A stretch of 64,000 bases of DNA from Thermoanaerobaculia bacterium (lineage in GTDB: Bacteria; Acidobacteriota; Thermoanaerobaculia; Multivoradales; JAHEKO01), in NCBI GenBank assembly GCA_947259925.1, contig CAMYOG010000006.1, forward strand, positions 1 to 64,000, read 5' to 3'. The translations under genes and the position numbers were made by a program. The notes beneath the pieces are model-generated. The model saw only the letters and a list, made by a program, of their open reading frames with translations, searched no databases and was not told the DNA's origin. How positions within the stretch are numbered: position 1 is the stretch's first letter; every line of letters starts with the position of its first letter. Of the stretch, positions 1 through 64,000 are shown in pieces.

Positions 1-5
1 GTGTT

Positions 6-48
6 ACCCATGTACCCGGTCTGATCTGTAACCCATGTACCCGGTCTG
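6..48. repeat. Tandem 25-bp-period direct repeat
   Basis: The 18-nt string acccatgtacccggtctg is present twice with a 25-nt period (6-23 and 31-48) and slightly degenerate flanks. Paired, exact short repeats of this kind are often left at insertion-sequence ends, but the window starts here and no transposase is visible, so the origin is open. Confidence 0.6.
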
Positions 49-172
49 TACCCCCCTCACCCTCCACACCCGCCCAGTACCCAGATCCCTCTCCCACCCC
101 GCACGGGGGGAGAGGGACGCCCCCACCCGGCGCCCGTGCTGCGGAGGCTCCCAGTGAGGTGCCCCGCCAGTG

Positions 173-245
173 AGGTGCCACCCTTTTCGGAGAAGCGATG
201 AGGTCCCCCGTGAGGGCCACCCTCTTCGGAGAAGCGATGAGGTCC
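173..245. repeat. Imperfect direct repeat, about 38-bp unit
   Basis: The unit containing ttcggagaagcgatgaggtcc occurs at about 185-205 and 225-245, each copy preceded by a related gtgaggtgccaccc or gtgagggccaccc. A third partial copy of the 5' part lies just upstream near 152-165. It is non-coding and resembles an intergenic repeat family, but only this pair is visible. Confidence 0.6.
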
Positions 246-301
246 GATAAAAGTGGCGCATTCAACAGCCCCCCACCGCGCCTGCCCATAGGCTAGTCGC
301 G

Positions 302-994
302 ATGCGTCGGGCTCGCGCAGTCTGCACATTGATTGTCTGCCTCATCTTGGCGGTCACGGCTCCGGTCGTGGCCGCCAAGAAGTTCTCCATCGACACCACT
401 CCGGTCAAGAACGGTCGGGTCTTCGTCGACGGCCGGTTCGTCGGCGTCGCCCCGGTGACCGTCGAGCTCAAGCTGAAGAAGCACGAGACGGCGGTGGTCA
501 CCGCCGAGAAGGAAGGGGCGCTCGGCCTCTGGGAGCGGGACCTCTCCAAGGACGAGAAGGGGACAGTCTACGTCCGGCTGGAGGAGAACGCCGCGCTCAC
601 CGAGACCCTGGAGTCGGACGTCGCCAACACCTGGCTGACCATCACCCCCAAGCGGACCCGCGGCCGCGACAACTCGGTCGACGAGGACGCGGTCTGGCAG
701 CGGATCGTCAGCGTCGTCACCGACAACTTCGCCGACCTCGAGCAGCTCGATCGGTCGAGCTTCTATCTGCGCACCGCCTGGCGCGTCCGCCGCTACCCGC
801 ACTCGATCATGCGCAACCGCGTGGTGGTCAAGCGGGGTGTGACCGATCAGCTTTCGATCCGAGTGCAGCTCGAGAGCTTCCAGATGGTGAGCGCCGACAC
901 CGACGCCCAGATCGACGACGACCTCTTTGTCGAGAGCTCGCGGATCTTCGAGGACGACAAAGAGACGATCGATTATCTGAGAGATCAGCTGTAG
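302..994 (+). CDS. Secreted PEGA-like domain protein
   Basis: The 230-residue product begins with a clear Sec signal peptide (MRRARAVCTLIVCLILAVTA... ending near VVAA, residue about 25). It is followed by a short beta-rich segment of PEGA type (FVDGRFVGVAPVTVEL, about residues 40-56), in which a glycine-containing turn precedes a VxV strand. The remaining 170 residues are acidic and unrecognised. PEGA domains are small surface or periplasmic beta modules without catalytic residues, so an envelope structural or binding role is likely. It is followed convergently by the DUF819 gene after a 51-nt gap. A second PEGA protein lies at 46458. The PEGA assignment is moderate; the secretion call is firm. 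Confidence 0.7.
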   Translation: MRRARAVCTLIVCLILAVTAPVVAAKKFSIDTTPVKNGRVFVDGRFVGVAPVTVELKLKKHETAVVTAEKEGALGLWERDLSKDEKGTVYVRLEENAALTETLESDVANTWLTITPKRTRGRDNSVDEDAVWQRIVSVVTDNFADLEQLDRSSFYLRTAWRVRRYPHSIMRNRVVVKRGVTDQLSIRVQLESFQMVSADTDAQIDDDLFVESSRIFEDDKETIDYLRDQL

Positions 995-1045
995 GCCGCT
1001 GCCAATTCCCCGATTCCAACGGTCTCGACAGATTGACGTCGACCG

Positions 1046-2167
1046 CTACTTGAGAGCGAACGCCACGGCAATTCCGGCGTAGGTGCCGAGCGCGTAGCCG
1101 AGCAGGCCGACCATCGCACCGGGCAGCGCCAGCTCCGGCCGCTTGCGCGCGACCGCGAGAGCGATTGCGGTCGACGGTCCGCCGATCGATGCCTGCGAGG
1201 CGATCGCGGTCGTCTCGACGTCCAATCGAACGAAGCGGGCAACGACGAACAGCAGCAGCCCATGTACCGCCACCACGATCGCGGTGAAGTAGAAGACCTG
1301 GATCCCGACCTCGAGGATCTGATCGACCCGCGAGCCGATGCCGATGACGGCGAAGAAGAGGTGGAGTGCGAGCGTGCCGAGCTGGAGCGCCCCGGGGAGC
1401 GCCCGGACCGGCGGCAGCTGGGCGACGATCAGGGCGTAGGTCGTGAGCCAGATGACCGACGGCACCGCCGGCGTGAGCGCCGCCGTCCGCTCGGCCGCCA
1501 GCACCACCAGTAGCGCCAGCCCACCGAGCGCCAGCATGTCGAGCACCCGGAAACCCACCGAGGCCTGCATCGGGTCCCCGACGTGGACCTCTTCCCCGTT
1601 CTCCCGATCGACTCGCGGCGGCGCGACATAGAAGCGCCCGAGCCAGACCGGCAGCAGCAGGGTCGCTCCGACCCAGATCCCGGTCACCAGGTTGTCGGCG
1701 GCGGTCGCCGCGGCGAAGAGTGTGCCCGACAGTCCGACCGCCCGGCCGACCGAGACGAAGTTGAGACTGCCGCCCGAGTAGGTTCCGGTCATCACGCCGG
1801 CGAGCTGCCAGCCGTGCTCGGGGAAGAAGTGGCCGAGCAGGGCAAACGCGGTCAGGGCTCCGAGGGCGGTCGCCGCGACCGCGATCAGGAACGCGCCGAG
1901 CATCCGCGGTCCCGCGACCTTCAGGTCACGGAGATCGACCGCGAACAGCAGCCAGACGATCGCCACCGAGGTGATCGGTCCACCGATCAGCGAGTAGACG
2001 CTCGACGACACCGGCACCAGGTCAAGGTTCGCGAGCACCGCGCCGAACATGATCACGAGAAGGCTGGCACCCAGCTTCGCGGCCCAGCCGAAGGCGCGGG
2101 CGAGCCAGAACGAAAGCGCCGTGATGCCGACGATCACGGTGGCGAGCGCGAGCGGGTCCTCGATCAC
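1046..2167 (-). CDS. DUF819 family integral membrane protein
   Basis: The 373-residue, strongly hydrophobic protein has around ten predicted transmembrane segments and the DUF819 (YjcL-like) signature: an N-terminal helix pair, LASLLVIMFGAVLANL-type segments, and the central small-residue stretch GVMTGTYSGGSLNFVSVGRA (about residues 145-165). Length fits the family, which is usually 370-420 residues. Members are inner-membrane proteins thought to be transporters, but no substrate is established. The start is a GTG at 2165-2167. The gene diverges from the DUF2207 gene across 111 nt, so a shared promoter region is likely. Confidence 0.8.
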   Translation of the reverse strand: MIEDPLALATVIVGITALSFWLARAFGWAAKLGASLLVIMFGAVLANLDLVPVSSSVYSLIGGPITSVAIVWLLFAVDLRDLKVAGPRMLGAFLIAVAATALGALTAFALLGHFFPEHGWQLAGVMTGTYSGGSLNFVSVGRAVGLSGTLFAAATAADNLVTGIWVGATLLLPVWLGRFYVAPPRVDRENGEEVHVGDPMQASVGFRVLDMLALGGLALLVVLAAERTAALTPAVPSVIWLTTYALIVAQLPPVRALPGALQLGTLALHLFFAVIGIGSRVDQILEVGIQVFYFTAIVVAVHGLLLFVVARFVRLDVETTAIASQASIGGPSTAIALAVARKRPELALPGAMVGLLGYALGTYAGIAVAFALK

Positions 2168-2278
2168 GGAAGCCCGACTCTCTCACAGGGCATGTCGAGG
2201 CTCCTGAGTAGAATGGCCCCTGGCGCAGCCAAGACCCGGGCGGCGGTGCGCGGAGGGGCGGCTGACCGAGGAGCAAGG

Positions 2279-4081
2279 ATGTCGATCACGCGAGCAGTCG
2301 CCGTCGTCGTGCTCACGCTCCTCGTGGCGACGCCGGCTGGAGCCGACAAGTCGTACTCGATCCTCGGTCTCCAGATCGATGCCTGGGTCCAGGACGACGG
2401 CACGCTGCGGGTCGAGGAGGAGATCTCCTACCGCTTCTCGGGCTCGTTCAGCTTCGCCTACCGCGAGATCCGCACCGAGCAGGGTGAGAGACTCCGCGAC
2501 TTCACCGTCTCGGACGCGACCAGCGGCGACTACCGGCAGTCGAGCGAGCGCCGGGCGGGCAACTTCACGGTCGAGGCCCGGTCACGCAAGACCAAGGTCA
2601 CCTGGCACTACAGTGCCTACAACGAGACGCGCGCGTTCAAGTTCGGCTACACGGTCGACGGTGTGGTCAAGCGCTATCTCGACGTGGTCGAGCTCTACTA
2701 CAAGTTCGTCGGCGCCGACTGGGACCGGCAGATCGGCTCGGTCAAGGTGCGGATCCATCCGATCAGCGGGGTGGACGGCTCGGCGGTGCGGGCCTGGGCG
2801 CACGGTCCGCTGCACGGATACGTCACGGTCCCGGGCGACGGCTCGGCCGCGCTGACTGTCGCGCCGCTCCCCGCCAAGCGGTTCTGGGAGGGTCGCGTCG
2901 TCTATCCCGAGTCGGCGCTCCCCGACGTTGCCTACGCCGCGAACGAATCACGGCTCGAGCGGATCCTGGACGAAGAGGGGCGGTGGGCCGAGGAGGCGAA
3001 CGCCAAGCGCCTGGCCGCCGACCGCCGGTCCGCGAGCCGGGGAACCTGGGCCAGGCTCGCCGCCGCTCTGGGCCTGGCGGGACTGATCTTCTGGGGGCTC
3101 CTGTTCCGCAAGCACTCGTGGCCGCACCGCCCGGCGCCGACCGTCGCGCCGGGCGAGATTCCCGATGAGACACCCCCGGCACTAGTCGCGATGCTCGTGC
3201 GTCCCCAGGATGTCGGCGGCATGCTGACCAGCACCCTCCTCGACCTGGCCCGGCGCGGCTACTTCGAGATCAGCGAGGAAGAAGAAACCTACAAGCTGCT
3301 CTTCTTCGGCCCGAGGACCCGCCCCGACTACCTCTTCCGGCGGCTCGACCAGGAGGCCGGAGATCTCGAGCCGTTCGAGGCCGAGCTGCTGGCGTTCTTC
3401 GACCAGCTCTCCGAACGGGCCGACGGCTTCCGCATGTCGGAGTTCAAGAAGACCGCTCGCAAGAACCGATACGCGGTCTCGAGCTTCCTCCGCGACTGGA
3501 GGAAGACCCTCCGCGAGCGCGTCGACGTGCTCGGCTGGCGTGAGATCCCACCCACTCGCGTTCTGCTCACGAACGCCATCTGCGGCGTCGGCATCGCCGT
3601 GGTCGGCATCGGCATCTGCTTCTGGAACCGCTCCGAGGTAGGCGTGCCAGCGATCGTCCTGGGCTTCCTTCAGGCGATGCTGACCGCGGCGCTGCGCAGA
3701 CTGTCGCCCGACGGCAAGCGTCAGTATCTGCACTGGCAGGGGTTCCGGAAACACCTCGCTTCGCTCTCCAAGATGATGGGCCCGCCGTCGCTCACCTCCG
3801 ACGACTGGGAGCGCTACCTGATCTACGCGGTCGCGCTCGGCCTGCACCGCAAGGTCGTGCCGGTGCTCGGAGAGCTGGCGCCGGAGCACCATTACCGGCC
3901 GGTCTGGTACACCTCGCACGCCGACGGCCTGGCGTCGAGCGACCTCGGTCAGCTCGGCCAGGGCATCTCGAGCATGGTCAGCTCGGTCTCGACGTCGCTC
4001 AGCTCGGCGACCGGCTCGAGCGGCGGTGCGAGTGGTGGAGGTGGGGGCGGGGGTGGGGGCGGGGGTGGGGGGGCCGGCTAG
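2279..4081 (+). CDS. DUF2207 domain membrane protein with poly-glycine tail
   Basis: The track ORF opens upstream at 1583, antisense to DUF819. The real start is ATG 2279, preceded by gaggagcaagg and followed at once by a signal peptide (MSITRAVAVVVLTLLVATPAG). The 600-residue protein has the DUF2207 layout. An extracytoplasmic beta domain (about 25-240, VQDDGTLRVEEEISYRFSGS) is followed by a membrane helix near 255-275 (LGLAGLIFWGLLF) and a cytoplasmic region. Two more helices lie around 435-480, and the C-terminus ends in a run of about 13 glycines. The Gly tail is common in DUF2207 proteins. Function of the family is unknown; an envelope role is inferred. Confidence 0.85.
   Translation: MSITRAVAVVVLTLLVATPAGADKSYSILGLQIDAWVQDDGTLRVEEEISYRFSGSFSFAYREIRTEQGERLRDFTVSDATSGDYRQSSERRAGNFTVEARSRKTKVTWHYSAYNETRAFKFGYTVDGVVKRYLDVVELYYKFVGADWDRQIGSVKVRIHPISGVDGSAVRAWAHGPLHGYVTVPGDGSAALTVAPLPAKRFWEGRVVYPESALPDVAYAANESRLERILDEEGRWAEEANAKRLAADRRSASRGTWARLAAALGLAGLIFWGLLFRKHSWPHRPAPTVAPGEIPDETPPALVAMLVRPQDVGGMLTSTLLDLARRGYFEISEEEETYKLLFFGPRTRPDYLFRRLDQEAGDLEPFEAELLAFFDQLSERADGFRMSEFKKTARKNRYAVSSFLRDWRKTLRERVDVLGWREIPPTRVLLTNAICGVGIAVVGIGICFWNRSEVGVPAIVLGFLQAMLTAALRRLSPDGKRQYLHWQGFRKHLASLSKMMGPPSLTSDDWERYLIYAVALGLHRKVVPVLGELAPEHHYRPVWYTSHADGLASSDLGQLGQGISSMVSSVSTSLSSATGSSGGASGGGGGGGGGGGGGAG
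4043..4073 (+). repeat. G-tract (five runs of five or more G)
   Basis: The codons for the DUF2207 poly-glycine tail are almost all GGG, giving five successive runs of at least five G separated by single C or T bases. This is a textbook potential G-quadruplex on the coding strand and a likely slippage site at the 3' end of the gene. GGC/GGT dominate glycine codons elsewhere in the window, so the choice is unusual. Confidence 0.7.
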
Positions 4082-4110
4082 CCCGCCAAGGAGGGCCCGC
4101 CCAAGAAGGG

Positions 4111-4212
4111 TCAGGCTTTTCGGAGAGGGATCACGTCCTTGACCGTGCGGCCCGACTCGACCTCTTGAAGCACGCGGATGATCTGCTCCTCGCTGTAGCG
4201 CGTCTTGCGCAA
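4111..4212 (-). pseudogene. IS3-type transposase OrfA fragment
   Basis: This is absent from the ORF track because it is only 33 codons. The minus strand reads LRKTRYSEEQIIRVLQEVES then GRTVKDV before degenerating to IPLRKA and a stop. K(T/S)R(Y/F)SEEQII.VL.E...G..VKD(V/L) is the first helix region of IS3-family OrfA helix-turn-helix proteins, which normally continue with CREHGIS. The fragment stops exactly where that should follow, and no OrfB, inverted repeats or target duplication are visible. It is a decayed insertion or the edge of a deletion, between the DUF2207 and VWFA genes. Confidence 0.75.
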
Positions 4213-4273
4213 CGGCTCTGACCCATCCCCGGCGGCAACCTGGCAGTTGCACTGGACCCTTCGCTCGCCGGAT

Positions 4274-5383
4274 CTACCCCTGATCCCCGTACGTGTAGCC
4301 GCTCCGCACCCGCACCCGGAACTCCGGATTCGCCACCTTCACCTTGACGCGCTGGAACCCCGACTTGCCGGCCGGGTGGGCGCTCCGGTAGGCGATCAGG
4401 TAGTAGCCGCTGGTCGTGCGCGCGATGCGCTCGAGCGGCGAGCCGAAGCGGATGAAGGTGAAGTAGAAGTCCCCGCCGGTCGCCATCGCCAGGTTGTTGA
4501 GCGAGGCGCGCAGGGAGTGGTCGGTGTGGGTCGGGACGATGTCGATGGTGTAGGCGGCCACGTTGGCGTCGTTGAGCGCCCTAATGGTCGGAAACATCAG
4601 CCGGTAGTCGGTGCTCCGGATGTGGTCGAAGCCGACGCCGACGAAGACCAGGTTCTTGCGTCCCGGCACGGTGGCCGACGCCTTCGCCAGTAGCTGCAGG
4701 CCCTGGTAGATGTTCTTCGACTGCTTGCGCAGCTCCTTGCCGGTCGGCAAGGCGCGGAGCAAGGGACCCATCTCCTCCTCCGGCGGTCGCCGCGATGGCC
4801 ACTGCGAGGCGGGGTCGACGCCGCGCAAGCCGTTGGAGATCCCCTGAAGGATCGCCTGGCGATCCCGGGTGAAGTCCTGGTGCACCTTGAGCCGGTACCC
4901 GTAGGAGACCACCGCGACGAAGTCGGCCGGGTCGAGGCTCGACACCACCCACTCCTCCATCGCCCTGGCCGCCTGGTGCTGGCGGGCGAACAGGTTGTTG
5001 ATACCGCGACCGCCCGCGCGCAGCTCCTGGAAGAAAAGGATGAAGTGGCGGTCCTCGGGGATGTCGCTCAGATCGAAACCGGGCAGGTCGACCGTCGACG
5101 ACTCCACTCGCTCCTGGCTGCTGTAGAAGCTGACGCCGGCGATCTCCACCGGCCGGCCACTCTCCTCGATGACGAAGTCGTCCTTGCCCAGACCCAGGAT
5201 CACCCGCCCGTCCTTGTCGGTCACCAGAGCGTCCAGCAGGACCTCCGAGACCACCATCTCCTCTTCGAAGACCTCGAGCTCATCGTCTTGTGCGGCTACC
5301 GGGTGTGCTAGCGAGAGGACGATCCCCAGGGTGAGCGCCCACACTGCGGCGGTCCCGAATCGTGTCGTTTCGATGCTGATCAC
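4274..5383 (-). CDS. Secreted VWFA-related protein (acidobacterial type)
   Basis: The GTG at 5381-5383 is preferred over the track start (5437) because it has ggaggcaagca just upstream and opens a signal peptide (VISIETTRFGTAAVWALTLG... cleaved after PVAAQ). That gives 369 residues. The mature protein begins with DALVTDKDGRVILGLGKDDF, the typical opening of the VWFA-related domain (TIGR03436-like) that is expanded in Acidobacteria. A von Willebrand A-like fold follows (FILFFQELRAGGRGINN, KNLVFVGVGFDH, YTIDIVPTHTDHS, ATGGDFYFTF). A classical DxSxS MIDAS is not evident. The role is unknown; extracellular adhesion or assembly is inferred. It diverges from the S9 peptidase. Confidence 0.85.
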   Translation of the reverse strand: MISIETTRFGTAAVWALTLGIVLSLAHPVAAQDDELEVFEEEMVVSEVLLDALVTDKDGRVILGLGKDDFVIEESGRPVEIAGVSFYSSQERVESSTVDLPGFDLSDIPEDRHFILFFQELRAGGRGINNLFARQHQAARAMEEWVVSSLDPADFVAVVSYGYRLKVHQDFTRDRQAILQGISNGLRGVDPASQWPSRRPPEEEMGPLLRALPTGKELRKQSKNIYQGLQLLAKASATVPGRKNLVFVGVGFDHIRSTDYRLMFPTIRALNDANVAAYTIDIVPTHTDHSLRASLNNLAMATGGDFYFTFIRFGSPLERIARTTSGYYLIAYRSAHPAGKSGFQRVKVKVANPEFRVRVRSGYTYGDQG

Positions 5384-5508
5384 TGCTTGCCTCCCTGTTC
5401 TGCGCCCGCCCCCGGCACCGGATGGAGCAACCAGCATGCCATACCGCAGGCCGTCATATGATGCGGCCTTCCACGACCCGTTCGACTCAACCGCCCGAGG
5501 AGGTTTCC

Positions 5509-7566
5509 ATGAAGCCGCGAAACTGCCTGGTCCTCGCCCTCACCCTGCTCACCCCGTCGCTCGCCGTCGCCGACGGCGACGCCCACTTCGAGCCGATCGA
5601 CGTCTTCGAGCTCGAATGGGCCGCCGATCCGCAGATCTCGCCCGACGGCAGCCGCATCGCCTACGTGCGCAATTTCTTCGACGTCATGACCGACAGCCGG
5701 CGCGCCAACATCTGGATCGTCGACTTCGACGGATCGAGCCACCGGCCGCTCACCTCGGGCAACAACAACAACACCTCGCCGCGCTGGTCGCCGAGCGGAG
5801 ATCGGCTGCTCTACGTGTCGAACGAGGAGGGGTCCGCACAGCTCCACATGCGCTGGATGGACAGCGGCCAGACCGCCAAGATCACCAACCTGACCAGTGG
5901 TCCGGGCGGCCTCGCCTGGTCGCCCAACGGCCAGTGGATCGCGCTGTCGATGCACGTGCCGAGCCGGCCCGAGCCGATGGCCGAGATGCCGCCCAGGCCG
6001 GACGGCGCCGAGTGGGCGGATCCGCCGCGGGTGATCGAGAACCTCGTCTACCGTGCCGACGGCGCCGGCTACCTGGAGCCGGGCTACTCACACCTCTTCG
6101 TGGTGCCGGCCGAGGGAGGCTCTCCTCGGCAGATCACCAGCGGCGACTTCGACCACGACGGGACGCCAGAGTGGACGCCGGATGGCAAGCACCTGATCAT
6201 CTCCGCCAACCGCCACGACGAGTGGGAGTACGAGCCGCTCGACTCGGAAATCTACGAGGTTTCGGTTCGAGACGGCGCGATGCGGGCGCTGACCGACCGC
6301 CGGGGTCCGGACAACGCGCCGGCGCTCTCGCCCGACGGCGGCAAGATCGCCTACCTCGGCTTCGACGATCACCGCCAGGGCTATACGGTCACCCGGCTCT
6401 ACGTCATGAACCGCGATGGCAGCGGCTCGCGGGTCGTCACCGGCGATTTCGATCGGAGCGTGCAGGACCCCCAGTGGTCCGCGGACGGCGAGGGGCTCTT
6501 CTTTCGGTACAACACCGAGGGCAACGGCAAGGTCGGCTACGTCTCGCTCGCCGGCAAGGTCGAGACGCTCGCGGACGACGTCGGCGATTCGATCGGCCGC
6601 CCCTACTCGGGCGGCTGGTTGAGCGTATCGGACAGCGGTCGTTTCGCGTTTACGACGGCGCCACCCGAGCGTCCGGCGGACCTCGCGGTCGGCAGCCGGA
6701 GCGGCGGCGCGGCGACGCGGATCACCGACCTGAACGGCGACCTCCTGGCCCACAAGGAGCTGGCGGAAGTCGAAGAGATCTGGTGGGAATCGTCGCACGA
6801 CGGGCGCCGGATCCAGGGCTGGATCGCGAAGCCTCCGGGCTTCGATCCCGGGCAGAAGTACCCGCTCGTCCTCGAGATCCACGGCGGGCCGTTCGCCAAC
6901 TACGGCGATCGGTTCTCGTCCGAGGTGCAGCTGTTCGCTGCCGCCGGCTACGTCGTCCTCTACGCCAACCCGCGCGGCTCGACCAGCTACGGCCAGGAGT
7001 TCGGCAACCTGATCCACCACAACTACCCCGGCCAGGACTTCGACGATCTGATGTCGGGCATCGACGCGATGATCGCCGAGGGATACGTCGACGAAGACCA
7101 GCTGTTCGTGACCGGCGGCAGCGGCGGCGGCGTGCTGACCGCCTGGATCGTCGGCCATACCGATCGCTTCGCCGCCGCGGTCTCGGCCAAGCCGGTCATC
7201 AACTGGTACAGCTTCGTCCTCACCGCGGACTTCTACGCGTTCTTCTACAAGTACTGGTTCTCGGGCTTCCCCTGGGACGTGCCCGAGGAGTACCTGCAGC
7301 GCTCGCCGCTGCACCACGTCGGCAAGGTCACCACGCCGACCATGCTGCTCACCGGCGAGGTCGACTACCGGACGCCGATGTCGGAGTCCGAGCAGTTCTA
7401 CCAGGCGCTCAAGCTGCGCAAGATCGACACGGCGCTGGTGCGGATACCTGACGCCTCGCACGGCATCGCCCGGCGTCCGAGCCAGCTGATCGCCAAGGTC
7501 GCCCACGTGCTGGCCTGGTTCGAGCGTTACCAGACGGACGACGGAGCGACCCCGGAGGCGCCCTAG
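5509..7566 (+). CDS. Secreted S9 family prolyl oligopeptidase-type peptidase
   Basis: The start ATG 5509 follows cgaggaggtttcc and opens a Sec signal peptide (MKPRNCLVLALTLLTPSLAVADG). The 685-residue protein has an N-terminal beta-propeller with TolB/PD40-like blades (AADPQISPDGSRIAYV, SPRWSPSGDRLLYVS, APALSPDGGKIAYLG; about 40-400). A C-terminal alpha/beta hydrolase domain (about 430-680) follows. The catalytic triad is visible: Ser538 in GGSGGG, Asp619 in GEVDYRTPM and His651 in DASHGI, with the HGGP oxyanion motif upstream. The family is S9C-like, cleaving short peptides, often with acylaminoacyl or dipeptidyl activity. With the M20, amidohydrolase and PD40 genes in this window it suggests peptide scavenging. 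Confidence 0.9.
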   Translation: MKPRNCLVLALTLLTPSLAVADGDAHFEPIDVFELEWAADPQISPDGSRIAYVRNFFDVMTDSRRANIWIVDFDGSSHRPLTSGNNNNTSPRWSPSGDRLLYVSNEEGSAQLHMRWMDSGQTAKITNLTSGPGGLAWSPNGQWIALSMHVPSRPEPMAEMPPRPDGAEWADPPRVIENLVYRADGAGYLEPGYSHLFVVPAEGGSPRQITSGDFDHDGTPEWTPDGKHLIISANRHDEWEYEPLDSEIYEVSVRDGAMRALTDRRGPDNAPALSPDGGKIAYLGFDDHRQGYTVTRLYVMNRDGSGSRVVTGDFDRSVQDPQWSADGEGLFFRYNTEGNGKVGYVSLAGKVETLADDVGDSIGRPYSGGWLSVSDSGRFAFTTAPPERPADLAVGSRSGGAATRITDLNGDLLAHKELAEVEEIWWESSHDGRRIQGWIAKPPGFDPGQKYPLVLEIHGGPFANYGDRFSSEVQLFAAAGYVVLYANPRGSTSYGQEFGNLIHHNYPGQDFDDLMSGIDAMIAEGYVDEDQLFVTGGSGGGVLTAWIVGHTDRFAAAVSAKPVINWYSFVLTADFYAFFYKYWFSGFPWDVPEEYLQRSPLHHVGKVTTPTMLLTGEVDYRTPMSESEQFYQALKLRKIDTALVRIPDASHGIARRPSQLIAKVAHVLAWFERYQTDDGATPEAP

Positions 7567-7615
7567 CGGTGTGGCAGCTCCTCGACGCCGCCTGCGCGCG
7601 GCCCTGGCCCGGCGA

Positions 7616-8509
7616 CTAGAAAATCGACTTACCCAGTCCCGACAGCACCAGGTCGATCGCCAGGTGGGCGGTGCGGTTGCGCTCGTCGAGAATCGGATTG
7701 ATCTCGACCACGTCGATCGAGCCGACCCGCACCGAATCGGCGATCGTCTCCATCAGCAGGTGCGCCTCGCGGTAGCTGAACCCCCCGGGCACCGGGGTTC
7801 CCACCCCCGGCGCTTCGCGCGGATCGAGGCTGTCCATGTCGAGGCTGACGTGCACGCGCGGCAGGTGGCTCAGCCGGCCGACCGCCTCCTCCGCCACCTC
7901 GCCGATGCCGCGCCGGTCGATCTCGCGCATGGTGTAGACCGCCACCCGGCTGTCCTTGAGCGCCTCGCGCTCGAGCGGATCGAGATCGCGGATGCCGATC
8001 AGGACCACGTCCTCGTCGGCGACCTTCCGGCCAGGCCGAATCAGGTCGGTCAACGCGGGCGCGCCCCGGCCGGTGAGCGCCGCCAGCGGCATGCCGTGGA
8101 GGTTGCCGCTGGGCGAGGTCTCTGAGGTGTTGAAGTCGCCGTGCGCGTCGATCCAGATGACCCCGGTCGGCTCGCCGGTCGTAGCCGCCGCCGCGACCGT
8201 GCCGAGCGCGATCGAATGATCGCCGCCCAGGAAGAGCGGCACGTCGCCGTCCTCGACCGCTCGCGCGCCGGCCGCGTAGACCCGCTCACACGCCTCGACG
8301 ACGGCCGGCATGTACGCCAGGCCGCCCTCCTCGGGGAGGGTGTCGCGCACCGGTATCTCGATGTTGCCGCAGTCGCGAATCGCGCAGCCGAGCCGCTCCA
8401 GACGGTGGTCGAGACCGGCGTAGCGGACGGCCGCGGGCCCCATGTCGACCCCACGGCGCGATTGGCCCAGGTCGAGCGGCACGCCGATGATGCAGATCGA
8501 CCGCGACAT
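7616..8509 (-). CDS. rocF: Arginase
   Basis: The 297-residue protein belongs to the ureohydrolase family and would hydrolyse L-arginine to ornithine and urea in the cytoplasm. All manganese-binding motifs are present in order: GGDHS (about residue 98), DAHGDFN (about 123-129) and SLDMDSLDP (about 225). The N-terminal [19 protein letters not shown] and the conserved [11 protein letters not shown] loop favour arginase over agmatinase or formiminoglutamase. Length matches the family (about 300). It is transcribed alone on the minus strand, divergent from the small Gly-rich ORF and convergent with the S9 peptidase. A urease or urea-using partner is not visible here. Confidence 0.92.
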
Positions 8510-8591
8510 GCGCGGATCTTAGCCCGCCCGGAGCAAAGCGCCGCTGGATGTAGTAGGATCGTAATGTCATTCTTTATCTTGGTAGGAGGCA

Positions 8592-8813
8592 ATGATGACG
8601 GAATCTCATTTCGACTTCGGGGATGAGGAGCGCGAGGACACCGCTCCGGACACAGGCGACGAGGAATCGACCGAGGAGGAAGTCCGCCACAGAATCGCGA
8701 ACCGAGGCGTCGACGGTGGGGGCGTAGGGGGTGGCGGCGGTGACGCCGGTGGCGTCGGCGGTGGCGGCGGCGACCTCTCGAAGGACATCGGCGACGGCGG
8801 CGGCGACAGCTGA
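8592..8813 (+). CDS. Small acidic, glycine-rich protein of unknown function
   Basis: The 73-codon ORF starts with ATGATG right after taggaggca, one of the strongest ribosome binding sites in the window, in a locally AT-richer leader. The N-terminal half is very acidic (FDFGDEEREDTAPDTGDEES), then comes a charged stretch EEEVRHRIANRG, then glycine repeats with the imperfect unit VGGGGGDAGG/VGGGGGD, ending DLSKDIGDGGGDS. There is no signal peptide, cysteine or membrane segment. The layout (leader-like acidic N-terminus, repetitive C-terminus) is reminiscent of ribosomal-peptide precursors, but no modifying enzyme is adjacent. I do not recognise a family. It lies between arginase (divergent) and the kinase (convergent). 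Confidence 0.7.
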   Translation: MMTESHFDFGDEEREDTAPDTGDEESTEEEVRHRIANRGVDGGGVGGGGGDAGGVGGGGGDLSKDIGDGGGDS

Positions 8814-8853
8814 TCGCCGCGGCTCCGCCGCGCGCGCTGCGGGCGACGACCGC

Positions 8854-11800
8854 TCAGGCGCCTGAGGAGAGGAAGGCCTCGGCCTCCTCGACCCAGTCGC
8901 GATGCAGGTCGCCGTCGTTCCAGAGCTCGACGAAGCGGGCGAAGTAGGACTTCGCCTCGGCGGGCCGGCCGAGCTCGGCGTGCGCCCGGCCGAGGAAGAA
9001 GAGGCTGGAGACGTACGCGATCGGCGCGTCGATCCGCTCCGACTCGCCTTCGACCAGCTTCAGGAGCCACTCGACCGCCGCCGCCGCGTCTCCTCCGGCA
9101 AGCTCGGCGCGCCCCAGCTCGAGCCAGATCGCTGGATGGTCGGGAGTCGAGTAGGTGTGCCAGGCGACCCCCCGCGGCGGCAGGAGCGCCGCGGCCGATC
9201 CGAGCAGGGCAAGCGCCCCTTCCGAGTCCCCGTGCAAGCGCGCCAACCGCGCCTCGAGCAGCGCGAGCTGGCGCTCCTCGGGCAGATTCGGGTAGACCGC
9301 GTGGCGCCGCTCGAGCTCGAGCATCAGCTGATCCGCTTGAGCGATGTTGCCGAGCATCCCTTCGGCGAGCGCCGCCTGGTAGATCGCCTTGCGCTCGGGC
9401 CAGCGCCGGTCCCCTTCCAGGCGCGCGGCGACGGTCTCTTCCAACGCGCGCTCCGGCTCGTCGAGGGCGAGCCAGATCTCGGCCGCCACGTTGTGGGCGG
9501 CGGCGCGATCGGCGCCCGGCTCGACGACCGCTCGCGCTTGCTCGAGCGCGGCGAGGGCGTCGTGCGCCTGCCCGCGGAAGAGCAGGTTGAGCGCCCGGGC
9601 GTAGTGTCCCCGGTACTGCAGGAGCGGGTCCGACTTCGAGACCCAGTCGTCGGCCACGCGATCGGCGGCCGCGAAGTCCTCCTTCGCGAGCGCCAGCAGC
9701 CGGCGTGCCCACGGCAGGTAGAACTCGTCGCGGTGCAGCGCCCCGGCCCGGGTCAGAGCCGCGTCCGACTCCTGCAGCCGGCCGGCCAGCAGCAGCTGCC
9801 AGCCGAGTGCCCAGTGTCCGAGCCAGTTGTCCGGATAGCTCTCGACGAAGCTCTCGAGCACCTCCACCCCGTCCTGCCAACGACCCTCGGCGGTGTGGGC
9901 CAGGGCGAGCGGATAATGGGTGAAGGCGAACGGGTCGTTCATCCGACGGAGCGTTTCGTACTGCTCGATCGCCTCCGGATAGCGCTCCAGGTTCATCAGA
10001 TGCATGCCGAGCAGGTTGCGGGCCGACTTGCGTTGGGGATCGGCTTCGATGGCACGGCGGTAGGCCTCGATCGCCTGACCGTAGGTCTCCCATTCGCTGC
10101 CGTAGTACTGGGCTTCGACGTAGTGCCGGTAGCGCGGCGGTAGCCGGTCGGCTCCCTCCAGAGCCCGCTGGGTGTAGCGCCGAGCGCGCTCACGGTAGCC
10201 CAGATTGGAGCTCACCGTCGCCAGCCGCACCAACGCCATCGAGAAGCCGGGATCCGCCTCGATCGCCGCTTCGAAGAGCGGGATCGCCTCGCGGTCCTTG
10301 CTCTCGAGGTGCAGCCGCAGGCCTTCCGAGTAGTAGCGGAATGCCTCGACCGAGGACGTCAACACCTGTTCCACCGGCCGGTCGGACTCCGCCCCGGCGA
10401 CCGCGCGCAGCTTGAGGTTGGTTCGTAGCTCGCGGCTCAGCTGGTCGATCAGCTCGAACACGCGCGGCTCCCCGGCAGCGCTCACCGTGCTGCTGTCGAG
10501 GATCTCCCCGGTGGCCGCGTCCTGCAGCCGGGCGCTGATCCGTAGCTCGTCGCCGACGCGGGCGAAGCTGCCGCTGAGGACGTTGTCGACCTCGGCTCTC
10601 TCCGCCAGCTCCCTGACCGTCTCGGCGTCGAGCGTCTCGGCCTCCAGCACTCCGAGCTCCTTCAGGATCGAATGGAGCTTCTCCGTGCCGAGCAGCTTGA
10701 GCTCGGGCAGCTGCGAGAGATCGGTCACCAGCATCTCGGTCAGCCCGCGGCTCAGCCAGTCCGACTCGGGGTCACCGCTCAGGTTGCGGAAGTAGAGCAC
10801 CGCGAGAGAGTCGGCGCTGGCCGGCGCTCCGATCGGCGCCGCGGGCTCGCCCCGCGGCCGGAGCACCAGCCAGCCCACGGCCAGGAGCGCCGTCACCGCG
10901 ACCGCGGCCACCGCGGCTACAGCAGCGCGCGGCAGGCGGCGGCCACGCTTCGGAGCAGCGGTGTCGGTGCGCTCGATCACCGCCGAGATCCGGCTGGTCT
11001 CGACCTCCGTCCTGAGCGCCGAGAGCTGGTTGCGCAGGTCCTTGGCCGTCTGCAGGCGCGTCTCGATGTCCTTTTCTAGGCAGCTCGTCAGGATGCGGCC
11101 GAGCTGCCGCGGCAGTCCCTCGCGAACGTCGGTGACGCTGGGCGGGTCCTCGTGCAGGATTGCCGCCGCCTGCTCGATCGCCGAATCGCCGTGAAACGCG
11201 CGCCGGCCGCTCAGCATCTCGAAGAAGAGCAGTCCGACCGAGAAGATGTCGGAGCGCTCGTCGGCCGGCCGGCCGCCGATCTGCTCGGGCGACATGTAAG
11301 GCACCGTGCCGACCAGGGCGCCATCGACGGTTGCCGTCATGGTGGCGAGCTCGGTATCGGCGTCGCTCTGTGGGTCGCCACCGACCTTGGCCAGGCCGAA
11401 GTCGAGGATCTTCACCCGGCCCCGAGGGGTCAGCATGACGTTCGCCGGCTTCAGATCGCGGTGGATCACACCGCTCTCGTGCGCCGCGGCGAGCGCGTCC
11501 GAGATCTGGACCGCCAGCGCCAGGAACTTGTCCAGGTTGAAGCCGTCCGGGGGCACCGCAGACTCGAAGCTCTGTCCCTCCACCATCTCCATGGTGATGA
11601 AGTAGATGCCGTCCGCTTCCTCGGTCGAGTAGACCGTGACGATGTTCGGGTGATTGAGCCGCGCGATCGATTCCGCCTCGCGCCGGAACCGGCTTCGCCG
11701 CCGCTCGTTCTCGGCGAACTCGGGCGGCAGGACCTTGAGCGCCACCTGACGCTTGAGCTTCAGGTCCTCCGCCAGATAGACCTCGCCCATGCCGCCGCGG

Positions 11801-11868
11801 CCGAGTTGCCGGACGATGCGGTAGTGGCTGAGCTGCCTGCCGATCAGATCTTCCCCGGGCCGAGTCAC
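8854..11868 (-). CDS. Transmembrane Ser/Thr protein kinase with TolB-like and TPR domains
   Basis: The 1004-residue protein has an N-terminal Hanks-type kinase domain (about 15-285): glycine loop LGRGGMGEV, Lys45, catalytic HRDLKPANV (Asp138), DFG at 156-158, and activation/P+1 motif GTVPYMSPEQ. A membrane helix spans about 315-337 (RAAVAAVAAVAVTALLAVGWLVL). The extracytoplasmic part starts with a TolB/FlgO-like segment (LAVLYFRNLSGDPESDWLSRG, about 355-470). Many TPR repeats follow to the end (SFVESYPDNWLGHWALGWQL and similar). This layout is expanded in Acidobacteria and transduces envelope signals to cytoplasmic phosphorylation. The GTG start at 11866-11868 lacks a Shine-Dalgarno sequence but has TATTCT six bases upstream. 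It diverges from a PP2C-type phosphatase fusion. Confidence 0.93.
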   Translation of the reverse strand: MTRPGEDLIGRQLSHYRIVRQLGRGGMGEVYLAEDLKLKRQVALKVLPPEFAENERRRSRFRREAESIARLNHPNIVTVYSTEEADGIYFITMEMVEGQSFESAVPPDGFNLDKFLALAVQISDALAAAHESGVIHRDLKPANVMLTPRGRVKILDFGLAKVGGDPQSDADTELATMTATVDGALVGTVPYMSPEQIGGRPADERSDIFSVGLLFFEMLSGRRAFHGDSAIEQAAAILHEDPPSVTDVREGLPRQLGRILTSCLEKDIETRLQTAKDLRNQLSALRTEVETSRISAVIERTDTAAPKRGRRLPRAAVAAVAAVAVTALLAVGWLVLRPRGEPAAPIGAPASADSLAVLYFRNLSGDPESDWLSRGLTEMLVTDLSQLPELKLLGTEKLHSILKELGVLEAETLDAETVRELAERAEVDNVLSGSFARVGDELRISARLQDAATGEILDSSTVSAAGEPRVFELIDQLSRELRTNLKLRAVAGAESDRPVEQVLTSSVEAFRYYSEGLRLHLESKDREAIPLFEAAIEADPGFSMALVRLATVSSNLGYRERARRYTQRALEGADRLPPRYRHYVEAQYYGSEWETYGQAIEAYRRAIEADPQRKSARNLLGMHLMNLERYPEAIEQYETLRRMNDPFAFTHYPLALAHTAEGRWQDGVEVLESFVESYPDNWLGHWALGWQLLLAGRLQESDAALTRAGALHRDEFYLPWARRLLALAKEDFAAADRVADDWVSKSDPLLQYRGHYARALNLLFRGQAHDALAALEQARAVVEPGADRAAAHNVAAEIWLALDEPERALEETVAARLEGDRRWPERKAIYQAALAEGMLGNIAQADQLMLELERRHAVYPNLPEERQLALLEARLARLHGDSEGALALLGSAAALLPPRGVAWHTYSTPDHPAIWLELGRAELAGGDAAAAVEWLLKLVEGESERIDAPIAYVSSLFFLGRAHAELGRPAEAKSYFARFVELWNDGDLHRDWVEEAEAFLSSGA

Positions 11869-11874
11869 GAAGCG

Positions 11875-11880
11875 AGAATA
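11875..11880 (-). promoter_or_regulatory. Candidate -10 box for leaderless kinase transcript
   Basis: On the minus strand TATTCT is followed by only six bases (cgcttc) before the kinase GTG start. No Shine-Dalgarno sequence precedes that start. A -10 hexamer at this distance would place transcription initiation at or within a base or two of the start codon. No convincing -35 box is visible. Confidence 0.4.
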
Positions 11881-11936
11881 GGATACCCCCTGCGCATCCT
11901 TCTGCTCGAACCTGCGTACTACCCTTGTCGTTGCCG

Positions 11937-14063
11937 ATGAGCTCCGAAAGTGGCCACTACATCCACGGCTCGGATCCGGCCGAGCAGAGCCGGCTGTCGC
12001 TGCTCAACAGCCTGCTCAACGAATCCTCGCTCGGCGCGCTCCGGCCTCGCAGGGGCGAGCGGGTACTGGACGTCGGCAGCGGACTCGGCCAGCTCTCACG
12101 CGCGATCGCCCGGGTGGTCGGCGCGGGTCGGGTCGTGGGGGTCGAGCGCGATCCGGATCAGCTCGCCGAGGCCGAGCGCCAGGCGGCCGAGGACGGCGAG
12201 GGCGACCTGATCGATTTCCGGCAGGGTGCGGCGGCCGATCTGCCGCTGACCGAAGACGAATGGGGCACGTTCGACGTCGCACACGCTCGATTCCTGCTCG
12301 AGCACGTGCCCGAGCCCGAGCGGGTGGTCGAAGCGATGACCCGGGCGCTCCGGCCGGGTGGACGCATCGTCCTCGAGGACGACGACCACGACCTGTTGCG
12401 TCTCTGGCCCGAGGTGCCAGACTTCGGACGCCTCTGGAACGCCTACCTGCGGACCTACGATCGACTCGGAAACGATCCCTACGTCGGCCGGCGGCTGATC
12501 TCCATGATCCGGGCGGCCGGGGCTCGGCCGGTACGCAACGACCTGCTCTTCTTCGGCAGCTGCGCGGGCAATCCGTCCTTCCAGGCGTTCGTGGAGAACT
12601 TCGCGGGTCTGATCGAGGGCGCGCCCGAGAAGATCGTCGAGAACTCGACGCTCGGCCGGAGCGAGCTCGAGGCGACGATCGCGGCGTTCCGCGCCTGGGG
12701 CAGCCGCGACGACGCTGCGATGTGGTACGCCACCTGCTGGGCCGAGGGCCGCAAGCCCGACTCCCGGCGGCCCGAGGCCGCCGCGGTCGACGCGCGCGCC
12801 GCGGTCGCTCCCCGCGCTCGCCAGACGGTCTCCTCGATGGCGTTCCTGGCCGAGTCGGCGGCCGACCTGACCTCGAGCCTCAGGCTCGAGGAGGTGTTCA
12901 AGAAGATCGCCGAGCGTGTCCAGCAGCTGGTCGACTGCCACCTCTTTTGCGTCATGCTCTGGAACGAGCCCCTGCAGCTGCTCGAGCACAGCTATTCGGT
13001 CCGGTTCGGCGAGCCGGTCGAGCAGAGCGGCGGCTTCCCACTCGGCTACGGCATCTCCGGGTCGGCCGCCGCCGATCGCCAGGCGATCCGGGTACCCGAC
13101 GTCCGTGAAGATCCGCGCTATGTCCGCTTCCGGCACGCCGAGGTCGAGATCCGCTCCGAGCTCGCGGTGCCGCTCGTGCTCCGCGATCGACTGATCGGGG
13201 TGCTCGACCTCGAAAGCCAGCAGCCCGATGCCTTCAGCGAGGAGCACGAGCAGATCATCGGCGCCCTGGCCTCGCACATCGCCACGGCGCTCGACAACGC
13301 ACGGCTCTACGAGGAGTTGACCCGGAGGGAGGACCGGCTCGAGCGTGACCTGGCCACCGCGCGCGAGGTCCAGAAAGGGTTGATGCCGGCCGAGCCACCC
13401 ACCGTGGACGGGCTCGAGATCGGCGCCGCCTTTGCCCCCGCGCGCGAGCTATCCGGTGACTTCTACGACTTCCTGCGCTATCCGGACGGCCGCGTCGCCT
13501 TCGTGGTCGGCGACGTCGCCGGCAAATCGACCGCCGCCGCGCTCTACGGCTCGATGGCGGTGGGCATCTTGCGCGGCCACGCCCTCGAGCACGTCTCCGG
13601 TCCCGGCGAGCTGCTCGAGCACCTCAACAACTACCTGCATTCGCTCAACGTGGAGCGACGCTTCGTCGCCCTGACGTTCGCGCTCTGGGATCCGCGGAGC
13701 TCGACGCTCGAGATCGGCAACGCCGGCTGTCCGCATCCCTACCTGGTCCGGGGCGGCTCGGTGGAGACGATCGAGGTCGGCGGCGTGCCGGCCGGCGGTC
13801 TGGCTCGGTCGTCGTACGAAGTGCGGCGCCTGACGCTCGAGCCCGGCGATCTGATCCTGTTCTGCTCCGACGGCATCGAGGAGTGCGAGGACGATCGCGG
13901 ACACAGCCTGGCCGAGCGCCGGCTGCCGGAGTTCCTGGCCACCGTCGCCGCTCTGCCCGCCCAGGAGATCAGCGACCACCTGATCGCGCTCACCGTGCTC
14001 CACGCCGGGCTCGACAGCGAGTTCGCGGACGATCGGACGGTGGTCGCCGTCCGTCGCGTCTAG
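11937..14063 (+). CDS. SAM methyltransferase-GAF-PP2C (RsbU/SpoIIE-type) fusion protein
   Basis: ATG 11937 is chosen over the track's TTG at 11925. The 708-residue protein joins three modules. Residues 1-240 are a class I methyltransferase (VLDVGSGLGQ at about 44-52, VVGVERD, ARFLLEHVPEPERVVEAMTRAL, LRPGGRIVLEDDDH). Residues 300-450 are a GAF sensor domain (LEEVFKKIAERVQQLVDC ... LIGVLDLESQQPDAFSEEH). Residues 475-705 are a PPM/SpoIIE phosphatase with ELSGDFYDF, VVGDVAGKS, LFCSDGIEE and DDRTVVAVRR carrying the metal-binding aspartates. Such phosphatases usually control anti-sigma-antagonist switches. The methyltransferase attached to the sensor is unusual. It diverges from the Ser/Thr kinase with 68 nt between, suggesting opposing roles in phosphorylation. 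Confidence 0.88.
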   Translation: MSSESGHYIHGSDPAEQSRLSLLNSLLNESSLGALRPRRGERVLDVGSGLGQLSRAIARVVGAGRVVGVERDPDQLAEAERQAAEDGEGDLIDFRQGAAADLPLTEDEWGTFDVAHARFLLEHVPEPERVVEAMTRALRPGGRIVLEDDDHDLLRLWPEVPDFGRLWNAYLRTYDRLGNDPYVGRRLISMIRAAGARPVRNDLLFFGSCAGNPSFQAFVENFAGLIEGAPEKIVENSTLGRSELEATIAAFRAWGSRDDAAMWYATCWAEGRKPDSRRPEAAAVDARAAVAPRARQTVSSMAFLAESAADLTSSLRLEEVFKKIAERVQQLVDCHLFCVMLWNEPLQLLEHSYSVRFGEPVEQSGGFPLGYGISGSAAADRQAIRVPDVREDPRYVRFRHAEVEIRSELAVPLVLRDRLIGVLDLESQQPDAFSEEHEQIIGALASHIATALDNARLYEELTRREDRLERDLATAREVQKGLMPAEPPTVDGLEIGAAFAPARELSGDFYDFLRYPDGRVAFVVGDVAGKSTAAALYGSMAVGILRGHALEHVSGPGELLEHLNNYLHSLNVERRFVALTFALWDPRSSTLEIGNAGCPHPYLVRGGSVETIEVGGVPAGGLARSSYEVRRLTLEPGDLILFCSDGIEECEDDRGHSLAERRLPEFLATVAALPAQEISDHLIALTVLHAGLDSEFADDRTVVAVRRV

Positions 14064-14079
14064 ATCGCGACCCGGCGAC

Positions 14080-14982
14080 TCAGTTGACCGCCTCGGCCTC
14101 TTCGCTCCGCAGGACCTGTACCTGCCGAATGCGCGAGGTCATCACCCGGTTGCCGAACTCCAGGCAGAGACCCGGAGCGGCGACGATGTCCTGCTTGATC
14201 GCGCTCCCACCCCAGGTGCAGCCGTTCACGGTCACCGGGTGCGGCGACAGCTCCTGCTCGTCGAACCAGCCGCCCGAGACCGAGAACTGCTCGTCGTCGA
14301 GCATCCGCAGCGTGTAGATCGAGTTGCGCGTGCGGACCACGATCCAGTCACCCCAGCACAGGTCGGATTTGCGAATCTGGTCCACCCGGCCCGCCTCGAG
14401 GGTGATCGTCTCGAGCGTCGGGGCGGCCAATGGGGACCCACTGCTAGCTGAACCGCCGGCCATCGGATTCTCTCTCGGGCGAGCCTCGAACATCCTAGGC
14501 CGGGTCTCGACCTGAGTCAAACTTCGGCCTTCAAGCCTTGCGTTTCGGGCCGATCGCTCGACCGGCGTGTCACCGACCGCCTCTCCACGCCCCTCGATCA
14601 GCTCGTCGATCTCCCGGCGCCGGTAGAGCCTCCCTTCGCCGATCCCTTCGCACTCCTGCGCCGTTTCGCGCCAGGCTTCGTCGGAAGCCAGATTCTCCTT
14701 CCAGAACGGAAAGGTCCGACATTGACCCGGCCGGACCGGGTAGACCGTGCAGCCTTCGTCCCAGAAGACGCAGGCGCCGTCGGACCGGTCGGTCAGGGCC
14801 CAGCGCCGGTCGACGGTGCGCAGGTGGCGCTTGGCGAACTGCTCGAGAGTCAGGCCCAGATGGTCGGCGAGCCGCTCGGCCTCCCGGCGGTCGACCCAGA
14901 CGTAGCCTTCGGTCGTGCAGCAGTGCCCACACTGGGTGCAGGCGAAGCGCAGGCCGTCGCGGTACCAGGCGTCGCCGGTCAT
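14080..14982 (-). CDS. YkgJ family cysteine-cluster protein with C-terminal extension
   Basis: The track ORF starts far upstream inside the rluA-like gene. The genuine start is ATG 14982, overlapping the upstream stop by ATGA. Residues 1-130 are a YkgJ/CxxCxxCC domain: FACTQCGHCCTTEGYVWV (Cys15, 18, 21, 22) and DGACVFWDEGCTVYPVRPGQ with the second cysteine set. This family is thought to bind zinc or an iron-sulphur cluster; its biochemical role is unsettled. It normally ends around 120-150 residues, but here the frame continues without a stop to 300 residues. The extra part (about 175-300) is beta-rich (SDLCWGDWIVVRTRNSIYTL, CTWGGSAIKQDIVAAPGLCL) and unrecognised. It is either a true fusion or a recently lost stop. 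Confidence 0.8.
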   Translation of the reverse strand: MTGDAWYRDGLRFACTQCGHCCTTEGYVWVDRREAERLADHLGLTLEQFAKRHLRTVDRRWALTDRSDGACVFWDEGCTVYPVRPGQCRTFPFWKENLASDEAWRETAQECEGIGEGRLYRRREIDELIEGRGEAVGDTPVERSARNARLEGRSLTQVETRPRMFEARPRENPMAGGSASSGSPLAAPTLETITLEAGRVDQIRKSDLCWGDWIVVRTRNSIYTLRMLDDEQFSVSGGWFDEQELSPHPVTVNGCTWGGSAIKQDIVAAPGLCLEFGNRVMTSRIRQVQVLRSEEAEAVN

Positions 14983-15998
14983 GCCTCGAGCAGGGCGGCG
15001 ATGTCGGGCCAGAGCGGCGCCTCGAGCCTGAGGGCCTCGCCGGTCCGGGGATGGACGAAGCGCAGGCTCCACGCGTGTAGTGCCTGACGGTAGAGGCCGA
15101 GCGCTTCGAGGTCGGCCGCCGGCAGCTCGCCCTCGAGCGAGCGCAGGAAGAGCTCGTCGCCGCCCAGGTAGAGCTTGTCGCCGACGATCGGATGGCCGAG
15201 CGCCGCCATATGGACCCGCAGCTGGTGCTGCCGGCCGGTCTCCGGTCGCAGCTCCACCAGGGTCTTGCCGTCGAGCCGCTGCCGCACGCGCCAACGGGTG
15301 ACCGCTCGCTTGCCGGCTCCGCCCTCGCGGGCGCGAGCCCGGATCTCGACCGCCGACTCCGGGTCCCGCTCGATCGGCAGCTCGATCCGACCCCGGTCGC
15401 CGGCGACCGCGCCGACGACCACGGCGAGGTAGCTCTTCTCCACCGTGCGCGTCTCGAACTGCTGTTGCAGATGATCCCGCGCCTGGCGACCGTTGGCGAA
15501 CAGGAGGAGTCCGCTGGTCTCCCGGTCGAGCCGGTGACACGGGGTCGGCGGCACGCCACGCTCCGCTTTGCGGCCAGCGGGCCCGAGCCGCCGGCGCTCG
15601 TGGATCAGCTCGATCAGCGACCCGGCGCGATGACGCCGAGTCGGGTAGACGTTGAGGAGTGGCGGCTTGCTCACCCCGACCAGTTGGTCGTCTTCGTGAA
15701 GGACCGGGATCTGCCGCGGCTCGTAGGTGCGCTCACCCGCACCCGCTTCGGCCTGGGGCGACGCCAGCCGCACGATCACCTCCTGGCCGGACCTCAACCT
15801 GAGGCTTGGGCGTACCCGTCCGACTGGCGCTCGCTGGGGGTCTCGCGACGCCCGTACCTCGACCCGCCCGTCGTCGATCGCAGTGCGCAGGCGCGACCGC
15901 GAGCGCCAGCTGAGCCGAGCTCGCAGGAACCCGTCGAGGCGCTCACCGTGATCGGCGCGGCCGACTTCGAACCGCCACTCGTGCAGCGGCAGGCTCAT
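14979..15998 (-). CDS. RluA family 23S rRNA/tRNA pseudouridine synthase
   Basis: The 339-residue product starts at ATG 15998 (aggaagg about 15 nt upstream); the track's 16115 start adds an unlikely basic extension. An N-terminal S4-like RNA-binding domain (about 10-85, ERLDGFLRARLSWRSRSRLRTAIDDGRV) precedes the RluA catalytic domain. Its signature, CHRLDRETSGLLLFA, carries catalytic Asp158, and the later motifs KSYLAVVVGAV, ELRPETGRQHQLRVHMAALGHPIVGD are typical. The enzyme converts uridine to pseudouridine in structural RNA; which position cannot be decided. The stop codon overlaps the downstream YkgJ start, so the two are translationally coupled. Confidence 0.9.
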   Translation of the reverse strand: MSLPLHEWRFEVGRADHGERLDGFLRARLSWRSRSRLRTAIDDGRVEVRASRDPQRAPVGRVRPSLRLRSGQEVIVRLASPQAEAGAGERTYEPRQIPVLHEDDQLVGVSKPPLLNVYPTRRHRAGSLIELIHERRRLGPAGRKAERGVPPTPCHRLDRETSGLLLFANGRQARDHLQQQFETRTVEKSYLAVVVGAVAGDRGRIELPIERDPESAVEIRARAREGGAGKRAVTRWRVRQRLDGKTLVELRPETGRQHQLRVHMAALGHPIVGDKLYLGGDELFLRSLEGELPAADLEALGLYRQALHAWSLRFVHPRTGEALRLEAPLWPDIAALLEA

Positions 15999-16077
15999 GT
16001 CGCGCTGCTCGCGACGGGCCTTCCTCGGAAACGTGCCTTCGATAGTCATCGGCAACTGCAGGGGACAGGTTGGCTCT

Positions 16078-17418
16078 TCACGCCTCGAGTGGACGCCGCA
16101 CCTTCCACGCCCCACGCGTGAAGTCCGGAAACTCGACCGGCCGGCTCCCCGCGGCCACCGAGATCTCGCTCAGCTCGCAGATGACGCTCCAGTCGGCGGC
16201 GTCGTAGACATCCATGTCGGTCGCCGTGCCGGCGCGCAGGCACTCGACGAGGCGATAGTCCTCGAGGTAGTCCATGCCGCCGTGACCGGCGCCCTCGGCG
16301 TCGCGCTCCAGCTCGGTCCAGAGCGGATGCTCGAACTCGTCACGATAGTCGTCGAGCTGCTGCCAGTCGTGCCCCTCGCTCCGACCCTCGACATAGATCC
16401 GATCCGGATAGCCGGTAACGGTGCCGCCGGTCCCCTGGATCAGGTTGATCCGGCTGTATGGCCGCGGGCTGGTCGTGTCGTGCTGCAGAACGATGGTCCG
16501 GCCGTTGGCGGTCCGGATCAGGCTGGTGTTCATGTCGCCGAGGGCGTAGTCACGGATGCGCGGGTCGCCCGGCGCCAGGTTGCGCTCGGCGTAGAGCTTC
16601 AGGCCGCGCGCGTTCGAGCTCATCGAGACCAGGCTCTCGAAGCGGTCGCCCCGGCCGATATCGAGGCACTGCGCGAGCGGCCCGATGCCGTGCGTCGGAT
16701 AGAGGTTGCCGTTGCGCCCGATCGAGTGGTCGAGGCGCCAGAGACCCTCGTTCTGGTCGCTGAACTTGATCGCCCTCAGGTCGTGGATGTAGGCACCCTC
16801 GGCGTGCAGGATCTCGCCGAGCAGGCCGGCCCGGACCATGCGCAGGATCATCATCTCGCGGCGGCCGTAGCAGCAGTTCTCCATCATCACGCAGTGTCGG
16901 CGGTTCCGCTCGGCGGCCTCGACCAGCTGCCAGCAGCCGTCCACCGTGTAGGCGGCCGGCACCTCGACCGCCACGTGCTTGTCACTCGCCATCGCCTCGA
17001 CACAGACTGGCACGTGCCATTTCCAGGGTGTCGAGTTGAACACCAGGTCGATGTCGTCGCGCGCGCAGAGACGTTTGAAGTCGGTCTCGCCCCGGGTGTA
17101 GAGCTCCGGCGCCGGACGATCCGCCGCGGCCACCCAACTGGCGACCTCGCGCGCGCGACTCTCGTCGATGTCGCAGATCGCCGCGATCTCGACCCCAGGA
17201 ATCCGCAGGAGATTCTGGACATGACTCCCGCCCTGGAGACCCACGCCGACGAACCCGATGCGCACCCGCTCGATCGCGGGCGCAGCGAAGCCCGCCGCGT
17301 ACTCGGGTGCCGGCGGCGGGGGTACGGCCGCGGCCGTGAGCCGCGGCCCGAACGCCAGGCCGACGCCGGCGACGGCCGAGCGACGCAAGAAATCCCGTCG
17401 ATTGCTAGTGCGGCTCAC
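16078..17418 (-). CDS. Tat-exported Gfo/Idh/MocA-type glycosidase (GH109-like)
   Basis: The 446-residue protein opens with a twin-arginine signal (SNRRDFLRRSAVAGVGLAFG). A Rossmann fold begins at about residue 52 (RVRIGFVGVGLQGGSHVQNLL, VEIAAICDIDE), followed by the DLVFNSTPWKWHVPVCVEAM and KHVAVEVPAA segments of the oxidoreductase family. The C-terminal half carries MENCCYGRREMMILRMVRAG and NGNLYPTHGIGPLAQCLDIG. These match GH109 enzymes that cleave alpha-N-acetylgalactosamine by an NAD-dependent elimination mechanism. Tat export is consistent with folding around NAD before secretion. The exact substrate is not provable from sequence. The start is ATG at 17416-17418, with ggaggtggatc upstream on the minus strand. 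Confidence 0.85.
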   Translation of the reverse strand: MSRTSNRRDFLRRSAVAGVGLAFGPRLTAAAVPPPPAPEYAAGFAAPAIERVRIGFVGVGLQGGSHVQNLLRIPGVEIAAICDIDESRAREVASWVAAADRPAPELYTRGETDFKRLCARDDIDLVFNSTPWKWHVPVCVEAMASDKHVAVEVPAAYTVDGCWQLVEAAERNRRHCVMMENCCYGRREMMILRMVRAGLLGEILHAEGAYIHDLRAIKFSDQNEGLWRLDHSIGRNGNLYPTHGIGPLAQCLDIGRGDRFESLVSMSSNARGLKLYAERNLAPGDPRIRDYALGDMNTSLIRTANGRTIVLQHDTTSPRPYSRINLIQGTGGTVTGYPDRIYVEGRSEGHDWQQLDDYRDEFEHPLWTELERDAEGAGHGGMDYLEDYRLVECLRAGTATDMDVYDAADWSVICELSEISVAAGSRPVEFPDFTRGAWKVRRPLEA

Positions 17419-17535
17419 GATCCACCTCCTGTCGGAACAGCGGCACCCTACCGCATCCGTCCGGTCGCTCGGCGCTCGCTATACTCACCCGAAAGACAAG
17501 CGTCCCGCGTGGCGCAACGCGGAAGGGGGCTGACG

Positions 17536-17919
17536 GTGCTCAAGAGGATCGGTGCCTGCTGTTTGATGGTCTCACTGGCGGCACTCGCCGCCGCGCAATC
17601 CGATCTCCCCGCGAGCGGGTCGCACCACGCTGTCCCCGATCTGTCTACGAAGCTGCTCCGACTCCAGGAGAGCGCCGCCCGGCATCCGGACGGCCGGCTC
17701 CTGCCCGAGCGGGTCGCCGAGCTCCTGCCCGAGCTGGTCCGCTTCGATTCCACCGGGGCTCCGCGATCGATCCGACATCGCCAGCTCAATTCGCTGCTGC
17801 TCGACGAGGTACGGCGGCTCTCGGAACGGGTCGCGGCGCTCGAGGCGACCGAGGGAGCGGGACTCGACGACCCGAGTACCGAGCCGCTCGTCCGGATCCG
17901 GGTCACCCGGCATGAGTAG
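17536..17919 (+). CDS. Small secreted protein with short coiled coil
   Basis: In the track this is only the tail of a long antisense ORF. From GTG 17536, preceded by gaagggggctgac, it encodes 127 residues with a signal peptide (VLKRIGACCLMVSLAALAAAQ). The mature part is rich in leucine and charged residues, and a short heptad-like helix lies near the C-terminus (LNSLLLDEVRRLSERVAALEA). Its stop overlaps the next gene's ATG within ATGAGTAG, indicating translational coupling. No family is recognised. The reading frame is supported by the signal peptide, ribosome binding site and coupling, but not by homology I can name. Confidence 0.6.
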   Translation: MLKRIGACCLMVSLAALAAAQSDLPASGSHHAVPDLSTKLLRLQESAARHPDGRLLPERVAELLPELVRFDSTGAPRSIRHRQLNSLLLDEVRRLSERVAALEATEGAGLDDPSTEPLVRIRVTRHE

Positions 17920-18976
17920 CCCGGACGGCCGATCGTCGGTACTGATCTTCGGCATCGGTGAGGTCGGTCGCTACCTGCTCGAGTTCCTGGCCCGCGACGA
18001 GTCGGAGCTCGACCTGGTGGCAGCGGACGTCAGCCTGTCCGCGGTCGAAGCACAGGTAGACAACGCGCTCTTCGGCGCCACGATGCACGGCCGCCACCCG
18101 AGCATCACCGCGCGGGAAGCCGATCTCCTCGACCTCGACCGGACCGCCGAGCTGCTGGCGGAGGTCCGCCCAGACGTGGTGGTCAACTGCGCGGTACTGC
18201 AGACGTGGCACGTCATCCGGCGCCTGCCGAGCGACGTCTACGCCCGGCTGAGCTCCGCGGGTCTCGGAGCCTGGCTGCCGGTCCAGCTGGCGCTGGCGAT
18301 GAAGGTCGCGCAGGCGATCGACCGCTCAGGCGTCTCCTGCCACTACGTCAACACGTCGCTCTCTGACCTGACCAACCCGGTGCTCGGCGCCATGGGGATC
18401 CCACCCACCATCGGTATCGGCAACGTCGCGCTGATCGAAGCCGCGATACGCACCCTGGTCGGTCGCACCCTCGGCCGCCCGCGCACCGATCTCACCGTCA
18501 AGCTGGTGGCGCACCACATCCACTGGGTGCTCTGGCGGGAAGCGGGCTACCGGGAGGGCGCGCCCTTCTACCTCAAAATCGTCGCCGACGGCGAGGAGAT
18601 CACGTCGCGCTTCGAGCCGCTCGATCTGATGAAGCGGGCGATCCTTCTCTATCCCTCCGGTACTTCGTTCTCGGCCGTCAGCGCGTCTTCGGCGATCCAG
18701 AACCTGAAGGCGCTCCTGTCGCCCGAGCGACTCGGCACCCACTCGCCGGGACCGAACGGGCTGCCCGGCGGCTACCCCGTCCGACTCAGCCGCGCCGGGT
18801 GCGAGCTCGACCTGCCTCCCGAGCTCACTCTCGACCAAGCGGTCGCTCTCAATCTGGAAGCCCAGACCTACGACGGCGTCCGCGCGATCGACGCCGACGC
18901 TCGGGTCCATTTCGTCGACCGCGCCCGTGAGCAGATGCGTCGCTTCGGCGAGCTGGAGCAGCGCTACCAGGCCTGA
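17912..18976 (+). CDS. NAD(P)-binding saccharopine-dehydrogenase-like protein
   Basis: The 354-residue protein begins with a Rossmann nucleotide-binding motif (VLIFGIGEVGRYLLEFLARD, about residues 10-29). A second-strand acidic region (LDLVAADVS) and the ADLLDLDRTAELLAEVRPDVVVNCA stretch are typical of saccharopine dehydrogenase-like or extended reductase folds. The C-terminal part (about 190-350) is unrecognised (VKLVAHHIHWVLWREAGYREG, GLPGGYPVRLSRAGCELDLP). The substrate is unknown; a small-molecule carbonyl or amino acid dehydrogenase is inferred. It overlaps the small secreted protein by eight bases upstream and is followed by a strong terminator. Confidence 0.75.
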   Translation: MSSPDGRSSVLIFGIGEVGRYLLEFLARDESELDLVAADVSLSAVEAQVDNALFGATMHGRHPSITAREADLLDLDRTAELLAEVRPDVVVNCAVLQTWHVIRRLPSDVYARLSSAGLGAWLPVQLALAMKVAQAIDRSGVSCHYVNTSLSDLTNPVLGAMGIPPTIGIGNVALIEAAIRTLVGRTLGRPRTDLTVKLVAHHIHWVLWREAGYREGAPFYLKIVADGEEITSRFEPLDLMKRAILLYPSGTSFSAVSASSAIQNLKALLSPERLGTHSPGPNGLPGGYPVRLSRAGCELDLPPELTLDQAVALNLEAQTYDGVRAIDADARVHFVDRAREQMRRFGELEQRYQA

Positions 18977-18997
18977 TCCGCGGACCCACCCAAAGAC

Positions 18998-19026
18998 AAA
19001 GCCGGCCGCGGATCGCGGCCGGCTTT
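18998..19026. terminator. Intrinsic terminator (bidirectional)
   Basis: A perfect 13-bp stem, aaagccggccgcg paired with cgcggccggcttt, closes a three-base loop (gat). It lies 22 nt after the stop of the dehydrogenase-like gene and 21 nt after the 3' end of the TonB receptor gene on the other strand. Flanking A and T residues make it usable in both directions. Confidence 0.85.
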
Positions 19027-19046
19027 CGAAGGTTCGATCGACCCGC

Positions 19047-21485
19047 CTAGAACTTGAAACGGGTCCGCAGGTAGAACGAGCCGCCTTCGTAGTTGGCAGC
19101 GCTCCGGCGCGGGTACTGCAGGCCGACGCTCAACCGGTTGGAGAACGGCTCACCGATCTCCTCGACGAACTCGTCGAAGACGTTGACCGCGCCCAGGGCC
19201 AGCTGGACGTTCTCGTTCAGGTCGTATGCCAGCTCGAGGTCGACGAAGGTGGTCGCGCCGATCTCGAACGACGGAGCGACCGGGGCGCCGATGCGGCCGC
19301 GCTCGTCGAAGTGCTTGCCGTAGTAGTTGATCCGCAGGAGAGCCAACCAGTCCTCGGCGAAGCGGGTGTTCGTGGTCAGTACGAAGCGCTCGTTCGGATA
19401 GTTGTTCTCGATGTCCTCGACCAGGCCGTCGTTGACCGGGTTGACCCCCCCGATCGGCGTCTGGTTGACGACCTCGATCTCGTTGTAGCTCGCCGCCAGG
19501 GTGAGCTGGGTGTTGGCGTTCGACGAGCCCCAGTCCCAATCCGCGCTGTAGACCAGGTCGATGCCGCTGTGATCGACGTCGAGAGCGTTGGTGTAGAACG
19601 AGATCGTCTGGCCGGTGGTGCCCGGCACCGGGATATCGCCGGTCCGGTAGATGCGGTCCTCGACCTCGATGTTGTAGAAGTCGAGGGTCAGCAGCGAGCG
19701 CTTACCCAGCTCGGCGGTGAATCCGGCGCTCAGATTGAACGACGTCTCCTCCGTCAGCCCGGTGCCGCCGACCGCCCCCACCAGCGGGCTGGTCGAGGGG
19801 ACCAGGCCCTCTTCGACCTGCAGGCCGGTGCGACCGTCGAAGGTCGTGATCGTCGTCCGGACGTTGGCCTGACCCGGCGTCGGCGCGTGGAAGCCGGTCG
19901 ACGCCGCGGCGCGCAGGGTGAAGGTGTCGGTGGCGCGGTAGCGGGTGGCGAGCTTCCAGTTCAGGGTATCGCCGAAGTCCGAGAAGTCCTCGTAACGAAG
20001 CGCGTACTGCAGCAGGAAATCCTCGTTCACCTCCTGCTCCAGATCGACGTAGACGGCGAAGTTGTCGCGCGAGAAGTCGCCGGCGTCATCGGGCGAGATC
20101 CCCTTCAGGCCGTTCGACCCGGCGCCGATGTACGACGCCTCCTCGCCGGCGATGGCGATGTAGGTCTCCTCGCGCCACTCGCCGCCGTAGGCGAGATGGA
20201 ACTTGTCGTTGAGCTGCTTGCTGAAGTCGGCGTTGAAGTTGAGCTCCTCCTGCTTGTAGGCACCGACGTCGAAGCCCCGCTGCGCCGGTTGGCCGCCGAC
20301 CAGGCCCAGATCCTGGTTGATGGTGTTGTTCAGGAAGTAGTCGAGCTCGTTCTCTCCGTAGCCGATACTGAAGTCGTAGGTCGTGCCGTTACCGAACACT
20401 CCGTTCAGACCGGTCACCGCACTCAGATCGTCCTGGTCGCCATCCAGGAACGGCGTGTAGCCACCCGGCAGGCCGGTGAAGCCCTGCTCGCGCAATGGGA
20501 CCAGGCTCGGATGATTGGGAACGCGGTAGAAGAAACGGTAGCGGCCCTCCGCCTGGGCGTAGTTGCCGTGGAAGTACCACTGGGCGTTGTCGCCCACCAG
20601 CATGCCGGAGTTGACGAAGAACCGGATCGCCTCGGTCTGTGGCCGGCCCCAGGTCTGCACCAGCGGCGCGTCGCCGAACGGCGCATCCTGCCCGACACCG
20701 GGAACACCCGCATCGATCAGAGCCTGGGCGTCGGCACGCTGAATGCCACGCGAGAGCGCGTCGTTGTCGATGTACTCCAGGCTCAGATTGATGAAGCCGT
20801 TGCTCGGCAGCTCGAAGCCGGCGTTCACCCCCGCCTTGAGGCCGTTCTCGCCATCGAAGAACTCGCCCCACTGGAGTTGCACCTCACCTCCTTCGGAGTT
20901 GTCCTTCATCTCGAAGTTGATCACGCCGGCGATCGCGTCCGAGCCGTACTGGGCCGCGGCGCCGTCGCGCAGCACTTCGACCCGCTTGATGGCGATGCCC
21001 GGAATCATGCCGACGTCGACCCCGTGCGCGCCGTTGCCGGCGGCGGGAGCGAAGAACTGCACCAGCGCCGAGCGGTGCCGGCGCTTGCCATTCACCAAAA
21101 CGAGAGTCTGATCCGGAGCGGTCCCGCGCAGCGACGTCGGACGCACGAAGGCGCTGCCGTCACCTGTTGCGGGCGTCGCCGTGTAGGACGGCACCAGCGT
21201 TCGGAGGTTGTCGGTCAGGTCGGCTTCGTTGCCGATCGCGCTGAAGTCGTCGGCGGTGATGACGTCGACCGGCACCGGCGAGTCGGTGACCGAGCGCGGC
21301 TCTGTGCTGCGGGTGCCCAACACGACGATCTGCTCGCCGTAGACTTGCTCCTCGGGTTCGTCCGCGGCCTCCTCGGCCGCCTCCTCGGCCGCCTCTCCCT
21401 CCGGCTGCGCCATCGCTATCGGAACCAGCAGGAGCACACCGGCAAGAGTTGTCGCGAGGATCAGTTTCCACGGGTTCTTGTTCAT
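19047..21485 (-). CDS. TonB-dependent outer-membrane receptor
   Basis: ATG 21485 is selected because cggaggagccg lies just upstream and a signal peptide follows (MNKNPWKLILATTLAGVLLLVPIAMA). The 812-residue protein has an acidic Ala/Glu linker. A TonB box-like segment (EQIVVLGTRS, about 50-60) leads to a plug domain with LRTLVPSYTATPATG, SLRGTAPDQTLVLVNGKRRH, RVEVLRDGAAAQYGSDAIAGVINFEMK. A beta-barrel then ends with the outer-membrane terminal signature YLRTRFKF (final Phe). It would import a large substrate (siderophore, vitamin, peptide or glycan) using TonB energy. No SusD-like or transporter partner is adjacent. The neighbouring M20 amidohydrolase could act on imported acyl-amino acids, which is an inference. 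Confidence 0.93.
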   Translation of the reverse strand: MNKNPWKLILATTLAGVLLLVPIAMAQPEGEAAEEAAEEAADEPEEQVYGEQIVVLGTRSTEPRSVTDSPVPVDVITADDFSAIGNEADLTDNLRTLVPSYTATPATGDGSAFVRPTSLRGTAPDQTLVLVNGKRRHRSALVQFFAPAAGNGAHGVDVGMIPGIAIKRVEVLRDGAAAQYGSDAIAGVINFEMKDNSEGGEVQLQWGEFFDGENGLKAGVNAGFELPSNGFINLSLEYIDNDALSRGIQRADAQALIDAGVPGVGQDAPFGDAPLVQTWGRPQTEAIRFFVNSGMLVGDNAQWYFHGNYAQAEGRYRFFYRVPNHPSLVPLREQGFTGLPGGYTPFLDGDQDDLSAVTGLNGVFGNGTTYDFSIGYGENELDYFLNNTINQDLGLVGGQPAQRGFDVGAYKQEELNFNADFSKQLNDKFHLAYGGEWREETYIAIAGEEASYIGAGSNGLKGISPDDAGDFSRDNFAVYVDLEQEVNEDFLLQYALRYEDFSDFGDTLNWKLATRYRATDTFTLRAAASTGFHAPTPGQANVRTTITTFDGRTGLQVEEGLVPSTSPLVGAVGGTGLTEETSFNLSAGFTAELGKRSLLTLDFYNIEVEDRIYRTGDIPVPGTTGQTISFYTNALDVDHSGIDLVYSADWDWGSSNANTQLTLAASYNEIEVVNQTPIGGVNPVNDGLVEDIENNYPNERFVLTTNTRFAEDWLALLRINYYGKHFDERGRIGAPVAPSFEIGATTFVDLELAYDLNENVQLALGAVNVFDEFVEEIGEPFSNRLSVGLQYPRRSAANYEGGSFYLRTRFKF

Positions 21486-21586
21486 CGGCTCCTCCGTGCG
21501 CTCGTGGTTGGATAGCATCGACCTGTCAACAGGCCGGCGAGGTCGGAAACGAGGTGGGTCTCGCGCCGCGGCGCCCACGGTGCTGC

Positions 21587-21618
21587 GGGGACCCTGCGGG
21601 TCCGAAGGGCTCGGACCC
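21587..21618 (+). promoter_or_regulatory. Overlapping alternative hairpins in leader region
   Basis: The segment gggtcc at 21598-21603 can pair upstream with ggaccc (21589-21594, three-base loop) or downstream with ggaccc (21613-21618) in an extended 8-bp stem. The two are mutually exclusive. They sit in the 286-bp region between the divergent TonB receptor and M20 amidohydrolase genes, about 150 nt before the latter. It may be a regulatory leader, or simply GC-rich coincidence. Confidence 0.3.
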
Positions 21619-21771
21619 GGGAACAATGACTTTCAGGCTCTGCAACTGCTTGTGGATGCTAGCACAGGGCTCTGAGACGACCCTCCCCGAACGAGCTCTC
21701 CGTCCCTACCTGGAGGAGTGTTTCGTGTCCACGGTTTCGGGCGGTACCCTGGGGTCAGAGGCGGCGGTTTC

Positions 21772-22971
21772 ATGCTAGCCCCCGATACCGACCTTCACGA
21801 CTGGCTGGTCGAGATCCGGCGCGACTTCCACCGCCATCCGGAGCTGAGCTGGAAGGAGCATCGGACCTCCCAACGGGTCCACCAGATTCTGGCCGAGTTC
21901 GGCCTCGAGCCGCGGCCTGTGCTCGAGACCGGCGTGGTAGCGGATCTGCCCGGGCCGCCGGGCCTACCGGTGGTCGCGTTGCGCTCGGACCTCGACGCAC
22001 TGCCGATCCAGGAGGAGACCGACCTGCCGTTCGCGTCGGTGAACGACGGCATCATGCACGCCTGCGGACACGACGGCCACGCCAGCATGCTTCTCGGCGC
22101 CGCCAGCCTGTTGAGCCGGGAGAGCGAGTTGCCGGCACCGGTGAGGCTCATCTTCCAGCCGGCGGAGGAGATCGGATCGGGCGCCCGGGCGATGATCGGG
22201 GAAGGGGTCCTCGACGACGTGGCGCTGATCTTCGGCGGCCATCTGGATCGGCACTATCCGACCGGCACCTTGGTGGTCACCGACGGCGTCGTCAACGCTT
22301 CGACCGACTCGTTCAAGATCGTCGTCAACGGACGTGGCGGCCACGCTGCCAGGCCGCACGAGGCGGTCGACGCCGTGGTCGTCGGCAGCCTGATGGTGAT
22401 GGCGATCCAGACGATCGTCTCGCGCGAAGTGAATCCGGCCTTCCCCTCGGTCGTATCGGTGGGTCGGTTCGAGGCCGGCTCGGCCTACAACGTCATCGCG
22501 GCGAGCGCGGTCCTGCAGGGAACCATCCGCGCCCAGCACCCCGCGGTCCGCAGTCATCTCAAGGAATCGATCCACCGGATCGCCGACTCGGTAGCCACGT
22601 TGCACGGCGCGGAGCTGGAGATCGAACTTAGCGAAGGCTCGCCGCCGCTCGAGAACCGGCCAGAGCCGACCGGCCTCGCGCGTGAAGCGGCGCGGCGGGT
22701 GGTCGGCCCGGAGAACGTCATCCGGCTCGAGCACGCCAACCTGGGCGCCGAGGACTTCAGCAACTTCGTCGAGCGGGTGCCCGGCTGCTACATCCGCTAC
22801 GGCGCGCAGGTAGCGGGGCGCGAGGGCTTCCCGGCCCACTCCAGCAAGTTCGACTTCGACGAGGACGCCTTGGCCACCGGGGCCACCTGGCTGGCCGAGG
22901 TGGCCAAGGTGGCCGGACGTGCGGTGGCGGCCCGGTCGACAGATCTCACGGGTGATGGAGCGAGCCGATGA
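21772..22971 (+). CDS. M20 family amidohydrolase (hippurate/N-acyl-amino-acid hydrolase type)
   Basis: From ATG 21772 the protein has 399 residues. It belongs to M20D metallo-amidohydrolases, which remove acyl groups from N-acyl amino acids or act on hippurate-like substrates in the cytoplasm. Seen in order: FHRHPELSWKEHRTS (about 20-32), LRSDLDALPIQEETDLPF (about 70-87), and the metal site HACGHDGHASMLLGAA (about 96-111, Cys98/His100). QPAEEIGSGARAMI with the catalytic Glu and the dimerisation-domain segment VNGRGGHAARPHEAVD follow. No signal peptide is present. Its stop overlaps the next start as ATGA, so it is coupled to the GNAT-cyclic nucleotide-domain gene. The upstream TTG/GTG starts in the track extension look unlikely. 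Confidence 0.9.
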   Translation: MLAPDTDLHDWLVEIRRDFHRHPELSWKEHRTSQRVHQILAEFGLEPRPVLETGVVADLPGPPGLPVVALRSDLDALPIQEETDLPFASVNDGIMHACGHDGHASMLLGAASLLSRESELPAPVRLIFQPAEEIGSGARAMIGEGVLDDVALIFGGHLDRHYPTGTLVVTDGVVNASTDSFKIVVNGRGGHAARPHEAVDAVVVGSLMVMAIQTIVSREVNPAFPSVVSVGRFEAGSAYNVIAASAVLQGTIRAQHPAVRSHLKESIHRIADSVATLHGAELEIELSEGSPPLENRPEPTGLAREAARRVVGPENVIRLEHANLGAEDFSNFVERVPGCYIRYGAQVAGREGFPAHSSKFDFDEDALATGATWLAEVAKVAGRAVAARSTDLTGDGASR

Positions 22972-24581
22972 TCGAGATCCGCGAAGCCCACGAGGCCGAT
23001 ACCGGCGCGATCCGTGAAATCTTCCTGGCCTGCTACGACCAGGAATACACCTACCGAAGCTTCTACGACGAGCACGGGCTCAAGAAGCTCATCTTCGGCG
23101 ACGACACTCTGGTCTTGGTCGCAGCCAGCTCCGAGAGCGGCCGTATCCTGGGCACCGCTTCGGTGGTGCTGGAGAGCGGTGCATTCACCGACCTGGTCGG
23201 CGAGTTCGGCCGGCTCGCGGTTCACCCCGAGGCGCGTCAGCGCGGCATCGCTGGCCGGCTGCTCGAAGAGCGGATCAAACGGGTCAGCGATCGACTCCAC
23301 GTCGGTTTCATGGAGTCCCGGGTTGCGCACGGCTACTCGGTGGGCAACGCGCTCAGTCACGGCTTCAAGTCGGTCGGTCACGTGCCGCTCAAGGATCTCT
23401 ACGGCGAGCGGCGGGAGAGCTCCGCCTACCTGGTGCGCTACTTCGGCGGTGCGCTGGAGCTGAGGCGCAACCATCCGCGCCTGATCCCGGAAGGCTATCC
23501 ACTGGCGGGCGCCGTGATGGAGTCGGCCGGCCTCGAGAACGACGTCATCGTCGACGAGTCGGCGGCACCCTACGTCGCGGAGGTGGAGTACGAGGTGCAG
23601 CACCTGACGGCGGCGGGCTACTCGTCGCTCCTCAGGATCGAGCGCGGGCGCCTCCGGCGTCGGGAGATCTTCGGCCCGCTGCGCCTGCACTACGGTTTCT
23701 TCAAGCTCAAGTCGGCGGACTCGAACTACCTGATCGCCCGCCGCAAGGGCCACATCGTCGCTGCGGTCGGCTACACCTTCGATCAGCTCTCGCACTGCGT
23801 GCGGGTCTTCGAGCTGATCGCACTCGGCGACGAAGCGATCCGCTTCCTGCTCCTCGAGCTGGTCCGCAGGTGCCAGGAGATCGCCAAGATCGCGCTGATC
23901 GAGATCGACGTCAGCGCCTACGCGCCGCGCATGCAGCGCACCCTCTACGAGCTCGGCTTCCTGCCGGTGGCCTACGTCCCGGCCCTCGCTTTCCATCGGG
24001 TGGAGCGACTCGACATCCTCAAGATGGCGAAGCTGCTGATCCCGTTCAGACACGACGGGGTGGAGCTCGCACCTGCGACCCAGCGCATCGCCGACCTCGT
24101 CCTGAGCGGCTTCGAGCAGGGAGAGATCCAGCCTCGCCTGCGCGAGACGTTCGCCAGCCTCGAGCTCCTGCAGGGGCTCACCGACGAGCAGCTCCGGCGC
24201 CTGGCGAGCGCCTGCGGGCTGGCCAGCTTCGAGCCCAACGACGTCCTCTTCTCCGCCAACACGCCCAGCAACGAGCTTTACATCCTGCTCGAGGGCCGGG
24301 TCGCCATCGAGAGCCCGGGCTGTGACGAGCCGCTGGGGGTCGTCGAAGCTGGAGAGGGCCTGGGTGAGATCGCGGCGCTCGCCGGAACCCCCCACGCCGC
24401 ACGCGCACGGGCGCTCGAGCGGATTGTCGCCGGGGTCCTGCCGCGACCGGCGCTGACGCAGCTGGTGCGACAGCGTCCCGACATCGGAGTCGTCCTCTAC
24501 CGAAACATGGCACGCGGTCTGGGCAGCAAGCTACGACGCCTCGATCAAGCGGTCTCGACCCCGGTCGGGGGCGGCAGGTAG
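22968..24581 (+). CDS. GNAT acetyltransferase fused to cyclic-nucleotide-binding-like domain
   Basis: The 537-residue product has an N-terminal GNAT domain (about 1-150) with the acetyl-CoA motif RLAVHPEARQRGIAGRLLEE. A second GNAT-like half (about 160-345; IARRKGHIVAAVGYTFDQ, YAPRMQRTLYELGFLPVAY) follows, and then a C-terminal cyclic-nucleotide-binding fold (about 385-505). In that fold the FEPNDVLFSANTPSNELYILLEGRVAI strands and GEGLGEIAAL phosphate-cassette are clear. The usual cassette arginine appears replaced (TPHAARA where PRxA is typical), so nucleotide binding is uncertain. Mycobacterial cAMP-gated lysine acetyltransferases carry the two domains in the opposite order. Substrate unknown. 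Coupled by ATGA to the M20 gene and followed 15 nt later by a CBS protein. Confidence 0.85.
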   Translation: MIEIREAHEADTGAIREIFLACYDQEYTYRSFYDEHGLKKLIFGDDTLVLVAASSESGRILGTASVVLESGAFTDLVGEFGRLAVHPEARQRGIAGRLLEERIKRVSDRLHVGFMESRVAHGYSVGNALSHGFKSVGHVPLKDLYGERRESSAYLVRYFGGALELRRNHPRLIPEGYPLAGAVMESAGLENDVIVDESAAPYVAEVEYEVQHLTAAGYSSLLRIERGRLRRREIFGPLRLHYGFFKLKSADSNYLIARRKGHIVAAVGYTFDQLSHCVRVFELIALGDEAIRFLLLELVRRCQEIAKIALIEIDVSAYAPRMQRTLYELGFLPVAYVPALAFHRVERLDILKMAKLLIPFRHDGVELAPATQRIADLVLSGFEQGEIQPRLRETFASLELLQGLTDEQLRRLASACGLASFEPNDVLFSANTPSNELYILLEGRVAIESPGCDEPLGVVEAGEGLGEIAALAGTPHAARARALERIVAGVLPRPALTQLVRQRPDIGVVLYRNMARGLGSKLRRLDQAVSTPVGGGR

Positions 24582-24596
24582 AAGATCGGAGGAGAG

Positions 24597-25055
24597 ATGA
24601 AACGAATCCCGGTCAGAGAGTTCATGCAGCGGGAGCCGGTCTCGGCCCACCCCGAGATGCCCCTCCCCGAGCTGGTGACGCTCCTGCGCGACGGTGGATA
24701 CCGGGCCCTGCCGGTGACCGACGCCGACGGCAAGGTCGTCGGCGTGATCAGCGAGACCGATCTGTTCCTCAAGGAGCACGCCCTGCCGTTCTCGACCCAG
24801 AAGGTCCCGTCGCTGCTCGGAGAGATGATCGGCAAGGATCAGATCAACCAGGTCGCGGGCTGTCGGGAGATGACGGTCGACGAGGTCATGCATCCGAGCG
24901 CGGTCACCATCGGCGAGGACATCACCCTGGAGGATCTGTCACTCCTCATGTGCGAGCGTCATCTCTCCATGGTGCCGGTGGTGCGCGACGACCTTCTGGT
25001 GGGTGTCGTCCGCCGTGGCGACATCCTGGCGATCCTCTACGGCGAAGCCGCCTGA
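24597..25055 (+). CDS. CBS domain pair protein
   Basis: The 152-residue cytoplasmic protein consists of two CBS motifs. The first (about 5-60) carries VREFMQREPVSAHPEMPLPELVTLLRDGGYRALPVTDADGKVVGVIS; the second (about 95-150) carries VDEVMHPSAVTIGEDITLEDLSLLM and MVPVVRDDLLVGVVRRGDIL. CBS pairs usually bind adenosyl nucleotides and regulate a partner enzyme or channel. The start follows cggaggagag. Its position immediately downstream of the GNAT-cyclic nucleotide-domain gene suggests a shared regulatory output, which is inference. The 3' end overlaps the convergent symporter gene by 19 nt. Confidence 0.9.
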   Translation: MKRIPVREFMQREPVSAHPEMPLPELVTLLRDGGYRALPVTDADGKVVGVISETDLFLKEHALPFSTQKVPSLLGEMIGKDQINQVAGCREMTVDEVMHPSAVTIGEDITLEDLSLLMCERHLSMVPVVRDDLLVGVVRRGDILAILYGEAA

Positions 25056-26851
25056 TCCGGGCTCGGCGACGACGCCGACGCCGACGCCGGCGGCCGCCAG
25101 ACTCGGACGAGGACCAGGGCCGCGGCCGCTGACACCCCGGTCGCCGCCAGCGCCGCCGGCAGACGGGCGTAGAGCCAGTAGCCGGTCGCGAACAGGGCAC
25201 CGTAGACCGCGACGCTGGCGAGCAGCATGCAAAGGAGCCCGCGCGGCACCTGCCAGGCGCGGGCGTCACCCTCGACCCGTCCGAGCGCGTCCGGAGCTCG
25301 GTCCCTGACTGCGCGCCAGCCGGGGCCTCCGGGTCGAGTCAAGCGATAGAACTCGACCAGGGTCTCGGGCTCGGCCGGTGCCGTCGCCAGGGTCACCGAG
25401 ACCCAACCGATCGTCGTCACGCCGACGCCGACCAAGAGCTCCTGCCAGCTGGCCAGGCCGCTCGGCGTCAGGAAGAAGCCGAGCGCCACCGCGAACGAGA
25501 TCACCATCGCGGTCAGCTCGCTCCAGGCGTTGATGCGCCACCAGAACCAGCGCAAGAGGAAGAGCAGGCCGGTCCCGGCACCGATCTGGAGCAGGATCTG
25601 GAACGCCTGAAGCGCGTTCTCGAGCCGCAGGGCCAGAAGCGCCGCGACCAGCATCAGGCCGATCGTCGACAGGCGCCCCACCAGCACCAGCTCGCGCTCG
25701 CTCGCCGAAGGCCGGACGAATCGCCGGTAGAAGTCGTTGACGATGTACGACGAGCCCCAGTTGAGATGGGTCGAGATGGTCGACATGTAGGCGGCCGCCA
25801 GCGAGGCAACCACCAGGCCGAGCAGACCGTGCGGCAGGAAGGTGAGCATTGCCGGATAGGCGAGGTCATCGCGCACGACCTGCGGGTCGAGATGGGGAAA
25901 CGCCGACCGGAGCGAGTCCAGGTCGGGGAAGACGACCAGCGAGGCGAGAGCGACCAGGATCCACGGCCAGGGCCGCAGGGCGTAGTGGGCGACGTTGAAC
26001 AGCAGCGTCGCGCCCACCGCGTGCCGCTCGTTCCTGGCCGCCAGCATCCGTTGCGCGACGTAGCCGCCGCCCCCCGGCTCGGCGCCCGGGTACCAGGCCG
26101 CCCACCATTGGACGGCGAGCGGTATCAGGAGGAACGGCACCGCCACCCCGGGATCGCCCAGGTCGGGGATCAGCGCGATCCGCTCGGTCACCGCGGCGTT
26201 GCTCAGCAGGCCGTCCAGACCACCCACCGCCGGATGCCCCAGGGCGACGACGGCGGCGGCGATCGAGCCGAACATCGCGACCACGAACAGCAGCGCATCG
26301 GTGAGCAGGACTCCGCGAAGGCCGCCGGCGGTGCTGAAGATCATCGTGACGATCGAAGCCAGCGCGATCGTCTCGAGCGGCGAGAGCTGGAACATCACTC
26401 CACCGATCTTGATCGCCGCCAGCGTGACCGCGGCCATGATCATGATGTTGAAGAAGACACCCAGGTAGAGCGCTCGAAACCCACGCAGGAACGCCGCCGG
26501 CCGGCCGCTGTAGCGGACCTCGTAGAACTCGATGTCGGTCAGCACCCCCGAGCGCCGCCAGAGCGCCGCATAGACGAACACGGTCAGCATGCCGGTGAGC
26601 AGGAACGCCCACCAGATCCAGTTGCCCGACACGCCGCCGGTGCGGGTGATATCGGTGACCAGGTTCGGAGTGTCGGTCGAGAAGGTCGTCGCCACCATCG
26701 ACAGCCCGAGCAACCACCAGGGCATCGCGCGACCGGAGAGGAAAAACTCCGACGAGTCACGTCCGGCCCGGCGCGCGACCCACAACCCGACCGCCAGGCT
26801 GAGCGCGAAGTAGCCACCGATGACAGCGAGATCGATCGTCTCCAGGATCAA
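25037..26851 (-). CDS. Sodium:solute symporter (SSS family)
   Basis: The 604-residue protein has around 13 transmembrane segments and the SSS family opening: LAVIGGYFALSLAVGLWVARR, then SSEFFLSGRAMPWWLLGLSMVATTFSTDTPN. It imports a solute, typically a sugar, polyol or nucleoside-like compound, with Na+. Length fits sugar-type members. It overlaps the upstream GHMP kinase stop by ATGA, so the two form an operon. The kinase probably phosphorylates the imported sugar. Substrate cannot be read from sequence. Confidence 0.9.
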   Translation of the reverse strand: MILETIDLAVIGGYFALSLAVGLWVARRAGRDSSEFFLSGRAMPWWLLGLSMVATTFSTDTPNLVTDITRTGGVSGNWIWWAFLLTGMLTVFVYAALWRRSGVLTDIEFYEVRYSGRPAAFLRGFRALYLGVFFNIMIMAAVTLAAIKIGGVMFQLSPLETIALASIVTMIFSTAGGLRGVLLTDALLFVVAMFGSIAAAVVALGHPAVGGLDGLLSNAAVTERIALIPDLGDPGVAVPFLLIPLAVQWWAAWYPGAEPGGGGYVAQRMLAARNERHAVGATLLFNVAHYALRPWPWILVALASLVVFPDLDSLRSAFPHLDPQVVRDDLAYPAMLTFLPHGLLGLVVASLAAAYMSTISTHLNWGSSYIVNDFYRRFVRPSASERELVLVGRLSTIGLMLVAALLALRLENALQAFQILLQIGAGTGLLFLLRWFWWRINAWSELTAMVISFAVALGFFLTPSGLASWQELLVGVGVTTIGWVSVTLATAPAEPETLVEFYRLTRPGGPGWRAVRDRAPDALGRVEGDARAWQVPRGLLCMLLASVAVYGALFATGYWLYARLPAALAATGVSAAAALVLVRVWRPPASASASSPSPDQAASP

Positions 26852-28212
26852 CCTTCGAACTCCCGCGCCGGCGGACCCGCGTCGGTGATCACCGCGACCG
26901 CCTCCTCTGCACGCTCGGGGTGCGCCTCGAGGTAGTGGTCGAGCCAGCTGGCCGCGAACTCGTCGGCGTCGCTACGCTCGACCAGCGCCCAGACCGCGCC
27001 GCCGAAGCCGGCACCGAAGGCGGACGCGGCCACCGCGCCGAGCTGCCGCGCCTGCTCCGCCAGCTCTACCGTCTCGGGGATCTGATTGCCAAGCAGCTTG
27101 CCGGCCAGGTACTGCGAGCGGTCCGCCACCAGGCCGAGGACCGACAGGTCGCCCTGCTTCAGGGCGTCACCGGCCTGCCGGACGAGCACCTCGCTCTCCT
27201 GATGGAAGTGCTCGAGTCGATCGATCAGCTCGTGCGGAGTGAAGTCCTCCCGAGCACTCCGGGCCGTCGCAGCGCGCAGGCTCTCTAGCGCCTCCGGCTC
27301 GGCGGCGAGGGCTGCACCCAGGTGCGGCTCGCTGCCCGCGGTCGCGCGGCGCCAGATCTCGGCGAGGGCGGCCGCGGCTCGGGCTCCGCGGTTGTAGGAC
27401 TCGCGCGCCGCACCCGTCTTCCTGGCGCGGACACCGGAGGAGGCGACGACGAACGTATGCTCGTCCGGGCTCTGCAACGTGCGCTCGGACCGCACCGGAG
27501 CGTAGCTGAACTGGCCGATCCCGCCAGCGGTCGCGCAGAGGATCGCCACGTGATCCTGGGAGCCGCCGAGGGTGCCGACCCCACGGTCATCCGGGAAGCT
27601 GTCGTGTGCACGGCCGCTTTCGATCGCTCCGAGGTAGGCGGCCAGCTCCTCGGATCCTCGGATTCGCTCGCGGTAGCCGGGCTGATCTTCCAGGCGACTG
27701 ATCGCCGAGAGGGCCAGGTAGAGACCGACCACCAGGGCGCTCGAGCTGCTCATTCCAGCAGCCGCCGGCAGGTCGCTGGTCAGTACGATGTCGGCGCCGC
27801 TCAGATCGCACTCCGCCCCGAAGTCGCGTGCCACCCGACGCACCACGGTCTTCGCGTAACGCCGCCAGTCGGGATCGTCGGCCACGAGGTCCTCGACCAG
27901 CGCCACCTCGACGCTGACCGAGCGACCCAGATCGTCGACCGTCACCTGCCGGTCGGCCCGCTCGACCGCCACCAGACAGATCCCCTGCTCGGTCGCACAG
28001 GTCAGGCTCCGCCCGCCGGCGTAGTCGGTGTGCTTGCCGAGAATCTCGATCCGACCGGGAACGAAGAACGCCCGGGCACTGGCCTCCGGAGCGTGACCGC
28101 GCTCGATCAGGCGCGCCGCCAGCACCGCCAACGAGTCAGCCTGCCCCGCGGCCAGATCGCCCGAGCGCCGCGCCAGCCGCTCGGGATCCGCCAGCTCCAC
28201 CAGCCTCGACAT
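26848..28212 (-). CDS. GHMP sugar kinase, galactokinase-like
   Basis: The 454-residue protein has the galactokinase fold: VPGRIEILGKHTDYAGG (about 51-67), the ATP-binding GHMP motif DLPAAAGMSSSSALVVGL (about 155-172) and the C-terminal GAGFGGAVWAL. Canonical galactokinases have GEHTDY at the sugar-binding loop; here Lys60 replaces the Glu, so a sugar other than galactose is plausible. It is coupled to the symporter (ATGA overlap) and diverges across 48 bp from nucleoside hydrolase and ribokinase genes, suggesting a common carbohydrate or nucleoside salvage locus. It phosphorylates a monosaccharide at the expense of ATP in the cytoplasm; specificity is unproven, so no symbol is given. Confidence 0.85.
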   Translation of the reverse strand: MSRLVELADPERLARRSGDLAAGQADSLAVLAARLIERGHAPEASARAFFVPGRIEILGKHTDYAGGRSLTCATEQGICLVAVERADRQVTVDDLGRSVSVEVALVEDLVADDPDWRRYAKTVVRRVARDFGAECDLSGADIVLTSDLPAAAGMSSSSALVVGLYLALSAISRLEDQPGYRERIRGSEELAAYLGAIESGRAHDSFPDDRGVGTLGGSQDHVAILCATAGGIGQFSYAPVRSERTLQSPDEHTFVVASSGVRARKTGAARESYNRGARAAAALAEIWRRATAGSEPHLGAALAAEPEALESLRAATARSAREDFTPHELIDRLEHFHQESEVLVRQAGDALKQGDLSVLGLVADRSQYLAGKLLGNQIPETVELAEQARQLGAVAASAFGAGFGGAVWALVERSDADEFAASWLDHYLEAHPERAEEAVAVITDAGPPAREFEG

Positions 28213-28220
28213 CCGGCGGC

Positions 28221-28226
28221 AGGATA
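28221..28226 (-). promoter_or_regulatory. Candidate -10 box for the GHMP kinase-symporter operon
   Basis: On the minus strand TATCCT is followed by eight bases (gccgccgg) and then the kinase ATG, with no Shine-Dalgarno sequence. This spacing fits transcription starting at the initiation codon. No clear -35 element is seen in the short divergent region. Confidence 0.4.
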
Positions 28227-28243
28227 GCTCACCCGACTCGGGC

Positions 28244-28249
28244 TAAACT
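28244..28249 (+). promoter_or_regulatory. Candidate -10 box for the nucleoside hydrolase operon
   Basis: TAAACT lies eleven bases before ATG 28261, and the intervening cgcccttcccc lacks a Shine-Dalgarno sequence. A start site about seven bases downstream would leave a leader of only about five nucleotides. Confidence 0.4.
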
Positions 28250-28260
28250 CGCCCTTCCCC

Positions 28261-29226
28261 ATGCCGCGCAAATTCCTGATCGATACCGACACGGCGTCGG
28301 ACGACGCGGTCGCCCTGATCATGGCCCTCCGCCATCCCGACGCCGATGTGCTCGGCATCACGACGGTCTCGGGCAACGTCCCGGTCGAGCAGTGCGTCAG
28401 CAACGCTCTTTATACCGTCGAGCTGTGCGGAGCCGAGGTGCCGGTCTACGCGGGCGCCGATCGCCCGCTGCTGCGGGAGGCGACCCACGCCTTCTGGTTC
28501 CACGGTGAGGACGGTCTCGGCGATGTCGGCTACCAGCCGAGCGGCAGCGCCGCCGAGGGCAACGCGGTCGACTTCCTGGTCGAGACGCTGCGGGCTCACC
28601 GCGACATCACCCTGGTCACCCTCGGGCCGTTGACCAACATCGCCCTGGCGATCGCCTGCGCCCCCGATATCGTAGCCAGGGTCGAGCGCTGCGTGATCAT
28701 GGGCGGGGCCGCCTGCACGGTCGGCAATGTCACGCCCGCGGCCGAGTTCAACGTCTGGGCCGATCCCGACGCTGCGCGCCAGGTCTTCCATTCCGGTCTA
28801 CCGATCGAGATGGTCGGCTGGGAGCTCTGCCGTGGACCCGCGACACTCGACGACGACGACCTGTCCTATGTCCGGAGCTTCGGAACCGAACTCGCCACCT
28901 TCACGATCGACTGCAACCGCAGGGCCCTGCTCGCCAGCCGACAACAGTCGGGTGAGCCGGGGCTCGACCTGCCCGATCCGGTGGCGATGTCGATCGCCCT
29001 CGACCCGAAGATCGCCACCCGGGTCAGTGCCTGCTACGTCGACATCGAGACGGTCAGCAGTCTGACCCGCGGGATGACGGTCGTCGACCAGTTCGACGTC
29101 ACCTTCGACGAGCGCAACATCGACGTCTGGGGCGAGCTGCGGTCGCGCCCCGCGAACGTGAAGGTCTGCTGGGAGATCGACGTCCTCGCCTGGAAAGAAT
29201 CGCTCTACCGGTCGCTGCGGACGTGA
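28261..29226 (+). CDS. Inosine/uridine-preferring nucleoside hydrolase family
   Basis: The 321-residue protein carries the family signature at its N-terminus, FLIDTDTASDDAVALIMAL, with the calcium-binding aspartates at 8, 10, 14 and 15. Later conserved parts are TLGPLTNIALAI, IMGGAACTVGNVTPAAEFNVWADPDAA (substrate Asn/Glu/Asn and Asp) and a C-terminal Asp/His region. It hydrolyses ribonucleosides to base plus ribose in the cytoplasm. It is directly coupled to a ribokinase (GTGA overlap), giving a complete route from nucleoside to ribose-5-phosphate. Purine or pyrimidine preference cannot be told. Confidence 0.92.
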   Translation: MPRKFLIDTDTASDDAVALIMALRHPDADVLGITTVSGNVPVEQCVSNALYTVELCGAEVPVYAGADRPLLREATHAFWFHGEDGLGDVGYQPSGSAAEGNAVDFLVETLRAHRDITLVTLGPLTNIALAIACAPDIVARVERCVIMGGAACTVGNVTPAAEFNVWADPDAARQVFHSGLPIEMVGWELCRGPATLDDDDLSYVRSFGTELATFTIDCNRRALLASRQQSGEPGLDLPDPVAMSIALDPKIATRVSACYVDIETVSSLTRGMTVVDQFDVTFDERNIDVWGELRSRPANVKVCWEIDVLAWKESLYRSLRT

Positions 29227-30128
29227 GCGACCGGAGGCGGGTCGTCGTCGTCGGCAGCGCCAACACCGACATGGTGGTCGGCAGCGATCGCCTCCCGGCC
29301 GCGGGCGAGACGGTCCTCGGCGGCACCTTCCTGATGGCCGCCGGCGGCAAGGGAGCGAATCAGGCGGTGGCGGCGGCCCGTCTGGGGGCGGAGGTTTCAC
29401 TGGTCGCCAGGCTCGGCAGCGATATCTTCGGCGACCAGTCCCTGGCCGGCTTCGAACGCGAGCGGATCGACACCCGCTTCGTCGTGCGCGATCCGAACGC
29501 ACCCTCCGGTGTCGCCCTGATCCTGGTCGATGCCGGAGGTGAGAATCTGATCTCGGTGGCACCGGGCGCCAACGCCCGGCTGAGCGTGGCCGATGTCGAA
29601 TCGGCGCGAGCCGTGATCGAGGGCGCCGCGATCGTGCTCCTGCAACTCGAGGTGCCGCTGGATGCGGTCGGCAGAACCGCGGAGATCGCGGCCGACGCCG
29701 GAGTGCCGGTGATCCTCGATCCGGCGCCGGCGCAGGAGCTCGACGCTGGGCTGCTGGCTACCGTCTCCATCCTGACGCCCAACGAGAGCGAAGCGGAGCG
29801 GCTGACCGGGATCCCGGTCGGCGACCGCAGCTCGGCGCACCGAGCCGCCACCGAGCTGCGAGCGCGAGGTGTCGAGAGCGTCGTCCTGACGCTCGGCGCA
29901 CGCGGCTGCTATCTACTCTCCGCGACCCACGAAGAGCTGGTGCCGGCGCCGACGGTCGAGGCAGTGGATACGACCGCCGCCGGCGACACGTTCAACGGCG
30001 CCCTCGCCTGGCAGCTCGCCAACGGGGTCTCGCTGCGAACCGCGGCCGAGGTCGCGTCGCGCGCCGCCGCGCTATCGGTCACCCGTCGGGGTGCTCAGCC
30101 ATCGATGCCGACGGCCGACGAGATCTAG
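29223..30128 (+). CDS. rbsK: Ribokinase (PfkB family)
   Basis: The 301-residue protein phosphorylates D-ribose at O5 using ATP. It shows the ribokinase N-terminal signature VVVVGSANTDMVVGSDRLPAAGETVLGG, the AAGGKGANQAVAAARLG loop (about 39-56) and the catalytic/anion-hole motif DTTAAGDTFNGAL (about 249-261, Asp255 as base). Length is typical (about 300). The GTG start overlaps the nucleoside hydrolase stop, so ribose released by that enzyme is likely the substrate. It converges with the GGDEF/EAL gene, overlapping by four bases. Confidence 0.9.
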   Translation: MSDRRRVVVVGSANTDMVVGSDRLPAAGETVLGGTFLMAAGGKGANQAVAAARLGAEVSLVARLGSDIFGDQSLAGFERERIDTRFVVRDPNAPSGVALILVDAGGENLISVAPGANARLSVADVESARAVIEGAAIVLLQLEVPLDAVGRTAEIAADAGVPVILDPAPAQELDAGLLATVSILTPNESEAERLTGIPVGDRSSAHRAATELRARGVESVVLTLGARGCYLLSATHEELVPAPTVEAVDTTAAGDTFNGALAWQLANGVSLRTAAEVASRAAALSVTRRGAQPSMPTADEI

Positions 30129-32341
30129 AGCTCGGGCAGCCGGCCGCGCGCGGACCCGAGGAGCTCGAGGACACTCGATCCGGGCATCGGGCGGTTGAAC
30201 AGGAAGCCCTGCATCCGATGGCATCCCTCGGCGAGCAGAGCGTGCAGCTGCTCCGGTCGCTCGACGCCTTCGGCTACGACTTCGACCCCGAGCTTGCTGC
30301 CGAGGGTGGCGATCGCATTGACGATCACCCGGCTCTGCTCGTTCGACGGCACCTCGCGAACGAACGACGAATCTATCTTGAGCTTGTCGAGCGGGAAGTG
30401 GATGAGATAGCTCAGCGACGAGTACCCCTTGCCGAAGTCGTCGAGCGAGAAACGGACCCCGCGCTCGCGCAGGCGTCGCAGCATCGCCTCGACCGAGTCC
30501 GACGCCTGCATCAGCAGGCCTTCGGTCAGCTCGAGCTCGAGCAGGCTGGGAGGTAGCCCCGAGCTGTCGAGCGCCTCGCCCACCGCCCGGTGCAGATCGG
30601 GATCCTTGAACTGGACCGGAGACAGGTTGACCGCGATCGGGATGTCGATGCCACTCGCCACCCGCCACTCCTGGGCTTCAGCGCAGGCGCGTCGCAGCAC
30701 CCAGTTGCCGATCGGAACGATCAGGCCGCTCGCCTCGGCGATCGGCACGAAATCCGCCGGCGGCACCAGACCCTGCTCCGGATGGTGCCAGCGAAGGAGC
30801 CCCTCGATCGCCACGATCCTGCGGCTGCGCGCGTCCACCTGCGCCTGATACTCGAGCTCGAGCTCCCGGCGCTCGATCGCCCGGTGTAGCTGCTGCCCGT
30901 AACGCATGCGCTGTCTGACGTGGAGATCCATGCCGTCGAGGTAGAGGCGGAAGGTGGAGCCCCCTTCGTTCTTGGCCTTGTAGAGCGCGAGATCGGCGTT
31001 CTTGACCAGCTCCCTGGGATCCACGGACTCGGAGCGATGAATCGCGATGCCGATGCTGACGCTCAAGTGGACCTCGCGGTCGTCGACCTCGACCGGCCGG
31101 GTGAACGCGTGAATCAACCGCTGGGCCAGCTCCGTAGCTCCCCCGGTGTCGCTCAGGTCGGGCTGCAGGACGGCGAACTCGTCACCGCCGAAGCGGGCGA
31201 GCGTGCAGCCGTTCTGCAGGACCTCGGCCAGTCGCTCGGAGACGGCGATCAGGAAATCGTCGCCGACCGCATGACCGAACGTGTCGTTGATGTCCTTGAA
31301 CTGGTCGATGTCGAGCAGCAGCATCGCCAGCGAGCGGCCGTTCCGGATCGAGCGCTCGACCTCGAGCTTGAGCCGCTTGTTGAAGTTGTAGCGATTCGGC
31401 AGATCGGTGAGGAAGTCGTGCCCGGCCAGGTATCTCAACCGCTGCTCCGCCTCGAGCCGCGAGGTGATGTCCTGCTGGACGATGACGAAGTGTTGGCGCC
31501 GGTCCGCCGGATCGGAGAGACGGGTCACGGTCTGGTCGACCGTATAGAGGTGGCCGGCCTTGTGCCGCTGAACGGCGTGACCGCGCCAGAGATCGCCGAC
31601 CTCGAGCGAGCGCAGGTTCTCCCAGGCGAAGATCCGTGAGTCCTCGTCGGCCGCCAGCAGATCCGGACTGCGGCCCAACACCTCGTCTTCGCGGTAGCCG
31701 CTCAGCCGGCAGAAGGCGGGGTTGACCCACTCGATCTTCCCCTCGGTGTCGGTGATCAGAATCGAGCTGGCGGCCGCGTTCATCGCCGCCCCTTGCAGAC
31801 GCAGCCGCCGCTCGGCGGTCTTGCGGAACGAGATGTCGCTGTAGATCCCGAACAACCCCATCAGGCGCTCGCCGTCGAAGATCGGATAGCCGACGATGCG
31901 CACCTCGACCGTCGAGCCGTCCTTCCGGCGGCGCCGGCGCTCCGAGTTGATCACCTCGCCGCGCACGACGGCACCGGTCAGGTCGAGAGCCTCTTCGGCC
32001 GATCCCTCCGGGACGATCAGCTGGGTGAGCACCCGTCCCTGGACCTCCGCCAGCGAGTAGCCGAACATCTCTTCGAAGGCGCGGTTGGCGTCGATGACCC
32101 GGTCGTCGACCCCGAGCAGCACCATACCGTCGGGCGAGTTGTCGAACAGCTGCCGAAAGAAGACGTTGTCGAGCCTGGTGCTCGGAGCCGACGCGTCCGA
32201 GGATCGCGCCGCGCCCGCGGCCAGCATCCGCTCGAGATGCCTGATGCGCGCCAGCAGCGGCTCCACTTCCGACGGGCGCAGCTGCCCGGCCGAGGACTTG
32301 CGCTCGGGGAGCCGGGCGAGGCTGTCTTGGTCCACCGGCAC
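30125..32341 (-). CDS. PAS-PAS-GGDEF-EAL c-di-GMP turnover protein
   Basis: The GTG at 32341 (cgggaagcggaaa upstream) is preferred to the track's TTG at 32407, giving 738 residues. There are two PAS domains (about 55-175, DNSPDGMVLLGVDDRVIDANRAFEEMFG; about 180-300, WVNPAFCRLSGY). A GGDEF domain (about 305-470) has an intact RFGGDEF but no RxxD inhibitory site five residues before it. An EAL domain (about 485-730) is written EGL, with NLSPVQF, LELTEG, LDDFGKGYSSLSYL, KIDSSFV and AEGVE present. Both synthesis and hydrolysis of c-di-GMP are therefore possible. There is no membrane segment, so the signal is probably cytosolic. The tandem-PilZ proteins near 37-44 kb are candidate receivers. Confidence 0.92.
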   Translation of the reverse strand: MPVDQDSLARLPERKSSAGQLRPSEVEPLLARIRHLERMLAAGAARSSDASAPSTRLDNVFFRQLFDNSPDGMVLLGVDDRVIDANRAFEEMFGYSLAEVQGRVLTQLIVPEGSAEEALDLTGAVVRGEVINSERRRRRKDGSTVEVRIVGYPIFDGERLMGLFGIYSDISFRKTAERRLRLQGAAMNAAASSILITDTEGKIEWVNPAFCRLSGYREDEVLGRSPDLLAADEDSRIFAWENLRSLEVGDLWRGHAVQRHKAGHLYTVDQTVTRLSDPADRRQHFVIVQQDITSRLEAEQRLRYLAGHDFLTDLPNRYNFNKRLKLEVERSIRNGRSLAMLLLDIDQFKDINDTFGHAVGDDFLIAVSERLAEVLQNGCTLARFGGDEFAVLQPDLSDTGGATELAQRLIHAFTRPVEVDDREVHLSVSIGIAIHRSESVDPRELVKNADLALYKAKNEGGSTFRLYLDGMDLHVRQRMRYGQQLHRAIERRELELEYQAQVDARSRRIVAIEGLLRWHHPEQGLVPPADFVPIAEASGLIVPIGNWVLRRACAEAQEWRVASGIDIPIAVNLSPVQFKDPDLHRAVGEALDSSGLPPSLLELELTEGLLMQASDSVEAMLRRLRERGVRFSLDDFGKGYSSLSYLIHFPLDKLKIDSSFVREVPSNEQSRVIVNAIATLGSKLGVEVVAEGVERPEQLHALLAEGCHRMQGFLFNRPMPGSSVLELLGSARGRLPEL

Positions 32342-32421
32342 TTTCCGCTTCCCGCCTGTGGTCGAGAACAGAGATTCTCCGGGTGCTACCCCGAAACGGC
32401 TAGGCAATCCTCCACAGTCGG

Positions 32422-32775
32422 CTACTCGCCGAAGCTGAGCTCGCGCTGCCGTGCGCGCTCGGCTGCGCGCATCGCGCGGCGCAGGTTGACGCGCGATTTG
32501 TTGCCGATCGCCCAGGCTCTCATCTTGGGGATGTAGATGTGGAAGCCGGGCTCACCCTGGATCTCGGCAAAGCGCAGCGTGAGCGAGCCGAGCAGGGCGT
32601 TGAGGCCGTTCTGATGGGTCTCGAACTCCTCGAGCAGGTCCTCGAGCACCAGCACCTGGTGACGGGCAAAGAGCTCGAGCAGGCGTCGCCCCTTCTCGGT
32701 CGGCTCTTCTAACAGCTTCCGAGCGGTCTCGTACGAAATGGTCGACGCGGGATCGTCGTGTCCTGAGATCGGCAT
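32422..32775 (-). CDS. Hypothetical protein, helical, basic C-terminus
   Basis: The 117-residue ORF (ATG start) is predicted largely helical: TARKLLEEPTEKGRRLLELFA and EDLLEEFETHQNGLNALLGSL, then a short beta-like stretch GFHIYIPKMRAWAIG, and a basic tail KSRVNLRRAMRAAERARQRE. The pattern (helices, then a wing-like hairpin, then a basic tail) would suit a small DNA-binding protein, but I recognise no family. It lies upstream of the GGDEF/EAL gene in the same direction with an 80-nt gap. A weak TAGCTT box lies eleven bases before the start. Confidence 0.6.
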   Translation of the reverse strand: MPISGHDDPASTISYETARKLLEEPTEKGRRLLELFARHQVLVLEDLLEEFETHQNGLNALLGSLTLRFAEIQGEPGFHIYIPKMRAWAIGNKSRVNLRRAMRAAERARQRELSFGE

Positions 32776-32923
32776 GGGCCCAGACCAAGCTAGAGGAAGA
32801 CCCTGATCCTACCGTCAAACCGTGTCGATTCAACCTGTTGCGTATGGTAGAGGCTGCGGATGCCGGGTGGCTGGCCGGGTGGCATGGAAGGGCTCTCTCC
32901 TCCGGTACGGTGTTCCAGGGCGT

Positions 32924-33108
32924 GCCGATCGAGTCCTAGGGGCCGAGAGTCTCCCTCCGCCGGTACGGCGCCCTTCAGTCGGACTTTGGCGGCTAGCGGG
33001 CGCCTCATCTGCGGCTGCGCTGCCACCCTCCGCAGACTCCTTCGGTCGTACCGGCGCTTGCCTGGACGCCCTTGGAGCAAGACTCTCGGCCCCTAGGACT
33101 CGATCGGC
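32924..33108 (+). repeat. Structured 185-nt repeat element, copy 1
   Basis: The element is bounded by a perfect 29-bp inverted repeat (32924-32952 and 33080-33108, core gtcctaggggccgagagtct). Inside are three blocks shared with copy 2: ccggtacggcgccct near 32960, a 27-nt core at 32996-33022 (containing cgcctcatctgcggctgcgc), and cggcgcttgcctggacgccc near 33052. ggcgccc and gggcgcc can form an inner stem. No ORF or transposase is present. Confidence 0.8.
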
Positions 33109-33176
33109 CTCCATCTGAGCATTTGCGAACGAGAAGCTCTGCGAGAAACCGCCCTCACGCTACCGAGAGTGCGAAA

Positions 33177-33361
33177 GGTTGTCTGCTTTGGGGCCGAAGG
33201 GCCTCTCTCCAGAGGGCGTCCAGGCAAGCGCCGAGTGGGCCCACGCAGGGCACTCATGGATCCCAGCGCAGCCGCAGATGAGGCGCCCGCTCTCCTCCGC
33301 AGGTAGAGTGCAGGGCGCCGTACCGGAGGAGAGAGGCCCTTCGGCCCCAAAGCAGACAACC
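33177..33361 (-). repeat. Structured 185-nt repeat element, copy 2 (inverted)
   Basis: This copy has a perfect 34-bp inverted repeat at its ends (33177-33210 and 33328-33361, containing ggggccgaagggcctctctc) and the same three inner blocks as copy 1 in reverse orientation. The 27-nt core (33264-33290) is identical. Its end-stem sequence differs from copy 1, yet each copy pairs perfectly with itself. Total length is also exactly 185 nt. Confidence 0.8.
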
Positions 33362-33401
33362 GGCTCCAGCCTCGTACTTACCAGCCGCCCCCATCCGTGG
33401 T

Positions 33402-34604
33402 ATGACTCCGCGGGCGATGAGCGGCGACTCGGTAGGCAGGGCACCGGTGAAGATCGGCAGGGCGATCCTGCTGCCGTGCCTGCTGCTCTTCGCTGCCATG
33501 TTCAACCTGACCCTGGTGGTCGCCGGGCTCAAGGAGCTGATGATCGAGGAGTTGGGCGGCACGATCGCCGACGCGACCCTCTTCTTCTCGGTCGAGACCT
33601 TCGCCTACATCCTCTTCGCGCCCCTCTGGGGCGTGGTCAGCGATCGCCTGGGCAGACGCAAGGCGCTGATCGTCATCGGTTTCCTGGTCTCGGCGGCGAT
33701 CTACGCCTACTACGGCGTGGTCGATTCGATCAACCTGCTGCTCGCTCTCCGGTTCGTCCAGGGCGCCTTCACCGTCATGGGCTGGTCGCTGGTGATGGCC
33801 CACGTGATGGATCAGCCGGAGATCGGCTCCCGGGGGCGCTACATGGGTCTGATGGGCGCCTCGCTGATCTTCGGCGTCGCCCTCGGCGCACCGGTCGGCG
33901 GCTACGTCACCCGCTGGCTCGGCGCGCGCGCGCCGCTCACCGTCGCCGCGGTATTGTTCGGGCTGCTCACCCTCGCCGCTCTGCTGTTGCGCGAATCCCG
34001 CCAGACCCGCGAGGGAGCCCGCCTGTACGAGATCGCCGCGGCGCTCCGCTCGGAGCCCCGGTTGTTGCTGCCCTACGGAGTCCACTTCATCGACCGGCTG
34101 GCGGTCGGTCTGTTCGTGGTCATCTTCCCGCTCTATCTCGACTTCCAGGGTGCGGCCGACGCTGCCGTGCGCGGCCGCTACCTGTCCGGGTTCCTGGTGC
34201 CGTTCGCACTCCTGCAGTTCTTCACCGGCCGGTGGACCGAGCGGATCGGGCCGGCCAAGCCGCTGATCTGGGGCTCGTTCTTCTACGGTCTGCTGCTCGC
34301 CACGGTCGGCATCACGCCGCTCCGTTACCTCGGCTTCCTGATGGTCGGTCTCGGCGTGCTGGCGTCGGTGATGTTCCCGCCCGCGATCGTGCTCACCTCG
34401 CAGCTGAGCGACCAGCGAACCCGTGGCAGCGCGGTCGGGGGGTTCAACCTAGCCGGCTCGCTCGGCTTCGCCATCGGACCGATCCTGGGCGCCTTGGCGT
34501 ACGCGAAGGGCGGCTTCGCCTTCGCCTTCGCGCTGTGCGGAGCGGCCGAGGTTCTGCTGGCGATCGGCGCCTGGCTCTGGCTCCGCAACTGGGAGCAGGG
34601 TTGA
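33402..34604 (+). CDS. MFS transporter
   Basis: The 400-residue protein has twelve predicted transmembrane segments and the MFS loop 2-3 motif GVVSDRLGRRKALIVIG (about 75-90), with a related RWTERIG loop between helices 8 and 9. It is of the drug/efflux or small-molecule type; no substrate can be assigned. ATG 33402 or the nearby ATG 33417 could be the start. The stop overlaps the next gene's TTG start (TTGA), so it is coupled to an epoxide-hydrolase-like enzyme. It begins only 40 nt after the repeat element. Confidence 0.9.
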   Translation: MTPRAMSGDSVGRAPVKIGRAILLPCLLLFAAMFNLTLVVAGLKELMIEELGGTIADATLFFSVETFAYILFAPLWGVVSDRLGRRKALIVIGFLVSAAIYAYYGVVDSINLLLALRFVQGAFTVMGWSLVMAHVMDQPEIGSRGRYMGLMGASLIFGVALGAPVGGYVTRWLGARAPLTVAAVLFGLLTLAALLLRESRQTREGARLYEIAAALRSEPRLLLPYGVHFIDRLAVGLFVVIFPLYLDFQGAADAAVRGRYLSGFLVPFALLQFFTGRWTERIGPAKPLIWGSFFYGLLLATVGITPLRYLGFLMVGLGVLASVMFPPAIVLTSQLSDQRTRGSAVGGFNLAGSLGFAIGPILGALAYAKGGFAFAFALCGAAEVLLAIGAWLWLRNWEQG

Positions 34605-35470
34605 GCCACGCGCCCTGGCACACCCGGGGCGCCCAACTGGAGGTCTCCGGCCGCCAGGTCTTCGTCGTCGACTGCGGACCGCGGGACGCCGAGCCGCTGC
34701 TCGTCCTGCACGGCTTCCCCTCGTCGTCGAACGATTTCCATCGGGTCGTGAATCGGCTGGCGGAGCGCCACCGCGTCGTCCTCCACGATCACCTCGGTTT
34801 CGGCCTGTCGGAGAAGCCCGCGGACTATTCCTACTCCCTGCTCGAGCAGACCGACATCGCCCTCGGCGTCTGGCGGCAGCTCGGCATCGAGAGCGGTCAC
34901 GTCCTGGGCCACGACTACGGCACCAGCATCGCGACCGAACTCGTCGCCCGCCGCGAGCGCGGACTGTCGCCGGTCGGGATCCGGAGCCTGACCCTCTGCA
35001 ATGGCAGCGTCCTGATCGAGCTCGCACGCTTGCGGCTGTCTCAGCGGATCGCCCGCTCCCGGCTGCTCGGTCCGGCCTTTGGCCGTCTGATCTCGGCGGG
35101 CTACTTCAAGCGGGTCCTCCGCCGGCTGTGGGGTGACCCGAGCCGGGTCGACGAGTCCGACCTCGACGCGATCTGGGCAGGGATCGTCCACGCCGACGGC
35201 AGACTCCGGATGCACGCGATCTCCGGCTACATCGCCGAGCGCTACCGCTTCCGCGAGCGCTGGGTCGGCGCGCTGGCGCGCTTCGATCGTCCGGCGCTCG
35301 TCTTGTGGGCGCGGCGCGATCCGGTCGCGGTATCCGAGATCGGTCAGGGTCTCGCCGACACGATTCCGCGGGCGAGGCTGGTGTGGCTCGACGAGCTCGG
35401 CCACTATCCGATGCTCGAGGACCCCGAGGGCTGGGTCGAGCCGCTGCTGGATTTCCTGGACTCGAGCTAG
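34601..35470 (+). CDS. Alpha/beta hydrolase, epoxide hydrolase/haloalkane dehalogenase-like
   Basis: The track shows it as the end of a longer ORF. The likely start is TTG 34601, overlapping the MFS stop, giving 289 residues. The alpha/beta hydrolase features are the oxyanion HGFPSSSNDF (about 38-47), DHLGFGLSEKP, and the nucleophile elbow GHDYG with aspartate rather than serine. ALVLWARRDPV (acid region) and the catalytic His in LGHYPMLEDP follow. An Asp nucleophile is typical of epoxide hydrolases and dehalogenases rather than esterases. Translational coupling with the MFS gene suggests uptake or efflux of its substrate or product. Confidence 0.85.
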   Translation: MSHAPWHTRGAQLEVSGRQVFVVDCGPRDAEPLLVLHGFPSSSNDFHRVVNRLAERHRVVLHDHLGFGLSEKPADYSYSLLEQTDIALGVWRQLGIESGHVLGHDYGTSIATELVARRERGLSPVGIRSLTLCNGSVLIELARLRLSQRIARSRLLGPAFGRLISAGYFKRVLRRLWGDPSRVDESDLDAIWAGIVHADGRLRMHAISGYIAERYRFRERWVGALARFDRPALVLWARRDPVAVSEIGQGLADTIPRARLVWLDELGHYPMLEDPEGWVEPLLDFLDSS

Positions 35471-35489
35471 AGCCGCGTCGGGATCGCAC

Positions 35490-35735
35490 TCACTGCGTGC
35501 GATGGTCCTCGAGTCGGAAGACGCCCGCTCCCTCATCGGGACCCGGCATCACGAGCGCGAGGCACGCGTAGGCCAGCACGCCCGGCGCGATGCCGGTCAA
35601 GAACGTCCCTCCCAGCCAGAGCACGCGCACGCTTCTCGGCTGCCAGCCCAGGAACTCCGCGATGCCGCCACAGACGCCCGCCAATACCGGGCTCGGCGAC
35701 TTGGTGAGTCGCGGTTTCTGTGGTGCCGGGCTCAT
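35490..35735 (-). CDS. PspC domain membrane protein
   Basis: The roughly 81-residue protein carries the PspC signature [27 protein letters not shown] hydrophobic helix [22 protein letters not shown] and a short polar tail follow. PspC-type proteins are inner-membrane stress factors. Start could be ATG 35735 or GTG 35750; neither has a strong Shine-Dalgarno sequence. It converges with the hydrolase gene (19 nt gap) and diverges from topoisomerase VI subunit B. No PspA or PspB gene is near. Confidence 0.85.
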
Positions 35736-35832
35736 GAGCGGTGCGCACACGAAACCCTATCAGAGCGCTTCGGCCAGCGCCGCGCGGCGGCGCCCGATAC
35801 GAGCTAGAATCCCGCCTGCGCCGAGGCAGCCG

Positions 35833-37464
35833 ATGACCGCCCGCAAGACGAAGAAACGCAAGTCGACGCGCTCCTCGCCGCGCACCAAGAAGACCACCGC
35901 GGCGCCGCGCAAGCGCGCTACCGCCAAGAGCATGGCGGCCCAGCAGCGGGAGATCTCGGTCAGCGAGTTCTTCACCAAGAACCGGCATCTGCTCGGTTTC
36001 GACAGCCCGACCAAAGCGCTGCTCACGACCATCAAGGAGGCGGTCGACAACTCGCTCGACGCCTGCGAGGAGGCTGGCATCCTGCCCGACCTGGTGGTCG
36101 AGATCGAAGCCGTCGCCGAAGGCCGCTTCCGGATCATCGTCACCGACAACGGCCCGGGCATCGTCAAGAAGCAGGTGCCGAAGATCTTCGGCAAGCTGCT
36201 CTATGGCTCGAAGTTCCATCGTCTGCGCCAGAGCCGCGGCCAGCAGGGGATCGGCATCAGCGCCGCGGGCATGTACGGCCAGCTCACCACCGGCAAGCCG
36301 ATCGTCATCGAGAGCCGCGTCAGCCGCAGGTACCCGGCTCACCGCTATGAGCTGGTGATCGACACGCTCCGCAACCAGCCGGTGATCAAGAAAGAGGCCG
36401 AGGTCGAGTGGGAGGCGGCCCACGGCACCCGCGTGATGATCGAGCTCGAGGGCACCTACAAACGCGGACGGCACGGTGTCGGCACCTATCTACGGCAGAC
36501 CGCTCTCGCCAATCCGCACGTCCAGATCACCTTCGTCGGGCCCAACGAGGAAGAGCCCGAGGTCTACCAGCGGGCCAGCAAGGAGCTGCCGGTCGAAGCG
36601 CTCGAGATCAAGCCCCATCCGTACGGGGTCGAGGTCGGTCTGCTGATGAGAATGCTCAAGGAGACCAAGGCTCGACGCCTGCGATCGTTCTTCCAGACCG
36701 AGTTTAGCCGAGTCGGCCCGACGGTGGCGACGCGCATCGTCGAAGGCGCAGGAATGAACGTGACGACGTCTCCCCGCCGAGTCAGCACGGACCGCGCCGA
36801 ACAGCTCGTAGCGCAGATCCGCGAGACGCGGATCCCGGCGCCGCCGACCAACTGCCTGTCGCCGATCGGCGAGGAACGGATCCTCGCCAGCTTGAAGGAG
36901 CAGCTGGAGGCCAACTACTTCGCCGCCCTCTCCCGGCCGCCGGCGGTCTACCGAGGCAACCCGTTCCAGATCGAGGTCGGCGTGGCGTTCGGCGGCGAGA
37001 TGCCGGCCGACGAGCTGGTCAGTCTCTACCGCTTCGCCAACCGGGTGCCACTCCTCTACCAGCAGGGAGCGTGCGCGCTCACCAAGAGTGTGTTGAGCAC
37101 CAACTGGAAAGCGTACGGACTCCAGCAGAGCCGGGGCGCGCTGCCGACCGGTCCGATGATCCTGATGGTCCACATCGCCAGCGTCTGGGTACCGTTCACC
37201 AGCGAGTCGAAAGAGGCAGTGGCCGGCTACGACGAGATCCTGCGCGAGCTCCGGCTGGCGCTGCAGGGGGTCGGCCGCAAGCTGGGGACGCATATCCGGA
37301 AGGACCGCAAGCGCCTCGACGCCGAACGCAAGCACGCCTATATCGAGAAGTACATCCCGCACATCGGCATCGCGCTCAAAGAGATCCTCGACCTCAGCGA
37401 CCGGCAGGAGAAGAAGGTCGTGACCACGCTCAGCGGCACCCTGGCTCGCAGCCGCAAGATGTAG
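35833..37464 (+). CDS. top6B: DNA topoisomerase VI subunit B
   Basis: From ATG 35833 (the track start at 35590 is an antisense extension) the protein has 543 residues. After a Lys/Arg-rich tail (about 1-33, [16 protein letters not shown]) comes the GHKL ATPase. Its N-box is [15 protein letters not shown] (catalytic Glu69, Asn73), then TDNGPGI (Asp105) and the glycine lid [17 protein letters not shown] (about 135-151). The H2TH and transducer parts follow ([19 protein letters not shown] near 412-430). Subunit B supplies ATP-driven gating for the type IIB A2B2 enzyme that passes duplex DNA through a double-strand break. Widespread in archaea and sporadic in bacteria. TAGAAT lies 12 nt before the start. 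Subunit A is at 41921, not adjacent. Confidence 0.93.
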
Positions 37465-37494
37465 CTCATAGCCAGCTGTGAAAGAGGTCATTGG

Positions 37495-40400
37495 GTGAAA
37501 ACCGCCCAGGGCCTAGGCTCAGCCGGGGTGAGAGAGGATCGGCGTAAGCACCCGCGGCTGAAGATCCCCCTCGAGGTCGAATACCAGCTCGAGGGCGATC
37601 GCCTGTGTCAACAGGCGACCCTGATCGACCTGAGCGCCGGCGGCGTGGCGATAATCACCGACGACCCCCTGCCGACCGGCGGCAATCTGGCCTTCGTGCG
37701 CTTCAAGCTGGCGGCCGATGGCGACGCCGCGGCGCACATCATCGAGGCCGAGACCGAGGTAGTGCGCTGCATCCGCCGGGAGGGCATCGGCCGGCGATCC
37801 GAGTATCTGGTCGGCGCCAAGTTCCACAACCTCGACGAGGAGGTCTTCGCGCACCTCCAGACCTTCGTCGACGAGCAGCTGGCCAAGTCGGGAGACGGCA
37901 GCATGCCGGCTCCGCGGGTCAAGGTCGAGCAGCCGATCACCATCCAGTACGGGCGCTTCGACGAGTTCGTGAACGAGGTCGCCACCAACCTCTCGATGAC
38001 CGGCATGTTCATCCGGGCGAAAAAGCCCCGGCCACCCGGCTCGATGCTCGACTTCTCGTTTCAGCTCGGTGACGACTTCGACCTGGTGCACGGCAAGGCG
38101 GAGGTGGTCTGGACCCGGCCGCTGCCCGAAGGGCGCGATCGGCCGGCGGGCATGGGCATCAGGTTCACCGAGCTCGACCATGTCAGCCGCAAGGTGCTCG
38201 AGCAGATCCTGGAGAAGCGCCTGGGGCAGCCGGACGAGGGCCAGGGCCAGGGTCAGGGCCAACGCGAGGGCGAGGACAGCGCCCCGGCCGGCGACTCGCG
38301 CACCTCGGAGCTCGATGCCGAGCTCGAGAAGGTCCGCCAGGAGCTCGAAGGGGAGCTCGAGAGTGCCCGGAGCGAGTTGGCCCAGACCAAGAGCAAGCTA
38401 CAGCTCGCCGCCTCGGCGCTCGACGAGGCGATGCGCCAGCAGACCGCAGCCGAAGACGAAGCCCGGCGCCTGGGGACCGAGGCCGGGCCGCGCGAGGACG
38501 AGATCAACCGCCTCACCGGCGCCGCCGAAGGCGCCCTCGGAGAGGTGGAGCGACTGACCGCCGAGGTCGCGGGCAAGGAGTCGGAGCTTGCGTCGGCGTC
38601 GACGCGGATAGGTGACCTGGAGCGCAAGCTCAACACCGCCAATACCCGGGCCGCCGACCTCGATCGCCAGCTGGCGACCACCCTCGATCGGGTGACGGAG
38701 CTGGAAGCAGATCTCGGCGCCGCGAGCGAGCAGGACGGTCGACTCGAAGAGCTCCGAGGCAACCTGGAGGGTCGCCTGACGGAGGCCCGCCAGACGCGAG
38801 AGGAGCTCGAGGGCCGACTGGCCGAGACCGAGGAGGCGCGTGCCGAGCTCGAGCGTCAATTTGCCGAGCGCGACGAGGCCCGGGGTCAGCTCGAGGGCCG
38901 ACTGGCTGAGACCGAGGAGGCGCGCGCCGAGCTCGAGCGTCGATTGGCCGAGAGCGACGAGACCCGTGGGCAGCTCGAGGGCCGGTTGGCCGAGACGGAG
39001 GGGGCGCACGCCGAGCTCGAGCGTCGATTGGCCGAGAGCGACGAGACCCGTGGGCAGCTCGAGAGCCGGTTGGCCGAAAGCGACGAGGAGCGCCAGCGAT
39101 TCCGCGGTGAGCTCGCCGAGGTCGAGTCGGAGCGCGTCGAGCTCGGCCGCAGGTTCGACGAGCTGACCTCAGAGGTCCAGATGCTGCGCGAGGAGCGCGA
39201 GACCCTGGCGAGCCTCAACCGCGAGGTCGAGCAGGCGCGAGGCGAGCTGGCAGAGGAGCTCGAGCGTGCGCGGCACGCCACAACCGAGCAGGTGGAGAAC
39301 GCGCGCAATGAAACGGTCGAGCAGCTCCGCGAGCTCAGCCATGGTCTCGAAGTCGCCGGCAATGAGCTGGACGCACGCGAGCGGCGGATCGTGGAGCTCG
39401 ACCAGGCGCTAGCTGGCTCCGTACCCCGCGAGGAGCTGGACAAGGCGAACGCCGCCCGCGAGGAGGCCGCCCGCCAACGCGACAGCCTGCGGGCAAGTAT
39501 GAGCGAGCTCCAGGACGAGGCCGAAGCCCGGACTCGCCAGCTGCAGGACCGCATCGTCGTGCTCGAGGCTGACGGCGAGCACCTGCGGCAGCAGCTCGAA
39601 GGGGCGTCGACCGAGACCAAAACGATGCGGGAGGAGTTCGAGCGCTCCGAGCACGATCGGCGCGAGAGCGCGGCCCGAGCCGAGAACCTCAACTACCAGG
39701 TGCAGGAGCTCGAGCGCGAGACCGAGGCTCTCAGGAGCGGCCACGCCGACGAGTTGACCAGCCTGCGCGAGCGAGCCGAGCAGGAGAGGCGGGACGGAGA
39801 AGCCGCGGTGCTCGAGCTGGAGCACCGGCTGGAGCTGGCGAAGCAGACTGAGCACGAGCTGCGCACCGGGCTCGAGCAGACGACCAACGCCCGCGATGAG
39901 CTCTCGAACCGGACCGAGAACCTGGTCCAGGAGGCGGAGGACCTCCGTCAGGAAGCGGCCGCTCGCGACCGCGAGCTGACCGACGAGATCGGCGGTCTGG
40001 AGGCCCAGATCCGGCGGCTGGACGACGCGACCGGCGGCCTGCGCGAGGAGCTAGCTGCTCGCCACGTCGCCGCCGACGAGCAGCGTGTCGAGCTCGAGCA
40101 GGCTTTCCGTGCCTCGTCGAGACTGGAGGTGCGGCTCGCCGAGGCGGCGGCGGTCGAGCAGGGCGTCCGGCAGCAGGTCGAGTCCCTCCACGGCGAGCTC
40201 CAGGAGTCCAGGGCGCACGGCGACAGCCTCGAGGCCGGGCTCGCCCAGGCGGCCGAGCTGGAGAGCGGACTCCGCCAGGAGATCGAGGACCTCAAGAGTG
40301 CGCTCGCATCGGCCGAAGACCGTCGTGTGGCGCTCGAATCCGAGCTGGCCGAGACCGCGGCCACGGCCGAGCGGACCGCAAAGGAGAACCGCGAGCTCGA

Positions 40401-41133
40401 GATCATGAGGCGAAGCCTGATCGGCAACCAGGAGCGCCTGGAGGACAAGCTGGCGTCGACCAGCGCCGAGCTCTCCACCGTGCCCTCGATCGCGGATCAC
40501 GCGCCCGCCAAGCGGTCGTCCGCTCGCCGTAGCCTGCGAGCGGCGGCGCTGGTCGGTTTCGGTCTGATCCTCGGCTTCATCGCCTCCTACCCGTTCGAGA
40601 CGCTGCTGGTATCGGCCGATCCGATGGCGATCCCGATCTCGCCGCCGGCGGTCACCGAGTCGATCTCGAATGCCGCGCCCGAGAGCGCACTCGAAGTCGA
40701 GCCGTCCGATAGGGTCGAGGCGGCGGCATCGCTCTCCGAACCGGCCGCCGCGTCGGAGCCTCCGGCCGAGCCCGAGCCCGTCCGGCCGTCGCCAGAGGGA
40801 GCGATCGAGCGCTGGGCAGCCGCCTGGTCCAACCAGAGGGCCGCCGACTACCTCGCCTCGTACGCCACCTCGTTCGAGGTGCCCGAAGGCTTCGACCGGA
40901 GCAGCTGGGAGCTCTATCGGACCGAGCGCATCGAGAGTCCGAGCTCGATCGAGGTGACGCTGGGCGAGATCACCATCGAGATCTCCGGGCCCGATTCGGC
41001 CACCGCCACGTTCGAGCAGAGCTATGCCGCCGGAGCGCACTGGGACCGGGTACGCAAGACCCTCGACCTGGTCTGGGAAGGCGACGCCTGGCGCATTGCT
41101 CGCGAGAGCTCGGTCGAGCTCGAGCGGAGCTAG
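37495..41133 (+). CDS. Tandem PilZ-coiled coil-transmembrane-NTF2-like protein
   Basis: GTG 37495 (agaggtcattgg upstream) gives 1212 residues, 30 nt after top6B. Two PilZ domains open the protein. The first (about 14-125) has the c-di-GMP motifs EDRRKHPRL and DLSAGG; the second (about 128-245) keeps NLSMTG but lacks the RxxxR. A very long Glu/Arg-rich coiled coil spans about 265-990, including seven 14-residue near-identical units at 438-535 (LEGRLAETEEARAE / LERRLAESDETRGQ). One membrane helix lies at about 1015-1035. An Ala/Pro/Glu linker and a C-terminal NTF2-like domain of Cds6 type (WAAAWSNQRAADYLASYA, about 1100-1205) complete it. The coiled coil would be cytoplasmic and the C-terminus periplasmic. 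Function unknown; a c-di-GMP-responsive tether is inferred. Confidence 0.88.
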   Translation: MKTAQGLGSAGVREDRRKHPRLKIPLEVEYQLEGDRLCQQATLIDLSAGGVAIITDDPLPTGGNLAFVRFKLAADGDAAAHIIEAETEVVRCIRREGIGRRSEYLVGAKFHNLDEEVFAHLQTFVDEQLAKSGDGSMPAPRVKVEQPITIQYGRFDEFVNEVATNLSMTGMFIRAKKPRPPGSMLDFSFQLGDDFDLVHGKAEVVWTRPLPEGRDRPAGMGIRFTELDHVSRKVLEQILEKRLGQPDEGQGQGQGQREGEDSAPAGDSRTSELDAELEKVRQELEGELESARSELAQTKSKLQLAASALDEAMRQQTAAEDEARRLGTEAGPREDEINRLTGAAEGALGEVERLTAEVAGKESELASASTRIGDLERKLNTANTRAADLDRQLATTLDRVTELEADLGAASEQDGRLEELRGNLEGRLTEARQTREELEGRLAETEEARAELERQFAERDEARGQLEGRLAETEEARAELERRLAESDETRGQLEGRLAETEGAHAELERRLAESDETRGQLESRLAESDEERQRFRGELAEVESERVELGRRFDELTSEVQMLREERETLASLNREVEQARGELAEELERARHATTEQVENARNETVEQLRELSHGLEVAGNELDARERRIVELDQALAGSVPREELDKANAAREEAARQRDSLRASMSELQDEAEARTRQLQDRIVVLEADGEHLRQQLEGASTETKTMREEFERSEHDRRESAARAENLNYQVQELERETEALRSGHADELTSLRERAEQERRDGEAAVLELEHRLELAKQTEHELRTGLEQTTNARDELSNRTENLVQEAEDLRQEAAARDRELTDEIGGLEAQIRRLDDATGGLREELAARHVAADEQRVELEQAFRASSRLEVRLAEAAAVEQGVRQQVESLHGELQESRAHGDSLEAGLAQAAELESGLRQEIEDLKSALASAEDRRVALESELAETAATAERTAKENRELEIMRRSLIGNQERLEDKLASTSAELSTVPSIADHAPAKRSSARRSLRAAALVGFGLILGFIASYPFETLLVSADPMAIPISPPAVTESISNAAPESALEVEPSDRVEAAASLSEPAAASEPPAEPEPVRPSPEGAIERWAAAWSNQRAADYLASYATSFEVPEGFDRSSWELYRTERIESPSSIEVTLGEITIEISGPDSATATFEQSYAAGAHWDRVRKTLDLVWEGDAWRIARESSVELERS
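38806..39099 (+). repeat. Coding tandem repeat, seven 42-bp units (84-bp superperiod)
   Basis: Within the coiled-coil gene the DNA repeats every 42 bp, with alternate units most alike, so an 84-bp superperiod is evident. The stretch ttggccgagagcgacgagac recurs exactly in two of them. Units encode LE(G/R)RLAE(T/S)(E/D)E.R(A/G)(E/Q). Such near-identical units suggest recent expansion and possible copy-number variation among strains. Confidence 0.8.
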
Positions 41134-41142
41134 CCTGGCCTG

Positions 41143-41817
41143 CTAGCGCTTCTTGCGGCGGCTCTTGGCGCGCCGAATGTAGTCGATCGCGTCCGGCGTC
41201 TTGCAGCTGGTCTGACCGTGATCGACTTCCACCGGCCCGATCCGGCGCGCCGCGGCGATCGCCTTCCTCTCGAGCTTCGGACCGCGCATGCCGATCGCGA
41301 TCAGGGCGTTGTTCATCGCATGGCGGGTGCGGTTCTTGGCACTGCCGATCTCGCGCTCGATCGTGCCGAGCAGCTCCTCGAACGCCGCGTCGGTTAGCGA
41401 GTCGCTGCGCATCGCGCTGATCGCCACCAGGTTCCAGCCCGCCTGACCAAGGAAGTCGTTGCGCGAGGCGATCCAGCGCTTCAACTTGCTCTGGAGAAAC
41501 CTGGTCTTGGCGACCATCCCGGCGAAAGCGTCGGTGAGCGGGTAGTTTTCGAGGTCTCGAGCCCACCCGTCCAGGGTCTTGCTCCGGATGGCGCCAGGAT
41601 CGGCGATCATGGTGGCGAGCAGCCGTGCATCGTGGTTGCCGCTCGCCCACAGCTGCTCAGCCAGCGCCTGCTCCACCTTGATCTTCTTGGCCAGTTTGCC
41701 GAGGTGAGCGTAGCTGACGCCGAACATCTCGCCGCGCACCCCGTGGCGACCGTAGATCTTCCTATTCTGGGCGGTTCCGGCCGCCTTCAACTCCCTCATC
41801 ACCGCGCGATAGCTCAT
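41143..41817 (-). CDS. DNA alkylation repair protein (AlkD-like HEAT repeats)
   Basis: ATG 41817 follows ccacgggaggaccg and gives 224 residues; the track start at 42048 runs antisense into top6A. The protein is helical with HEAT-like repeats typical of the AlkC/AlkD glycosylase family (MFGVSYAHLGKLAKKIKV, HDARLLATMIADP, WARDLENYPLTDAFAGMV). These enzymes excise alkylated bases; some members are non-catalytic DNA-binding proteins. The C-terminus is strongly basic (RRAKSRRKKR). It lies on the minus strand between the coiled-coil gene (10-nt convergent gap) and top6A (103-nt divergent gap). Confidence 0.8.
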   Translation of the reverse strand: MSYRAVMRELKAAGTAQNRKIYGRHGVRGEMFGVSYAHLGKLAKKIKVEQALAEQLWASGNHDARLLATMIADPGAIRSKTLDGWARDLENYPLTDAFAGMVAKTRFLQSKLKRWIASRNDFLGQAGWNLVAISAMRSDSLTDAAFEELLGTIEREIGSAKNRTRHAMNNALIAIGMRGPKLERKAIAAARRIGPVEVDHGQTSCKTPDAIDYIRRAKSRRKKR

Positions 41818-41920
41818 CGGTCCTCCCGTGGTAGAGCCCCGCATTGTACGCGTCGCGGCGGCGGCCGGGGCTGACGAGACCGGATAGAGTCGGCCGCGAC
41901 CCAGAGGAGCGCGATCGTAG

Positions 41921-43108
41921 ATGGCCAAGAAGAAACCCAAGACCGCCGCCAGGAGCCGCTCGAAGCGGGTCGGACGGAAGCGGACCACGACCTCGCGGAA
42001 GAAGTCCGCCGCCAAGACTCCGAGTCGCATCGACGTCGTGCGGCGCATTCGCGGTGAGGCCCGAGGCGTTCACAGCAAGATCCTCAAGCGCCGCACGCCG
42101 TCGATGAAGTTCCCGCTGCGCAGTCTGGCCAATGTGGTCTACCGCCCCGCCAAGGGGTATTTCCAGATCAAGGGCAAGAAAAAGGAGCGCACCCTGACGG
42201 TCGGCACGGTCAAGACGTTCGCCCAGACCCTGCGAATGATGGCGTTCTCCAAGGAGCTGGTGGAGACCGACGACATCGCCACCAAGCGGGAGGCCTACTA
42301 CGTCAGCAAGAACTGGGACGAGGCGCGGTTCAGCGAGCAGCCGGAGAGCGATGCGGTCATGGAGGACGTCGAAGCGCTGTTCGGCGTCAATCGGGAACAG
42401 CTCGGCTTCATCCCCGAGGAGAAGGGGGGCGACGTCGCTGGCCGCCTGGTAGTGATCGACAGCGATCGTGAGACCGGCGAGGAGCTGCGCATCGACTGCA
42501 CCAGGTTCGGCAGCGGCGCCTATTCGATTCCGATCTCGGTCGAGGACCTTCAGTTCGAGACCGACGCCACGTTCATTCTCGCCATCGAGACCGCCGGCAT
42601 GTTCCAGCGGCTGGTCAAGCACTCCTACTGGCGCCAGGCGGACTGCATTCTGGTCTCCCTCGGCGGCGTGCCGACGCGGGCGTGTCGGCGCTTCATCCGC
42701 CGGCTCTCGGACGCCCGTAACCTGCCGGTCTACGTCTTCGTCGACGGTGATCCGTACGGCTACTCGAACATCTACCGGACGCTCAAGGTCGGTAGCGGCA
42801 ACGCCGCGCACCTGAATGAGTTCTTCTGCGTCCCCCAGGCCCGGTTCCTGGGCGTGACGCCCGATGACATCACCGAGTACGACCTGCCGACACACCCGCT
42901 CAAGGAGGTCGATGTGAAGCGCGCCAAGGACGCGCTCAAGAACGATCCGTTCATCCGTCATCACCGCCAGTGGCAGCAGGCACTGGAACAGCAGATCAGG
43001 ATGGGCGTGCGGGTCGAGCAGCAGGCGCTGGCCAAGCACGGCCTCAACTACGTCATCGACGAGTACCTGCCGCGCAAGATGTCCGACACCGCCGCGTTTC
43101 TGCCCTGA
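41921..43108 (+). CDS. top6A: DNA topoisomerase VI subunit A (Spo11-like)
   Basis: The 395-residue protein has a lysine/arginine-rich N-terminal tail (about 1-36, AKKKPKTAARSRSKRVGRKR) and the Spo11/Top6A core. The winged-helix catalytic tyrosine is in TKREAYYVSKNW (Tyr126/127), after the TVKTFAQTLRMMAFSKELVE helix. The Toprim domain carries IETAGMFQRL (Glu223) and FVDGDPYGYSNIYRTLKVGS (Asp275, Asp277) for metal binding. With subunit B (35833) it makes the type IIB topoisomerase that cleaves both strands with 2-nt 5' overhangs. Upstream is cagaggagcg. The start diverges from the AlkD-like gene, so subunits A and B are likely separate transcription units. Confidence 0.93.
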   Translation: MAKKKPKTAARSRSKRVGRKRTTTSRKKSAAKTPSRIDVVRRIRGEARGVHSKILKRRTPSMKFPLRSLANVVYRPAKGYFQIKGKKKERTLTVGTVKTFAQTLRMMAFSKELVETDDIATKREAYYVSKNWDEARFSEQPESDAVMEDVEALFGVNREQLGFIPEEKGGDVAGRLVVIDSDRETGEELRIDCTRFGSGAYSIPISVEDLQFETDATFILAIETAGMFQRLVKHSYWRQADCILVSLGGVPTRACRRFIRRLSDARNLPVYVFVDGDPYGYSNIYRTLKVGSGNAAHLNEFFCVPQARFLGVTPDDITEYDLPTHPLKEVDVKRAKDALKNDPFIRHHRQWQQALEQQIRMGVRVEQQALAKHGLNYVIDEYLPRKMSDTAAFLP

Positions 43109-43185
43109 GCCATGGGCGAATCCATCGACTTGTGTACTGATCCATTGGCGCCGGACGGGCGACTCTCTACCTTTAATACAGGGAG

Positions 43186-43962
43186 ATGGCAGATCGGCGC
43201 AAGTTCCCGCGGTTGGTCGTGCCGCTGGCCGCCAGCTATCGGGTCGAGGGCTCGGTTCTCGGTCGACGCACGAGCCTGGCCAGCTTGAGTGCGACCGGTG
43301 CGTCGTTCATCGCCGAAGAACAGATCGATCCGGACAGCCGGATCGATTTCCTCAAGTTCACGCTCGGTGAGGGGCCGGAGACCCAGACCTTCGACCTAGC
43401 CGCGCGAGTCGTGTCATGCGAACACCGCGAAGGCATCGGGCGCGGCGATGAGTACCTGGTCGCGGTCGAGTTCATCGGCCAGAGTTTTGACCAGGTCCGG
43501 CAGATCAACGAGCTCGTGCTGGCCCAGCTGAAGAGCGACCCGACGCCCCGCGACCCACGCGTCGACATCGAGCGCCAGGTCGCGGTCCGTTTCGACCGCT
43601 TCGACCACTTCGTCGAGGAGGTGTCGAAGAACCTCTCGTGCACCGGGATGTTCCTGAGCAGCGAGCGACCTCGCCCGATCGGGACCCAGTTCGACTTCGT
43701 CCTGCAGCTGGGAGAGGACTTCAATCTGGTACAGGGGAGGGCCGAGGTCGTCTGGACTCGCCTGACCAGCGAAGGCGTCGATCGCCCCGCCGGTATGGGG
43801 ATCCGGTTTCTGCAGCTCGATGCCACCAGCGAGAACGTGCTGCAACGCCTGATCGAGGCGCACGCCGAGGCGAGCTACGCCCGCCAGATCGATCCGACCG
43901 ACGGGACCCCCGACCCACTCGAAGCGACTGACGGCGAGATCGACGAGCAGCAGGTCCAATAG
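43186..43962 (+). CDS. Tandem PilZ domain protein
   Basis: The 258-residue protein is a short paralogue of the N-terminus of the large PilZ/coiled-coil protein. The first PilZ-like domain (about 2-115) starts ADRRKFPRL with LASLSATGASF where D/NxSxxG is usual. The second (about 120-240) has FDHFVEEVSKNLSCTGMFLSS and RAEVVWTRLTSEGVDRPAGMGIRF, matching the other protein almost motif for motif. It has no coiled coil or membrane helix, so it is a soluble candidate c-di-GMP-binding protein. TAATAC lies six bases before the ATG, and only a poorly spaced ggag precedes it. It follows top6A by 77 nt. Confidence 0.85.
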   Translation: MADRRKFPRLVVPLAASYRVEGSVLGRRTSLASLSATGASFIAEEQIDPDSRIDFLKFTLGEGPETQTFDLAARVVSCEHREGIGRGDEYLVAVEFIGQSFDQVRQINELVLAQLKSDPTPRDPRVDIERQVAVRFDRFDHFVEEVSKNLSCTGMFLSSERPRPIGTQFDFVLQLGEDFNLVQGRAEVVWTRLTSEGVDRPAGMGIRFLQLDATSENVLQRLIEAHAEASYARQIDPTDGTPDPLEATDGEIDEQQVQ

Positions 43963-43983
43963 CCTAGAATCCCCGTTTGGGCT

Positions 43984-44004
43984 CGCCGGTTCGGGAGACC
44001 GGCG
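43984..44004 (+). promoter_or_regulatory. Leader hairpin upstream of GH99-like gene
   Basis: cgccggt pairs with accggcg across a seven-base loop (tcgggag), 16 nt before ATG 44021. TAGAAT at 43964-43969 could be the -10 box of this short leader. No T-run follows, so it is not an intrinsic terminator; an effect on translation initiation is possible. Confidence 0.35.
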
Positions 44005-44020
44005 CGGCCGGGTCAGATCG

Positions 44021-45034
44021 ATGGACACGCGACTGGTAGTTCAGGACAACCTCTGGTTCACCGGTAGGCCGTGGCTCGGCAACTACTACCTGAACGGTCG
44101 GCCTATGGTGCCGGTCACCCCGAAGCTCGGATTCACCAGCAGCAGCGACGTCGACGCCAAGCGGCGGGAGCTGCGCTGGCTGAATCGCTACACCGGGCGG
44201 AAGGGTCGGGGGGTGGTGATCGCCCTGCAGTGGCACAAGCCGGGCAACCGGATCGACCGCAACCTGCCGAGCTCTTGGCTGCCGACGTTCGAGCGGATAT
44301 CTCCGCTCGGCAAGTGGTGCATCTTCTACGATCCGATCCTCGCCACCCGACAGCGCGGCCTGGTCAAGCCGGGGCAGCCGGTCGACTACGCGCGCCCCAA
44401 GCTGTTCCGGCAGTGGAAGCGCGATCTGGAATACCTCCGGCCATACTTTGACCACCCTCAGTACTGGCGCATCGGCGGCGAGCCGGTGCTCTACGTCTGG
44501 GCCTCGTTCGCGCTTCGGGGAATCGAGAGGGTGTTCGCCCACGCCCGCGAGCGGGGTTTCTACGTCCTGGCCGACGTGCTCGGCACCGACGTGCTTCCCC
44601 CGTTCGCGAACGGTATTACCGGCTTCACCGTCGCCATCCCGACCCTGGAGCGGCGACGCTATCGCCTGCCCGACCTGCTGCGGAGCTTTCGGCGCTTCTA
44701 CAAGGCCGCATCGCGCACGAGCCATGACCACATCCCCGCCGGCAGCTGCCAGTACGACGACGTCGCGTTCATGACCGCGCGCGGCCTCGGGGAGCCACCG
44801 CTTCAGATCCTGGCGGCCAACCGGCGCGAGGTCGAGACCTTCCTGGCCCTGGCGCTGTCGTTTGCCAAACCGATCGACGGCACCCGCTACATCTTCTGGG
44901 GCACGCTCAACAATTGGGCCGAAGGGACGAGCCTGCTACCGACCCGGAGGTTCGGACCGACCTTCGGAACGCGCCAGATCGGCCACTATCACTTCGAGCA
45001 CCTCCAGGCCGTTCGCAACGTCCTGTTCTCCTGA
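44021..45034 (+). CDS. GH99/WbsX-like glycoside hydrolase or glycan-associated protein
   Basis: The 337-residue protein resembles the GH99-like/WbsX group in layout: an N-terminal start on a strand, a middle segment WRIGGEPVLYVWASFALRGIERVFAHARERGF (about 150-180), and the C-terminal NNWAEGTSLLPTRRFG (about 298-313) that parallels the WNEWAEG motif with its acidic residue. Canonical members cleave alpha-mannosides or appear in O-antigen clusters. No signal peptide is seen, so it would be cytoplasmic, and no glycosyltransferases flank it. The assignment rests on these motifs and the fold pattern, so it is moderate. Confidence 0.6.
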   Translation: MDTRLVVQDNLWFTGRPWLGNYYLNGRPMVPVTPKLGFTSSSDVDAKRRELRWLNRYTGRKGRGVVIALQWHKPGNRIDRNLPSSWLPTFERISPLGKWCIFYDPILATRQRGLVKPGQPVDYARPKLFRQWKRDLEYLRPYFDHPQYWRIGGEPVLYVWASFALRGIERVFAHARERGFYVLADVLGTDVLPPFANGITGFTVAIPTLERRRYRLPDLLRSFRRFYKAASRTSHDHIPAGSCQYDDVAFMTARGLGEPPLQILAANRREVETFLALALSFAKPIDGTRYIFWGTLNNWAEGTSLLPTRRFGPTFGTRQIGHYHFEHLQAVRNVLFS

Positions 45035-45109
45035 CGCCGCGCCTGAGTGCCCGGCGGTACAATATGCCCAACCGGGCTGATGAGCTCAGGCTGTCTTGTG
45101 GGGGGACTG

Positions 45110-46390
45110 ATGAAGTCCGTCTTGTTGTTTGGAGTTCTTGTGGTTCTGGAGTTCGTCGGGCCGAGCGCAGTGCTCGGACAGGCTGAACCGGCGGTCGAGC
45201 CCCGTCTCGAGGCCGCCGTGTTCGACGTCGCCGCCGAGACCCGCGCCTACCTCGACCGCCTGACGCCCGAGCAGAAGGAGCGCTCGGACGCGTATTTCGA
45301 GGGTGGCTACTGGCTCCAGCTCTGGGGCCTGCTCTACACCCTGGGGGTCTCCTGGCTGCTGCTCGGCACCGGGCTGTCGGCGCGTCTGCGCGACATAGCC
45401 GTCCGCTTCGGCCGCTGGAAACCGTTGCAGACGGTGCTCTATCTGGTGCAGTACCTGGTGATCGCGACGGCTCTCTTCTTTCCGCTCACCTACTACCAGG
45501 GCTTCGTCCGCGAGCACGAGTACGGGCTCGCGACCCAGTCCTTCGGACCCTGGTTCTCGGAGCAGATGCTGGCTCTGGCGGTCAGTATGGTCCTGCTGTC
45601 GATCCTGCTCATCCCGCTCTATGCGGTCCTGCGGCGCGCGCCACGTACCTGGTGGATCTGGGGCTCGCTGATCGGCGTCCTGTTCCTGATCTTCGGCATC
45701 CTGATCGCGCCGGTGTACGTCGACCCGCTCTTCAACACCTACGTGCTGCTCGAAGACCCCGAGGTGAAGGAGCCGATCCTCTCCATGGCCCGGGCCAGCG
45801 GCATCGAGACCGACCGGGTCTATCAGTTCGACGCCTCGCGGCAGACCCATCGGATCAGCGCCAACGTCAGCGGCTTCGCCGGGACGATGGCCATCCGTCT
45901 GAACGACAACCTGCTCGAGCGCTGCTCGCTGCCCGAGATCGAGGCGGTCATGGCCCATGAGATCGGCCACTACGCCCTCAATCACATCTACGAGTCGATC
46001 CTCTTCCTGGCGGTCGTTCTGGTGATCGGGTTCCTGTTCATCCACCTCACGTTCGATCGGGTGGTCCGTCGCTGGGGCGAGCGGTGGCGGGTGTCCGGAA
46101 TCGGCGACCTCGCCGGCCTGCCGTTGCTGACCGCCCTCCTGTCGCTCTACTTCTTCGTCGCCACGCCGTTCCTGAACACCTACATCCGCGTCAACGAGGC
46201 CGAGGCCGATCTCTTCGGCCTGCACGCCGCCGGTCAGCCCGACGGCTTCGCCGAGGTCGCGCTCAAGCTGGGCGAATACCGCAAGCTCGACCCGGGACCG
46301 ATCGAGGAGTGGATCTTCTACGACCACCCGAGCGGCAGAGCGCGGATCGAAATGGCCATGCAATGGAAGGCCGAGCATCTCGACGAGTGA
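45110..46390 (+). CDS. M48 family metalloprotease (Ste24/CAAX protease type)
   Basis: ATG 45110, preceded by tgtggggggactg, is chosen over the track start (45047). The 426-residue protein begins with a signal-like hydrophobic helix and has several more membrane segments, as in Ste24. The zinc site is AVMAHEIGHYALNH (HEIGH), with the third ligand in NEAEADLFGLHAAG. DASRQTHRISANVSGF and TMAIRLNDNLLERCSLPEIEAV are typical of the Ste24 subgroup. Bacterial members act in membrane protein quality control. A TACAAT box lies about 50 nt upstream. Confidence 0.92.
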   Translation: MKSVLLFGVLVVLEFVGPSAVLGQAEPAVEPRLEAAVFDVAAETRAYLDRLTPEQKERSDAYFEGGYWLQLWGLLYTLGVSWLLLGTGLSARLRDIAVRFGRWKPLQTVLYLVQYLVIATALFFPLTYYQGFVREHEYGLATQSFGPWFSEQMLALAVSMVLLSILLIPLYAVLRRAPRTWWIWGSLIGVLFLIFGILIAPVYVDPLFNTYVLLEDPEVKEPILSMARASGIETDRVYQFDASRQTHRISANVSGFAGTMAIRLNDNLLERCSLPEIEAVMAHEIGHYALNHIYESILFLAVVLVIGFLFIHLTFDRVVRRWGERWRVSGIGDLAGLPLLTALLSLYFFVATPFLNTYIRVNEAEADLFGLHAAGQPDGFAEVALKLGEYRKLDPGPIEEWIFYDHPSGRARIEMAMQWKAEHLDE

Positions 46391-46457
46391 TCGGTGTAGT
46401 GGATCACTGCCCCGATTCCTGATCTCTTTTATCGTTTGTTTTGACTGGGGGACTCGC

Positions 46458-47267
46458 ATGAGACGCAAACTGCCAGCCGCAGCACCACTATTAGCTGCCC
46501 TGCTCCTACTGCCGACCGGTGCCCGGGCCGCCAAGTCCCGGGTCCACTTCCTGTCGAATCCACCGGGGGTGACCGTCACCGACGCCAACCTCGGCGAGCT
46601 CGGAACGACCCCGTTCCGACTCGATCTGAAGCGCAAGACTGCCCTGGTATGTACCTTCTCGAAGCCGGGATACGAGAGCAAGACCGTTTCGCAGGTCGTC
46701 GGCTCGCTGCGGACCGAGGTACGAGCGGATCTCGTGCCGCTGCCGATGGCTACCGTCCGTCTCGACGTGGTGCCGCGCGGCGCCTCGGTCAAGCTGAGCG
46801 CACCCGACGGCACCGAGATCTACGCCGGTGAGTCGGGACGGGTCCACACGCTGCCCGGCCAGTTCTGGGACACCAGCGAGACCGCGACCTTCCGCCTGGA
46901 AGCCTGGGCACCCGGCTATCGACCGATCGACCAGGAGATCGTGCTGACCAACCACCAGTCTCACGATCTCTCGTTGCCGCTGGCCGAGGTCACGACCCTG
47001 CTGAGCGTCAGCTCCGAGCCCGAGGGCGTGCTGGTCTCGAGCCACTTCCTGGGCAGCCTCGGCCGGACCCCACTGGAGAGCCGCGTGTCGCTGGTCGATC
47101 TGCTGCGGGCGCGCTCGCGGCAGAACGCCGCGGCGGGCGACCCGAGCCGGATCGTGGTCACCTTCTCCAAGCCCGGCTACCGGACCCGTGCCAGCCAGAT
47201 CGCCCTCGACTTCGAGCGCGAGGAGAACCCGGTCACCGTCTCTCTCGAGCCGCTCGGCGGCGACTAG
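46458..47267 (+). CDS. Secreted PEGA domain protein
   Basis: The 269-residue product has a signal peptide (MRRKLPAAAPLLAALLLLPTGARA). PEGA-type beta repeats follow: VHFLSNPPGVTVTDANLGELGTTPFRLDL (about 28-56), VRLDVVPRGASVKLSAPDG (about 98-116) and LLSVSSEPEGVLVSSHFLGSLGRTPLESRV (about 180-210), the last the clearest match. The phrase FSKPGYESKT/FSKPGYRTRA, characteristic of PEGA modules, occurs twice. It acts outside the cytoplasm, probably in surface or envelope structure. Upstream gactgggggactcgc provides the ribosome binding site. It follows the protease gene in the same direction. Confidence 0.85.
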   Translation: MRRKLPAAAPLLAALLLLPTGARAAKSRVHFLSNPPGVTVTDANLGELGTTPFRLDLKRKTALVCTFSKPGYESKTVSQVVGSLRTEVRADLVPLPMATVRLDVVPRGASVKLSAPDGTEIYAGESGRVHTLPGQFWDTSETATFRLEAWAPGYRPIDQEIVLTNHQSHDLSLPLAEVTTLLSVSSEPEGVLVSSHFLGSLGRTPLESRVSLVDLLRARSRQNAAAGDPSRIVVTFSKPGYRTRASQIALDFEREENPVTVSLEPLGGD

Positions 47268-47384
47268 GATCGGCGCGGCTCGAGACCGTGGCCGCCGGCG
47301 GGAACCCTAGCGAGGGTCGCGCGTTGGCAGGGATGAACCATACGCGAGGTGTCGACCTCGCCTGCCAAGAGGAGCGATACGAAC

Positions 47385-48176
47385 ATGCGACTGAACTCAA
47401 CGACGGCACCGGCGCTGGCCGCCGTACTGGTACTGCTGATCGGACCGGCTCTCGTCGCCCAGACGGGTTGGGCTGACGACGAGAAGCGGCGGATCGTCAA
47501 GAAGATCCACATCGATTGCGACGGCGACGATTGCGAAGAGAGCGAGCATCTCCAGAAGCTGATCGAGGCTCACGCCGGCGACGGCCATGTCGTCGCCTGG
47601 TCGTCCGGTGACGGACCGCACAACTTCCGGCTCAGGGCGCACCTGGGCGGGGGCTTCCTGGGGGTCCTGCTGGCCGAGCTCACCCCGGAGCTCCGAGCCC
47701 ACTTCGGGGTCGACGAGGACGCCGGAGTCATGATCTCCAGGGTGGTCGACGACAGCCCGGCGGCCAGAGCCGGCCTGAAGGTTGGCGACATCATCACCGC
47801 CGTCGACGGCGAGACGGTGGCCTCGGGCGGCCGGCTGGCTCGATCGATCCGGTCTGCCGAGGACGGCGAGGCCGTCCTGCTGGAGGTCTGGCGTGACGGC
47901 GCGGTCCAGAACATCTCAGCGACCATCGAGGAGCGCGAGCGACAGCCGCTCGGCCTCGAGCACGCCTTCGTCCTCAAGTGCGACGACGACGCGGAAGACT
48001 GTTCCTTCGCCCGCGCCCACGAGCTGGGCGACCACTCACACTGGCACGCGGACGTCGACTGCCCGGGCGGCGGCCCGTGCGAGGTCAAGGTGCAGTGCGA
48101 CGAGGGCGGCGAGTGCGACTGCACCCTCAACGGCGAAGAGACCGACTGCTCCGAGCTGCCCGGTTTCGACGACTAA
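47385..48176 (+). CDS. Secreted PDZ domain protein with Cys/His-rich flanks
   Basis: ATG 47385 follows aagaggagcgatacg and opens a signal peptide (MRLNSTTAPALAAVLVLLIGPALVAQTGWA). The 263-residue protein contains one PDZ domain (about 100-180): LGGGFLGVLLAELTPELRAHFGV, GVMISRVVDDSPAARAGLKVGDIITAVDG and VLLEVWRDGAVQ. There is no protease domain. The flanks are unusual: HIDCDGDDCEESEH before the PDZ, and a C-terminal 70 residues with many Cys, His and acidic residues (HELGDHSHWHADVDCPGG, CDEGGECDCTLNGEETDC). The tail could bind metal or form disulphides. Partner and role unknown. Confidence 0.85.
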   Translation: MRLNSTTAPALAAVLVLLIGPALVAQTGWADDEKRRIVKKIHIDCDGDDCEESEHLQKLIEAHAGDGHVVAWSSGDGPHNFRLRAHLGGGFLGVLLAELTPELRAHFGVDEDAGVMISRVVDDSPAARAGLKVGDIITAVDGETVASGGRLARSIRSAEDGEAVLLEVWRDGAVQNISATIEERERQPLGLEHAFVLKCDDDAEDCSFARAHELGDHSHWHADVDCPGGGPCEVKVQCDEGGECDCTLNGEETDCSELPGFDD

Positions 48177-48239
48177 CCGGAATCAGCGGGCGACCCGCTC
48201 GATCGGTGTTCGAGCCGGTGAGCGGATCGCCATCGACGG

Positions 48240-48797
48240 CTACTGGATCAGGCCGCCGAGGGTCGTCGACACCTCGACGTGCACGAGATCGACCTTCTTG
48301 CCGTTCTTGCCTCTCACGCCGATGCGTAGAGCGGTCACCTCGCCGTTCTCGATCTCCTTCCGGCTCTCGCCGTTGAGCACGTCCCTCATCGGCACCCGGA
48401 ACCTGCCGTCCGCGTCGGTCGCCACTTTCGACCGACCGGTCTTGACCACCACCTGCTTGGTCGGATCGCCGCCGACGCTCTTGATCTTGAAGACCTCCAC
48501 GATCAGCTTCGCCTTCTCGACCGGATCGTCGTCGTTGGCAACTCGTCCTTCGACCGCGCCGCTGAAATCGACCCCAACCCGCTCCAGGAACTCGTCCTCG
48601 AGGGTCAGGAAGCGAACCTCTACCGTCACCTGGACGGCGTTCACCCGCTTCGCGTCGCGCAGCAGCACCGCCGACTCGGCGTCGCGGCTGACGACGTCCT
48701 GGGCTGCGACCGATGCCGGAAGCAGAACCGATAGGACCAGGGCCAGAGCGACCAGCGCAGGGGCGGCCGCCCGAGGGATTCCGAAAGACTTCGTCAT
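48240..48797 (-). CDS. Secreted protein with secretin-like segment
   Basis: The 185-residue product has a signal peptide (about 1-32, LVALALVLSVLLPASVAAQ). The segment VTVEVRFLTLEDEFLERVGVDFSG (about 58-80) resembles the start of the secretin domain in GspD/PilQ proteins, but no pore-forming remainder follows. The rest is beta-rich (KQVVVKTGRSKVATDADGRF, VHVEVSTTLGG). It could be a stand-alone secretin-derived module or chance resemblance. It converges with the PDZ gene across 63 nt. No other secretion genes are near. Confidence 0.7.
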   Translation of the reverse strand: MTKSFGIPRAAAPALVALALVLSVLLPASVAAQDVVSRDAESAVLLRDAKRVNAVQVTVEVRFLTLEDEFLERVGVDFSGAVEGRVANDDDPVEKAKLIVEVFKIKSVGGDPTKQVVVKTGRSKVATDADGRFRVPMRDVLNGESRKEIENGEVTALRIGVRGKNGKKVDLVHVEVSTTLGGLIQ

Positions 48798-48928
48798 AGA
48801 CCGACTCCTCTCTGTCCTCCCCCCGACAGGCCGAGGCGTCGCGCGCCAGCGGCGTATCGGCAGGAGGGTAGCAGACTAGTCGGCTACCCGGGGAGTGGCT
48901 GTGACCTGCGTAACTCGGCCGCTTTCGA

Positions 48929-49468
48929 TCAGCCGCCCAGGCTGGCGCCGAAGCCGCCCGGGTCGTCGGCGATCAGCTCGGCGAGCGCCTGATCGAGCCG
49001 GCCGCTCACCCGGACGATCACCATCTCGGCGCCGTCGACCGTCACCACGAACAGGTCTCGGATCTCGCCGGCGCTGTTCTCGCGATGGAAGACCCAGGTG
49101 ATCTCGTCCGCCTCTCGCGAGCGGACCGCGCGATTCCAGCCCTTCCGGTGCAGGCGCCGCTCCACCGCGGCCAGATCGTGGCCATCGATCGAGTCCGGGA
49201 ACGAGATCACTTCGTAGACCGCGACGTCGACGCGCCGGATCTTGCGCACGAAGTCGAGCTCCTCGGTCTCGTCGCCGAGCGCCCAGAGCGCCACCGGCTT
49301 GAGCAGGGCGGTAGAGATCCTGCCCAGATGGATCGCGTGCTCACGATCGAAGCTGGCGCCCGGAATCCCGTCCTCGAGCTCCATCCGGGTGCGCGCCACC
49401 ATCGACGACTCGACGCACCCTCCGAGGGGCAGCATCGACAGCAGAAGCACCGGCAGGAGGCGTCTCAC
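48929..49468 (-). CDS. DUF4252 lipoprotein
   Basis: The 179-residue product has a lipoprotein signal (MRRLLPVLLLSMLPLGGC, lipobox LGGC, Cys18). Its mature part fits DUF4252: IHLGRISTALLKPVALWALGD, IRRVDVAVYEV, a Trp-containing WNRAVRSREADEITWVFHREN and VVTVDGAEMVIVRVSGRLD. Members are small envelope proteins found beside ECF sigma factors; their role is unknown. It is the last gene of the operon sigma/anti-sigma/DUF4252/DUF4252, overlapping the previous gene by ATGA. Confidence 0.85.
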   Translation of the reverse strand: MRRLLPVLLLSMLPLGGCVESSMVARTRMELEDGIPGASFDREHAIHLGRISTALLKPVALWALGDETEELDFVRKIRRVDVAVYEVISFPDSIDGHDLAAVERRLHRKGWNRAVRSREADEITWVFHRENSAGEIRDLFVVTVDGAEMVIVRVSGRLDQALAELIADDPGGFGASLGG

Positions 49469-50058
49469 CGCTCCTCCTCGGCGTCCGCGGCGGCCCCGGG
49501 GGTCTCCGCGAGCGCTTCCTCGAGGGTGGGCACGTCGAACGCCTGGCTGAGCGCGCCGAGCAGGTCGACGTCGATACGGCCGGCGATGTTGATCAACGTC
49601 ATCTCGTCCTCCGGCTCGAAAACGAACAGCGTCAGCCCCTCGATTTGGCCGTCGACCTCTTTCAGGTAGACGTGGACCTGCTCGCCCTCCTCGCGCACTC
49701 GAACGACCCTCTGCCAGCCTTTCTCCTCGAGGGTTGCGACGCCCTTCGCGATGGCGGCGGTCGCCGCCACCGGGTCGATCTCGTCGATCGGAGCCACCAG
49801 CACGCGCATCGACGCCATCTGCGAGACCAGCTCAGCCAGCTCGGGCTCCTCCTGGAGCACGGCGGCGCCGACCAATCGCAGCATAGCTCCCTGCAGACTG
49901 ATGTCGACGCTCGAACCATTCGGGTCGATGATCTCGAGATCGTCGAGCGAGAAATACCCAGGATGACTCTCGAGAGACTCCTCGGCGGTCGCCACGGCGG
50001 TCCAGCCGAGGAACATCAGGAGAACTATCGTCCAGCGCCTGTCACGTCTCCATCGCAC
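49465..50058 (-). CDS. DUF4252 secreted protein
   Basis: The 197-residue product has a signal peptide (about 1-25, WTIVLLMFLGWTAVATA) without a lipobox cysteine. The DUF4252 pattern is clear: FSLDDLEIIDPNGSSVDISL, a helical ELAELVSQMASMRVLVAP, EEKGWQRVVRVREEGEQVHVYLKE, and MTLINIAGRIDVDLLGALSQA. It is paired with the lipoprotein paralogue downstream (four-base overlap), suggesting a two-component envelope system controlled by the adjacent sigma factor. The anti-sigma gene ends four bases upstream. Confidence 0.85.
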   Translation of the reverse strand: MRWRRDRRWTIVLLMFLGWTAVATAEESLESHPGYFSLDDLEIIDPNGSSVDISLQGAMLRLVGAAVLQEEPELAELVSQMASMRVLVAPIDEIDPVAATAAIAKGVATLEEKGWQRVVRVREEGEQVHVYLKEVDGQIEGLTLFVFEPEDEMTLINIAGRIDVDLLGALSQAFDVPTLEEALAETPGAAADAEEER

Positions 50059-50062
50059 GGTC

Positions 50063-50638
50063 TCAACCTCTCTCCTCGATCGCCAGTCCGGGCGCCGCCG
50101 GCGCCTCGATCAGCTTGCGGACCGCGGGGCGGACGACCCGCTCACGCAGCAGGTCTTCGCTCAGGCCACGGCCGACCCGGCGGTTGGCGCGCGCGAAGTG
50201 TGCGAGCGCCAGTTTCGTTTCGAGCGTGGCACGCATGACTTCCGGATCGCTCGACGCTACTACGCCGGACGGCTCACGGGTCCGATCGAGGCTCGTGACC
50301 AGTGCGATCGCCAGGAGCACGACGGCAGCGACCACGGCCAGCGCCGGACGCGCTCGCAACGGACCGAGCCAACCCGCGCGCCGGCGCCCGCGGGTCTCGG
50401 CCTCCGAGCGGGCCGACTCGAGGACTGCGGCGACCACCGGCCGCGGAGCGTCGAGCCGCGGCAACGCCCGGAGGTGGTCTCGGAGCCGGCTCGCCCGGGC
50501 CAGCTCTTCTGCGCATGCCGCGCACTTCGTGAGGTGGGCTTCGAAGGCGGCGAAGCGCGCCGGCTCGAGATCGCCGTCGAGAGACGCCTCGATCGCGCTC
50601 TCGCACGGCTCACAGACGGAGGTGTCACGCTCGGTCAT
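50063..50638 (-). CDS. Anti-sigma factor with zinc-finger (zf-HC2-like) and TM helix
   Basis: The 191-residue protein has a cytoplasmic N-terminal zinc-binding domain (about 9-50): CEPCESAIEASLDGDLEP then FEAHLTKCAACAEELARA, giving the His-Cys-Cys pattern of ECF anti-sigma factors. A transmembrane helix follows at about 95-113 (ALAVVAAVVLLAIALVTSL). The C-terminal 75 residues would be extracytoplasmic. It is expected to hold the co-transcribed ECF sigma factor inactive until an envelope signal arrives. Start overlaps the sigma gene stop by ATGA. Confidence 0.88.
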   Translation of the reverse strand: MTERDTSVCEPCESAIEASLDGDLEPARFAAFEAHLTKCAACAEELARASRLRDHLRALPRLDAPRPVVAAVLESARSEAETRGRRRAGWLGPLRARPALAVVAAVVLLAIALVTSLDRTREPSGVVASSDPEVMRATLETKLALAHFARANRRVGRGLSEDLLRERVVRPAVRKLIEAPAAPGLAIEERG

Positions 50639-51153
50639 TTCCCCAACTCCTCACGTAGCCGCTCGCGCAGCCGACGCCGCCCACGGTGCAGGTAGACCCG
50701 TACGCTGTTCAGCGGCAGTCCGAGGACCTCGCTGATCTCGCGGTACTTGAGTTCCTGGATCTCGCGCAGGATCAGAACGCTCTTGAACGGTTCCGGCATC
50801 GCCGACAGCTCGGCGTGGATTCGACGGAGCAGCTCGGCCGAAGTCGCGCGCTGCTCCGGATCGGGTCCCGAGCCCGCGGCTCGCTCGAGCTCCGAGGCCT
50901 CGACCGGGATGATCGCATCGCGGCCGGCCGAGCCGAGCCGCCGCAGCCGGTCGTAGCAGGCGTTGCGGGTCACTCGCGCCAGCCACGCCCCCATTCGCCG
51001 GGGCTTGACCTTGCGCCGATGGCGCCAGAGCCGCAGAAGGACCTCCTGCAGAATCTCCTCGGCGTCCTCTCGCCGGCCGAGGATGTAGAAGGCGAGAGTG
51101 AACACACGACCCTCGTGTGCCGCCACGGCCTCCTCGAACTCGGCCAATCGCAT
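50635..51153 (-). CDS. ECF-type RNA polymerase sigma factor
   Basis: The 172-residue protein has region 2 (about 10-75: RVFTLAFYILGRREDAEEILQEVLLRLWRH, WLARVTRNACYDRLRR) and region 4 (about 115-165: LSAMPEPFKSVLILREIQELKYREISEVLGLPLNSVRVYLHRGRRRL). It has no region 1 or 3, as expected for ECF sigma factors. It would direct polymerase to promoters controlling its own operon and envelope genes. Two identical-spacing TGTAAC-N17-CGTT boxes lie upstream (51165-51192, 51224-51251), suggesting autoregulation. Confidence 0.92.
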   Translation of the reverse strand: MRLAEFEEAVAAHEGRVFTLAFYILGRREDAEEILQEVLLRLWRHRRKVKPRRMGAWLARVTRNACYDRLRRLGSAGRDAIIPVEASELERAAGSGPDPEQRATSAELLRRIHAELSAMPEPFKSVLILREIQELKYREISEVLGLPLNSVRVYLHRGRRRLRERLREELGK

Positions 51154-51164
51154 TCTTCCCCAGC

Positions 51165-51192
51165 AAACGAGTCTGACTCATCGAAAGTTACA
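51165..51192 (-). promoter_or_regulatory. ECF-type promoter, proximal copy
   Basis: On the minus strand TGTAAC and CGTTT are separated by exactly 17 nt, fitting the AAC-containing -35 and CGT-containing -10 elements preferred by ECF sigma factors. The start site would fall about six bases before the sigma ATG, so transcripts from this copy would be nearly leaderless. Confidence 0.55.
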
Positions 51193-51223
51193 CCTCACGG
51201 CTGGCGACCGCCTCTGCATTCCT

Positions 51224-51251
51224 GAACGCATCCCGAGGCCCGAGAGTTACA
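51224..51251 (-). promoter_or_regulatory. ECF-type promoter, distal copy
   Basis: On the minus strand TGTAAC, then 17 nt, then CGTTC repeats the proximal arrangement, including TGTAACTCTCG against TGTAACTTTCG. The two copies are 59 nt apart. This one would give a leader of about 65 nt. Its plus-strand face lies in the 5' region of the amidohydrolase gene at 51264. Confidence 0.55.
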
Positions 51252-51263
51252 GGGAGGGCAGAC

Positions 51264-53018
51264 ATGCGGCTGCTAGCATGCGGCGATCCGATGCTCGAAA
51301 GGTTGCCAGCTTCCCTGCTGTCGGTCTGGCTGCTGGCGGCCGCGCCCGGCGCCGCCGCCGACCTGATCCTCACCGGGGGTCGTATCTGGACCGGCGATAC
51401 GGAGCGGCCGTGGGCCGAGGCGGTGGCGGTCGAGGGCGACCGGATCGTCGCCGTCGGAGCGGCCGCGCACGTTGCCACACTGGCCGGGCCTGATAGCCGA
51501 GTCCTCGAGCTCGACGGCAGCTTCGTCGCTCCCGGCTTCATCGACAACCACACCCACTTCGACCGCGCGGGAGCGCTGATCCTGGGGGTCAACCTGCTCG
51601 ACGTCGCCGGCGGCGAGTCGTTGACGCGCCGGGTGGGCGAGGCGAGCGCCCGCGTACCCGCGGGTACCTGGCTGGTCGGCGGCGATTGGGGCGCCTACGA
51701 GGCGTGGGGCCAGGGATCGACCGGTGCCGGCACGGCGGCAACGACGTTCGAGCCCGACCGTTCCCTGGTCGACCCACCGGCGGTGCGCAACCCGGTGCTG
51801 CTGTCGAAATGGGACCGCTCGCTCTACCTCGCCAACGCCCCGGCGCTCGAGCACGCCGCCCTCTCCTGTGACGACGCCGGGGTCGAGTGCGATGCGGAGG
51901 ACAGGACGACCGGCCGGCTGACACCCGCCGCGGCCGAGCGGGTGCGGGCCGTGATCCCCGAGAAGTCGATGGAGCTGCGCCTGGCGGAGGCGGCGGCAGC
52001 GCTCGAGCGCCTGCGCCGGTTCGGCGTCACCACGATTCACGACATCACCAGGCCGGCGCAGATGGCGGTCTTCCAGGAGCTCCTCCGGCGGGGCGAGCTG
52101 ACCGTGCGCGTCTATGCGCGGCCGACGCTCGACCGCTGGCAGGAGCTCGCCGCGCTCGGCATCCGCCACGGCTTCGGCAACGAGTGGCTGAAGATCGGCG
52201 GGCTGAAGGGCTTCGTCGACGGCATCATGGGGAACTCGTCGGCGCGCTTCTACGAGCCCTACCTGACCAGCGGAGAGCGCGGCTCCTGGCGCACGATGAT
52301 GCAGCCGTGGGGCAACATGGAGACGCTGCTCGTGGGCGCCGACGCCGCCGGCCACTGGCCGCAGGTCCACGCGATCGGCGACGAAGCGATCGATCACCTG
52401 CTCGATCTCTACGAGCGGGTCATTCGCACCAACGGCGAGCGCGACCGTCGCCTGCGGATCATCCACACCCAGGTGATCCGGGGGCCAGAGGTCGCCGAGC
52501 GGATGGCGTCGATGGGGATCGTCGCCGAGGTCCAGCCCTACCATTGCATCGACGACATGCGCTGGATGGAGGAGCGGATCGGCGCGCGAGCGCGCTGGGC
52601 GTACGCCTTCAAGACCCTAGAGGACGCCGGCGTTCGGCTCTCTTTCGGCAGCGACTGGCCGGGAACCAACGCCTCCTGGTACCCGGCCAATCCGGTGCTC
52701 GGGATCTACGCCGCCGTCACCCGCCAGACCCTCGGCGGCGAGCCCGCGGGGGGCTGGTTCCCCGAGGAGCGGGTGAGCGTCGACACGGCCCTGCGCGCCT
52801 ACACGGTCCACAACGCCTGGGCGGCAGGAGAGGAGGCGATCAAGGGCTCGCTCGAGCCCGGCAAGCTGGCCGACCTGGTAGTCCTCGACCGGAGCCCATT
52901 CGAGGTCGAGCCGGCGGAGCTGCGGCATCTCCGCGTCCTGCTCACGATGGTCGGTGGCGAGATCGTGCACCGCGCCGCCGAGCCGGACACCGCACCCGAC
53001 GATTCACAGACCAGGTAG
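51264..53018 (+). CDS. Secreted amidohydrolase family 3 (YtcJ-like)
   Basis: The 584-residue product has a signal peptide (about 1-30, LPASLLSVWLLAAAPGAAA). ATG 51264 has gggagggcagac upstream; an internal ATG at MLERLPAS is possible. The amidohydrolase core shows ILTGGRIWTGD, the metal motif GFIDNHTHFDRAG (about 92-104, HxH), VTTIHDITRPAQ and a later HAIGDEAIDHLL. The C-terminal SFGSDWPGTNASWYP carries the catalytic Asp region. YtcJ-like enzymes are predicted metal-dependent hydrolases of unknown substrate. It is followed two bases later by a secreted metalloprotease, so the pair are co-transcribed. Confidence 0.9.
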   Translation: MRLLACGDPMLERLPASLLSVWLLAAAPGAAADLILTGGRIWTGDTERPWAEAVAVEGDRIVAVGAAAHVATLAGPDSRVLELDGSFVAPGFIDNHTHFDRAGALILGVNLLDVAGGESLTRRVGEASARVPAGTWLVGGDWGAYEAWGQGSTGAGTAATTFEPDRSLVDPPAVRNPVLLSKWDRSLYLANAPALEHAALSCDDAGVECDAEDRTTGRLTPAAAERVRAVIPEKSMELRLAEAAAALERLRRFGVTTIHDITRPAQMAVFQELLRRGELTVRVYARPTLDRWQELAALGIRHGFGNEWLKIGGLKGFVDGIMGNSSARFYEPYLTSGERGSWRTMMQPWGNMETLLVGADAAGHWPQVHAIGDEAIDHLLDLYERVIRTNGERDRRLRIIHTQVIRGPEVAERMASMGIVAEVQPYHCIDDMRWMEERIGARARWAYAFKTLEDAGVRLSFGSDWPGTNASWYPANPVLGIYAAVTRQTLGGEPAGGWFPEERVSVDTALRAYTVHNAWAAGEEAIKGSLEPGKLADLVVLDRSPFEVEPAELRHLRVLLTMVGGEIVHRAAEPDTAPDDSQTR

Positions 53019-53020
53019 AG

Positions 53021-54487
53021 ATGCGGTTCCCTCTCTGGGCTGGGCTCCTGCTGCTGGTGGAGGCCCCAGCCCTCGCCGGCGCGTCAGCGGCACCCGAGAT
53101 CGGGATCGAGGTCGCCGAAGCGCCGGCTGAAGACGCTTGGCGTGTCACCTATCGCTTCGCCGACCCGGTGGCCGGCATGGTCTTCCAGCGCGGCCGGAGC
53201 GCGTACCGCGGCGAGGAGTGGGAGCTTCTTTCCGAAGGGCTGGAGTGGGCCGAGGAGCACCAGCCGGCGAGCGGCGAGATACGCGACGTCGTTGCCGTCA
53301 CCGGGCCGCCGGTGCGCGAGATCGCCCTGCGCTTCACCTCCGATTTCCGAACCCGGGTCAAGGCCTACCAGCTGACCGTCCCCTACACCGACGGCGGCCG
53401 GCTCCTCTATACCGGAGACCTGAGCGTCCGCGTCGCGGGGAGCGCCGGTGCCCTCGATCACCGCTGGCGGCTGCGCACTTCGGCGGGACGCAACGTCGTC
53501 CTGCTCGACCACCACGGCGAGGGCGAGCTGGAGTGGCTCGAATCCGCTGAGAGTACCGGCGACGGTACGTATGTCTACTTCGGCCCCGGCAGGCCGGAGG
53601 TGCGCGAGCGGATGAGCTTTTTGATCGATCCCGGCCTGCCGGCCTGGCTGCGTCGCGAGATCGAGCCGCTATTACCACGCCTCTTCGACCGCTACGCCCA
53701 GATCACCGGAGTGGAGCTCGCTTTCCGGCCGCTGGTGCTGCTCTCGTACCGACCGACCGACATCAGCGGTCTCACCTTCAAGGGCGGAACGCTGGACGGA
53801 CTGGTTCAGATGGCCGCGGAGGGTCGCGCCTGGGAGCAGGAGACTCGCGACGCGCGACTCATGTGGCTCGACCGCAGCGCTCACGAGGCCTTCCACTTCT
53901 GGACCGGCCAGATGTTCGTCGCCGCCTTCGACGGCGCCGAGCAGTGGATCACCGAAGGCGCCGCCGACCACTACGCTCTGGCCACGATGCTGGAGATGGG
54001 CCTCGTGGACTCGACGGCACACCGCCGACAACTCGTCGAGCGAGCCAACGAGTGCCTGATCGGACTCCGCGGTCGCCCGCTCCTGCGCTCGACCGAGACC
54101 GGTGACTTCCACAACCTCTACGTCTGCGGTTCGACTCTCTGGTTGGCCGCCTCGACGGCCGCCCGCCGGAGCGACGAGGCAGACGAAGAGCACGCATTCG
54201 TCCGTGCGCTGCTCGCGGCGGCGGAGCGGAGCGAGCGCAAGCTGACCAGCTATCGCATCCTCGAGACCCTGCACTCGCTGACCGGCGGGCCCTGGGCGGG
54301 AGCACCGCTGGCGCGGCTCCTCTTCCAGGGAGTGCCCGAGGAAGCCGACGAGCTCTTCGCCTCGCTGATGGCGGCGGCGGGGATAGAGGTCGAGCTGGTC
54401 GCCCCGGAGGAGGCGACCCTCCACCGAGGCTACCGCCTTCCCGAGGAGCCGGACGGCTCCTGGTCGAGGCTGTTGCGCCTCCGCTAG
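53021..54487 (+). CDS. Secreted gluzincin-type metalloprotease, M1-like
   Basis: Start at ATG 53021, two bases after the previous stop (aggtagag upstream), gives 488 residues with a signal peptide (MRFPLWAGLLLLVEAPALAGASA). The track's 51887 start is an overlapping frame. An N-terminal beta region precedes the catalytic helix SAHEAFHFWTGQM (HEAFH zinc ligands, about residue 288). Downstream comes EQWITEGAADHYALATM, whose Glu is the third ligand, the gluzincin arrangement of M1/M61-like peptidases. No M1 GAMEN motif is seen, so exact family membership is open. It probably degrades extracellular peptides. A Cys pair (ANECLIGLRG, YVCGST) may form a disulphide. Confidence 0.8.
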   Translation: MRFPLWAGLLLLVEAPALAGASAAPEIGIEVAEAPAEDAWRVTYRFADPVAGMVFQRGRSAYRGEEWELLSEGLEWAEEHQPASGEIRDVVAVTGPPVREIALRFTSDFRTRVKAYQLTVPYTDGGRLLYTGDLSVRVAGSAGALDHRWRLRTSAGRNVVLLDHHGEGELEWLESAESTGDGTYVYFGPGRPEVRERMSFLIDPGLPAWLRREIEPLLPRLFDRYAQITGVELAFRPLVLLSYRPTDISGLTFKGGTLDGLVQMAAEGRAWEQETRDARLMWLDRSAHEAFHFWTGQMFVAAFDGAEQWITEGAADHYALATMLEMGLVDSTAHRRQLVERANECLIGLRGRPLLRSTETGDFHNLYVCGSTLWLAASTAARRSDEADEEHAFVRALLAAAERSERKLTSYRILETLHSLTGGPWAGAPLARLLFQGVPEEADELFASLMAAAGIEVELVAPEEATLHRGYRLPEEPDGSWSRLLRLR

Positions 54488-54552
54488 ACGGCGACCGTTG
54501 GGCGGAGCGAAGTCTGAGATACTTCGCCTCTGCTACGGACTGGAGGTAGTGC

Positions 54553-57500
54553 ATGAGTTGGCTCGACATTCCCGCTCGCCTGGTCAGGCTCGGCTTCATC
54601 ATCGCCCTCGCGCTCGCCCTGGGCGCGCTCGCGCCGGTCTCCGCTCTCGAGGAGAACGAGACGGAAACGGACGAAGAGACCTGGGACGTGAACGACCCGG
54701 TGGGCGAGTTCGACACCATCACCATCGACACCACCGAGACCACCTGGTCGAACGTCGACGTCAGCCCCGACGGCGGCACGCTGATCTTCGACATGCTGGG
54801 AGACCTGTACACCGTGCCGATCGGCGGCGGCGAAGCGACCGCGCTGACCGACGACATCGCCTGGAACTACCAGCCTCGCTATAGCCCGGACGGCAGCAAG
54901 ATCGCCTTCATCAGCGATCGCGCCGGCGGCGACAACCTCTGGATCATGGGCGCCGACGGCACCAACCCACGGGCGATCACCGAGGAGAAGGACAACCTGA
55001 TCCACACGCCGGCCTGGAGCCCTGACGGCAACTATCTCGCCGCGATGAAGGGCTTTACCTCGACGCGGAGCATCGCTGCCGGTGAGATCTGGATGTACCA
55101 CGTCGGCGGCGGCGACGGCCTGCAGCTGACCGAGCGGCCGCACGGCAAGCGCGATCAGAAGAACATGGCCGAGCCGGCATTCTCGGCCGACGGCCGCTAC
55201 GTCTTCTACAGCAAGGACGCCACGCCGGGCAGGGTCTGGCAGTACAACAAGGACTCGACCGGATCGATCTTCGCCATCCAGCGCTTCGACCGCGAGACCG
55301 GCGAGTCCGAGACGTTCGTCAGAGGGCCGGGTGGAGCGATCCGACCGACCCCGTCACCCGATGGACGCTACCTGGCGTTCGTCAAGCGTCTGCACGGACT
55401 GGTGAGCGCCATCTACCTCAAGGACCTCGAGTCGGGGAACGAGTGGGTAGTCTACGACCGCTTCGAGCGCGACCTCCAGGAATCGAGCGGTACCGAAGGG
55501 AACGCCCCGGCGATCGCCTGGACGCCCGACGGTGGGTCGATCGTCTTCTGGAGCGGCGGCGGCTTCCATCGGCTGGACGTGGAGAGCCGCGAGGTGACTC
55601 CGATCCCCGTGCGGATACGGACCGAGAAGAGAGTCCAGAAGACGCTGCGTTTTCCGGTCGAAGTGGCGCCCGACCGCTTCGAGGTCAAGATGCCGCGCTG
55701 GGCGCAGTACGCCGGCGACGGCCGGGTCGTCCACCAGGCGCTCGGCCACCTCTACGTCAAGGACCTCTCGAGCGGCCGGCAGCGTCGCCTGACCCGCCAG
55801 ACCGACCACTTCGAGTTCCATCCGTCGGTGTCGCGGGACGGCCGCTTTGTCGTCTACACCACCTGGGACGATCAGGAGCTGGGCAGCGTCCGGGTGGCGC
55901 CGATCGGGGGTGGCGAGGGACGCGTCCTGACCACCGAGCCCGGTCACTATGTCGAGCCCCGCTTCTCGCCCGACGGTGAGAGTGTCGTCTTCCGCAAGAT
56001 CTCGGGAGGCTTCCTGCTGTCGCCGTTCTGGTCGATGGAGCCGGGTATCTACCTGGTGCCGGTGGCCGGAGGCGAAGCGACCCGGATCTCCGATTCCGGC
56101 TCCGACCCCCATTTCGGCGCCGACGGCGAGCGGGTCTTCTTCTCGGAGTCGGTCGATTTCACCGAGCTGGCGCTCAAGAGCATCGGTATCGACGGCGAGG
56201 AAGAGCGCACCCATCTTCAGGGCGCCAAGGCGACCGAGTTCTCGGTCTCGCCGGACGGTCGCTGGGTCGCCTTCACCGAGCAGTTCAACGCCTATGTAGC
56301 GCCCTTTTTGCGCACCGGCACGAAGGTCTCTATCGGCAGCTCCACCGGCGCCTACCCGGTCAAGCAGGTCTCGAGCCGATCGGGCGAGTTCCTCCACTGG
56401 TCGGCCGACAGCGATCGCCTGCACTGGGCGCACGGCGCTGCCCTCTTCTCGCGCAAGCTGAGCGACGCCTTCGGTTTTCTCGAGGGTGCTCCGGAGGAGC
56501 TCCCGGAGCCGGTCGCGGAGGGCATCGACCTGCGATTCGAGATCGCCGCCGACAAGCCCGCGGGAACGATCGCCATCACCGGCGCCCGCATCGTCACCAT
56601 GCGCGGCGCTCGCGACGGCGAGCAGGAGGTGATCGAGGACGGCACCCTGGTCGTCGAGGGCAACCGGATCGCGGCGGTCGGGCCGGCCGACGAGGTCGAC
56701 GTACCTGCCGGCGCCGTCGTCGTCGACGGCACCGGCAGAACGGTCATCCCCGGCCTGATCGACGTCCACGCCCACGGCGCCATGGCCCGGAGCGAGATCA
56801 CGCCCGAGCAGAACTGGGCGCAGTACTCCAATCTCGCCTTCGGCGTGACCACGGTGCACGATCCGTCGAACGACACCTCGAGCATCTTCTCCGCCGCCGA
56901 GATGCAGCGCGCGGGCACGATCGTCGGTCCGCGCATCTTCTCCACCGGTACGATCCTCTACGGAGCCCACTCGCCCGGCGCCACCGCGAAGATCGACGGC
57001 TACGACGACGCTCTCTTCCACGTCCGGCGCCTGCAGGAAGTCGGCGCGATCTCGGTCAAGAGCTACCAGCAGCCGCGCCGCGACCAGCGTCAGCAGATCA
57101 TCGCCGCCGGCCGCGAACTGGGGGTCATGGTGGTACCCGAGGGCGGCATGAAGTTCCAGCACAACATGTCCGAGATCGTCGACGGTCATACCGGGATCGA
57201 GCACTCGATGTCGATCAAGACCGGCTACGACGACGTCGTGCAGCTCTGGTCACAGAGCGGCACCGGCTACTCGCCGACCTTTGTCGTCTCGTTCGGCGGC
57301 ATGTCGGGCGAGAACTACTGGTACGAGCACACCAACGTCTGGGAGAACGAGCGTCTGCTGCGCTACACACCCCGCTCCCGGATCGAGCCGCGGGCGATCC
57401 GCCGCACCAAGGCGCCCGACAGTCACTACAACCACATCCACGTCGCGGAGTTCGCCAAGCGGCTCCGCGACGCCGGTGTGCCGGTGCTGATCGGCGCTCA

Positions 57501-57891
57501 CGGCCAGCGCGAGGGACTGGGTGCCCACTGGGAGATGTGGATCATGCACCAAGGCGGCTTCACGCCCTGGGAGGCGCTGCGCGGAGGGACGATCGACGCC
57601 GCCTGGTACGTCGGGCTCGACGGTGACGTCGGCTCGCTCGAAGTCGGCAAGCTCGCCGACCTGGCGATCATCGACGGCAATCCGCTCGAGGATCTGCGAC
57701 GCTCGGAGTACGTCACCCACACGATGATCAACGGCCGGCTCTACGAGGCGAGCACCATGAACCAGCTCGCCCCGGATCGGGTCGAGCGCCAGGAGTTCTT
57801 CTTCGAGCAGGTCGGCGGCGACACCGTACATCCGTCGACCGAGAGCTGGCTACGGGAGCTCGAGCTCAAGCACGGCTGGGTGCATCCGTAG
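54553..57891 (+). CDS. Secreted TolB/PD40-amidohydrolase protein
   Basis: The 1112-residue product has a signal peptide (about 1-34). The first 650 residues form TolB/PD40 beta-propeller blades (TWSNVDVSPDGGTLIFD, NYQPRYSPDGSKIAFISDRAGG, PAWSPDGNYLAAM, PRFSPDGESVVFR). The C-terminal 440 residues are an amidohydrolase: ITGARIVTMRG, VIPGLIDVHAHGAMARSEI with the HxH metal site, GVTTVHDPSNDTSS, IEHSMSIKTG, LIGAHGQREGLGAHWEM and GSLEVGKLADLAIIDG. Such fusions are common in Acidobacteria and Bacteroidetes; substrates are unproven. RBS ctggaggtagtgc. An inverted repeat follows the stop. Confidence 0.93.
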   Translation: MSWLDIPARLVRLGFIIALALALGALAPVSALEENETETDEETWDVNDPVGEFDTITIDTTETTWSNVDVSPDGGTLIFDMLGDLYTVPIGGGEATALTDDIAWNYQPRYSPDGSKIAFISDRAGGDNLWIMGADGTNPRAITEEKDNLIHTPAWSPDGNYLAAMKGFTSTRSIAAGEIWMYHVGGGDGLQLTERPHGKRDQKNMAEPAFSADGRYVFYSKDATPGRVWQYNKDSTGSIFAIQRFDRETGESETFVRGPGGAIRPTPSPDGRYLAFVKRLHGLVSAIYLKDLESGNEWVVYDRFERDLQESSGTEGNAPAIAWTPDGGSIVFWSGGGFHRLDVESREVTPIPVRIRTEKRVQKTLRFPVEVAPDRFEVKMPRWAQYAGDGRVVHQALGHLYVKDLSSGRQRRLTRQTDHFEFHPSVSRDGRFVVYTTWDDQELGSVRVAPIGGGEGRVLTTEPGHYVEPRFSPDGESVVFRKISGGFLLSPFWSMEPGIYLVPVAGGEATRISDSGSDPHFGADGERVFFSESVDFTELALKSIGIDGEEERTHLQGAKATEFSVSPDGRWVAFTEQFNAYVAPFLRTGTKVSIGSSTGAYPVKQVSSRSGEFLHWSADSDRLHWAHGAALFSRKLSDAFGFLEGAPEELPEPVAEGIDLRFEIAADKPAGTIAITGARIVTMRGARDGEQEVIEDGTLVVEGNRIAAVGPADEVDVPAGAVVVDGTGRTVIPGLIDVHAHGAMARSEITPEQNWAQYSNLAFGVTTVHDPSNDTSSIFSAAEMQRAGTIVGPRIFSTGTILYGAHSPGATAKIDGYDDALFHVRRLQEVGAISVKSYQQPRRDQRQQIIAAGRELGVMVVPEGGMKFQHNMSEIVDGHTGIEHSMSIKTGYDDVVQLWSQSGTGYSPTFVVSFGGMSGENYWYEHTNVWENERLLRYTPRSRIEPRAIRRTKAPDSHYNHIHVAEFAKRLRDAGVPVLIGAHGQREGLGAHWEMWIMHQGGFTPWEALRGGTIDAAWYVGLDGDVGSLEVGKLADLAIIDGNPLEDLRRSEYVTHTMINGRLYEASTMNQLAPDRVERQEFFFEQVGGDTVHPSTESWLRELELKHGWVHP

Positions 57892-57893
57892 TG

Positions 57894-57968
57894 AGGGTGC
57901 CAGGCCTGCAAGATGCAAGTTGAAGCCGAGAGCTGAGTGCAACCTGCATCTTGCAGGCCTGGCACCCT
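57894..57968. terminator. Long inverted repeat between convergent genes
   Basis: A 28-bp arm (57894-57921, agggtgccaggcctgcaaga...) pairs with 57941-57968 with a single mismatch across a 19-nt loop. It lies 3 nt after the amidohydrolase stop and covers the last bases of the phosphatase gene on the other strand. No U-run follows, so it may act as a bidirectional terminator or RNA-stability hairpin, or belong to a dispersed repeat family. Confidence 0.65.
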
Positions 57969-58521
57969 AGGGCGACGCCGCGCCGTAGAGCGCCCGGACC
58001 ACTGTCGCCGGCCCATCGGCCGGGATGGTCACCACGAACAGGTGATCGTACTCGGGATCGGGAAGCATGCAGCCGTACTCCGGGTGGACCTCGAACGGTG
58101 GACAGGGCGACGGAGCGCCGAGCGCCGCGACGATCTGCGGCACGGTGTCGCTGTGACCGGCGACCAGGACCGTCTTGCCGCGCTGATTCTCGAGGATCTC
58201 GCTCGCGACCTCTTCGACCTCGGTGCGCTCGAGCACCCGCTCGGTCGGCAGTCCGAGTGCCTCGACCGCCGGCGCGACCGTCATCTGGGTGCGCCGGTAC
58301 TTCGAGGCGATGGCGACGGAGACGCCGGCGTTCTCGACTACGGCGACCAGGTCTCTGGCGCGGTCGGTCCCCTCGGGCTCCTTGAGCGGCACGTCGCCGC
58401 CGGTCAGGAGTTTCTCCGCATGCCGGACCAGGATCACCGTCGTGGCACCGCCGCCGTCGGCCGCCGCCCAGCCGCTCATGGTGACGGCCAGAGCGAGGAT
58501 CGTCGTCGTCATCCGTCTCAT
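57967..58521 (-). CDS. Secreted histidine phosphatase (SixA/phosphoglycerate-mutase-like)
   Basis: ATG 58521 (ccaggagagcg upstream) gives 184 residues starting with a signal peptide (MRRMTTTILALAVTMSGWAAADG). The catalytic motif is VILVRHAEKL (His of the RHG/RHA box, about residue 34). Downstream ASKYRRTQMTVAPAVEAL is the usual second-arginine region and LVAGHSDTVPQIV the second catalytic His. The short branch suggests a SixA-like phosphohistidine phosphatase, but the signal peptide implies periplasmic action on another phosphoester. The 3' end overlaps the terminal inverted repeat. Confidence 0.88.
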   Translation of the reverse strand: MRRMTTTILALAVTMSGWAAADGGGATTVILVRHAEKLLTGGDVPLKEPEGTDRARDLVAVVENAGVSVAIASKYRRTQMTVAPAVEALGLPTERVLERTEVEEVASEILENQRGKTVLVAGHSDTVPQIVAALGAPSPCPPFEVHPEYGCMLPDPEYDHLFVVTIPADGPATVVRALYGAASP

Positions 58522-58721
58522 TCGCGCTCTCCTGGGAACTTCCCGGCCTCTCGGACTGTCCATACTAGTGCGCCTCGGCGGCTCACACTCCTCCAGATCC
58601 GAGACGATCTGGCCGCCAGGGGCGCACTCTACTCCGTCGGGATACTAAACTCTCACCGCTCGGTGGCCGTACCAGACACCGAGTCTCGAACCATCCGATC
58701 GCGCCTTATAGGAGTCTGAAG

Positions 58722-59819
58722 ATGAAGTCCAGCGCCCATCTCGTCGCCCTCGCCCTCTTGCTCGTCGCCAGCAGCCCATCGCTCCAGGCCGCCGAGCTGC
58801 AATCGGTCGGTGCCCTGGAGTTCGGCCCCGAAGACACCCTCTTCGTGGCCGATTCACGCGGTGCCGCGATCCACGCCATCGAGACCGGCCTGCCGAGCGA
58901 GGCCTCGTCCGGGGAGATGGAAGGCGTTCGCGACCTGGACGCCAAGCTGGCGGCGATGCTCGGCGTCGACGTCCGCGAGGTCTTCATCAAGGATCTCGCA
59001 GTCCACCAGCCGTCCGGAACGACCGTGCTGTCGATCATGCGCGGCTCGGGCGAGAGTACGTCTCCGGTCCTGATGACCGTGTCGGGCTCGGGCGATTTGG
59101 GCGAGTTGAAGCTCGACGGCCTCGAGGTGACCCGGCTCGACATCGCCAACGCTCCCGACCCCGAGGCGATGATGGGCCGCCGCCGCAAGGCGCGCAGCTA
59201 TACGGTCACCGATCTGGAGTTCATCGACGGCAAGCTCTATATCGCCGGTCTCTCCAACGAGGAGTTCGCCTCGACCCTGCGCCGCGCCGCCTTTCCGTTC
59301 GACGGCGAGGTCGAGACCACCGGACTCGAGATCTACCACGGCGCGCACGGCAAGTGGGAGACCCACGCGCCGATCTTCACCTTCATGCAGTACGAGTTGA
59401 ACGGCAAGCCCCACGTCGTCGCTAGCTATCTCTGCACACCGTTGGTCACCTTCCCGGTCGAGCGGCTCGAGAACGGCACCAAGCTGCGGGGCAAGACGAT
59501 CGCCGAGCTCGGCTTCGGCAACATCCCGGTCGACATGATCTCGTACGAGCACGAAGGCGAGCGCTACATTCTGCTCTCCAACACCAACCGCGGCACCATG
59601 AAGTTCAAGGCGAGCGACCTCGAGGCGGCAAACGCCAGCGAGGGGATCTCGTCCGAGGTCGGCAAGGACGAGATCGTCAAAGGCGCGCCGTACATCGGCT
59701 CGCCGCTCGGCCACGTGGTGCAGATGGCGACGTTCGACGACGACAACATCCTGGTCCTGTTCCGGGCGGCCGAGAACGGCGCCCTGATGCTCGGTCCGCG
59801 CAGCAAGCAGTGGCTCTAG
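58722..59819 (+). CDS. Secreted protein of unknown function (possible beta-propeller)
   Basis: The 365-residue product has a signal peptide (MKSSAHLVALALLLVASSPSLQA). The rest is beta-rich with propeller-like phrases (LEFGPEDTLFVADSRGAAIHAI, DLEFIDGKLYIAGLSNEEF, VVQMATFDDDNILVLFRA) and a conserved-looking SKYL-free core of about 300 residues. No motif with catalytic residues is recognised. Start follows ataggagtctgaag, and TAAACT lies about 75 nt upstream as a possible -10 box. The stop overlaps the next gene by ten bases, so the two are translationally coupled. Confidence 0.7.
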   Translation: MKSSAHLVALALLLVASSPSLQAAELQSVGALEFGPEDTLFVADSRGAAIHAIETGLPSEASSGEMEGVRDLDAKLAAMLGVDVREVFIKDLAVHQPSGTTVLSIMRGSGESTSPVLMTVSGSGDLGELKLDGLEVTRLDIANAPDPEAMMGRRRKARSYTVTDLEFIDGKLYIAGLSNEEFASTLRRAAFPFDGEVETTGLEIYHGAHGKWETHAPIFTFMQYELNGKPHVVASYLCTPLVTFPVERLENGTKLRGKTIAELGFGNIPVDMISYEHEGERYILLSNTNRGTMKFKASDLEAANASEGISSEVGKDEIVKGAPYIGSPLGHVVQMATFDDDNILVLFRAAENGALMLGPRSKQWL

Positions 59820-60973
59820 CCGCCGGCCGCGCCGCGCCGCGGCTGCCAGCGCTGCTGTCCGTGGCGCTGGCGGCGGCCGCTCTGGTCGCGGCGGCGGAGC
59901 GTCCACCGACGATCCACTTCGTGACCGCGGCCGATAGGGCGACCGTCGAGATCCGCGGACTCGACCCGGTCCTGCTCGCCGAGCTGGCTGACCTCCCCCC
60001 CACCGACTGGACGGCGTGGTTCGCGGTGCATACCCGGGAGGCGAGTCTCCCCGGCGCCGAGCTGCCACCCCTGCTCGGCTCGTACGAGATCGAAGGCTGG
60101 GGACTCCGGTTCACTCCGCGCTTTCCACTGGCCGCCGGACAGACCTACGTCGCGCGCTTCAGGCGCCCGTCCGCGCCGGAGGGTGAGATCCGGGAGACGT
60201 TCTCGATGCCGGCGGTCGACCTGCCGCCCTCGACGGCGCTCACCGGCGTCTACCCGAGCATCTCGCAGGTGCCGGAGAACCTCCTGCGGGTCTATCTACA
60301 GTTCTCGGCGGCGATGAGCAGCGGCAACGCCCGTCACCACATCCGGCTGCTGGACGCCGACGGCCAGCCGGTCTCGGGGCCGTTCGTCGCCCCGGAACGG
60401 GAGCTCTGGAGCCCCGACCGCACGCGACTCACGCTGTTCTTCGATCCCGGCCGCATCAAGCGCGGCGTCGGTCCGAACGTCGAGGTCGGGCCGCCGCTGC
60501 GTGCCGGTCGACGCTACCGGCTGGAGATCGACCACGAGCTGCTCGACGCCCGCGGCGTGCCGCTGGTGCGCGACTACTTCAAGGAGTTCGACGTCCGTGC
60601 CCCGGACCGCGACCAGCCCCGTACCGCCGATTGGGTCCTGGACCCACCCGCGGGCTCCGACCAGCCGGTGCGACTGACGTTTCCGGAGCCACTCGACCGC
60701 GGCCTGCTCGAGGGGCTGATCGAAGTGATCGACGGCGACGGCACTCCGGTGCGCGGGCGGGTGAAGGTCGAGATCGGTGAGACCCGCTGGAGCTTCCGAC
60801 CGGAGCGCGGTTGGAGCGATGGCGTCTATCGGATCCGGGTCGGTACCCTGCTCGAGGACCTGGCGGGCAACAGCCTGCGCCGGCCGTTCGAAGCCGCGCT
60901 GGGGGGGAGCGGCGGCGATACGCGCACGCCGTACGTCGATCTGCCGTTCCAGGTAGCGGCGCGTAGCGACTAA
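59810..60973 (+). CDS. Secreted protein with Ig-like segments, unknown function
   Basis: The 387-residue product (GTG start within the preceding gene) has an N-terminal hydrophobic helix (about 14-28, PALLSVALAAAALVAA) that can serve as a signal peptide. The mature part contains Ig-like beta segments near 150-280: TGVYPSISQVPENLLRVYLQFSAAMSSGNARHHIRLLDADG resembles SbsA-type Ig-like domains, and the C-terminal WSFRPERGWSDGVYRIRVGTLLEDLAGN is typical of such folds. It is coupled to the unknown secreted gene upstream, suggesting a heteromeric envelope complex or substrate pair. It converges with the ankyrin lipoprotein, overlapping by four bases. Confidence 0.7.
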   Translation: MALAAGRAAPRLPALLSVALAAAALVAAAERPPTIHFVTAADRATVEIRGLDPVLLAELADLPPTDWTAWFAVHTREASLPGAELPPLLGSYEIEGWGLRFTPRFPLAAGQTYVARFRRPSAPEGEIRETFSMPAVDLPPSTALTGVYPSISQVPENLLRVYLQFSAAMSSGNARHHIRLLDADGQPVSGPFVAPERELWSPDRTRLTLFFDPGRIKRGVGPNVEVGPPLRAGRRYRLEIDHELLDARGVPLVRDYFKEFDVRAPDRDQPRTADWVLDPPAGSDQPVRLTFPEPLDRGLLEGLIEVIDGDGTPVRGRVKVEIGETRWSFRPERGWSDGVYRIRVGTLLEDLAGNSLRRPFEAALGGSGGDTRTPYVDLPFQVAARSD

Positions 60974-61620
60974 CCGTTCGCCTCGAGCAGGCGGACGATC
61001 TCGTGGCAGCGCTTGAGCCGCGCGAGTCTCAGGGGCCACGAGCCCTCTTCCAGCCGTAGATCGGGCGTTGCCTCGACCAGGACGCGGACGGTGTCGGTCT
61101 GGCAGTCTCCGATCGTCATGTAGTCGAGCTCGGCGACACCGACCAGCGCGTTCCCGAGCGCCACGTCGCCGCTCGGACCGGTGGCCCGCGGATTCGCGCC
61201 CCGCTCGAGCAGCAGCCGGGTGATGCGTGGGAAGCCGTAGCCGGCGGCCATCATCAGCGGCGTCCGCCCGCTCTCCGACGCCACGTTCGGATCCGCGCCG
61301 GCGTTGAGCAGCGCCCGCACCGCGTCCATCCCCTTGACGTGGACCGCGTGCAGGAGCGGCGTCCAGCCTCTGGCGGCGCCGCGCAGATTCGGATCGGCAC
61401 CTTCGGCGACCAGGATCCCGACGAGCTGGAAGTGACCGGCGCGCACGGCGCGAGCGAGCGCGCTCCGACCGCTCCCGTCGAGCTGATCCGGGTCGGCTCC
61501 GTCGGCCAGCAGCCGTACCACGGCCGCGCGATCGCCGGCCGCCGCGGCCTCGGTCAGCGGCGTGTCGCCGCCCGAGCAGCCGGCGAGGAGAGTGATCGCG
61601 AGCACGAGCGAGCGCCTCAT
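60970..61620 (-). CDS. Ankyrin repeat lipoprotein
   Basis: ATG 61620 opens a lipoprotein signal (MRRSLVLAITLLAGC, lipobox LAGC, Cys15), giving 216 residues; the track start (61767) is upstream and lacks support. Four to five ankyrin repeats follow: DTPLTEAAAAGDRAAVVRLLADGADPD, GRSALARAVRAGHFQLVGILVAEGADPN, WTPLLHAVHVKGMDAVRALLNAGADPN, GRTPLMMAAGYGFPRITRLLLERGANP. Such repeats mediate protein contacts in the periplasm or at the outer membrane. The partner is unknown. Confidence 0.88.
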   Translation of the reverse strand: MRRSLVLAITLLAGCSGGDTPLTEAAAAGDRAAVVRLLADGADPDQLDGSGRSALARAVRAGHFQLVGILVAEGADPNLRGAARGWTPLLHAVHVKGMDAVRALLNAGADPNVASESGRTPLMMAAGYGFPRITRLLLERGANPRATGPSGDVALGNALVGVAELDYMTIGDCQTDTVRVLVEATPDLRLEEGSWPLRLARLKRCHEIVRLLEANG

Positions 61621-61634
61621 CGCGCCTACTTCTA

Positions 61635-62822
61635 TCACTCCTCGGAGGCGCCGGTGCCGACCTTCCGCCCCCGCCAGAGAACCCCGCGCCCGGAGTGGTG
61701 CGCCCATGCCGACGACACGGTCATGGCGCCGAACAGCAGACTCGAGACCGGCAGCACCCCGGACCATGGCCAGCCGAGACCGTGGTGTCGCACCGCCGGC
61801 CGTAGGGCCAGCGCCTGGAGCAGGAGGGTGATCGACGCCCAGAGTGTCGTCCAGCCCGAGCCTGGCTGCCCGTGGGCGAGGGCGACGCCGCCCGCGGCCA
61901 GCAGGATCGCTGGCGCCACGAAGAAGACGCCCACACCGACCACGACCACGAACAGTAGATCGAGCCGGTACGAGAGCTGGTCGTAGGCGCTGCGCGACAC
62001 CATCCGCCAGAGGTCGGCGAGCCGCGGGTAGGGCCGGAGCGAGCGGATACCGCGGTCGAACCCCAGCCAGAGCCGACCGCCCGCCGCCGCGATCCGCCTG
62101 GCCAGCGCGACGTCGTCGATCACCGCACCCGCGATCTCCGCGTAGCCGCCAGCCGCCGCCAGCGACTCACGCCGCACCAGCACACACCCTCCGGCCGCCG
62201 CCGCTACTTCCGAGTCCGTCCGGACTACCTTTCGAAACGGGTAGAGCAGCTGGAAGAAGTAGACGAACGTCGGGATCAGCAGGCGCTCCCAGAACGACCG
62301 CGTTCGCAGCCGAGCCATCACCGACACCAGATCGAAGCGGTCGGCCGCCTGCTCCAGAAGCGATCGGACCGAGTCCGGACGGTGCTCGATGTCGGCGTCG
62401 CTCAGGAGCAGCCAGGGACAGGCATCGAGCCGGGGATCGTCGTCGAGCGCCCCGATGCCCTCCGACAGCGCCCAGACCTTCCCGGCCCAGCCGGTCGGCG
62501 CCGGCCGAGCCGGCACCAGCCGGAAGGAGTCGTCTCTCCCGCTGGCCGCCACCAACTCCCGAGCGACCTCGGCGGTGCCGTCGTCCGACGCATCGTCGAC
62601 CAGGACGATCCCCGCGAGCTCCTCCTGGGCCAGAAGCGACGGCAGAGATCGCCTCAGCGCCTGGGCCTCGTTGCGCGCCGGGACCACCGCCACAACCCCG
62701 TCGAGCGCTCGCCCCTCGGCGCCGCGCGAGGAGGTCAGACGCAGCTCGTGCGGCCAGGCGCGCGACCGGTCGAAGATCAGAACGACCCAGAACAGACAGA
62801 CGACGAGAGCGAAGAGCTCCAT
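61635..62822 (-). CDS. hpnB: HpnB-like glycosyltransferase
   Basis: ATG 62822 gives 395 residues, matching the family's usual length of about 380-400. A membrane helix starts the protein (about 1-18). The GT2 domain follows: VVPARNEAQALRRSLPSLL, VLVDDASDDGTAEVAREL, WAGKVWALSEGI, SDADIEHRPDSVRSLL (DxD), YAEIAGAVIDDVALARRI (acceptor-side Asp). C-terminal membrane helices (about 290-380) complete the layout. This is the hopene-associated HpnB pattern. The other hopanoid genes (squalene-hopene cyclase, hpnA/H) are not in the window, so the symbol is by domain pattern only. It is followed by a 14-nt gap to the ankyrin gene. Confidence 0.82.
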   Translation of the reverse strand: MELFALVVCLFWVVLIFDRSRAWPHELRLTSSRGAEGRALDGVVAVVPARNEAQALRRSLPSLLAQEELAGIVLVDDASDDGTAEVARELVAASGRDDSFRLVPARPAPTGWAGKVWALSEGIGALDDDPRLDACPWLLLSDADIEHRPDSVRSLLEQAADRFDLVSVMARLRTRSFWERLLIPTFVYFFQLLYPFRKVVRTDSEVAAAAGGCVLVRRESLAAAGGYAEIAGAVIDDVALARRIAAAGGRLWLGFDRGIRSLRPYPRLADLWRMVSRSAYDQLSYRLDLLFVVVVGVGVFFVAPAILLAAGGVALAHGQPGSGWTTLWASITLLLQALALRPAVRHHGLGWPWSGVLPVSSLLFGAMTVSSAWAHHSGRGVLWRGRKVGTGASEE

Positions 62823-62849
62823 ACCCGTCACGGCTCCGTCCGCTCTACC

Positions 62850-63107
62850 ATGATCCGCACCACGACCCACAAGCCATCGATCGACAATATCCGCAAGACC
62901 GCTTCCGCGATCGCCTTCGTTACCGCGGTGATGGCCGGGGCGCTCTTTTTCAAGCTGATCAGCATCGCGGATCTGGCGGAGCCTCTCCACGTGATGCTGC
63001 TCCTGGCGACCTCGATCATGTTCGGCACGGTCGGCTTCGGCCTGCTCGCTCTCGGCGCCTACTGCCGCGCCTGGATTCTGCAGACCGTCGACGCCCGAGC
63101 GCGCTAG
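62850..63107 (+). CDS. Small two-helix membrane protein
   Basis: The track ORF starts at 62382, antisense to the glycosyltransferase. The plausible start is ATG 62850, giving 85 residues. Two hydrophobic helices are clear (SAIAFVTAVMAGALFF and HVMLLLATSIMFGTVGFGLLALGAY), joined by a short polar loop KLISIADLAEPL. No strong Shine-Dalgarno sequence is present, so expression is less certain than for neighbours. No family is recognised. Confidence 0.5.
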   Translation: MIRTTTHKPSIDNIRKTASAIAFVTAVMAGALFFKLISIADLAEPLHVMLLLATSIMFGTVGFGLLALGAYCRAWILQTVDARAR

Positions 63108-63197
63108 CCGTCACCGTCCGGAGCCGTTCGGCTCCACCCCACCGGGGCTGGTCGCTCGATCTCCGATCGGGTATCTTGCTGCGCGATTGGAGGCATC

Positions 63198-63965
63198 ATG
63201 GAGACTGCAGGCAAGACGTTCCTGATCACCGGTGGAGCCTCGGGGCTGGGGGAAGCGACCGCGAGGGCGCTCGCCGCGGGCGGCGCCAATCTGGTGCTCG
63301 CCGATCTGAATCGTGAGCGCGGCGAAGCGGTGGCCGCCGACCTCGGCGACTCTGCCCGATTCGCCCCGACCGACGTCACCGACGAGGTGGCGGTCGGCAA
63401 GGCGATCGCGCTCGCCCGAGACGACTTCGGTGCGCTCCACGGCGCGATCAGCTGCGCCGGTATCGGCGATCCGGCCAAGGTGCTCGGCAAGCACGGTCCA
63501 CACCCGCTCGATCTGTTCGAGAAGGTGATCCGGGTCAATCTGATTGGCACCTTCAACGTCCTCCGCCTGGCGGCCGAGGAGATCGCGGTCAACGACCCGA
63601 ACGACCAAGGGGAGCGCGGCGTGATCATCAACACGGCGTCGGTCGCCGCCTACGAGGGTCAGATCGGACAAGCGGCCTACGCCGCCTCCAAGGGAGGCGT
63701 GCTCGGCCTGACGCTGCCGGCGGCCCGTGAGCTCGCGCGCCACGGCATTCGGGTGGTGACCATCGCGCCGGGACTGTTCGACACGCCGTTGATGGCGGGG
63801 CTGCCGGAGGCTGCCCGTGAGTCGCTTGGCCAGCAGGTACCGTTCCCGCCGCGCCTGGGCCGACCGGCCGAGTACGCCGATCTGGTGCTGCACGTCCTCG
63901 CCAACCCGATGCTCAACGGCGAGGTGATCCGGCTCGACGGCGCGATCCGGATGGCGCCGCGGTAA
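63198..63965 (+). CDS. SDR family dehydrogenase, 3-hydroxyacyl-CoA dehydrogenase type II-like
   Basis: The 255-residue cytoplasmic enzyme has the classical SDR features: [15 protein letters not shown] (cofactor motif, about 11-25), DLN acidic tail, NLIGTFNV, the catalytic triad Ser in [21 protein letters not shown] (Tyr-x-x-x-Lys, about 159-165) and [14 protein letters not shown]. The overall sequence resembles type II 3-hydroxyacyl-CoA dehydrogenases (HSD17B10-like), which use NAD+ in fatty acid or branched-chain oxidation. Start follows gattggaggcatc. The gene is followed by a palindrome. Confidence 0.9.
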
Positions 63966-63970
63966 CAGAA

Positions 63971-63990
63971 AAGGGGAGGGCCCTCCCCTT
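63971..63990. terminator. Palindromic terminator
   Basis: A perfect 20-bp palindrome, aaggggagggccctcccctt, lies 6 nt after the SDR stop. Because it has no loop bases of its own, the hairpin must open a few central pairs. The adjacent sequence after it (ggacccctcc) could pair with the first arm as well. There is no long T-run, so it is a moderate terminator. Confidence 0.65.
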
Positions 63991-64000
63991 GGACCCCTCC

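Follow-up and report, generated by a model that had tools for sequence, protein, structure and literature searches.

The window analysed here, a stretch of 64,000 nucleotides from a draft genome of a Thermoanaerobaculia bacterium (G000), carries a pair of hairpin elements, A and B, between two divergent genes. To the left of the pair lies an ORF of 117 residues on the minus strand, for which no Pfam or NCBIfam match was found, and to the right a plus-strand gene for an MFS transporter. The 3' end of each element points at a gene start, with the start codons 40 and about 150 bp from the elements, and no promoter-like or terminator-like site was found in the intergenic region that holds them. 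The features, scored where indicated with a covariance model (R1) that includes both A and B, are as follows:

32924..33108, minus strand: element A, whole hairpin, 185 bp, 129.2 bits with R1 (A included in the model)
33177..33361, plus strand: element B, whole hairpin, 185 bp, 120.5 bits with R1 (B included in the model)
33080..33108, minus strand: A, 5' arm of the basal stem P1, perfect over 29 bp, 94% over 35
32924..32952, minus strand: A, 3' arm of P1
33177..33210, plus strand: B, 5' arm of P1, perfect over 34 bp
33328..33361, plus strand: B, 3' arm of P1
33054..33062, minus strand: A, 5' strand of P3, GGC-AA-GCGC, from the alignment
33013..33020, minus strand: A, 3' strand of P3, GCGC-A-GCC, from the alignment
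32998..33004, minus strand: A, 5' strand of P4, GGCGCCC, from the alignment
32967..32973, minus strand: A, 3' strand of P4, GGGCGCC, from the alignment
33223..33231, plus strand: B, 5' strand of P3, GGC-AA-GCGC, paired by RNAalifold with 33266-33273
33266..33273, plus strand: B, 3' strand of P3, GCGC-A-GCC, paired by RNAalifold
33282..33288, plus strand: B, 5' strand of P4, GGCGCCC, partner 33313-33319
33313..33319, plus strand: B, 3' strand of P4, GGGCGCC
32887..32910, minus strand: truncated third copy, the 3' end of a B-like core, 96% identical to B positions 142-166

An earlier reading of the window from its letters alone had described two elements of equal length on opposite strands, with end stems that are perfect yet unlike in sequence, and an extra fragment ahead of the first copy. 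All of this holds: A and B are both exactly 185 nt, their stems run to 29 and 34 bp, and the fragment is the truncated copy at 32887-32910. The identical core of that reading is also present, but at 28 nt it is one longer than the 27 nt claimed (32995-33022 against 33264-33291); a second identical block measures 21 nt (33052-33072 against 33213-33233), and other blocks are likewise common to A and B. Both elements fold stably, with z-scores of -11.1 for B and -9.7 for A, and none of 200 shuffles was equally stable. On contig C30 of the same genome (L038:1449-1552), an intact copy is followed by two solo 3'-end fragments like the one at 32887-32910.

The sequence-only reading had allowed for the case that no further copies exist. 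A search of the 4.7-Mb draft genome with Blast and R1 finds about 20, many of them paired or clustered, several having stems of 23-48 bp and a total length near 171-200 nt. Among relatives, 24 of 148 genomes matched, and these belong to the family of the window's own genome (f1) and to one genus (g11) in another family of the same order; the matching named contigs are from Thermoanaerobaculia, many labelled Holophagales, and from Candidatus Multivorans. A second covariance model, R2, built from g11 copies only, counts 7 to 58 copies per genome in ten g11 genomes. Across the phylum it matches 15 of 396 Acidobacteriota genomes, all of them g11 except G000, in a search in which only eight candidates were scored per genome under strict filters; most f1 copies escape R2, and this result bounds the g11 type and not the whole family. 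Its match to a copy on contig C1 of G000 is clear (57 bits, E 1.3e-8), and within the window it ranks A first (18.5 bits, E 0.022) and B second (16.2 bits, E 0.066), on the expected strands and with weak E-values. Judged by these matches, the g11 and G000 copies are homologous across families.

No Rfam release 15 family exceeds its gathering threshold in the window, and a laxer scan gave only chance-level matches to miRNA, lncRNA and snoRNA families. The view that the family is undescribed stands with respect to Rfam 15 and to a literature search that named this class of element; the family is apparently uncatalogued and seen only in one lineage of Acidobacteriota. Pattern-scan matches in genome and viral contigs included many due to chance. 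The model bore out those from Thermoanaerobaculia; no viral contig was confirmed as carrying the family. Loci from Planctomycetaceae (L157), Betaproteobacteria (L143) and Anderseniella (L112) reached only 21-24 bits after preselection by the same motif and were not counted as members. Anderseniella, an alphaproteobacterium, has several multi-copy loci matching GAGGCAAGCG...AGCGCAGCCG (L101, L112, L113, L167 and L170), with an R1 score of 21 bits for L112 and, for L101 at least, a position inside a long stem. These loci are possibly a distant analogue or convergent, and we have not accepted them as members.

Copies in relatives have a common architecture, in which a basal stem of 34-36 bp (P1, mostly 33-36 bp in g11 copies) encloses two inner helices, P3 and P4, the whole element measuring about 175-190 bp across the family. 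In g11 copies P3 pairs GGC-AA-GCG with CGC-A-GCC, leaving an AA/A internal loop, and P4 contains tandem G.A/A.G pairs, found in 24/24 and 22/24 copies respectively. The tandem G.A is retained in P4 of the G000 copies C48 and C42, A and B being Watson-Crick there, and unpaired purines are conserved in the g11 alignment. The P3 pair GGC/GCC is replaced by GCC/GGC in one G000 copy (C17p) and in three distinct g11 copies. Both-sided change occurs at 14 of the 29 scored pairs, amounting to 62 cells against 20.9 expected, a value that none of 500 shuffles attained; four of five covariation measures lie above all 500 shuffles and the fifth was reached by 14 of them, all five standing well clear of controls with slid alignments, which gave 3-11 cells as against the 62 observed. 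The covariation proposed for the stems of A and B is thus seen in P1 and also in P3 and P4, and where it might have vanished on aligning more copies, it grows. Covariation beyond phylogeny, as looked for in a structured RNA, is present in several helices, with template switching as a confounder for P1. The P1 arms differ between copies, so that the shared terminal inverted repeats of a DDE-mobilised MITE are not found; recurrence in g11 is limited to short motifs at the ends (TCCA on the left, GGG on the right), and looking between such motifs for larger, autonomous versions gave ordinary copies only.

Mismatches within P1 are unevenly divided between G.T and A.C. On the GGCAAGCG strand G.T outnumbers A.C by 57 to 15 across 51 locus clusters, counted once per locus cluster and position (p 7e-7, a value that is inexact given related sequences and alignment choices). 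The same bias is found by cluster, 27 favouring G.T and 4 A.C, and in the outer 22 bp of P1 (41 G.T, 12 A.C). Because strand-symmetric mutation and repair would yield equal numbers, this favours a fold maintained on the GGCAAGCG strand, either as RNA or as single-stranded DNA, though hairpin repair of unequal efficiency on one strand could also be a source of the bias. Three observations speak for a functional fold on one strand, namely that P3 and P4 covary, that the G.A pairs are conserved and that the mismatches are strand-asymmetric. They are also points in favour of a structured RNA that benefits the host, with one strand transcribed into a three-helix fold that works either in cis, close to gene ends, or in trans, and with the long stem selected for processing or stability; the conserved unpaired purines fit such an RNA equally.

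Where the elements lie relative to genes bears on this possibility. At 48 independent loci, nearly all from relatives and with genes called by a simple GC-position script rather than a gene finder, the gene past the 3' end of the element is convergent in 35, its stop codon usually 1-70 nt away, and at 30 of the 48 no other gene end is nearer than this stop codon, against 7 for the mirror case. The window pair breaks this stop-codon rule. Opposite-orientation neighbours within about 2 kb are head-to-head in all cases among the matches listed. At 18 of the 48 loci both adjoining genes are antisense to the folded strand, where read-through would not make the RNA; this speaks against a host RNA, as do the window's intergenic region without a promoter-like or terminator-like site and the variation from 7 to 58 copies between congeners.

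Comparison of orthologous copies over 76 species pairs points in more than one direction. Median identity is 95.7% for the arms, 89.6% for the cores, 70% for the upstream flank and 95.5% for the downstream flank, which is mostly coding; the arms are thus conserved like coding ends and far above the upstream flank, as would suit a host RNA. In one species (G019, L233) the element stands the other way round between its flanks, and 177 bp of it are identical to the orthologues in G040 and G034 (L244 and L285). That this identity is kept in three species while the flanks are 85-99% identical again favours a host RNA, which we regard as possible, if on the unlikely side, and as the main rival to a mobile repeat. 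Changes in P1 between orthologues comprise 17 double changes from one Watson-Crick pair to another, 17 single changes to G.T, 6 to A.C and 14 to other mismatches, and at one locus the likely path leads from G-C (G019, G040) via G.A (G045) to T-A (G059). That the arms might be the target copied in inverted form was considered early and abandoned, the arms of orthologues and related copies being homologous and changing pair by pair. In three comparisons the core types differ although the arms are kept, at about 96-98% identity (L269 and L263 against L377; L265 against L258 and L273; L281 against L291). Core exchange in such arm-retaining orthologues is probably due to conversion.

Could the perfect stems, then, be mainly a product of mutation? 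Template switching between the arms of an inverted repeat homogenises the arms and inverts the spacer (PMC8604942), and in long perfect inverted repeats it might do so with no need for selection on folding. The one clean inversion with an identical element, the arms left unchanged while cores were replaced, and the double changes being about as frequent as single ones all agree with such a process. The asymmetry between G.T and A.C is not expected from it, except where hairpin formation and repair take place chiefly on a single strand. Nor would it lead one to expect that P3 and P4 covary or that G.A pairs are conserved, and it leaves unexplained how the elements are oriented towards gene ends; as the principal account we think it improbable. 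Nevertheless, homogenisation at the DNA level also acts in this family, as the inversion and the core exchanges indicate, and stem covariation alone is for this reason no proof of selection. The claim that compensatory change implies selection on folding accordingly survives in part: it gains from the inner-helix covariation and the strand asymmetry and loses from inversion and core exchange with the arms kept. Some of the covariation seen in the arms can have a mutational origin.

While these comparisons concern change in place, what can be said of movement? One site (L267) carries an element in G068 and G058 and is empty in nine other species. The empty site in G019, G040 and G064 reads GCCGCACCCGCAGTGG, and the occupied one in G068 GCCGCACCCG-ATGCGTCCA-element-GGGTGACA-CCCGCAGTGG, which fits a possible insertion with a duplication of 4-5 bp (CCCG or ACCCG), in one case only. 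Seemingly empty sites at L256 are internal deletions, and other differences in presence and absence look like deletions or, as at L289 and L243, changes in tandem copy number. At these two loci (L289:3794-4362 and L243:11203-11664) copies stand in tandem triplicate or duplicate with a period of about 200-300 bp, and their number varies between species.

Three kinds of enzyme were sought as candidates for spreading the family: reverse transcriptase, integron integrase and REP-associated tyrosine transposase (RAYT). RVT_1 has no match in G000 and one weak match among 10 g11 genomes (G050), and TIGR02249, the integron integrase model, stays under its cut-off in G000 and all g11 genomes, with Xer-level scores only. 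In integrons, attC sites are recognised through the folding of a single strand and are found directly downstream of stop codons. The family resembles them in that a one-strand fold rather than a sequence seems to be kept and in its position after stop codons in relatives; in contrast to attC sites it has a three-helix core, it comes without an integron integrase, and its neighbours are ordinary syntenic genes, not cassettes. With neither enzyme found beyond the one weak match, it is extremely improbable that the elements are attC sites or are spread by a reverse transcriptase.

G000 and 7 of the 10 g11 genomes searched each have one Y1_Tnp gene, which scores as, or near, the RAYT model, and REPs also cluster near stop codons (PMC12306157). 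These points favour a REPIN-like family moved by this single-copy Y1 transposase, but in three g11 genomes (L426:5571-6567, L425:5568-6526 and L424:4756-5735) the RAYT-like gene is flanked on both sides by REPIN-like repeats of its own, a different family of the form CTGGGTGCGCGGGTC-TTCT-GACCCGC (core GCGGGTC-TTCT-GACCCGC) and its inverse. No confident R1 or R2 match was found in the 6-12.5 kb around the RAYT of seven g11 genomes, and in G000 a family copy is about 5 kb off. Furthermore, G019, G034 and G059 have no Y1_Tnp match at E <= 0.001, in draft genomes that may be incomplete, yet carry many copies. Mobilisation by the RAYT is therefore very unlikely. Adjoining the RAYT-like gene on contig C1 of G000 is an ORF (L422:8766-9779) that resembles an IS110-family transposase, as judged by eye from the translation only. 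In the genomes searched, neither reverse transcriptase nor integron integrase nor RAYT explains the spread of the family, and no transposase was tied to it.

We give about even weight to the reading that A and B are copies in a lineage-specific family of small, non-autonomous, intergenic elements of mobile type. They would be mobile elements recognised by structure, and possibly transcribed. Under such a scheme, an activity acting in trans would have spread the copies, recognising the single strand that carries GGCAAGCG in its folded form and not the stem sequence; given recognition by fold, the stem would be free to drift provided that pairing holds. After insertion, the stems would stay paired through selection on the fold of the GGCAAGCG strand together with template switching between the arms, and conversion among copies would keep the cores alike. 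Against this reading, the stems of resident copies remain perfect as species diverge, beyond what a purely selfish element that decays after insertion should show. The lack of a transposase tied to the family, the one empty site with its merely possible duplication and the window pair's departure from the stop-codon rule also count against it. A stronger form, namely a mobile element of a wholly new kind, with the folded strand as its sole recognised feature, locus-specific stems of 34-36 bp kept perfect and cores swapped, all without reverse transcriptase, integron integrase or resident RAYT, we consider doubtful.

In habit the family is like ERIC, REPIN and MITE-like repeats, and in sequence it is unrelated to them. 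With ERIC (a 127-bp enterobacterial repeat) and MITE-like sequences (PMC2229807, PMC10969869) it shares small size, intergenic position, multiple non-coding copies, a long perfect or imperfect inverted repeat, the lack of a known autonomous gene and a patchy presence at orthologous sites. It differs in that each locus has an outer stem of its own and the copies have only the folded core in common, a conserved three-helix structure with tandem G.A pairs, and in having no family-wide terminal sequence. REP and REPIN sequences with their RAYTs (PMC3116915, PMC12306157) are comparable as hairpins in many copies, often near stop codons, and a RAYT occurs in many of the present genomes; in contrast to the short REP hairpins, the elements here are 175-190 nt long with a stem of 34-36 bp, and the RAYTs examined are flanked by another repeat. 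The structured RNAs of Rfam 15 are alike in covarying helices and conserved unpaired purines, with no Rfam family matching.

The family adds to dispersed structured repeats a case in which the stems and cores of the same genomes follow different evolutionary paths. It makes testable what share of the covariation in long bacterial hairpins comes from selection on folding and what share from template switching between arms. Where long perfect stems covary, which is commonly taken as evidence of RNA structure, a control for strand asymmetry is called for, such as the count of G.T to A.C mismatches.
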